Positions 1 to 20,654 of a DNA stretch of 20,654 nucleotides are shown piece by piece. A program made the position numbers and the translations under genes. The notes beneath the pieces were generated by a model that ran no database searches, was not told the DNA's origin, and saw only the letters and a list, made by a program, of their open reading frames with translations. The DNA comes from a virus. Numbering within the stretch: the first letter of the stretch is position 1; each line of letters opens with the position of its first letter. The stretch is taken from IMG/VR virus record IMGVR_UViG_3300048597_000474, positions 1 through 20,654 of that record, one strand, 5' to 3'.

Positions 1-460
1 GGTTGCCGGCGAGCGTGACCTGGGCGGCCGGCCCCTGCGTGGCGAGGTTCCAGGCGATCGTGGCGCCGTCGGCGAGGCCGAACAGGGCGGGCGTGCCGAG
101 CTTGGCGTCGAGGGCCGCTTGCAGGCCGGTGACGTTGGCGATGCTGTGCGTGTGCGCGGCGGCCGCCGCCCCGATGTCGGCCGGGGCGAGCGCGTCGCTC
201 CCGCCGCTGGCGTGGCTGGCCTTGTGGGCGAGCGGGGCGCGGGCGTCAGCAAAGCGCGGGTCGGTCGTGGCGGCCTTGGCGTCGAGGGCGGCCTGCAAGC
301 CCGTGACGGCGCCGATCGCGATGGACAGGCCCGCCCGCACGTAGTCGCGGATCGCGGCCAGCGTGGCGCGCCGGTTGGCCGAGCCCTGCGCGAGTGGCAC
401 GAGCTCGGTGCCGTCGATCGCGTCGTCGAGGGGCAGCTGCGAGATCTTGAGGTCGGCCAT
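1..460 (-). CDS. Phage tail fibre-like protein, N-terminal part (3' end outside window)
   Basis: Open from an ATG at 460 to the left edge of the window, so at least 153 residues with the C-terminus missing. The N-terminus reads MADLKISQLP and has the look of phage tail fibre proteins. The motif VTGLQAALDAK occurs twice, near residues 52-62 and 110-120. Between the copies is a SGGSDALAPADIG stretch followed by AHTHS, the HxH-containing pattern common in trimeric tail-fibre shafts. Its ATG directly follows the stop codon of the upstream gene (TAG then ATG), which suggests translational coupling at the distal end of the late operon. The likely role is host recognition or fibre assembly at the virion tail. 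The receptor-binding tip cannot be judged because it is off the window. Confidence 0.75.
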   Translation of the reverse strand, partial: MADLKISQLPLDDAIDGTELVPLAQGSANRRATLAAIRDYVRAGLSIAIGAVTGLQAALDAKAATTDPRFADARAPLAHKASHASGGSDALAPADIGAAAAAHTHSIANVTGLQAALDAKLGTPALFGLADGATIAWNLATQGPAAQVTLAGN

Positions 461-976
461 CTATGTAGTCTCCAGCAGCAGGCGGGCGCCGTCTTCGAGG
501 AGCAGGGCGCCGCCGTCTTCGAGGAGCAGCGCGGCGAGGGCGGGGGCGACGGCCACGCGGCGGATCGTGGCCGCGTACACGCTGCCCACCTGCGTCACCC
601 CGCCGCTGCTGAGGGTTGGCAGGGGGCCGGCGTAGCGCAGGCCCAGCGCGTACCCGGCGGGGGCGGCCGTCGCGGCGAGGGCGGCGTGGGCGGCGTCCCG
701 GGCGGCCCGGGCGTCACCGGTGTCTGCGGCGAGGCAACGCACGGCCACGCGCCCGGCCCACCCCTCCACCCGCAGGTAGCGCCGCTCCACCGCCCCAGGG
801 TCGGGGCAGTAGGGGATCAGCGCGACCGGGAGCCGCGGCGGCTCGCCCGGGGCCAGCCGGAGCCGCCGCGTGGTATCGGCCGGCGCCTCGTTCCACCACG
901 CCGCCCCGACCGGGGCCAGCGCGGCGAGGATGGCGTCTTGCAGGATGTCGAGGGCGGCGACGATGGGACCGGGCAT
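461..976 (-). CDS. Putative tail-completion/minor tail protein with C-terminal LLLEDG repeats
   Basis: This 171-residue protein begins MPGPIVAALDIL. It lies between head-tail connector genes and the tail fibre, which is where tail terminator or completion proteins usually sit. The size and the alanine-rich helical middle (residues about 85-110) are compatible with that family, but I see no diagnostic motif. The C-terminus carries short repeats, LLLEDGGALLLEDGARLLLE, encoded by a DNA tandem repeat. Such LLLEDG tails occur on various phage structural proteins and may form a small beta-structured attachment element. Function is inferred mainly from gene order. Confidence 0.6.
   Translation of the reverse strand: MPGPIVAALDILQDAILAALAPVGAAWWNEAPADTTRRLRLAPGEPPRLPVALIPYCPDPGAVERRYLRVEGWAGRVAVRCLAADTGDARAARDAAHAALAATAAPAGYALGLRYAGPLPTLSSGGVTQVGSVYAATIRRVAVAPALAALLLEDGGALLLEDGARLLLETT
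488..529. repeat. Tandem repeat encoding the LLLEDG tail
   Basis: The 18-bp unit GCCGTCTTCGAGGAGCAG occurs exactly at 488-505 and 512-529, a 24-bp period. It keeps the frame of the 461-976 gene, so copy number could vary without a frameshift. Confidence 0.85.
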
Positions 977-979
977 GGG

Positions 980-1204
980 CTACTCCTGACGGCGGCCGAG
1001 GTAGCGCGGGGGCGCGGCCGGGGCGGGCTCCGGCGGGGCGGGGGGTGGCGGCGGCCCGCCGACCGTGATCGTGAGGGTGATCACGGTGCCGGCGGGGAGG
1101 CCGGCGACGGGGATGACGATCGCGTCGGGGGCCGACTCGAGGGTGGCGGGGATGCTGATGCCGGCGCCGTCGCGCAGCGGCGCGGGGACGTGGGGCTCGC
1201 TCAT
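980..1204 (-). CDS. Small phage protein with proline-rich tail, unknown function
   Basis: 74 residues starting MSEPHVPAPL. The start at 1204 is chosen because AAGGAG lies just upstream; the in-frame ATG at 1225 has no such support. Residues about 15-50 alternate hydrophobic and polar positions (IVIPVAGLPAGTVITLTI), suggesting a small beta-sheet domain. This is followed by a run of prolines and alanines and a basic end (RYLGRRQE). It overlaps the stop region of the upstream cysteine protein by 4 bp, so it is part of the late operon. No family is recognised; a small structural or decoration-type component is one possibility. Confidence 0.6.
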   Translation of the reverse strand: MSEPHVPAPLRDGAGISIPATLESAPDAIVIPVAGLPAGTVITLTITVGGPPPPPAPPEPAPAAPPRYLGRRQE

Positions 1205-1407
1205 CGTGGCTCCTTGCCTTTCCACTGCACGCAGCCGAAGTCGGGCGCCGTTTCCAGGCTTGCGCCGTAGCTCTCGAAATCAAGAGCGACAGCCTTTGTC
1301 TCGTGGGCGGGGCGCCCGTTCTCGCTCGCCGTGAGCCCGCAGTGGCCCCAGCCGGGCCGATCCGTATTGCGGTCGTCCCACCAGCGACAGGTACGGCAGC
1401 GTTTCAT
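1201..1407 (-). CDS. Small cysteine-containing phage protein, possible metal-binding
   Basis: 68 residues beginning MKRCRTCRWWDD. Cysteines at about positions 4, 7, 23 and 59 (CRTCRWW, GHCG, DFGCVQW) suggest one zinc site formed by the two ends of the chain. Small proteins of this CxxCxWW...FGCVQW style are frequent in phage and prophage genomes, but their function is not established. It overlaps both neighbours by 4 bp (ATGA type), so it is translationally coupled inside the head-tail gene block. That is an unusual place for a regulatory-looking zinc protein. Confidence 0.7.
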   Translation of the reverse strand: MKRCRTCRWWDDRNTDRPGWGHCGLTASENGRPAHETKAVALDFESYGASLETAPDFGCVQWKGKEPR

Positions 1408-1754
1408 AGGGCCTGCTTTCGGAGCATCGCACGCAGCTCCTTTGCCACCTCCAGCTCGGGCCGGATCGCCCGGGCGGCGGGGGTGAGCGTGGGCTGGGCG
1501 GGGTAGTTGGGCCGGCTCGGCACACCGTACTCGACGTACACCCCGTGGGGGGCCTTGGCCCCGCCGCCCTGCACCGTGACGGTGAGGGCCGGGCCGTTGG
1601 TGTCGAGGGTGAACGAGTCGCGCCAGTCGCCCTCGTCCACGGGGGCGAGCTGCTTGGCGAGGTCGCGCACGAAGCCGGCGGCGCGGTACACGCCGGCGGC
1701 GACGGCGCTGTTGGTCCGGGCGCGGATCTGGGGGATGCGGCTTTTCAGCGCCAT
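1404..1754 (-). CDS. HK97 gp10-like head-tail/neck protein
   Basis: 116 residues from the ATG at 1754, MALKSRIPQIRA. The N-terminal helix, the phrase AGFVRDLAKQLAPVDEGDWRDSF, the following beta strands and GVYVEYG near the C-terminal third match the HK97 gp10-like family of neck or tail-component proteins, where APVDTGxLRxS and YxxxVEYG are typical. It lies directly after the head-closure candidate, with a 3-bp ATGA-type junction. The likely role is in the head-tail joining region during virion assembly. An upstream in-frame extension to 1982 is rejected because it would run through the neighbouring gene. Confidence 0.8.
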   Translation of the reverse strand: MALKSRIPQIRARTNSAVAAGVYRAAGFVRDLAKQLAPVDEGDWRDSFTLDTNGPALTVTVQGGGAKAPHGVYVEYGVPSRPNYPAQPTLTPAARAIRPELEVAKELRAMLRKQAL

Positions 1755-2080
1755 CAGCGCACCTCGTCGAGGCCGTAGATGCGGGACAGGTTCAGGGACG
1801 ACGGCGGCGGCGCCCACACCACGCGGAAGCGCCGGCCGGGGAGGTCGCCGAACGTCACCTCCTCGTCGGGGGCGAGGTCGAGGGCGGTATCGGCGGGGAG
1901 GCTGAGTTGCACCATCCCCCGGGCCTGTCGCACGCCGTCGGCGGGGGCGAGCTGGCCCCGCAGCGGGGTCGCGCGCCCGCACGGGCTGGACACGTTCGGC
2001 GTGCGGGCCGTGGTGGACACGGTGTAGGGCATCAGGGCGGCGGCGAGGGCGGCGCGGGCGGCGTCCAGGTTCAGGCTCAT
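1754..2080 (-). CDS. Putative head-tail adaptor/head-closure protein
   Basis: 108 residues starting MSLNLDAARAAL at the ATG at 2080. The start lies in an ATGA overlap with the upstream connector gene. The C-terminal half (EEVTFGDLPGRRFRVVWAPPPSSLNLSRIYGLDEVR) looks like the small beta-barrel of head-closure proteins, whose members often end in a strand describing a relation or position. Size and gene order (connector, this gene, gp10-like) fit that role. No catalytic motif is expected or seen. The call rests on order plus general resemblance. Confidence 0.6.
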   Translation of the reverse strand: MSLNLDAARAALAAALMPYTVSTTARTPNVSSPCGRATPLRGQLAPADGVRQARGMVQLSLPADTALDLAPDEEVTFGDLPGRRFRVVWAPPPSSLNLSRIYGLDEVR

Positions 2081-2427
2081 CACCACACCGCCTCGGTGGC
2101 GACGCCGCCCGTCGCGGCGCCGGCCGTGGGGGCGCTGCCGGCGGGGGTCGCCCCGCCCGCGCCGTCGGCGATGCGGTTGAGCTGGGCGATCCGCGCCCCC
2201 CAGCGCACCGCCCCGCTGGCGTCGCTCACCTGGTCGGGGTCCTGGGCGAGCTGCGCGGCCAGCGCGGCGGCGGCGGCACGGGTGGCGGCGGGCTCGTCCC
2301 CGCCGGCCGCGGCGAGGATCGCCTGGTAGCGGCCCTCGCCGCCCCGCAGCTGGGGCGGGTCGGCGGTGTCGCCCACCCGGCCGCGCACGCGGTCCACGGC
2401 GGTCGGCTCGGCGGGGTCGTAGGCCAC
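2080..2427 (-). CDS. Head-tail connector protein (gp6-like)
   Basis: 115 residues from a GTG at 2427. The GTG is preferred over the longer ATG start at 2481 because GAGGTG lies just upstream of it, and the upstream extension is low-complexity translation of a CT-rich leader. The N-terminus AYDPAEPTAVDRVRGRVGDT is typical of phage gp6-like head-tail connectors, which start YDPxDPTAVDxVRxxLGDT. It continues with an alanine-rich helical bundle (AAATRAAAAALAAQLAQ). Members form a ring below the portal. The gene follows the major capsid gene after a hairpin and is coupled by ATGA to the next gene. Confidence 0.8.
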   Translation of the reverse strand: MAYDPAEPTAVDRVRGRVGDTADPPQLRGGEGRYQAILAAAGGDEPAATRAAAAALAAQLAQDPDQVSDASGAVRWGARIAQLNRIADGAGGATPAGSAPTAGAATGGVATEAVW

Positions 2428-2464
2428 AGAGCACCTCGTAGGGGGGAGGGGAGGGAGGGAAGGG

Positions 2465-2504
2465 GCGGGGGCACACCGCACGAGGCTGCGCGGTGCGCCC
2501 CCGC
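2465..2504 (-). terminator. Hairpin directly after the major capsid gene
   Basis: Arms of 15 nt at 2465-2479 and 2490-2504 pair at 14 of 15 positions, starting 4 nt past the capsid stop codon on the minus strand. The hairpin is followed by a long CT-only tract (about 2430-2464) rather than a U-run. It could attenuate transcription so that capsid mRNA exceeds connector mRNA, or stabilise the 3' end. Confidence 0.6.
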
Positions 2505-2508
2505 GGGC

Positions 2509-3627
2509 CTAGCTTTGCAGGTCGCTCTTGGCGATCACGATGCGGGCACTGCTGCGGGCGTCGATGACGGGCAGCACGTTCGCCGCGGCCTCGCCGACGA
2601 GCTGCCAGGAGCGCTCCTGGGGGGCGTACACGCGGGCCCAGCGGCCGGGGGCCCCGCCCGACTCGACCGTGGGGGCGAGGTGGGTGTAGCCGAGCTCGTA
2701 GGGCTCCGGCGCCCGCGAGCCGGCGCCCACGACGTAGCCGGTGTTGACGCCCTGCCCGATCGCCACGTAGGCGGTCTTCGGCATGAAGGGGATCAGCTTG
2801 GTCTTCGTGGGGTCGGCCGGGTCGAGCACCTCGGCCTCCAGGCCGTACTTGAGGATCGTCACGCCGTCGCGGGCGTCCGAGGACGGCGTGTTGGTGCCGT
2901 TCTGGCTGATCATCCGCCGCAGCGTGATCTGCGAGGCGTCCTCGCTCACGACCTGCACGGTGTTGGCGGCCTGTGCCACCACGTCCTCCACCAGGTCGGG
3001 GTGCATCAGGCGGATGATGCCGGTGGCGTTGCGCAGCAGCCGGCCCTGCTGCCGCGTGTCGTCCCAGAACTTCGAGGACGCCGCACCGTAGGCGCTGGTC
3101 CCGGTGCGGGCCGTCAGCTTGTTGGCGGCGGGGATGCCGTAGTCCACGGCGAGCTTGACGTTGCCGAACGTCCAGTCGATCGCCCCGGTCGCCAGCGCCT
3201 GGCCGCGCAGCCACTCGGTCGTGTCGAGGTGCGGCTGGATCAGCACGGCGTTGGTGAAGTTCAGGACCTCCTCGACGAGGCGCTCGTTGGTGGACGCGCC
3301 CGAGAGCTGGAGCTGCATCACCATGCTCTGGAGCGTGCGCAGCGCGTCCTCACTCAGTGTGGCCTGGTTGGCGACCTTGGCCGAGCGCTCCAAGAACGTA
3401 CTCAGGTCCACCACGCCGGTGGGCGGGTAGGGGCTGTCCATGCCGACCAGGCCGGCCATGGCGGAGCGGACGGTCATCGAGCCGTTTTTGACCTCGTAGG
3501 AGGGCATGCCGCGCTCGGGCAGGATGGACGCGAACAGGTAGGCGCTGGCCGGGCGCGCCGCGTTGATCAGGCGGAAGGCGAAGCCCTGGCCGAGGGCCAT
3601 CAGGGCGGCGAGAAAGCTGAACTCCAT
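2509..3627 (-). CDS. Major capsid protein, lambda gpE-like
   Basis: 372 residues beginning MEFSFLAALMALG. GAGGAG lies about 7 nt upstream of the ATG. Length and content fit the Phage_cap_E (lambda gpE) group of HK97-fold capsid proteins: an N-terminal part with a central helix (RLVEEVLNFTNAVLIQ), an interior DWTFGNVKLAVDYGIP segment typical of the family, then SKFWDDTRQQ and a C-terminal KTAYVAIGQGVNTGY...APEPYELGYTHLAP region. It follows the decoration-protein gene, the standard order in lambda-E-type phages. It forms the icosahedral shell around the scaffold. I see no truncation. Confidence 0.88.
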   Translation of the reverse strand: MEFSFLAALMALGQGFAFRLINAARPASAYLFASILPERGMPSYEVKNGSMTVRSAMAGLVGMDSPYPPTGVVDLSTFLERSAKVANQATLSEDALRTLQSMVMQLQLSGASTNERLVEEVLNFTNAVLIQPHLDTTEWLRGQALATGAIDWTFGNVKLAVDYGIPAANKLTARTGTSAYGAASSKFWDDTRQQGRLLRNATGIIRLMHPDLVEDVVAQAANTVQVVSEDASQITLRRMISQNGTNTPSSDARDGVTILKYGLEAEVLDPADPTKTKLIPFMPKTAYVAIGQGVNTGYVVGAGSRAPEPYELGYTHLAPTVESGGAPGRWARVYAPQERSWQLVGEAAANVLPVIDARSSARIVIAKSDLQS

Positions 3628-3686
3628 CGGGGCACTCCTCAGCGTAGGGGGTGGCGGGGACGGGGGCGGGCGGGGCCGGCGGGGGC

Positions 3687-4307
3687 CTAGGCGCGGCTGT
3701 CGGCGTAGACGACGTACTTGAACGTGCAGCCGACGGCGGCGAGCTCCGCCTTGTACGCGGCGGGCAGCGCCTTGGGCGTGCCGGTCGCGTCGGGGAGCAG
3801 GGTCTCGAACAGCACCCCGCCGACGATCACGGAGTTGCCCGTGAGCGCCTCGGCCAGGTTCTTGTCGTTGGCCCCGGTCTCGATGATGCCCATCGCGGCG
3901 AAGCGGAACGTGATGGTGCCGGTCGCGGTGGCGTTCGCGCCGGTGGCGGCGTAGGTGAAGGTGTTGGCGTCGGCCACACTCACCACGATCACGGTGCCGT
4001 TGGCGTAGGCGAGGTTGGACCCGGCCACGGTGATGCGGTCGCCGACGGCGAGGCCGTGGGCCGTGCTGGTGGCGGTGGCGACGTTGGACGCGACGGTCAG
4101 CGCCGAGATGGAGAACGACCGCGCGCACGGCACGATCCGGCCGTCCACGCGGCGGCCGACGACGGTGAAGGGGGCGACGATCTTGGCGCCGTCTGCGCCC
4201 GCGGTGAGGAGGTCGAAGGCGACCTGGTGCCCGCCGAGGCGCTCGATCGAGGACTCGTCCGCGACGGCGCGGGCGCGCGAGAAGCTGTAGGTCGTGAGCT
4301 GGGGCAT
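3687..4307 (-). CDS. Putative head decoration protein with inserted beta domain
   Basis: 206 residues starting MPQLTTYSFSRARAV. It lies between scaffold and capsid genes, where lambda gpD-type decoration proteins are encoded. The outer parts (VVGRRVDGRIVPC near residues 49-61, and IIETGANDKNLAEALTGNSVIVGGVLFETLLPDA, about 141-174) resemble the decoration family. Residues about 64-137 form a distinct segment (TATSTAHGLAVGDRITVAG... TFTYAATG) of a phage beta-domain type in which HGxxVGDxVxVxG is followed by VxxVxDxxTFTY. This looks like an insertion of a surface domain into the decoration protein. The start is supported by GGAG upstream of the ATG. Confidence 0.7.
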   Translation of the reverse strand: MPQLTTYSFSRARAVADESSIERLGGHQVAFDLLTAGADGAKIVAPFTVVGRRVDGRIVPCARSFSISALTVASNVATATSTAHGLAVGDRITVAGSNLAYANGTVIVVSVADANTFTYAATGANATATGTITFRFAAMGIIETGANDKNLAEALTGNSVIVGGVLFETLLPDATGTPKALPAAYKAELAAVGCTFKYVVYADSRA

Positions 4308-4370
4308 GGGGGTAGGCTCCTGATGGTGGGCGAACGGTTGGGGCCGGCCCTGCCGGCGCGTGCGGGCGTC

Positions 4371-5144
4371 CTACGCCCGGGGCTTGAGCGGCGAGGGGGC
4401 GGCGTCGCGCTGCTGCTGGAAGCGGGCGGCGGCGGCGGCCACGGGGTCGGCCGGGGGCTGGCCGCCGGCGGGCTGCTGGCCGGGGAAGGCCGTCCCGGCG
4501 GGGACCGGGGCGGCGGCGGCGAGGGCCGGCAGGAAGTCGGCCCAGTGCTGCTGCGCGTAGCTGGCAAGGGCGACCTCCGCCCCGTCCTGGCCCTTGACGA
4601 AGGCGGCCGGGGCCTTCGTGCCGTTGGCCTCGACCTCCTTGACGATGAACTCCAGCGCGTCGGCGCCGGGAAGCTGGGCCAGCACGCCGGGCTTGAAGCC
4701 GGCGGCGGCGGCGGCGGCCTGCACGGCGCCCTGGCGCTTGAGGCCGGCAAGCTCCTGCTGGGACTGCTGGGCCTGCTGCACCGTGCTTTGGAGGGCGTCA
4801 GGGGCGCCGAGCTGCTGGTAGGCCGTCCACTGGGCGGCCTGCTCCCGGCTCAGCACCACGCTGCCCTCGGCGGGGGCCGCGGCGGCCAGCTGCCGGATGC
4901 GCTCGCGGTGCTGGTAGTTCTCGGAGTACAGCTGGGCGGCGAGGGCCATGGCGTCGTTGTTGGCGCGCTGGAGCGCGTTGCGCAGCCCCTCGGCGGGGTC
5001 GGGCGCGGGGGCCGGCGCGGGGGCCGGGGACGTGCCGGTCTGCGGGTTGGCCCCGCCGTCGGGCGTGAGGAACAGCAGCGGGTCGCGGCCGAGGAACGGG
5101 CGCAGGCGGGGGCCGGGGGCGGGGGCGAGCAGGCGGACGGGCAT
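4371..5144 (-). CDS. Putative capsid scaffolding protein
   Basis: 257 residues from the ATG at 5144, with GGAGGT 5-6 nt upstream. The A of the ATG is shared with the TAA of the portal gene (TAATG), so the two are coupled. The protein is alanine-, glutamine- and proline-rich. It has a predicted helical or coiled middle (LRNALQRANNDAMALAAQLYSENY, QSTVQQAQQSQQELAGLK) and disordered ends, including a repeated proline-alanine stretch near residues 38-50. That composition and the portal-scaffold-decoration-capsid order are characteristic of scaffold proteins. No Ser/His protease motif is seen, so a capsid maturation protease is less likely. It would be an internal assembly chaperone. Confidence 0.65.
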   Translation of the reverse strand: MPVRLLAPAPGPRLRPFLGRDPLLFLTPDGGANPQTGTSPAPAPAPAPDPAEGLRNALQRANNDAMALAAQLYSENYQHRERIRQLAAAAPAEGSVVLSREQAAQWTAYQQLGAPDALQSTVQQAQQSQQELAGLKRQGAVQAAAAAAGFKPGVLAQLPGADALEFIVKEVEANGTKAPAAFVKGQDGAEVALASYAQQHWADFLPALAAAAPVPAGTAFPGQQPAGGQPPADPVAAAAARFQQQRDAAPSPLKPRA

Positions 5145-6781
5145 TACAGACCTCCCTGGGTCGGTTGCGAGTCGGGGGCGCCACCCGCAGCACCGGCGGG
5201 CGTATCCTGCGCCCCGGCGTCCGGGGCGGGGGGATCGGGGGCGGGGGTGCGCGCGGCGGCGATGCGGGCGCGCTCGGCGTCGGGGTCGTCGTGGCCGAGC
5301 AGCGTGAGCGCGGTCTCGACACTCATCAGCCCGGCCGCGACCTCGGCCACTATCTGGGCGCGCTCCTCGGCCGATAGCGGGCCGGTGTCGAGCCGGCACG
5401 CGAAGTCGGCCCGCAGGCCGTCGAAGCGGCCGGGGGTGCCCGCGAAGATCGCGGCGAGGCCGAGCGCCGTCTCGATGAGCCAGCGGCCGAGCGCGTCCAG
5501 CTCGGCCTTGGTTTGCAGCAGGCTCTTGGCGAAGTCGGCGCGGGCCTGCACCCGGCTCACGCCCGACGCGGCGGCATCACCCGAGAGCAGGGCGTGGAGC
5601 TGGCGCGTCTCCTGGAGGATGGCGCGGTAGCAGTCGTCGGAGGACTCGCGGAACGTCGCCGTGGACACCGGGTCGCGGTAGACCACGGACGGCGAGGTGT
5701 AGCCGGTGACGCGGCCCTGCGCGTCGCGAATGGGCTGCCCCGAGATGAAGTTCGTGCGGCCAGCGCCCACCCGCAGCGGCCGGGGCACGAAGCGCGTGCG
5801 GCGCCCGTCGGGGCCGGGGGCGACGGTCGGGTCGTCCACGTACTCGCCGGGCATCTGCCCGCCGAGGATGATGCGCTCCAGGAAGCCGCCCTGCACCACG
5901 TTGCGGCCCGACATCGTGCGGGCCATGTTGAGCTGCTGCTGGAGCCGGCGCACGGGGTCGGTGATCAGGGCGGGCCGGGCGGCCTCGTCCAGCAGGCGGT
6001 GGCCGCCAAGCGGGTAGGTCCACCGCTCGGCGGCCTCGCGGGCGGGGTCGCCCGAAACGATCCGCAGCACCGTCGCCCCCGTCGCGCGGTCCACGTAGCT
6101 CAGCTCGGCGACCTCCTCGGTCCCGGCCTCGAACAGCTGCGCCCCGCCGCGCCGGTACAGCAGGACGCTGCACGTGTCCTGGGTTTGCGGGTCAGTCAGC
6201 ACGGCGGCCACGGCGGCGGCGGGGGCGTCCACGTACAGGAGATCCAGGCCGGCGCCCAGCGTGGGTGTTAGGGGGACGCGGGGCGTGCCGTCGGGGGCGA
6301 CGACGCGCCGGCCGGCGGGCACGAACAGCCGCAGCGGGGCGCGGCCGTCCAGCAGCAGGCCGCGGGCGAGGCCCTGCAGCGCGGACAGCACCTTGCGGGC
6401 GTCCCACCAGGCGGTGAGGGCCGCCGCGGCCTCATCGATGAGCGCCTGCTCGGCCCGCGTGGGCCGGCTGCCCCGCCCCGCGGCGGCGAGGGGGCGCCGC
6501 GGGGTGAGGCCCCACGCCGGCTCCTTGCCGACGACCCCGAGGACGTGGCGCTCGGTGGTCTCGCCGATCGCGTTCTGCGGCGTGAACGCCCGGGCGATCT
6601 CGCCCATGGCCGCCTGGCCCTCGGCCGTGCCCGTGTCGGGGCGCGGGCCCGTCCAGCCAGCGCCGGCCTGCCAGTGGTCGCCGGCGGCGAAGGCGGCGTT
6701 GGTCGCGGCCCATGGCGGCGTCGCGAGCCGCAGCTGGGCCCGGATCTGGTCGAGGGTGAGGGTGTCGAAGGGGGAGGCCAT
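5144..6781 (-). CDS. Phage portal protein
   Basis: 545 residues starting MASPFDTLTLDQIR, in the usual size range for portals. It follows TerL after 5 bp, with no strong ribosome site, so re-initiation is likely. Characteristic features are the early ALxGDHWQ-like region (AFAAGDHWQAGAGW), long acidic helices, the segment EFxSxxPxRDAQGRVTGYTSPSVVYRDP near the middle, and a C-terminal stem and crown-like portion (RADFAKSLLQTKAELDALGRWL then ERAQIVAEVAAGLMSVETALTLLG) seen in portal families. The last part is proline-, alanine- and glycine-rich and acidic. It forms the dodecameric DNA channel at one capsid vertex and contacts TerL. Confidence 0.82.
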   Translation of the reverse strand: MASPFDTLTLDQIRAQLRLATPPWAATNAAFAAGDHWQAGAGWTGPRPDTGTAEGQAAMGEIARAFTPQNAIGETTERHVLGVVGKEPAWGLTPRRPLAAAGRGSRPTRAEQALIDEAAAALTAWWDARKVLSALQGLARGLLLDGRAPLRLFVPAGRRVVAPDGTPRVPLTPTLGAGLDLLYVDAPAAAVAAVLTDPQTQDTCSVLLYRRGGAQLFEAGTEEVAELSYVDRATGATVLRIVSGDPAREAAERWTYPLGGHRLLDEAARPALITDPVRRLQQQLNMARTMSGRNVVQGGFLERIILGGQMPGEYVDDPTVAPGPDGRRTRFVPRPLRVGAGRTNFISGQPIRDAQGRVTGYTSPSVVYRDPVSTATFRESSDDCYRAILQETRQLHALLSGDAAASGVSRVQARADFAKSLLQTKAELDALGRWLIETALGLAAIFAGTPGRFDGLRADFACRLDTGPLSAEERAQIVAEVAAGLMSVETALTLLGHDDPDAERARIAAARTPAPDPPAPDAGAQDTPAGAAGGAPDSQPTQGGL

Positions 6782-6786
6782 AGGCG

Positions 6787-8274
6787 TTAGTAGGTGTCGT
6801 AGCCGTCGGTGGCGGCTTCGTCGCGGGCGTCGCCGTAGGGAAGATTGAGCTGGTGGAACGCGCCCGCGGTGGCGTCAACCTGGTCGTCGTGCTTGCCGGT
6901 GGGAAAGGCGGTCAGCTCGTCGAGGTAGTCCCGGTTCCACGGGCCGGCGAGCAGCTGGACGTTGCCGGCCTGCCACTGGGCGGCGAGGGGCTCGGCCCGC
7001 TCCACCTTGTCGCCCTTCACGGGGCTGCCGAAGGCGGCGAAGCCGGCGAGCACCTTGATCACCGCATCGGTCGCCTCCTTGGCCAGGCCGGGCGGCTGCT
7101 CGATGCCGATGCGGACGTGGCCGTAGGCGTGGCGGTCGAGCTCGGCGGTCTGCCGGATAACCCGGTTGCGCTCGTCGGCCGGCCACTGGCCGCGCACGAC
7201 GTCCACCACGTACCAGGTCGTCGTGGGCGGGTGGTACGCGAGCAGCACGCCGGCGGTGTAGTCGCCCTTACCGGGCCGGGCGCCGGCCTTGTCCCAGTAG
7301 CGGGTGAAGATGCAGCCGGCGGGGTAGGCCGCGACGATCGCCACGCCCCGGCGGAACATCCCGCCGTCGCGGGGCCGCGGGCGCTGCTGGAACAGCGCCC
7401 CGAAGAAGTAGTCGCCGATGCGCCGCGCCAGCTTCTGGAGCCGCTCGACCGGGTAGCGCTCCGGGCAGAGCGCCTCGCCGTCGGCGCGCCAGTCGGGGTG
7501 GACGGTGCAGGTCGCGGGGTAGCTGGGGCGGTCGTCGGGCTCGGCGAGCGCGGGCAGGTTGACGATGTACCAGCCCTCGGGCTCGTCCTGCTCAAGGCCC
7601 AGCACGTAGCCGGTAAGGTCGGCCTCGTGCCAGCGGGTTTGGAGGATGACGATCGCACCACCGGGCTCCTCACGGGTACTGAAGACACTGCCGAACCAGT
7701 CCTGCTGCTTGCTGCGGATGACCTCGGAGGCGGCCTGCTCGGCGTCCTTGATCGGGTCGTCGATGATGCCGAGGTGGAAGCCCTTGCCGGTCGCCGGTCC
7801 GCCCACGCCGCCGGCCCAGAGGCCCCCGCCGGCCCGGGTCTGCCAGTGCTTCACCGCGCTGGCGGCCTTGTGGAGCAGGCCCCCGGCCCGCTGGTAGTTC
7901 TCGCGGGCCGCCCGGCTGAGGGTGTAGGCCAGGTCGGCGCCGTAGCTCGTGATGGCGACCCAGCGGTCGGGGTGGCGGTACAGGTAGTAGGCGGAGAACA
8001 GGCGCGAGACGGTCTCGGACTTGGAGTGGCGGGGCGGGAGCGCGATGAGCACCCGGCGCAGCTCGCCGTCGGCGACGCGCTGCAGGACGGCGATCAGCTC
8101 CGCGCAGTGGCGGTAGACCTGGTAGCGGGGGCTGACACGGGCGATGAACGCCTGGAAGCTGAGCGGGGCCTCGGCCGCCGCGGGGTCGGGGAACTGCTCG
8201 TCAAGGGCGGAGCAGAGCGACGCCCACGGATCGGCGCTCGCGGAGCTTGGTGAGAATGCGGCGCCTGGTTGCAT
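6787..8274 (-). CDS. terL: Terminase large subunit
   Basis: 495 residues, the usual length. The N-terminal ATPase domain carries a Walker A-type loop, LPPRHSKSE (about residues 79-87), and Walker B plus catalytic carboxylate, GIIDDP (about 169-174). The coupling motif lies around ILQTRWHE (about 210-217). The C-terminal RNase H-like nuclease has three acidic positions: RYWDKAG (D about 328), the IEQ segment (E about 392) and HDDQVDATAGAF (D about 463-467). All key residues are present. The start at 8274 gives a 74-bp overlap with TerS in another frame; no better start is visible inside the overlap. It packages DNA into the procapsid through the portal. Confidence 0.93.
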   Translation of the reverse strand: MQPGAAFSPSSASADPWASLCSALDEQFPDPAAAEAPLSFQAFIARVSPRYQVYRHCAELIAVLQRVADGELRRVLIALPPRHSKSETVSRLFSAYYLYRHPDRWVAITSYGADLAYTLSRAARENYQRAGGLLHKAASAVKHWQTRAGGGLWAGGVGGPATGKGFHLGIIDDPIKDAEQAASEVIRSKQQDWFGSVFSTREEPGGAIVILQTRWHEADLTGYVLGLEQDEPEGWYIVNLPALAEPDDRPSYPATCTVHPDWRADGEALCPERYPVERLQKLARRIGDYFFGALFQQRPRPRDGGMFRRGVAIVAAYPAGCIFTRYWDKAGARPGKGDYTAGVLLAYHPPTTTWYVVDVVRGQWPADERNRVIRQTAELDRHAYGHVRIGIEQPPGLAKEATDAVIKVLAGFAAFGSPVKGDKVERAEPLAAQWQAGNVQLLAGPWNRDYLDELTAFPTGKHDDQVDATAGAFHQLNLPYGDARDEAATDGYDTY

Positions 8275-8704
8275 CGTCCGCTTCGCCGATCGCCTCGATC
8301 ACGGCCTGCTGAAACTTGCGGGTCTCGTCGGCGCTCAGGATGAGGGCCGCCAGCTTGGCGCTGGCCTCGACGTGCTCCCGGATCTCCTTGATGACGCCGG
8401 TGTACGCCTGGATCTCGCGGGGCGAGGACGCCGACTGCGCCACGTCGCACAGGCGCGTGAGCCGCTCGAAGTTGATTTGCAGGACGGCGAACGGCTCCTG
8501 GAGGCCCGCGGCGACGGCCTCGACGATTTCGGCGGCGGTCGCGACGGCGGGCGCGGTTTCGGCGGGGAGGGCGTCGAAATACCGGCGGGCCGCCGACTCG
8601 CTCACCCCCACGGCCCGGGCTGCCCCGGCGACGCTCCCCACGCGCTGGTACGCGCTGATCAGGGCCTTGCCGGTCTCAGGGTCAATGCTGGAGGTGCGGC
8701 CCAT
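8201..8704 (-). CDS. terS: Terminase small subunit
   Basis: 167 residues, MGRTSSIDPETG, with GGAG upstream of the ATG. The N-terminal helix-turn-helix (GSVAGAARAVGVSESAARRYF, about residues 23-43) would bind the packaging site. The rest is helical (EIQAYTGVIKEIREHVEASAKLAALILSADETRKF) and suits ring oligomerisation. It overlaps the TerL gene, an arrangement common in phages. Assignment rests on the HTH, length and position directly before TerL. The pac or cos type cannot be read from the sequence. Confidence 0.75.
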   Translation of the reverse strand: MGRTSSIDPETGKALISAYQRVGSVAGAARAVGVSESAARRYFDALPAETAPAVATAAEIVEAVAAGLQEPFAVLQINFERLTRLCDVAQSASSPREIQAYTGVIKEIREHVEASAKLAALILSADETRKFQQAVIEAIGEADDATRRRILTKLRERRSVGVALLRP

Positions 8705-8734
8705 CGGCGCGGGCTCCGTCGCTATCCGTCGAAA

Positions 8735-9013
8735 TCAGCGGCTCGTCACGGGGAGAAACAGGGTGTGCGGCGCCCGAGCGCTCACCGTCACGACCGTGGG
8801 CGGGTCGGAAAGCGTCCACACGTCCACGCTCAGGGGGAGGGCGGGCACCCGCCGGCCGGGCCGGACGGGCACGCCGGCGACGACGGCCGCGTCACCTGAC
8901 GTGTCCAGCACCCAGCCGGCCCCGTCGTGGCGGTACGCGGCCCACGGGGCACGTTGTGCGGCCCCGGGAAGGGCGAGGGCGAGGGCGAGGAGGACGGCGA
9001 GGGAAACGCGCAT
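8735..9013 (-). CDS. Small exported protein with signal peptide, unknown function
   Basis: 92 residues starting MRVSLAVLLALALALPGAAQ, a textbook Sec signal peptide with a likely cut after the AQ near residue 20. The mature part of about 72 residues is beta-rich (AAYRHDGAGWVLDTSGDAAVVAGVPV, DPPTVVTVSARAPHTLFLPV) and has no cysteine, so it is not a lipoprotein. The start at 9013 is supported by GGAG; the longer version from 9079 would hide the signal peptide. It sits between the small membrane protein and TerS, near the lysin. A lysis accessory or superinfection-exclusion role is possible but unproven. Confidence 0.65.
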   Translation of the reverse strand: MRVSLAVLLALALALPGAAQRAPWAAYRHDGAGWVLDTSGDAAVVAGVPVRPGRRVPALPLSVDVWTLSDPPTVVTVSARAPHTLFLPVTSR

Positions 9014-9024
9014 CGGCGGGGCTC

Positions 9025-9306
9025 CTAGCGGCCGGCGACCAGGTAGGGCTGCATCAGGGTGAACACCGTCGCACCCCACAGCACCAGGGCGAGCAGATGC
9101 ACACAGACGAGCAGGGCCAGCGCGGTGACACTCTGCGCGGTGACGGTCACAAGCCGGTCGAGCTGCCGCTCGATCCGCGCCCCGAGCAGCTCGACCACGG
9201 GCTCCGGCGCCATCCCCTGCTGCACCACGTCGCGGCCGGCCACGTCGCCGAGGGCGACATCGCCGGACTGGCCGGGCAGCGTGAGGGCGGGCGGCGGCGT
9301 GGGCAT
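9025..9306 (-). CDS. Small membrane protein with GDV-GRD motif; holin candidate
   Basis: 93 residues, MPTPPPALTLPG. Residues about 15-28 read GDVALGDVAGRDVV, a glycine-aspartate repeat like linkers found beside effector-associated domains in bacterial conflict and signalling proteins. A helical stretch (PVVELLGARIERQLDRLVTV) precedes one strong membrane segment at about residues 58-85 (TALALLVCVHLLALVLWG). It lies in the block that also contains the lysin and an exported protein, so a holin or lysis regulator is one reading. The N-terminal motif is not typical of holins, so a membrane-linked defence role is the alternative. Confidence 0.55.
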   Translation of the reverse strand: MPTPPPALTLPGQSGDVALGDVAGRDVVQQGMAPEPVVELLGARIERQLDRLVTVTAQSVTALALLVCVHLLALVLWGATVFTLMQPYLVAGR

Positions 9307-9313
9307 GGGCGTC

Positions 9314-10099
9314 CTAGCGGGGTGCGGCGGCGGCGGCGAGGCGGGCGCGGGCGATCTCGATGTAGGCGGCCTCCTGCTCGATGCCGATGAAGCCGTAGCC
9401 GCCCTGGAGGGCCGCGACTCCGGTGGTGCCGGAGCCGGCGAAGGGGTCAAGGATGACGCCGCCGGGGGGGGTGATCAGCGTGGCGAGGCGGCAAACGACT
9501 TCAAGGGGCTTCTGTGTCGGATGCGCGGTGCGCTCCGACGTGCGCATGCACGGCTTCTCGGCCCCGTCGAGGACGCTGGCGATCCAGCGGCGCCCATCGG
9601 GCCGGCCAACTTTCAGTGCGGGGTCGGGGGCCTTCGCATACACGTGGGTAGTGTGTCCCACGCCTGAGGCATTCGCCTTGGTCCATGGCCGCGCGGGAAG
9701 GCCCGCGTCATAGCCGTTGAAGACCGTACCGAGCGGGCCGGGGCATCGCACGGTGTAGGCGAGGATGTGCTCGTGCTGGTACCGCGGAAGACATGCGTTG
9801 GTGCGTATACCGCCATTGCGCTTGCGCCACACCAGGTTGAACAGGTACCGGAATCCCGCGGCCTCCATCGCCTCGTGAAGTGCAAAGATGAAGGGGAAGG
9901 CCGCAAAACTTAGAACCGTGGCGCCAGGCCGTAACAGCCGCGGAAGTTCAGCAACCCAGGCGACCGAGGGCGCACGATCCCAACCGGCTTTGATGTTCGC
10001 GCCGTAGGGCGGGTCAGTGATCACCGCGTCCACGGAGGCGTCAGGGAGGGTGCGGAGCGTGGCGAGGGCCTCGCCGTGGATGAGGGACGACTCGGGCAT
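9314..10099 (-). CDS. Solitary DNA methyltransferase (DPPY type)
   Basis: 261 residues. Motif IV, TDPPYG, lies at about residues 28-33. Motif I, DPFAGSGTTG, lies near the C-terminus at about 218-227. This IV-before-I order is that of beta-class amino-methyltransferases (N6-adenine or N4-cytosine). The target-recognition part is between them (RWIASVLDGAEKPCMRTSERTAHPTQKPLEV), with HPTQKP as the usual family signature. It would transfer a methyl group from S-adenosylmethionine to DNA. No restriction enzyme gene is adjacent, so it is an orphan phage methylase, likely for protection from host restriction or marking for packaging. Its ATG overlaps the upstream stop (ATGA). Confidence 0.9.
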   Translation of the reverse strand: MPESSLIHGEALATLRTLPDASVDAVITDPPYGANIKAGWDRAPSVAWVAELPRLLRPGATVLSFAAFPFIFALHEAMEAAGFRYLFNLVWRKRNGGIRTNACLPRYQHEHILAYTVRCPGPLGTVFNGYDAGLPARPWTKANASGVGHTTHVYAKAPDPALKVGRPDGRRWIASVLDGAEKPCMRTSERTAHPTQKPLEVVCRLATLITPPGGVILDPFAGSGTTGVAALQGGYGFIGIEQEAAYIEIARARLAAAAAPR

Positions 10100-10329
10100 C
10101 AGCGGGCCTTGCGTGGGCGCCCGATGGGGCGCGGCGGGCGGGCGCGGGCGACGACGGGGGCGATCACGGCGGGGCAGCGGTCGGACAGCGGCGGGGCGGC
10201 GTAGGGGGCCGGGCCGAACACGGGGCAGATGAGGAGCGTTTCACCGCCGGCGACGCGGGCCAGTGTGAGCCAGTGGTAGCAGCCGCAGGGGCCGCACCAG
10301 GCGGCGGCCCTAGTCGGCGGGGCGGCCAC
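10099..10329 (-). CDS. Small cysteine protein, unknown function
   Basis: About 76 residues if it starts at the GTG at 10329. The first residues overlap the end of the upstream gene in another frame, and no ribosome site is clear. A CGPCGCYHW cluster near the N-terminus and two later cysteines could bind a metal. The C-terminus is basic (RARPPRPIGRPRKAR). The stop forms an ATGA junction with the methyltransferase start, which supports a real translated gene and suggests coupling. No family recognised; the start is uncertain. Confidence 0.5.
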   Translation of the reverse strand: MAAPPTRAAAWCGPCGCYHWLTLARVAGGETLLICPVFGPAPYAAPPLSDRCPAVIAPVVARARPPRPIGRPRKAR

Positions 10330-10618
10330 AGAAGGTGCAGCCGTCGCCGCGGCACAGCGCGCAGGGGGCGGCGGGGGCGGCGTCGAGCCAGGCGAGCAGG
10401 CGATCGAGCTCGGCGGCCTCGCCGTCGAGGACGGCGGCCTGAAACTCCTGGTTCGCCAGCGTGGCGCGGGTCGTGGCGGCGGTCGCGCGGTACTTGCCGG
10501 CGAGCTGGGCGACCTCATCGCGGCGCAGGCGCAGCGACTCGCGGACGCGCTGGGCGGCGTCGAGCTCGTCGGGGCGGGGGGCGGCGGGGATGGCCGTGGG
10601 CGGGGGAGGAAGCGGCAT
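10310..10618 (-). CDS. Small helical protein with C-terminal zinc knuckle
   Basis: 102 residues, MPLPPPPTAIPA. After a proline-rich start, residues about 17-80 are helical and probably coiled (LDAAQRVRESLRLRRDEVAQLAGKY, EAAELDRLLAWL). The end is CALCRGDGCTFCG, with two CxxC pairs (cysteines about 86, 89, 94, 97) only four residues apart, a compact zinc knuckle. It starts in an ATGA overlap with the lysin stop. The function is unknown; the location suggests a lysis or DNA-handling accessory. Confidence 0.6.
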   Translation of the reverse strand: MPLPPPPTAIPAAPRPDELDAAQRVRESLRLRRDEVAQLAGKYRATAATTRATLANQEFQAAVLDGEAAELDRLLAWLDAAPAAPCALCRGDGCTFCGRPAD

Positions 10619-12018
10619 CACAGGCCCTCGTACACGTCGGCCACGAACCGCGCCCACGGGAAGCCCGCGGGGTCGGTCTTGCGGCCGGGGCTGATGTCCA
10701 GGTGGCGCACCAGGTTGCTGCGGGGGATGCGGTAGGCGAACACCAGCCAGCGAGCCAGGGCCACGGCGGCGGCGACTTGCGCGTCGGGGTAGGGGTCGCG
10801 CCCGGTGTTGAGGTTCTCCAGCTCGATCCCGATCGAGCGGGCGTTGAGCGAGCCGTCCACGGCGAGATCGCCCCACGCACTCCGCCCGGCGTGCCAGGCG
10901 GTGTCGTAGTCGGCGACGAGCTGCGTGATCTGGCCCGCCTTGCTGATGTAGTAGTGGACCGAGACGGGGTTTTCCACGCTGCCGCCCTGGCGCAGCCAGG
11001 CCAGATCCGAGGGGCCGCGGCCGGCGGTGGCGTGCAGCACGACCGCTCCGATGGCGCCGCGCTTCCGCCCGCGGGTGAGGTGGAGCCGGCTCATCGCCTC
11101 ATTCGTGACGGCGGGGCGCGTCGGGGCCACGGGGGCGGGGGCGGGGGCGGGAGTGGGAAAACGGACAACGTTGTCCGGTGCGGCGCGCCACGCGCGGCCG
11201 AACGACTCGAGGGTGGCGGCACTCAGGCGGTAGGCCGGCTGGAAGTGGGCGGGGTCGCTCCCGCCCCGCTCGTCGAGGTGGTACAGCGTGACCCCGGCGA
11301 GGTTGGCCCCGCGCAGCGTCTGGGCGTACATCGCCCCGCGCAGCGCGTCGGTCAACGGCTCGTTCAGGGCGAACTCGGTGAGCCAGATCGGCATGTCGCG
11401 GCTCACGAGCCGCCGCAGCTGCTCGATCCCCTGTGCCAGCTGTGCGACCGAGTAGGCGTGCAGGCCGAGCGCATCACAGCGGCGGGCCACGTCGGCACCG
11501 ATCGCGGTCATCCACTCCTGGCCGTGGGGGATCGCCCCGATGCGGATCGGGTGATTCTGGATGTGTGCGGGTGCGATGATCTTCGCCCCCGGGAACGCGG
11601 CGCGGCACGCGGCGATCGCCTGCTCCAGGTGCCAGCGGTAGACCCAGGCGAACGACTCGCTCGCCGGGCTGAAGCCGGGCAGCGGGTCGAGCAGGGGCTC
11701 GTTGCCGATCTCGACCCAGAACTCCCGGGCGGGGTCGCGCACCGCCCACCAGGGCCGCACCTCGGCGACGACCTGATCGGCCACGGGGTACGTGAACGCC
11801 CCCCAGGGCAGGACCGGGCCGCGGGCGACACTCGGGTCGCCGGCGACAGTGCGCACGATGGTGGCGGGGGCGAGGCGCAGGGCCTCAGCCCGCAGGCCGT
11901 CGTCCCAGGGCAGGCCCCAGCCCGTGACGACCTTCAGCACGTCGGTGTTGAGGGCCGCCGCGTGGCCGCGGAGCGAGGCGAGGTCGCGAGTGCTGGTGAG
12001 GGCGAGGCCGAGCTGCAT
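10618..12018 (-). CDS. Two-domain lysin: clan GH-A-like glycosidase plus N-acetylmuramoyl-L-alanine amidase
   Basis: 466 residues from the ATG at 12018. Residues 1-280 look like a TIM-barrel glycosidase: FWVEIGNEPLL has the NEP acid/base glutamate (about E107) and IWLTEFAL a candidate nucleophile (about E215), the clan GH-A layout. A proline-alanine linker (about 286-302) leads to an Amidase_2 (T7-lysozyme/PGRP-like) domain. That domain has zinc ligands expected at H329 (VVLHATAG), H439 and D449 (VRHLDISPGRKTDP), plus WHAG and GIELEN. It would cut both glycan and stem-peptide links of peptidoglycan. No signal peptide is visible, so export would need a holin. It is the first gene after the strong terminator at 12104-12152. 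Confidence 0.85.
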   Translation of the reverse strand: MQLGLALTSTRDLASLRGHAAALNTDVLKVVTGWGLPWDDGLRAEALRLAPATIVRTVAGDPSVARGPVLPWGAFTYPVADQVVAEVRPWWAVRDPAREFWVEIGNEPLLDPLPGFSPASESFAWVYRWHLEQAIAACRAAFPGAKIIAPAHIQNHPIRIGAIPHGQEWMTAIGADVARRCDALGLHAYSVAQLAQGIEQLRRLVSRDMPIWLTEFALNEPLTDALRGAMYAQTLRGANLAGVTLYHLDERGGSDPAHFQPAYRLSAATLESFGRAWRAAPDNVVRFPTPAPAPAPVAPTRPAVTNEAMSRLHLTRGRKRGAIGAVVLHATAGRGPSDLAWLRQGGSVENPVSVHYYISKAGQITQLVADYDTAWHAGRSAWGDLAVDGSLNARSIGIELENLNTGRDPYPDAQVAAAVALARWLVFAYRIPRSNLVRHLDISPGRKTDPAGFPWARFVADVYEGL

Positions 12019-12103
12019 AGGTGTGGTGGGCTCCCCCGCCGCCGTAGCATCAGCCCGGTGGTGGAGTAGGGCGGCAGGGTATCGCGGTCGGGGGAGCTGC
12101 GGC

Positions 12104-12152
12104 GTAACAAAACGGCCACGTTCGCGCCCGGAGAACCGGGGGAACGTGGCCG
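12104..12152 (-). terminator. Strong intrinsic terminator before the lysin gene
   Basis: Perfect 11-bp arms at 12113-12123 and 12142-12152 (CGGCCACGTTC / GAACGTGGCCG) with a smaller inner stem. On the minus strand they are followed at once by TTTTGTTA. It stops leftward transcription between the 91-codon gene and the lysin unless read-through is arranged. Confidence 0.85.
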
Positions 12153-12170
12153 CGCGGGGTTCGCTCTGGC
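12150..12170 (-). repeat. 21-bp repeat, copy 2, abutting terminator
   Basis: Identical to 12532-12552. On the minus strand it begins GCCAGAGCGAACCCCGCGCG and runs straight into the stem of the terminator at 12104-12152. Confidence 0.85.
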
Positions 12171-12188
12171 CAGCAGACAGGGACGGGA

Positions 12189-12464
12189 CTAGGCGGGGCG
12201 GACGGTGCGCTCGATGCGGGCGGTGTCGAGGCGCCCGCCGCTGTTGAGCAGGGTCACCACGTCGCCCGGGCGCAGTCCGTGCTCGTCCTTGAGGCGCTTC
12301 CAGAAGGCGGTAAGCCCCTCGCCGTCGCGCATCTTCACCGTGGCGATCACGCCCTGGTAGACGATTTCGCCGCCGGGGCCGATCGCGTAGGACGCCTGGC
12401 CGCGCTCGAAGCGGCTGAGGTCCGCCAGGCCAAGGGACAGCTGGGCTTCGTCGTGGGCGGTCAT
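12189..12464 (-). CDS. Unknown small protein flanked by two terminators
   Basis: 91 residues, MTAHDEAQLSLG, with GAGG close upstream of the ATG. The C-terminal half (FWKRLKDEHGLRPGDVVTLLNSGGRLDTARIERTV) looks like a small beta-barrel or swapped-hairpin fold in which GLRPGDVV is a frequent phrase, as in AbrB-like and other pseudobarrel DNA-binding proteins. I do not recognise a family. It is the only gene between the candidate late promoter and the lysin, bracketed by hairpins at 12499-12536 and 12104-12152. That is where a lambdoid phage would carry short leader genes. A regulatory role is possible but not shown. Confidence 0.65.
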   Translation of the reverse strand: MTAHDEAQLSLGLADLSRFERGQASYAIGPGGEIVYQGVIATVKMRDGEGLTAFWKRLKDEHGLRPGDVVTLLNSGGRLDTARIERTVRPA

Positions 12465-12492
12465 GGTGTCCTCGGGGGCTGCGACGGGGGTA

Positions 12493-12536
12493 CAACAACG
12501 CGGCGGGGCGCCTCCGTGGGGAGGACCACCGCCGCG
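12493..12536 (-). terminator. Leader hairpin/attenuator just after the late promoter
   Basis: Arms CGCGGCGG / CCGCCGCG at 12499-12506 and 12529-12536 with an inner 5-bp stem. On the minus strand they are followed by TTGTTGT. It starts only some 20 nt after the expected transcription start of the promoter at 12563-12592. Confidence 0.65.
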
Positions 12537-12552
12537 CGGGGTTCGCTCTGGC
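12532..12552 (-). repeat. 21-bp repeat, copy 1, abutting attenuator
   Basis: Exact second copy of 12150-12170. It overlaps the first arm of the leader hairpin and would lie at the very 5' end of the leftward transcript. Confidence 0.85.
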
Positions 12553-12562
12553 GTCTGTTCGC

Positions 12563-12592
12563 AGTATAGGCCATCCCCCGCCAACGGCTCAA
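12563..12592 (-). promoter_or_regulatory. Leftward sigma70-like promoter (candidate late promoter)
   Basis: On the minus strand TTGAGC (12587-12592), an 18-bp spacer, then TATACT (12563-12568). It is the only convincing promoter I find upstream of the lysin and packaging genes. Confidence 0.7.
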
Positions 12593-12620
12593 TAGCCCGC
12601 CGATCCCGTTCCCGCGTAGG

Positions 12621-12649
12621 CATTTCCTGCCGCCAATTGGCAGGGAATG
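12621..12649. promoter_or_regulatory. Inverted repeat, operator-like
   Basis: Arms at 12621-12631 (CATTTCCTGCC) and 12639-12649 (GGCAGGGAATG) pair at 10 of 11 positions around a 7-nt centre. It lies between the divergent promoters and touches the SOS-type box. Confidence 0.55.
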
Positions 12650-12660
12650 AACACATGTTC
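12649..12660. promoter_or_regulatory. SOS (LexA)-type box
   Basis: GAACACATGTTC matches the GAAC-N4-GTTC core used by LexA of Gram-positive and related bacteria, inside a longer palindrome ATGAACA-CA-TGTTCAT at 12647-12662. It lies about 45 bp before the plus-strand -10 box and about 57 bp behind the leftward promoter. Confidence 0.65.
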
Positions 12661-12701
12661 ATACGGGTAGTGGGACCTCCACGGTTTCGGGTGGTGTGCC
12701 G

Positions 12702-12710
12702 TGCTAGAAT
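12702..12710 (+). promoter_or_regulatory. Extended -10 promoter for the 12769 gene
   Basis: TGCTAGAAT gives a TGn plus TAGAAT extended -10 box. No good -35 hexamer is visible, as is common for extended -10 promoters or for activated ones. The ATG is about 59 nt downstream. Confidence 0.5.
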
Positions 12711-12726
12711 TCTCGTGATGCGTGCG

Positions 12727-12748
12727 CTTTGGCCGCATCAGGACGCCC
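12727..12748 (+). repeat. Split direct repeat, copy 1
   Basis: CTTTGGCCG followed directly by CATCAGGACGCCC. The same two blocks recur in the same order at 14441-14449 and 14458-14470 with 8 extra bases between them. Here it is in the leader of the plus-strand gene. Confidence 0.7.
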
Positions 12749-12768
12749 CAAACCCACAGGAACCAACG

Positions 12769-13275
12769 ATGAGCCGTCGTATCCAGGCCCCCAATCTGGC
12801 CCCCGAAGCGGTCGCCGAGCTGCAGCGACTGCGCCAAAATATTGCGGTCGTGATCGCCAACGCCGATCAGGCCGCCCAGCACTACCGGCGCATCGACGCG
12901 GGGCTGTGCAAAAGCCTCGCCGCGCTCGGCTACGGCGAGGCCGAGGACAGCATGGCCGACGTGCGGCTCGTCCAGGGCCTCGACGACGTGCGGGGCGAGC
13001 TGGAGGCGGCCGTCACCCGCCTCGCCGCCCTGGAAACCGCCGTCGCCACGATGGCCCGCCTGTGGGGTCACGGGCCGCTCGTCAGCGAGGGGTTCGTCAT
13101 CCAGGCGAACGAGGAGTTGCGCCGGCTGCGGCGCGACATCCACGCCGCCCCGCAGGCCACGGCGACGGCGACCGCGGCCGCGGTCGGCGCCGTGCTCGCC
13201 GGCCGCCCGCTCGTCGTCGTGCCCCGTGCCGACGGCGGGGGTGACGACGGGGCCGACCTGGAGCGGGCGGCCTAG
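12769..13275 (+). CDS. Unknown helical (coiled-coil-like) protein, plus strand
   Basis: 168 residues, MSRRIQAPNLAPE, with AGGAA upstream of the ATG. Most of the chain is helical with heptad-like spacing (VAELQRLRQNIAVVIANADQAAQ, LEAAVTRLAALETAVATMARLWG, NEELRRLRRDI). An alanine-threonine hydrophobic stretch (about 132-153) and an acidic end follow. It has no cysteines, signal peptide or known motif. It is transcribed divergently from the late operon across a region with an SOS-type box, and its stop overlaps the integrase stop on the other strand. Position suggests a regulator or lysogeny-related protein; this is only inference. Confidence 0.7.
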   Translation: MSRRIQAPNLAPEAVAELQRLRQNIAVVIANADQAAQHYRRIDAGLCKSLAALGYGEAEDSMADVRLVQGLDDVRGELEAAVTRLAALETAVATMARLWGHGPLVSEGFVIQANEELRRLRRDIHAAPQATATATAAAVGAVLAGRPLVVVPRADGGGDDGADLERAA

Positions 13276-14222
13276 TCGAGGCCGAGCAGGGCGGCCAGCG
13301 CGTCGGCGTGCGGGTTCTCGTTGGCGTGCAGCGCCGACATGTAGATCCCGGTGGTCGCGGCGTTCGCGTGGCCGAGCCGGGCCTGGATGTCGCTGAGCTT
13401 CGCCCCCGTCTCCTCCAGCGTGCGGGCGAACGTGTGCCGCAGCGCGTGCACTTTGGTCGTGCCGAGATGCTTGGCACAGATCGCCCGCACCCCGGGTATG
13501 CCGATCGGCAGACCGCGGGCGTCCACCCACACCGCCCCGTCGGCGGGCAGCGTGCGCAGCTGCGGGCCGTGGGCGGCGCGCAGGTAGGCGGCCAGGCTCG
13601 CGCTGAGGCCGGCCGGCAGCGTGTCGGCCATCCGCTTCCCGCCCTTGGTGCGCGCCCAGGTGAGGGTGATCTGCGAGCCCGCGACCGCGACGTGCCCCCA
13701 GCGGAGGCCGGCGAGCTCGGCCACGCGGCGCCCGGTCTGGAGCGCCACGGCCAGCAGGCAGTAGTCGCGCTGGCCCGCCACGGTCGTGCGGTCGATCGCG
13801 GCCAGGGCGTCGCGCACGTCGGCCAGCGGCAGTGCTTTCGCCGCGGCGTAGCGCTGCACCCGCCGGCGCTCCACGCGGTCGATCGGGTTCTCGCCGGCGA
13901 ACAGCCCCTGTCGGCGGGCGAAGGCGTAGAACGAGCTGAGGATCGCGAGCCGCTGGTTGAACGTCGCCGGCGCCGGTGCGCCGCGGGCGGCCCAGCCCTG
14001 CGCGGCCAGAGCCACGGCGGGAGCGGGGGCGTCGAGGGTGAGGGCGGCGCCGTCCAGGGCGGCGCGGAAGCTGGCGAGGGTGTCGGCGTAGGCGCGGCGC
14101 GTGCGCTCGCTGCCTGTGCGCCCGGCCTTGCTCGCGACCCAGGCCGCAACGGCCAGGTCGAGGGGCGGGGTGGACGGGGCGACGACCGCCGGCAAACCCG
14201 CCGCGCGGGCGAGGTCGTGCAT
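13272..14222 (-). CDS. Tyrosine recombinase (phage integrase)
   Basis: 316 residues. An N-terminal SAM-like core-binding domain (SERTRRAYADTLASFRAAL, FNQRLAILSSFYAFARRQG) is followed by the catalytic domain with all expected residues: arginine in TGRRVAEL (about R166), lysine near TKGGK (193-196), HALRH (H259, R262), LGH (H285) and the nucleophile tyrosine in TTGIYM (Y294). The protein appears intact. The length suggests a simple XerC/D-like integrase lacking a large N-terminal arm-binding domain. The gene converges on the 12769 gene with a 4-bp overlap containing both stop codons. It would integrate and, with a directionality factor, excise the phage. Confidence 0.93.
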   Translation of the reverse strand: MHDLARAAGLPAVVAPSTPPLDLAVAAWVASKAGRTGSERTRRAYADTLASFRAALDGAALTLDAPAPAVALAAQGWAARGAPAPATFNQRLAILSSFYAFARRQGLFAGENPIDRVERRRVQRYAAAKALPLADVRDALAAIDRTTVAGQRDYCLLAVALQTGRRVAELAGLRWGHVAVAGSQITLTWARTKGGKRMADTLPAGLSASLAAYLRAAHGPQLRTLPADGAVWVDARGLPIGIPGVRAICAKHLGTTKVHALRHTFARTLEETGAKLSDIQARLGHANAATTGIYMSALHANENPHADALAALLGLD

Positions 14223-14260
14223 CGGGGTGTGGGGGTTGGGACGGGGGGAAGGGGAGGGGT

Positions 14261-14282
14261 TGATCTAATCACTGTTAGATCA
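14261..14282. promoter_or_regulatory. Palindrome upstream of the integrase start
   Basis: TGATCTAA and TTAGATCA, perfect 8-bp arms around TCACTG, about 40 bp before the integrase ATG. It could be an operator controlling integrase or a recombinase-binding core. Confidence 0.5.
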
Positions 14283-14440
14283 CGCCTCAGTATCCCACGA
14301 TCCGCCCCCGCCGGCCCCGGACCCCGGTCCCGATCGGGGTGGGCATTGTGCCCCGATTAATTCCTTACACCTGCGGGACCGTGAGGCGAGGGCCGGTTTA
14401 CCGCGTCCCAGGATCTCCCCGATCGGGCCGAGTGTAAGGA

Positions 14441-14470
14441 CTTTGGCCGTTTTGGGGCATCAGGACGCCC
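14441..14470 (+). repeat. Split direct repeat, copy 2
   Basis: CTTTGGCCG (14441-14449), 8 extra bases, then CATCAGGACGCCC (14458-14470), in the same orientation as the copy at 12727-12748. Together the two copies bracket the integrase and the 12769 gene. Confidence 0.7.
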
Positions 14471-14519
14471 AATAAGTACCGATTATTCAAGGGAAAAGGA
14501 ACTTATCGCGCACACACAA

Positions 14520-14545
14520 CCGCCCCCGGCACAGGCCGGGGGCGG
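14520..14545 (-). terminator. Terminator of the leftward early operon
   Basis: Perfect 11-bp arms CCGCCCCCGGC / GCCGGGGGCGG with a 4-nt loop. On the minus strand they are followed by TTGTGTGTGTG. It lies about 107 nt past the last early gene (14653-14868). Confidence 0.7.
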
Positions 14546-14652
14546 GGAAGTGGGGGGTGTGGCGCCCGGCAAGGCGGCCTGGTGGTGGGACCAGACGGCG
14601 GCCGGGCGGGCCTATCCTACCACGCCCGCGCACCGGTTCGGAAATTCCGAAC

Positions 14653-14868
14653 CTACGCCACGAACGCCCGAGCCGGTTCCGCGCCGGCAGCTCGGGCGGC
14701 GTCGGCGTGGCGCCGGCCCGTGCGCTCGACGATCAGCTGGGCGGCCAGTGTGAGCGTGGCCTCGGGGCCGATGAGGGCGGTGAGCTGATCGGCGAGGCGG
14801 GCGGCGGCGGGGGCGTCGTCGTCGTCGAGGGCGCGGGCGAGGGCGGCGAGCGTGGAAAGCAGCGGCAT
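14653..14868 (-). CDS. Small alanine-rich helical protein, last gene of the early operon
   Basis: 71 residues, MPLLSTLAALARAL, with GGAG 8 nt upstream of the ATG. It is almost all helix (DDDDAPAAARLADQLTALIG, LTLAAQLIVERTGRRHADAARA) with no motif I recognise. It is separated from the upstream gene by two hairpins, and the early operon terminator follows. The plus-strand reading frames here are much poorer. Function unknown. Confidence 0.55.
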   Translation of the reverse strand: MPLLSTLAALARALDDDDAPAAARLADQLTALIGPEATLTLAAQLIVERTGRRHADAARAAGAEPARAFVA

Positions 14869-14887
14869 CGGGGTGGCTCCTGTGCGT

Positions 14888-14916
14888 GCGGCGGTTCTGC
14901 AATGGTGAACCGCCGC
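14888..14916 (-). terminator. Hairpin just before the 14868 gene
   Basis: Perfect 10-bp arms GCGGCGGTTC / GAACCGCCGC with a 9-nt loop, ending about 20 nt before the start codon. There is no U-run, so an mRNA structure controlling translation or processing is as likely as termination. Confidence 0.5.
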
Positions 14917-14957
14917 CGGCACCAGAAGGTTACGATTCACCCAAGGGGTGCATGCGA

Positions 14958-14991
14958 ACGCCCCCTGTCCCCGGATCGGGACAGGGGGCGT
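14958..14991 (-). terminator. Strong hairpin between two early genes
   Basis: Perfect 14-bp arms ACGCCCCCTGTCCC / GGGACAGGGGGCGT with a 6-nt loop, about 23 nt past the stop of the 15015-15230 gene. It lacks a U-run on either strand. Probably an attenuator or an mRNA 3'-end stabiliser. Confidence 0.6.
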
Positions 14992-15014
14992 GTGCCGGGG
15001 GCGTGGGGCGGGCC

Positions 15015-15230
15015 TCACCCGGCCGCGGCGAGCGGGCGGAGCGGGGTTGCCCGCACGGTGTGCCCCTCCCAGCCCTCGACCGGCGGGGCGCTCGTCAGCA
15101 GGCGCCGGCACGCCTCGGCGAGGGCGTCGGCCTCGTCGGCCGCGGGGATCACCTCGGCGAGCTGGCGGGCCTCGTAGTCGAGGAGGGACGGGAAGCGCAG
15201 GGCCAGGCCGGCGATCAGGTAGCTGTCCAT
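15015..15230 (-). CDS. Unknown small protein coupled to a Phd-like antitoxin
   Basis: 71 residues from the ATG at 15230 (a GTG just before it is less likely). Sequence: MDSYLIAGLALRFPSLLDYEARQLAEVI, a helical region with ADEADALAEACRRLLTSAPP, then a short strand-rich end. The ATG overlaps the antitoxin stop (ATGA), exactly where a toxin gene is usually found. However, it shows none of the features I know for Doc (HxFxxxN), RelE/YoeB or PIN toxins. It is either a novel partner or simply the next small phage gene. Confidence 0.6.
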   Translation of the reverse strand: MDSYLIAGLALRFPSLLDYEARQLAEVIPAADEADALAEACRRLLTSAPPVEGWEGHTVRATPLRPLAAAG

Positions 15231-15430
15231 CACGCCTCCCGTGCGGCCGCCGCCTCGGCCGCCGCCTTCAGGGCGAGGTAGGCCTCGACGCTCAGGATGA
15301 CACCCGTCGGGTAGCCCTTCTGGGTCACGACGATCGGCTGGCCGGTCGCCTTCGTCCGGGCGAGCAGGCGGGCCAGCTGGGCGGCGACGGCGGAGATCGG
15401 AAACACGCCGTTCTGCAGATCAACGCTCAT
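15230..15430 (-). CDS. Phd/YefM-family antitoxin-like protein
   Basis: 66 residues, MSVDLQNGVFPISAV. The pattern is that of Phd/YefM antitoxins: an early strand and helix (FPISAVAAQLARLLARTKATGQP) with the conserved IVVTQKGYPTGVILSVEAYLAL, where family members have IxITRxGKPVAVLxSxxxYxxL. These proteins dimerise, bind operator DNA through the N-terminus and neutralise a toxin with the C-terminus. The C-terminal part here is short and alanine-rich. Both junctions are ATGA overlaps. No recognised toxin is adjacent, so it may act as a phage anti-toxin decoy or as a plain DNA-binding regulator. Confidence 0.75.
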   Translation of the reverse strand: MSVDLQNGVFPISAVAAQLARLLARTKATGQPIVVTQKGYPTGVILSVEAYLALKAAAEAAAAREA

Positions 15431-15672
15431 GCGGTCCTCCGGTAGCCGTGGGCCTTCATCGCGTGGACGGCGAGGTGCTCGGCGTCCAGCTCGCGGCGGC
15501 AGCGCAGGCACGACGCCTGCGGGCGGGGCGGGTAGACGAGGGCGAGGTAGGCCGGCAGCGGCAGCCCGTGCCGGTCGGCCCGCCGGCGGGGCGTGGCCCG
15601 GGGGTCGCCGAGGGCCAGCAGCCGGCGCTCGGCGTCCACGTCCAGGGCGGGGGCCTCAGAAGGGGATTTCAT
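15427..15672 (-). CDS. Small C2H2-like zinc-finger phage protein
   Basis: 81 residues, MKSPSEAPALDVD. The C-terminal part has CLRCRRELDAEHLAVHAMKAHGY: cysteines at about 55 and 58, histidines at about 66, 70 and 75, a C2H2-like zinc-binding layout. The start lies inside the last codons of ssb in another frame (17-bp overlap), so it is coupled to ssb. A helical segment RRRADRHGLPLPAYLALVYPP precedes the finger. It could be a small nucleic-acid-binding partner of the replication or recombination genes. Specific role unknown. Confidence 0.65.
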   Translation of the reverse strand: MKSPSEAPALDVDAERRLLALGDPRATPRRRADRHGLPLPAYLALVYPPRPQASCLRCRRELDAEHLAVHAMKAHGYRRTA

Positions 15673-16210
15673 CGCCGTCGTCCTCCAGGGGCTGCGGGAC
15701 GTTGCGCCGGGGCGCGTTGGGGGCCGAGGTGCGGGGGCGGGCGCCTGCGGGGGCGCGGGCCGGGGCGGGGGCGGGCGGGGGCACATTCCGCGACGTCGCG
15801 GAATTTGGGGCGGGTGCGGGCGGGTCGTCGAACAGCTCGCCGTCGGGCGCGTCGGCCTCGGTGATCGCGGCGGGGCGCCGGCCGTCCAGCATGATCATGT
15901 CGACCGCCACGACCTCGACGGCCGTGCGCTCGTTGCCGTCCCGGTCGGTGTACTTCCGCGTCTGGAGGCGGCCCTCGACGTAGACCCGGGCGCCCTTGGC
16001 GAGGTACTGGTTGCAGACCTCGGCGAGCTTGTTCCAGGCCACGACCTTGAACCACTCCGTCTCTTCCTGGCTCCGCCCGTCGCGGTCCTTCCACTGGCGG
16101 CCGGCGGCCACGCTGAACGTCGTCACGGCGGCCCCGTCGGGGGTGTAGCGCATATCGGGGTCTGCACCCAGGCGGCCGATGATCATCACCTTGTTCAAGT
16201 CCCGGCTCAT
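15656..16210 (-). CDS. ssb: Single-stranded DNA-binding protein
   Basis: 184 residues. The OB-fold domain, about residues 1-112, starts MSRDLNKVMIIGRLGADPDMRYTPDG and includes EWFKVVAWNKLAEVCNQYLAKGARVYVEGRLQTRKY, the bacterial-type SSB core. A proline-alanine-rich disordered linker follows. The last residues DDGDEIPF are the acidic tip that docks partner proteins. AAAGGAA lies 5 nt before the ATG. It protects ssDNA during phage replication or recombination. The linker contains the dispersed 25-bp palindromic repeat (15782-15806). A perfect 18-bp palindrome sits 19 bp upstream of the start. Confidence 0.95.
   Translation of the reverse strand: MSRDLNKVMIIGRLGADPDMRYTPDGAAVTTFSVAAGRQWKDRDGRSQEETEWFKVVAWNKLAEVCNQYLAKGARVYVEGRLQTRKYTDRDGNERTAVEVVAVDMIMLDGRRPAAITEADAPDGELFDDPPAPAPNSATSRNVPPPAPAPARAPAGARPRTSAPNAPRRNVPQPLEDDGDEIPF
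15782..15806. repeat. Dispersed palindromic repeat, copy inside ssb
   Basis: Contains the perfect palindrome ATTCCGCGAC-GTCGCGGAAT with flanks CAC and TT. It matches the reverse complement of 20274-20298 at 24 of 25 bases, and encodes SSB linker residues NSATSRNV. Confidence 0.85.
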
Positions 16211-16228
16211 CGCGGTTCCTTTCTGCGG

Positions 16229-16246
16229 TGTGTACCACGGTACACA
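16229..16246. promoter_or_regulatory. Perfect palindrome upstream of ssb
   Basis: TGTGTACC-AC-GGTACACA, 8-bp arms with a 2-bp centre, 19 bp before the ssb ATG. It could be an operator for a repressor dimer. A related half-site, TGAGTACCACGG, lies on the minus strand at 17194-17205, before the 17161 gene. Confidence 0.6.
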
Positions 16247-16252
16247 GGGGCG

Positions 16253-16279
16253 GGGTGGACGGCGCCGTGCCGTCCACCC
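16253..16279 (-). terminator. Hairpin between the 16290 gene and ssb
   Basis: Perfect 11-bp arms at 16253-16263 and 16269-16279 (GGGTGGACGGC / GCCGTCCACCC) with a 5-nt loop, about 10 nt after the upstream stop. No U-run. Confidence 0.6.
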
Positions 16280-16289
16280 GGGGGCGGGC

Positions 16290-16643
16290 CTAGCGGCTCC
16301 AGCCGGGCGAGTCCTTGCCCGCGTAGCCCTTGCAGTAGCATGGGCTCTCGCCCTCGCCGGCGACGTTGTGCGACCACCACGAGTCGCCCTGCTTCTCGCG
16401 GAGCCGCATCGGGACGTTGTGCTTCGGGCAGATCGGTGTACCGTCGGGGAGGGCGCGCCACTCCCGCTGCGGCTCCACGACCTCGATCTGGGGCAGCTCG
16501 GACAGGCCGCGGACGACGCGCATCACGTCGCGCAGGGTCTCGCCCTCGATGGCCAGCGGGCCGGCGTGGCCGTTGATGCGGGCCTGCACGGTGAAGGTAA
16601 TGCGGACGGGCTTCTCTGGGAGGGCGGTGGGCTCGATCGCCAT
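16290..16643 (-). CDS. Putative zinc-binding phage recombination/replication accessory
   Basis: 117 residues, MAIEPTALPEKPVR, with AGAGGAG upstream. The N-terminal part (ITFTVQARINGHAGPLAIEGETLRDVMRVVRGL) predicts a small alpha-beta domain. The C-terminus (CPKHNVPMRLREKQGDSWWSHNVAGEGESPCYCKGY) has C72, H75, H92, C102 and C104 as a probable zinc site. Proteins of this type (CPKHxxPMxxREKxGDxWWSH) recur next to ssb or recombination genes in phages of high-GC bacteria, but I know no defined activity. Its place directly before ssb supports a DNA-metabolism role. Confidence 0.65.
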   Translation of the reverse strand: MAIEPTALPEKPVRITFTVQARINGHAGPLAIEGETLRDVMRVVRGLSELPQIEVVEPQREWRALPDGTPICPKHNVPMRLREKQGDSWWSHNVAGEGESPCYCKGYAGKDSPGWSR

Positions 16644-16702
16644 GGGGGCGCTCCTCTCGGGTTTGCGACAGAACGTGTCGGGCGTGTCGGGAAGGGGGGC
16701 GG

Positions 16703-17161
16703 CTACGGCCGGTAGGCGAGGCCGTCGAACACCAACACGGCGGGCTGCCAGTCGTCGCCGATGCGCCACACCGCCCGCAGCGTGCGCCCGCAGCGGGTCG
16801 CGGCCTCGGCCGCGGCGACGGCGGCGGCCTCGCTCACGTAGTGGTTGCCCGCCTCGTCCCCGTCGTCGAGCGTGCTCACGGTGTGCGTGTAGCGGGCGAC
16901 GACGGCTGTGGTGAAGCGGCCGGCGCCGGCCGGCGTCACGTCCAGGTGCAGCGCTGCGCGGGGGCCGCGGACAAAGAAGCGATAGCCGCGGCCGGGCAGC
17001 AGGCAGCCGTCGTCGGCCCCGTCCAGGTGGAGCGCGTGGGCCAGGGCCAGCAGCTCGATCTCGGCGGCGTCCCGGGCGGCGTCGTAGGCGTCCTCGAAGT
17101 GCAGCGCCTCGGCGTGCGCGATCTCGGCCACGGCGTCGGGGCTCAGGGTCTCGGTGCTCAT
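16703..17161 (-). CDS. Hypothetical early protein
   Basis: 152 residues from the ATG at 17161, with AGAGGAG upstream; a longer version from 17335 has no such support. The first 45 residues are helical and acidic (SPDAVAEIAHAEALHFEDAYDAARDAAEIELLALAHAL). The rest looks beta-rich (YRFFVRGPRAALHLDVTPAG, FTTAVVARYTHTVSTL, LRAVWRIGDDWQPAVLVFDGLAYRP). Two isolated cysteines do not form a clear metal site. Family unknown. Confidence 0.65.
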   Translation of the reverse strand: MSTETLSPDAVAEIAHAEALHFEDAYDAARDAAEIELLALAHALHLDGADDGCLLPGRGYRFFVRGPRAALHLDVTPAGAGRFTTAVVARYTHTVSTLDDGDEAGNHYVSEAAAVAAAEAATRCGRTLRAVWRIGDDWQPAVLVFDGLAYRP

Positions 17162-17202
17162 CGCAGGCTCCTCTCGTACTGATGATCGGGGGTCCGTGGT
17201 AC

Positions 17203-17391
17203 TCAGGCGGTCGGCGGGCGGTGGGTCACGCGGTGCAGGCTCTGGCGGGCCACGCTGCGGTCCCAGTCCTGGCGCACCCGCCGCAGCTCGGCGAGCAGGG
17301 CGCGGGCGGCCTGGCGGGCGATGCGGAGGCTGCACCCCCGCTCAGCGGCGATCTCGCGGGCCAGCGCCTCCAGCTCGGCGTCGGCGTCCAT
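17203..17391 (-). CDS. Hypothetical small helical, charged protein
   Basis: 62 residues from the ATG at 17391, which overlaps the upstream stop (ATGA). Sequence: MDADAELEALAREIAAERGCSLRIARQAARALLAELRRV, then a basic arginine-rich end (RQDWDRSVARQSLHRVTHRP). It has the shape of a small helical DNA- or protein-binding subunit. No family recognised. The overlap supports it as a translated gene. Confidence 0.6.
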   Translation of the reverse strand: MDADAELEALAREIAAERGCSLRIARQAARALLAELRRVRQDWDRSVARQSLHRVTHRPPTA

Positions 17392-17699
17392 CACGCGGCC
17401 TCCCGCAGCGGCACGGCGAGCAGCTCGGCAATCTCATCGTCCGTTCCACCGGCGGCGATGAGGCGGGCCAGCACGGCGCGGCCAGCGTCGGGGGCGGCGG
17501 TGGCGAGCAGTCCGTGGGCGTAGCCGCCGCGCACCGCGAACAGGACGATCGCGTTGTTCGCGGCGTGGGCGTCAGTCCCGTCGGGGGCGGCGAGGCGGGC
17601 CAGCTCGGCGGCGGCGGTGGCGTGGGCGTCGGCGCCCCCCAGGTTCGCCGCGGCGAGGGCGGCGGCGAGGCGGGCGATCGTGCGGTCGGAGAGGGCCAT
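17391..17699 (-). CDS. Hypothetical alanine-rich helical protein
   Basis: 102 residues, MALSDRTIARLAA, with AAGGA 8 nt upstream of the ATG. The context TACCACCGATG around the start is shared with the 18746 gene. The chain is almost entirely helices broken by glycine-aspartate turns (ANLGGADAHATAAAELARL, FAVRGGYAHGLLATAAPDAGRAVLARLIAAGGTDDEIAELLAV). It is coupled to the next gene by ATGA. Function unknown. Confidence 0.6.
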   Translation of the reverse strand: MALSDRTIARLAAALAAANLGGADAHATAAAELARLAAPDGTDAHAANNAIVLFAVRGGYAHGLLATAAPDAGRAVLARLIAAGGTDDEIAELLAVPLREAA

Positions 17700-17760
17700 C
17701 GGTGGTATCCTTCCGTGGCGCGGCGGGGGCGAGGGGTTGCACGCCGCCGCGTGTGAGCCT

Positions 17761-17787
17761 GGCGCCCCCGGCAAGCCCGGGGGCGCC
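17761..17787 (-). terminator. Hairpin after the 17795 gene
   Basis: Perfect 11-bp arms GGCGCCCCCGG / CCGGGGGCGCC with a 5-nt loop, 8 nt after the stop codon. No U-run. Confidence 0.6.
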
Positions 17788-17794
17788 GCCGTCA

Positions 17795-17989
17795 TCAGGG
17801 GCGCTCGTCCTGCGGGGCGCCGCAGCGCTCGCAGCTGCTGTACTCGTCGCCGTTCTGAGCCAGGGCGATGTCGCCGGTGTTGAGCAGCGGGCGGGCACAG
17901 CGGTCACACAGCTGCACCAGGTTGCCCTCGTCGTCCGCACTGTGCTGCTTGGGCTCGGTCCAGTCGTAGTAGGAGTGCACGGTCTGCAT
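17795..17989 (-). CDS. Small zinc-ribbon-like protein
   Basis: 64 residues, MQTVHSYYDWTEPK, with GAGGA upstream of the ATG. Two CxxC pairs (CDRC at about 28-31 and CERCG at about 53-57) separated by 21 residues give a clear zinc-ribbon layout, and the surrounding sequence is acidic. Ribbons of this type often bind RNA polymerase, nucleic acid or protein partners; which applies here cannot be told. It lies 3 bp after the stop of the upstream membrane gene. Confidence 0.7.
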   Translation of the reverse strand: MQTVHSYYDWTEPKQHSADDEGNLVQLCDRCARPLLNTGDIALAQNGDEYSSCERCGAPQDERP

Positions 17990-17992
17990 CGC

Positions 17993-18142
17993 TCAGTCCT
18001 CGTCAATCAGCGTCCAAAGGTCGGCCAGGATGCGGGCGGCCGTTTCGCGGGCCGCCTCGACGGTCGGTTGGTCGTGGCGCCGCCGGTAGGCGATGGTGAG
18101 CGCACTCACCAGGGCGGCGATCAGGGTCGTCAGCTGCTGCAT
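17993..18142 (-). CDS. Small single-pass membrane protein
   Basis: 49 residues from the ATG at 18142, MQQLTTLIAALVSALTIAY. The N-terminal hydrophobic segment is followed by RRRH, a stop-transfer-like basic patch, and an amphipathic helical tail (TVEAARETAARILADLWTLIDED). The longer start at 18214 would translate the hairpin leader and is rejected. There is no ribosome site, only a hairpin directly upstream, so expression may depend on re-initiation or mRNA structure. It could be an exclusion or membrane-anchoring protein. Confidence 0.5.
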   Translation of the reverse strand: MQQLTTLIAALVSALTIAYRRRHDQPTVEAARETAARILADLWTLIDED

Positions 18143-18157
18143 CGTTGGGGGGGGTGG

Positions 18158-18183
18158 GGGTGGGCGGTGCAGGCCGCCCACCC
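18158..18183 (-). terminator. Hairpin before the 18142 membrane gene
   Basis: Perfect 10-bp arms GGGTGGGCGG / CCGCCCACCC with a 6-nt loop, about 11 nt after the upstream stop and 16 nt before the next ATG. Sequence resembles the hairpin at 16253-16279. No U-run. Confidence 0.6.
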
Positions 18184-18194
18184 GGGCGAGAACG

Positions 18195-18746
18195 CTACGC
18201 AAACAGGGCGTCAATCTCGCGGTCGGCGTCGCTCAGCCGGACGGTGGCGCGGGCAAGGGGGGTGTGGCCCCAGTGGACCCACGTCCCCGCCTCGCCGTCG
18301 TTGCGGCCGTCGGGGAGGTCCCACCACCCGGCGACCAGCTCGGCGTAGGCCGCATCGTCCAGGGTGCAGCGGCCGGCGACGATCGCGGCCTCGGCCGCGG
18401 CGATCAGGGCCGCGGCGGCGTCCAGGGCGTCGGCGACCTGCTCGCGGGCCACGCCCACGGCCTCGGCCAGTGCCGCGTGCCAGCAGGGCCGGCCGTTCGC
18501 CCCGGCGGTGCAGGAGCAGGGCAGGGGGCCGACGCGGTAGACCGTGCCCGCCGTCTCCCGCGACGGAACGAGCAGCGAGCCGTCGGCGCTCACCCGAACG
18601 GCGGCGTACACGCCCTGTGCGACCTGCGCGTCGGCGCGGTTCAGGGCGTTGGCGTTGGCCGTGTCGCCGGCCAGCTGGGCGATGCGGGCGAGCTCGGCGA
18701 GGGCGTCGCGGACCAGCTCGACGGGGGGGAGGGTGTAGCACAGCAT
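18195..18746 (-). CDS. SWIM zinc-finger-like early protein
   Basis: 183 residues from the ATG at 18746, MLCYTLPPVELV, with AGGAG about 10 nt upstream. Residues about 77-90, CSCTAGANGRPCWH, fit the SWIM pattern CxC-xn-CxH, a zinc-binding motif thought to bind DNA or protein. The segment before it (GVYAAVRVSADGSLLVPSRETAGTVYRVG) is strand-rich. The region after it is helical (ALAEAVGVAREQVADALDAAAALIAAAEAAI) with a tryptophan-rich end. It is the second gene of the early operon. SWIM proteins in phages often accompany recombination genes; the role here is inferred only. Confidence 0.7.
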   Translation of the reverse strand: MLCYTLPPVELVRDALAELARIAQLAGDTANANALNRADAQVAQGVYAAVRVSADGSLLVPSRETAGTVYRVGPLPCSCTAGANGRPCWHAALAEAVGVAREQVADALDAAAALIAAAEAAIVAGRCTLDDAAYAELVAGWWDLPDGRNDGEAGTWVHWGHTPLARATVRLSDADREIDALFA

Positions 18747-18819
18747 CGGTGGTATACTCCTGGTGGTGAAGGGGGCGGGGGTCGGTCTGGACAACTCCCC
18801 CCGCCCGCGGTCCCGGTGG

Positions 18820-18843
18820 AGGCTCTGGCACTTGCCAGAGCCT
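18820..18843 (-). terminator. Hairpin after the first early gene
   Basis: Perfect 11-bp arms AGGCTCTGGCA / TGCCAGAGCCT with a 2-bp centre, 7 nt after the stop of the 18851-18997 gene. No U-run on the minus strand; partial attenuation or processing is likely. Confidence 0.6.
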
Positions 18844-18850
18844 TCGTCGT

Positions 18851-18997
18851 TTAGGCCCGCCGCAGCGCGTCGTACACGAGCGCGTCCAGGGCCTGCTCGG
18901 CCTCCTGGTAGGTGCGGAAGAAGCGCACCAGCTCGCCGTTGAGGTAGCCGGCGAAGTCGCGGGTCTCGGGGTCGTAGACGATCTGCTTGGTGTACAT
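18851..18997 (-). CDS. First early-operon gene, 48-residue protein
   Basis: Begins with the ATG at 18997, with GGAGG 6 nt upstream, and ends with TAA at 18851-18853. Sequence starts MYTKQIVYDPETRDFAGYLNG and continues ELVRFFRTYQEAEQALDALVY to a basic end. It predicts two or three strands (including DFAGYLNGELVRFF) and a helix. This is the immediate-early product of the strong leftward promoter at 19035-19062. The compact fold and position suggest a small regulator or host-takeover protein. Family not recognised. Confidence 0.7.
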   Translation of the reverse strand: MYTKQIVYDPETRDFAGYLNGELVRFFRTYQEAEQALDALVYDALRRA

Positions 18998-19034
18998 TGT
19001 GGCCTCCGTGTGATTACTTACCTCCGACACTCTT

Positions 19035-19062
19035 ATTATATCTTGCTTTCGCTATTTGTCAA
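19035..19062 (-). promoter_or_regulatory. Strong leftward early promoter
   Basis: On the minus strand TTGACA (19057-19062), a 16-bp spacer and TATAAT (19035-19040), both exact sigma70 consensus hexamers, about 38 bp before the first early ATG. The surrounding sequence is AT-rich. The spacer holds the repeat GCTTTCGCTATT (19045-19056, read on the plus strand). Confidence 0.9.
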
Positions 19063-19080
19063 TGAACATGCTGTCATCAC

Positions 19081-19110
19081 TGAGATCGGTCACGATCTCA
19101 ACTGATCTCA
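19081..19110. promoter_or_regulatory. Operator region between the divergent early promoters
   Basis: TGAGATCG-GTCA-CGATCTCA is a palindrome with perfect 8-bp arms (19081-19100). A further half-site, GATCTCA (19104-19110), follows 10 bp after the one at 19094-19100, one helical turn away. Two copies of GCTTTCGCTATT (19045-19056 and 19111-19122) flank the site, each overlapping a promoter. Confidence 0.75.
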
Positions 19111-19120
19111 GCTTTCGCTA

Positions 19121-19149
19121 TTGACGCTTCTTTTCCCGTGTGGTATGAT
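19121..19149 (+). promoter_or_regulatory. Rightward promoter of the HTH regulator
   Basis: TTGACG (19121-19126), a 17-bp spacer and TATGAT (19144-19149), with TG one base before the -10 box (extended -10). The ATG of the HTH gene is 33 nt past the -10. Confidence 0.85.
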
Positions 19150-19181
19150 CGCGGCGAGCTATCGAGAGGAGGCACGAGATC

Positions 19182-19457
19182 ATGACCACACGGGTGTTTG
19201 CATCACCGGAGGAGGCGGCGCACATCTTCGACACGACGCCGCAAACCATCCGTGCGTGGATCGCAGCGGGCAAGCTGCGAACGGCGCCCCGGCTCGGCCG
19301 GAAGCACCTCATCTACGTCGAGAGCATCGCAGAGCAGGCGGGGATCAGCGTGGAGCGGGTCAACCAGATCATCGACACGCTGGAGCGTCGGACGCGAGGT
19401 GACACAATAAATGAGCCGGGGGCCGTGATCAGTGTTGTGGGTGTTGCGACCCACTGA
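19182..19457 (+). CDS. MerR/excisionase-type HTH DNA-binding protein
   Basis: 91 residues, MTTRVFASPEEAA, with GAGAGGAGG about 9 nt upstream. Residues about 6-50 (FASPEEAAHIFDTTPQTIRAWIAAGKLRTAPRLGRKHLIYVESI) form the winged-helix HTH_17 type found in excisionases and small phage regulators. A second helical part (ISVERVNQIIDTLERR) may mediate dimerisation. Its promoter faces the early operon promoter across a palindrome, so it is the best candidate for the phage switch regulator or the excisionase. Oddly, the last 15 or so codons form the left arm and loop of a 22-bp hairpin (19413-19473), and the stop lies inside it. Confidence 0.8.
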   Translation: MTTRVFASPEEAAHIFDTTPQTIRAWIAAGKLRTAPRLGRKHLIYVESIAEQAGISVERVNQIIDTLERRTRGDTINEPGAVISVVGVATH

Positions 19458-19473
19458 TCACGGCCCCCGGCTC
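19413..19473. terminator. Large bidirectional terminator-like hairpin
   Basis: Perfect 22-bp arms at 19413-19434 and 19452-19473 (ends GAGCCGGGGGCC / GGCCCCCGGCTC) with an inner GTGGGT/ACCCAC. It sits between convergent genes. On the minus strand it is followed by ATTTATTGTG, so it best terminates leftward transcription. The HTH gene's stop codon lies inside it. Confidence 0.7.
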
Positions 19474-19607
19474 TGTAGTGCGCTGCTGTCCTCGAAAACC
19501 TCAGCGCCCTACGCAGGAACTCGCCGGCTCCCTCGATGGCTCTCAGGCAACCGGCGATCTATGTTGCAGGCCCCTGGCAGGGCCGAACAACCGAAAGGAG
19601 CGGACCC

Positions 19608-20009
19608 CTACACAAACTCCCGCTTGCAGTGCTTGCAGCGCACGGCGTCCAGACGCACGTCCCCGTTGCAGGCGGAGCACTTGGCGGCGGCCCGGTACGG
19701 GATCTTCCGCGCCTGGGTGTCGCCGAGCACGACGGCCGGTGCCAGCTCGCGGGTACAGTGACGGCAGACCGTCGCCTCTGGCCGGATCAGCTCGGCACAG
19801 TGCGGACACTTCCGCATCGCCCCGGATGTCACGGCCTGGTGCTCCAACGCCGCCGTATCGGAGGGGGTGAGCAGGGCCAGCAGGACGCCGATCGGCCCGA
19901 GCGCCACCCCGACGATGAACGCCTCGGCGCCTGAGCGGCCCTTGCTGGTGTAGACACCGGCGGCGATGACGCCGCACAGGAGCCAGAGCCCGACAATCAA
20001 CAATCCCAT
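19608..20009 (-). CDS. Membrane protein with two zinc ribbons
   Basis: 133 residues from the ATG at 20009; the ribosome site is weak. Two hydrophobic segments (about 3-20, LLIVGLWLLCGVIAAGVY, and about 30-47, AFIVGVALGPIGVLLALL) are joined by TSKGRSGAE. Then come two four-cysteine ribbons: CPHC...CRHC (68, 71, 82, 85) and CSAC...CKHC (111, 114, 125, 128). Small membrane proteins of this GRSG-GPIG type with cytosolic ribbons are common in bacteria and sometimes sit at prophage edges. It may be a lysogenic-conversion gene or a host gene; the gene order does not decide. It converges on the HTH gene. Confidence 0.75.
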   Translation of the reverse strand: MGLLIVGLWLLCGVIAAGVYTSKGRSGAEAFIVGVALGPIGVLLALLTPSDTAALEHQAVTSGAMRKCPHCAELIRPEATVCRHCTRELAPAVVLGDTQARKIPYRAAAKCSACNGDVRLDAVRCKHCKREFV

Positions 20010-20273
20010 ACCATTCCCGTTTGCTCTGTAGGAGTACGTCGCCCGTTCAACAATTCGCCCCCCTCGGGTTCCCCCCGCTCGCCGCAGCCCCCGACCTGCA
20101 ACGACGGCTTCGACCCGCTCCCGGCCCCCGTGGGCCGGCAGAGCCGCGCTTTGTGTTGCCCGCTGCACGTTTCCAACCTGGACGATCCCTCCCCTGAGCG
20201 GCGCCCCTGGTGGCACCGTCCGCCGCTCGCCCCGGCCCCGTCGCCGGCAGCCCGTGGGGGAGTCTGAACCAGT

Positions 20274-20298
20274 AAATTCCGCGACATCGCGGAATGTG
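20274..20298. repeat. Dispersed palindromic repeat, copy beside tRNA-Leu
   Basis: Near-perfect palindrome ATTCCGCGACATCGCGGAAT with flanks AA and GTG. It is the reverse complement of the copy inside ssb (15782-15806) with one mismatch, and ends 3 bp before the encoded CCA of the tRNA gene. Confidence 0.85.
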
Positions 20299-20300
20299 GC

Positions 20301-20384
20301 TGGTGGGGATGGCGGGAGTTGAACCCGCACGCCTTGCGGCACATGATCCTAAGTCATGCGCGTCTGCCATTTCGCCACATCCCC
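20301..20384 (-). tRNA. tRNA-Leu, anticodon UAG
   Basis: On the minus strand a 7-bp acceptor stem (GGGGATG / CATCCCC) and an anticodon arm CATGA-CTTAGGA-TCATG, giving anticodon UAG (leucine CUA). A type II variable arm (TGCCGCAAGGCG) and a T arm GCGGG-TTCAACT-CCCGC follow, with CCA encoded. Intact. Its 3' end points to the phage, the normal integration geometry. Confidence 0.95.
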
Positions 20385-20396
20385 GCGCCCGCGCCG

Positions 20397-20425
20397 AGTA
20401 TAGCACGCGGGGATCGCGTTTGCAA
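20397..20425 (-). promoter_or_regulatory. Promoter of tRNA-Leu
   Basis: On the minus strand TTGCAA (20420-20425), a 17-bp spacer and TGC-TATACT (-10 at 20397-20402, extended), 12 bp before the mature tRNA 5' end. Confidence 0.7.
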
Positions 20426-20509
20426 ACCGTGGGCGGGCCGCGCTCAGCCCTTTGGCGGAGCCCGCCCTGGCGGCTCGGGCAGGCCGCGGGCAGGCCGCCC
20501 GGCGCAGGG

Positions 20510-20534
20510 CGCGCCCGCCGACTCGGCGGGCGCG
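20510..20534. terminator. GC-rich hairpin upstream of tRNA-Leu
   Basis: Perfect 12-bp arms CGCGCCCGCCGA / TCGGCGGGCGCG around one base; on the plus strand followed by GCTTCTCGT. Possibly the terminator of a neighbouring host gene outside the window. I see no gene in 20426-20654. Confidence 0.5.
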
Positions 20535-20654
20535 GCTTCTCGTCCCGCGCCCGATGTGCGTTCTGCGCCGCGGCGGTAGGCTAGGGGCTACCGGGCCCCG
20601 CAGCCCGCCCGGTGCTGCGATGAGCAGTGTCGCTCCGCGGCCGGGGGTCGCTGC

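Follow-up and report, generated by a model that had tools for sequence, protein, structure and literature searches.

Detailed knowledge of late antitermination comes from a small number of proteobacterial phages, and a local kind of antitermination is that of BglG/RAT, where an RNA hairpin overlapping the terminator is bound by a BglG-family protein. The Q systems of lambda and phage 21 are laid out as pR'-tR', with a promoter and then a terminator ahead of the late genes (PMC6606751). For AlpA of Pseudomonas aeruginosa a terminator stands directly behind the promoter and precedes lysis genes or particle genes (PMC9371919), and for GafZ of the Caulobacter GTA the terminator comes after the first gene, again ahead of lysis or particle genes (PMC11150451). 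The put RNA of HK022, about 70 nt long, needs no phage protein to suppress later terminators, acts processively and does not itself have the form of a U-tailed terminator (PMC9378689). The conAn system of pLS20-type plasmids, made up of the ConAn1 protein and the conAn2 RNA at the operon start, is also processive and acts over more than 20 terminators (PMC8955417). The literature that we covered on promoter-proximal terminators in other phages, which took in few subscription journals, held no direct precedent for the locus described here.

The DNA analysed, referred to as the window, is the IMG/VR virus record IMGVR_UViG_3300048597_000474 over its whole length of 20,654 bases. A tRNA-Leu at its right end and a tyrosine integrase gene (13272..14222, minus strand; PF00589, 1.5e-19) suggest that it is a prophage. 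Our best explanation of the region between the lysin and the integrase is that it forms the late-gene control of a temperate tailed phage; taken jointly, with all its parts, we rate this explanation at about an even chance.

Some features elsewhere in the window can be noted here. Divergent early promoters lie at 19035-19149, one of them leftward with a perfect TTGACA-16-TATAAT; between them CTTTCGCTATT occurs twice, along with repeats of CTGAGATC, and this stretch, which adjoins the gene of a small HTH protein, looks like a lysis-lysogeny switch. An inverted 25-nt repeat, CACATTCCGCGACGTCGCGGAATTT, is found at 15782-15806 and 20274-20298 with 96% complementarity; one copy is within the ssb gene and the other beside the tRNA-Leu, and the repeat is possibly a recombination or host repeat site. 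Two strong intergenic hairpins are those at 14520-14545, which separates the early operon from the integrase, and at 19413-19473, a perfect 22-bp inverted repeat past the HTH gene. Intergenic hairpins without U-tails also occur in the window.

The late promoter and its predicted terminators in eight phages

In a consensus scan, the last good leftward promoter before the late genes is TTGAGC-18-TATACT at 12563..12592 (minus strand), which scores 9/12 and would start transcription near 12556. The first-pass annotation had proposed this as the only good leftward promoter; the site itself was recovered by the scan, but it is not the only one, since the early genes are preceded by a 12/12 site at 19062-19035(-). 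The annotation had also placed a terminator-like hairpin (12499-12536) close behind the promoter. This hairpin, T1 (12492..12536 with its tail, minus strand), does fold better than shuffled sequences (-36.4 kcal/mol over a 78-nt stretch, z -2.9, 1 of 200 shuffles as good), but its tail TTGTTGT, 64 nt past the -10 box, is a weak U-tract. The fold is stronger at T2 (12104..12152, minus strand), earlier called as an intrinsic terminator, where the value was -44.0 for an 86-nt stretch (z -3.7, none of 200 shuffles as good) and the tail, TTTTGTTA, is a fair U-tract. Both hairpins are treated here as predicted terminators.

The first late-operon gene past T2 is the lysin (10618..12018, minus strand), and family matches (PF01510, 4e-29; PF11790, 2e-7; PHROG endolysins) bear out its assignment, giving a glycosyl-hydrolase-like part and an N-acetylmuramoyl-L-alanine amidase. 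The scan gave no sigma70-like site between the two, at 12019-12103, in agreement with the earlier reading, and no further U-tailed hairpin was found on the minus strand of the late operon (12018 down to 1). The order of promoter, hairpin, 91-codon gene, terminator and lysin is therefore as first described. It is like that of the lambda Q and 21Q systems, in that a promoter, a short leader and a terminator precede the lysis and structural genes, and late expression would here too come about by read-through.

Using the terminase large subunit (6787..8274, minus strand; phrog_38, 6e-84) as the query, we found seven related IMG/VR records with terminase identities of 61-82% (L004 82%, L009 67%, L010 65%, L011 64%, L012 62% and L013 61%; that of L017 is 65% identical to L011). 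No relatives of this terminase were found in bacterial genomes, and searches of viral contigs with the sequences of the lysin and of the small proteins p91 and p168 described below gave no close relatives. A check of synteny, which the first-pass annotation had proposed, bears out the promoter-terminator part of the arrangement: all seven related contigs have a -10 box at the same place and, about 40-80 nt on, a terminator, so placed that the RNA would meet its first stop after about 40-70 bases. This promoter-T1 unit precedes the lysis genes and, in contigs that extend that far, follows the integrase and a small divergent ORF. Most of the relatives' -10 boxes are TG-extended; that of the window has no TG. 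A strict rule, demanding an extended -10 and, no more than 85 nt from it, a hairpin that has a U-tail and folds at -13 kcal/mol or better, gave six matches in the eight records, all at the late promoter, with 0.23 expected from dinucleotide shuffles. The rule misses the window (no TG) and L012 (weak tail), both of which still show the arrangement.

A second terminator behind a small gene is present in the window, L004, L009, L011, L013 and L017. L010 and L012 have neither T2 nor a gene of the p91 kind, and their lysis genes follow directly after T1 or one gene later. Synteny in eight phages thus supports well the proposal that late genes are controlled by read-through of promoter-proximal terminators, as far as gene arrangement can indicate it. 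As a separate observation, the 5' part of T1 in L010 (1133-1250) and L012 (1019-1090) finds a perfect complement, of 10 and 12 nt respectively, immediately past the U-tract (6 of 500 and 2 of 500 random stretches as good), and the read-through RNA could possibly take an alternative fold in these two phages.

The exchangeable slot gene and the divergent ORF

The ORF between T1 and T2 (p91; 12189..12464, minus strand) had been called a gene from the window, and homologues in L004, L009 and L011 establish it as a real protein family. It matched no Pfam, PHROG or NCBIfam family and nothing in 50,697 phage records. The fold predicted by AlphaFold2, alpha-beta-beta-alpha-beta-beta with a pLDDT of 88, had no Foldseek match at E 0.001; the best VIA-align score, Z 6.8 against a portion of the peptidase domain of a collagenase, is below the level of kinship, and this relation was rejected. 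With no clear fold match, the predicted structure gives no function.

Across the eight records, four have a p91-family gene in the slot, two have ORFs unrelated to it, and two have none. The 87-aa ORF of L017 was rejected as a p91 homologue (hhalign probability 0.2%). L013 has an arginine-rich ORF of 65 aa (4490-4687; AKRRRTRRSKRAG), whose product could be an RNA-binding peptide. The late leader region of L011 also contains a tRNA-Met (CAU) gene (4845-4919), which separates the p91 homologue from T2. Because p91 is absent from L010 and L012, and replaced by unrelated small ORFs in L017 and L013, it is not the antiterminator of the whole group, and the earlier suggestion that it might supply this activity is unlikely to hold as a general rule.

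Between the integrase and the late promoter lies p168 (12769..13275, plus strand), which has no family match. A small divergent ORF is found at this place in seven of the eight records (six of the seven relatives), yet no sequence similarity was detectable when these ORFs were compared with each other, p168 and that of L004 included. The stop codon of p168 overlaps that of the integrase (13268-13278), and overlapping stops of this kind (CTAG, CTAA or TTAA) recur in L009, L010, L011 and L017. Judged by these overlaps, integrase and divergent ORF form a tight convergent layout, which is conserved although the ORFs themselves are dissimilar. The intergenic region that separates the divergent gene from the late promoter has a palindrome, GAACACATGTTC (12649..12660, plus strand), which is the only match to GAACN4GTTC in the window, where 0.08 are expected. 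It resembles the Gram-positive LexA box and is possibly a LexA/SOS site; given this resemblance, DNA damage may be a further signal for late initiation.

A leader element repeated at both terminators

The most informative feature of the locus is an RNA element that was missed by the first-pass annotation. Copy 1, GACGCCAGAGCGAACCCCGCGCGG (12532..12555, minus strand), has a mini-hairpin, GCG-AACCC-CGC, which abuts T1, and copy 2, CTGGCCAGAGCGAACCCCGCGCGG (12150..12173, minus strand), stands directly ahead of T2. The two copies have in common 18 nt, CCAGAGCGAACCCCGCGC, identical at 18 of 18 positions, whereas the hairpins behind them differ; at up to three mismatches, 0.17 matches to this motif are expected in the window. 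The element measures 24-26 nt and has a 4-bp mini-hairpin abutting the terminator, with only 3 bp in the window. Read off the sequences, the 3' arm of the mini-hairpin abuts the terminator stem or overlaps it by 0-3 nt.

Beyond the window, element sites are present at T1 and T2 of L009, L011 (where the mini-hairpin is GCGG-AAACA-CCGC) and L017, and at T1 of L004. The similarity of the T1 and T2 leaders was equalled by few random stretches of the same record (per 1000: 1 in the window, 2 in L017, 3 in L013, 12 in L009 and 39 in L011); in L004, T2 is unlike T1, with 936 of 1000 random stretches as good. The leader of L013 is its own, repeated ahead of T1 and T2 with a different sequence. At T1 of L010 and L012 the element is absent, and so it is not required for the arrangement everywhere. 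A search of the complete L009 and L011 records gave no copies away from these sites, and no Rfam family matched the leaders or the element; for the region of the window, this was so at E 5.

The mini-hairpin covaries. In the alignment of nine sites, standard pairs fill 92% of the pair cells (5 of 500 shuffles as good), and pairing is complete when the alignment is confined to the six sites of L009, L011 and L017 (2 of 500 as good). These samples are small, with six to nine short sites that come from three to five phages and are in part from one and the same phage. Three of the four mini-hairpin pairs show double changes, one from G-C to U-G and two from G-C to A-U, and compensatory examples are GCAG/CUGC at T2 of L009 and GCGA/UCGC at T2 of L017. 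The signal was much weaker in slid controls.

A covariance model built from the six sites of L009, L011 and L017, leaving out those of the window and L004, was used to search 222 kb. The next best matches were the two window copies (E 0.03 for copy 1 and 0.065 for copy 2, with the following match at E 0.35). The T1 element of L004 scored 14.3 bits (E 0.92), below two chance matches. With the full nine-site model all nine sites reach at least 23.0 bits, and the next match has 15.4. Two weaker candidates were rejected by eye: a possible third copy of the motif at 18773-18790 of the window (three mismatches), which is part of an unrelated hairpin, and a weak model match at 51740-51767 of L013, which lies in a transposase-like stretch.

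Possible explanations of the arrangement

From these comparisons, we consider the chances about equal for and against an attenuation of late transcription at T1 and T2 that is relieved by a factor acting on the repeated RNA element. Host sigma70 polymerase would start near 12556; before induction it would mostly stop some 60 nt on at T1, and polymerases leaking past T1 would make p91 and then stop at T2. In the lytic programme, the factor would recognise the nascent RNA element ahead of each terminator, a small stem-loop that would stack on the base of that hairpin or slightly compete with it, and would let the polymerase pass T1 and then T2 into the lysis, packaging, head and tail genes. The factor may stabilise the mini-hairpin against the terminator base or contact the polymerase there, and candidates are an early phage protein, the product of the divergent ORF or a host protein. 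The architecture, its conservation, the repeat and the covariation are seen in the sequences; we infer the termination, the read-through, the releasing factor and the choice of RNA, not DNA, as its target. Since each terminator has its own copy of the element and the search of the window's late operon gave no additional terminators, read-through would in our view be local, not a one-time modification of the polymerase.

A more specific reading, to which we give clearly less than an even chance, is an RNA-directed, locally acting switch, in which an undescribed phage or host factor binds the mini-hairpin coaxial with each terminator, so that lysis is double-gated with an exchangeable gene between the gates. 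Its likeness to BglG/RAT is that a small RNA hairpin touches the 5' base of the terminator at each control point; however, the overlap with the terminator is here only 0-3 nt by inspection, there is no RAT-like Rfam match, and no BglG-like protein was among the window proteins scanned. HK022 put likewise has two adjacent stem-loops in a nascent leader by the promoter, whereas here a mini-hairpin abuts each terminator. With conAn the locus has in common a small protein gene and an RNA element at the start of an operon with internal terminators, but here there are two terminators, each with its own copy of the element, and the small gene is not conserved. Leader-peptide attenuation was considered and rejected, the leaders having no start codon at a consistent position.

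Less probable than our main explanation, in our estimate, is a diverged antiterminator of the Q, AlpA or GafZ type, which would be loaded once from DNA at the late promoter and act processively through T1 and T2, leaving the element a secondary role. The gene order is that of the lambda pR'-tR', AlpA and GafZ systems (PMC6606751, PMC9371919, PMC11150451), and the -35/-10 spacing of 18 recurs. Against this, as the first-pass annotation had anticipated, no Q relative is recognisable, PF06530, PF03589 and PF06323 being absent from the eight possibly incomplete records (the PF06323 search had no positive control). A -10-like sigma-pause element, which Q-type factors need (N-A-N-N-N-T, with A2 and T6, at about -3 to +19), is missing from the first 20 nt or so in the window, L010 and L011, although by a loose rule it is present in L004, L009, L012, L013 and L017. 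The earlier comparison with Q-type antitermination stands for the promoter-terminator layout, seen in all eight records; with no Q homologue found in these records and no pause element in the leader of the window, it can be kept in the sense of 'works like' only. The regulatory neighbour is here divergent, while the Q gene is upstream and co-directional, and AlpA and GafZ bind DNA between -35 and -10, while the element here is transcribed and covaries as RNA. A DNA-loaded antiterminator also leaves unexplained the repeat and covariation of the element at T2. The RNA element repeated at two terminators is a further difference from the lambda Q system.

It is doubtful that p91 is a moron, a cargo gene that would be expressed in the lysogen from a promoter and terminator of its own, with T1 as a 5' stabilising hairpin and the late genes transcribed from an unrecognised promoter. 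There is indeed a promoter-gene-terminator unit, and the contents of the slot vary among the phages. However, L010 and L012 have the promoter and T1 without a cargo gene, with lysis genes next; the T1 U-tracts of L009, L010, L011 and L017 are strong (TTTTTT, TTTTT); T1 and T2 have the conserved element in common; and the interval between T2 and the lysin has no sigma70-like site. We also think it unlikely that promoter and T1 form the gene of a stable small RNA of about 60 nt, comparable to the lambda 6S/late leader RNAs, with late control elsewhere. The predicted transcript would be short and discrete with the conserved element at its 5' end, but the element recurs at T2 behind a protein gene, L010 and L012 keep promoter and terminator without it, and no Rfam family matches. 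Least probable is that the hairpins do not terminate and are mRNA processing or stabilising structures of a very GC-rich genome rich in intergenic hairpins: other intergenic hairpins of the window have no U-tails and the U-tract of its T1 is weak, but in nearly all relatives a U-tract directly follows the stem, at a fixed distance from the promoter.

Returning to the RNA-directed switch, the site that it supposes is compact, repeated and covarying, which makes a direct test feasible. The combination of an extended -10, a terminator within about 80 nt and a repeated leader hairpin is a signature by which late promoters may be found in uncultured phages. The family of the window apparently represents an independent version of late antitermination that can be read from metagenomic contigs alone. 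If the proposal is true, it would give an RNA-site rule for the timing of lysis in uncultured phages.

What the first reader, a model, noticed from the sequence alone, without database searches (positions are those of the whole stretch)
15782..20298. 25-bp palindromic repeat: one copy in the ssb linker, one inverted copy against the tRNA-Leu 3' end
15782-15806 and the reverse complement of 20274-20298 differ at one base, in the palindrome centre. One copy is translated as part of the disordered SSB linker (NSATSRNV); the other lies 3 bp from the tRNA CCA. This looks like a mobile or dispersed palindrome (REP/MITE-like) that inserts where proteins tolerate it. Its presence in both phage and flank suggests spread within the host genome.
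Basis: seen in the sequence. Interest (0 to 1): 0.6.

Follow-up and report, generated by a model that had tools for sequence, protein, structure and literature searches.

The report
Twin 25-bp palindrome in a phage
A 25-base mirror-like DNA word occurs twice in a bacterial-virus record, once translated inside a flexible stretch of a DNA-binding protein and once beside a tRNA gene; it is real and looks like a small dispersed repeat, but the host genome needed to prove that it spreads could not be reached.

Summary
15782-15806 and the reverse complement of 20274-20298 agree at 24 of 25 bases, around a 20-bp palindrome (ATTCCGCG-AYRT-CGCGGAAT). No simulated sequence gave such a pair. One copy is read in frame as NSATSRNV in the SSB linker; the other starts 2 nt from a tRNA-Leu 3' end.

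In the nearest related SSB the alignment leaves an 8-residue gap there. None of 80 related SSB linkers holds a palindrome with 9-bp arms. An in-frame insertion is the best reading.

That it is mobile and spread through the host is not shown. The window is a bare 20.6-kb virus record without host genome. The exact 20-mer occurs in 6 isolated places in 84,980 species' genomes, never twice in one of those six.

Closest known kind: REP elements, including intragenic ones. The geometry fits CGTC REPs and Neisseria dRS3, but the GTAG/CGTC tags, the dRS3 core and a RAYT in the record were tested and not met.

A stronger side finding: a DUF3102-like gene of 17 transposable-phage-like records carries exactly one CAAAT-N16-ATTTG site each, with a covarying palindromic interior, inside coding sequence. 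Window copy 1 matches one version at 25 of 26 bases.

The parts
15782..15806 (+). copy 1 of the 25-bp repeat; perfect 20-bp palindrome at 15785-15804; read in frame on the minus strand as NSATSRNV
20274..20298 (-). copy 2 of the 25-bp repeat, inverted, one central base different; palindrome 20276-20295
15656..16210 (-). single-strand DNA-binding protein gene; OB domain plus a Pro/Ala-rich linker that carries copy 1
   Evidence: PF00436 7.4e-40; phrog_44 1.1e-50
20301..20384 (-). tRNA-Leu with encoded CCA; promoter-like hexamers at 20426-20397, so transcription runs into copy 2
   Evidence: ARAGORN; Rfam; promoter scan; anticodon UAG read by me
20262..20305 (-). predicted hairpin of copy 2, lengthened by CCAG of the tRNA end pairing with CUGG
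   Evidence: RNA fold -18.2 kcal/mol, z -4.57

Best explanation
The 25-bp unit is a small dispersed palindromic element, REP-like in size and shape (8-bp stem ATTCCGCG, 4-nt loop, about 20-25 bp). One copy landed in frame in the low-constraint Pro/Ala linker of the phage ssb gene and is translated. The other sits just downstream of the tRNA-Leu gene, a typical REP position (3' end of a transcription unit), where it would be transcribed as a hairpin. Shown: two near-identical copies, in-frame coding, absence from the linkers of related SSBs. Inferred: that the unit moved or was copied, and that the host genome carries more. Mobilising enzyme unknown.
For: 24 of 25 identity in inverted orientation, with 5 flank bases outside the 20-bp palindrome shared, 0 in simulations. 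Gap of 8 residues opposite the segment in the closest SSB relative, with a similar linker on both sides. 0 of 80 related SSB linkers with a palindrome of 9-bp arms. The 24 nt are 58% G+C against 85% for the other 156 nt of the linker; both Asn codons are AAT (9 of 94 in the set). Stem and loop geometry as in CGTC-1 REPs (8-bp stem beginning AT, 4-nt loop), and intragenic REPs are known in DNA synthesis and repair genes (PMC3733652). Copy 2 folds well downstream of a promoter-tRNA unit.
Against: Only two copies are known and no host genome was reachable. The exact palindrome is not repeated in any of the six genomes that hold it, and among 396 Actinomycetota only the one genome already selected for it matched. 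REP tags GTAG/CGTC absent, CCA tail absent. No Y1 or IS110 gene in the record. The linker is low-complexity, so the gap placement in a two-sequence alignment is weak proof of insertion. The segment's G+C is not extreme for the whole ssb gene (73 of 531 24-nt windows are as low or lower). No target-site duplication or empty site was found that would prove insertion.
Confidence: 0.42

Rival explanations
1. Both copies are dyad-symmetric binding sites of one dimeric DNA-binding protein of the phage or host (operator, partition-type or replication site), one of them tolerated inside the ssb linker. The near-perfect symmetry up to the centre is what a homodimer needs.
For: Copy 1 is symmetric through the centre, which a hairpin loop does not need. 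Three phage replication-initiator-like genes hold arrays of similar imperfect TTCCGCG-CGCGGAA palindromes in different reading frames, and Mu-like phages keep a covarying palindrome inside a coding gene, so phage coding sequence does host such sites.
Against: Only one site at each place, no array, 4.5 kb apart. No initiator, ParB or DUF3102 relative was found among the 17 distinct window reading frames scanned. The phage with the 82% identical terminase (G001) and the one with the related SSB (G002) have no like palindrome.
Confidence: 0.3
2. The copies are crossover sites: the inverted pair bounds an invertible 4.4-kb segment, or copy 2 marks the attachment site at the tRNA.
For: A tyrosine recombinase lies at 13272-14222. 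tRNA 3' ends are classic attachment sites (recalled). dRS3 palindromes of Neisseria are integration targets of a filamentous phage (PMC3898611, passages).
Against: Attachment sites that allow excision are direct repeats (recalled); these are inverted. The tRNA 3' end is not repeated elsewhere in the window. The integrase is 6 kb away. No IS110-type recombinase in the record.
Confidence: 0.08
3. Copy 2 is simply the hairpin that ends tRNA-Leu transcripts, and copy 1 is an unrelated or copied look-alike.
For: Promoter-like hexamers upstream of the tRNA; stable hairpin 2 nt past the CCA.
Against: The terminator scan did not list it; the T tract is short (TTTACT). It does not explain the copy in ssb with shared flanks.
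Confidence: 0.1
4. Chance.
For: None quantitative; the window is G+C-rich and repetitive.
Against: 0 of 100 shuffles and 0 of 40 simulations.
Confidence: 0.01

Closest known systems
CGTC-tagged REP elements (PMC3733652, sections 6 and 15 and passages read)
   Same: 8-bp stem that begins with AT and a 4-nt loop (family 1); REPs lie near 3' ends of genes and also inside genes for DNA synthesis and repair.
   Different: No CGTC (or TGTC/CCTC) tag and no CCA tail on either strand of either copy; genome-wide copy number unknown.
Neisseria dRS3, ATTCCC(N8)GGGAAT (PMC3898611, passages read)
   Same: 20 bp, ATTCC...GGAAT ends, inverted repeat.
   Different: Sixth base is G, not C; longer stem; no cluster.
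GTAG REPs with RAYT transposases
   Same: Small palindromes, some intragenic; reported in Chloroflexi too (Thermomicrobium roseum, PMC3733652).
   Different: No GTAG tag; no Y1 transposase in the record.
Rickettsia palindromic elements (RPE)
   Same: Palindromic unit translated in frame inside a protein.
   Different: PMC3733652 equates R. conorii RPE-4 and RPE-6 with CGTC REPs, whose tag is absent here; other RPE classes and their sequences were not compared.
Palindrome CAAAT-N16-ATTTG in the DUF3102-like gene of Mu-like phages
   Same: 26-bp palindrome in coding sequence of a phage; one version differs from window copy 1 at 1 of 26 bases.
   Different: One site per phage, at a fixed gene position with covarying interior; different gene, different phages.

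Membership tests
GTAG REP | GTAG tetranucleotide at one end of the stem | tested here: not met
   8 nt on each side of both copies, both strands
CGTC REP | CGTC (or TGTC/CCTC) at one end, CCA-like tail at the other | tested here: not met
   definition
CGTC REP | 8- or 9-bp stem beginning with AT, loop of 4-5 | tested here: met
   8-bp stem ATTCCGCG, loop AYRT
REP in general | many copies in the host genome | not testable with these tools
   no host genome behind the record; single-copy in six unrelated genomes
GTAG REP | RAYT (Y1) transposase associated | tested here: not met
   PF01797 absent from the 20.6-kb record only; host untested
dRS3 | ATTCCC(N8)GGGAAT | tested here: not met
   both copies read ATTCCG...CGGAAT; definition
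Mu-like DUF3102 palindrome | CAAAT-N16-ATTTG in a phrog_1748 gene | tested here: not met
   window reads CACAT-N16-ATTTG in ssb; no phrog_1748 hit among the window proteins scanned
phage attachment site | direct repeat of the tRNA 3' end | tested here: not met
   one place only within 3 mismatches; the far end of the prophage is not in the window

The most novel reading that the evidence does not exclude
The window pair and the Mu-like DUF3102 palindromes belong to one class: dyad-symmetric DNA sites with constant outer bases (CAnAT...ATTTG) and a freely covarying interior, embedded in coding sequences of unrelated phages and read by a dimeric protein whose specificity co-evolves with the site.
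Probability: 0.1. Interest if true: 0.75.

Novelty: new variant of a known kind. Interest (0 to 1): 0.36.

Why it matters
If the unit is a dispersed element, it is an untagged REP-like palindrome carried and translated by a phage in its replication protein, which would show phages acting as carriers of host REPs. If it is a binding site, it shows that phage protein linkers serve as a place to keep DNA signals. Either way the comparison led to a clear, testable case of covarying palindromes inside a phage coding gene.

Tried and rejected
Host-genome count: not possible. G000 is a virus record without kin. A plasmid locus is not accepted as a centre. A host phylum could only be guessed: the best plasmid match of the integrase is Candidatus Chlorohelix, Chloroflexota, 31.6% identity, which is a weak hint. 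The tRNA gene gave no taxonomic signal, and its core has no exact match in viral contigs.

Dispersed repeat in known species: the exact 20-mer lies in 6 stretches of genome contigs. By eye, translations around L005, L006, L007 and L008 look like ordinary conserved coding sequence (not scanned against families). Rejected as copies of one element.

Variants with changed inner stem but kept flanks: none in viral contigs. Variants with changed loop: 7 stretches, 3 in DUF3102-like genes, 3 in replication-initiator-like arrays, 1 (L018) unassigned.

Operator of the local HTH gene: the intergenic region 19031-19181 has its own repeats, not this palindrome (by eye). Replication iteron: no array at either copy.

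Literature: searches found no paper holding the palindrome sequence (six spellings), and I saw none describing the DUF3102 site in their listings. Only PMC3733652 (abstract passages, sections 6 and 15), PMC5977238 (passages) and PMC3898611 (passages) were opened; RAYT and RPE facts beyond these are recalled.
Full report
Observation. Within each is a 20-bp palindrome, perfect in copy 1 and with a 2-nt unpaired centre in copy 2. Besides the palindrome, five flank bases (CAC and TT) are the same, so the unit is oriented; the copies are inverted to one another. Chance is excluded at the rates tested: 0 of 100 shuffles, 0 of 40 simulations. Only one other 25-mer family in the window reaches 24 of 25, a direct pair at 672/2040. 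There is no third, weaker copy within 8 mismatches.

What carries it. Copy 1 lies in the ssb gene, 15656-16210 minus (PF00436 7.4e-40; phrog_44), in the Pro/Ala-rich linker between OB fold and acidic tail, and is translated as NSATSRNV. Copy 2 begins 2 nt beyond the encoded CCA of a tRNA-Leu; promoter-like hexamers precede the tRNA, so copy 2 is probably transcribed, and it folds stably (-18.2 kcal/mol, z -4.57). It has no real T tract and was not listed as a terminator. Whether the tRNA flank is host or phage cannot be told: the zinc-ribbon gene between (19608-20009) resembles phage families (phrog_8436 6.2e-22), and no second tRNA 3' end occurs in the window.

Is copy 1 an insertion? The nearest SSB found, L015 (65% by tblastn), aligns through the linker except for an 8-residue gap opposite ATSRNVPP (4 equally good alignments, the 3 printed agree). 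A scan with both SSBs found 107 relatives and kept 80. From residue 101 on, 0 of 80 have a palindrome with arms of 9 or more (loop up to 5), 2 of 80 have 8-bp arms (L049, which is the L015 record again, and L069). The segment uses AAT for both Asn, against 9 AAT in 94 Asn codons over 4,470 codons of a gene set that I chose by eye. Its G+C is 58% against 85% for the rest of the linker, yet 73 of 531 24-nt windows of the whole gene are as low, so composition alone proves little. I take an in-frame insertion as likely, not proven.

Is it dispersed? The window is a complete virus record of 20,654 bases with no host genome attached and no kin. The exact 20-mer was found in 6 stretches of the 84,980-species genome collection. 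In those six genomes, with up to 2 mismatches, five have one place and one has a second, 2-mismatch place. Of 396 Actinomycetota with up to 1 mismatch, only the one that had been selected matched. The tool warns that records near the window may be left out. So no held species shows the palindrome as a repeat family; the host itself is untested. No Y1 transposase or IS110 recombinase lies in the record.

Comparison with known kinds. REPs are 20-40 bp palindromes; many lie at 3' ends of genes, and some lie inside genes, often of DNA synthesis and repair (PMC3733652, abstract, sections 6 and 15). The window unit has the geometry of CGTC-1 (8-bp stem starting AT, 4-nt loop), but neither the CGTC nor the GTAG tag nor the CCA tail. 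dRS3 is ATTCCC(N8)GGGAAT (PMC3898611); the window has ATTCCG. So it works like a REP in what can be seen, but it is not a member of a defined family.

Following the palindrome in viruses. The exact 20-mer occurs in 3 other viral contigs, all in a DUF3102-like gene (phrog_1748 for the two proteins scanned). A search for that gene gave 17 records. All 17 hold exactly one CAAAT-N16-ATTTG site, at the same place in the gene; the two relatives of the window phage hold none. Three of the 17 had been selected for the palindrome; 14 had not. Over 12 distinct sites, 96.2% of cells pair (shuffled mean 75.0), 25 cells have changes on both sides (6.8), covariation score 0.500 (0.097, 0 of 500), and slid registers give 40.2% or less. 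Row 1 of the twelve is the selected type. In my reading the central four bases are themselves symmetric in 10 of 12, which favours a dyad site for a dimer over an RNA hairpin. Of 18 cultured-phage records with the gene I fetched 6: two have 26- and 28-bp perfect palindromes there (L028, L031), one 18 bp (L030), three have no arm of 8 or more. In L026 the next gene is annotated transposase, which with the gene's spread in transposable Pseudomonas phages (recalled) is why I call them Mu-like. Window copy 1 plus one base, CACATTCCGCGACGTCGCGGAATTTG, differs from the version in L032, L036 and L039 at one base. Since these were found by the inner 20 bases, only the six outer bases count as independent (5 of 6 agree), and the test is after the fact.

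A relaxed search found 7 stretches; three (L017, L019, L020) lie in genes that match replication-initiator families and stand in short arrays of imperfect TTCCGCG palindromes in different frames, like origin iterons inside an initiator gene (a lambda-O-like arrangement, recalled).

Verdict. Real repeat, most likely a small palindromic insertion of REP-like form (0.42), with a dimeric binding site as the main rival (0.30).

Noticed in passing
L032-L048 (e.g. L033:1856-1881, L038:1859-1884, L040:1837-1862): DUF3102-like gene of Mu-like phages: one CAAAT-N16-ATTTG per record in 17 of 17, interior a (near-)perfect palindrome with compensatory changes, in coding sequence. Function unknown; dyad site of a dimer is my guess.
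   Followed up: partly
L017:13990-14110, L019:8160-8230, L020:6948-7045 (approximate): Arrays of imperfect TTCCGCG-CGCGGAA palindromes, in several reading frames, in the linker of three replication-initiator-like genes in loci of 41% to 68% G+C.
   Followed up: partly
L028:638-663 and L031:637-664: Cultured Pseudomonas phage Fc22 and Microcystis phage Mae-JY22 have 26- and 28-bp perfect palindromes (CAAAA...TTTTG) in the same gene.
   Followed up: partly
window 19413-19473: Exact 22-bp inverted repeat (19413-19434 with 19452-19473, 17-nt loop) over the stop of the HTH gene 19182-19457; looks like a strong transcription stop or phage boundary signal. Seen by eye.
   Followed up: no
window 19031-19181: A+T-rich divergent region with a perfect 12-of-12 sigma-70-type promoter match on the minus strand and one of 10 of 12 on the plus strand, and repeats CTGAGATC-like and GCTTTCGCTATT (by eye): perhaps the lysogeny switch.
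   Followed up: no
window 6787-8274: Terminase 82% identical to that of G001 (36,461 bases), whose early region differs and holds a second tyrosine-recombinase-like gene (in L012:17-733, by eye).
   Followed up: no
window 15230-15511: Phd/YefM-type antitoxin (PF02604 2.6e-9) without an identified toxin partner.
   Followed up: no
window 14635-14653: A further 19-bp palindrome GGTTCGGAAATTCCGAACC, not a copy of the repeat.
   Followed up: no
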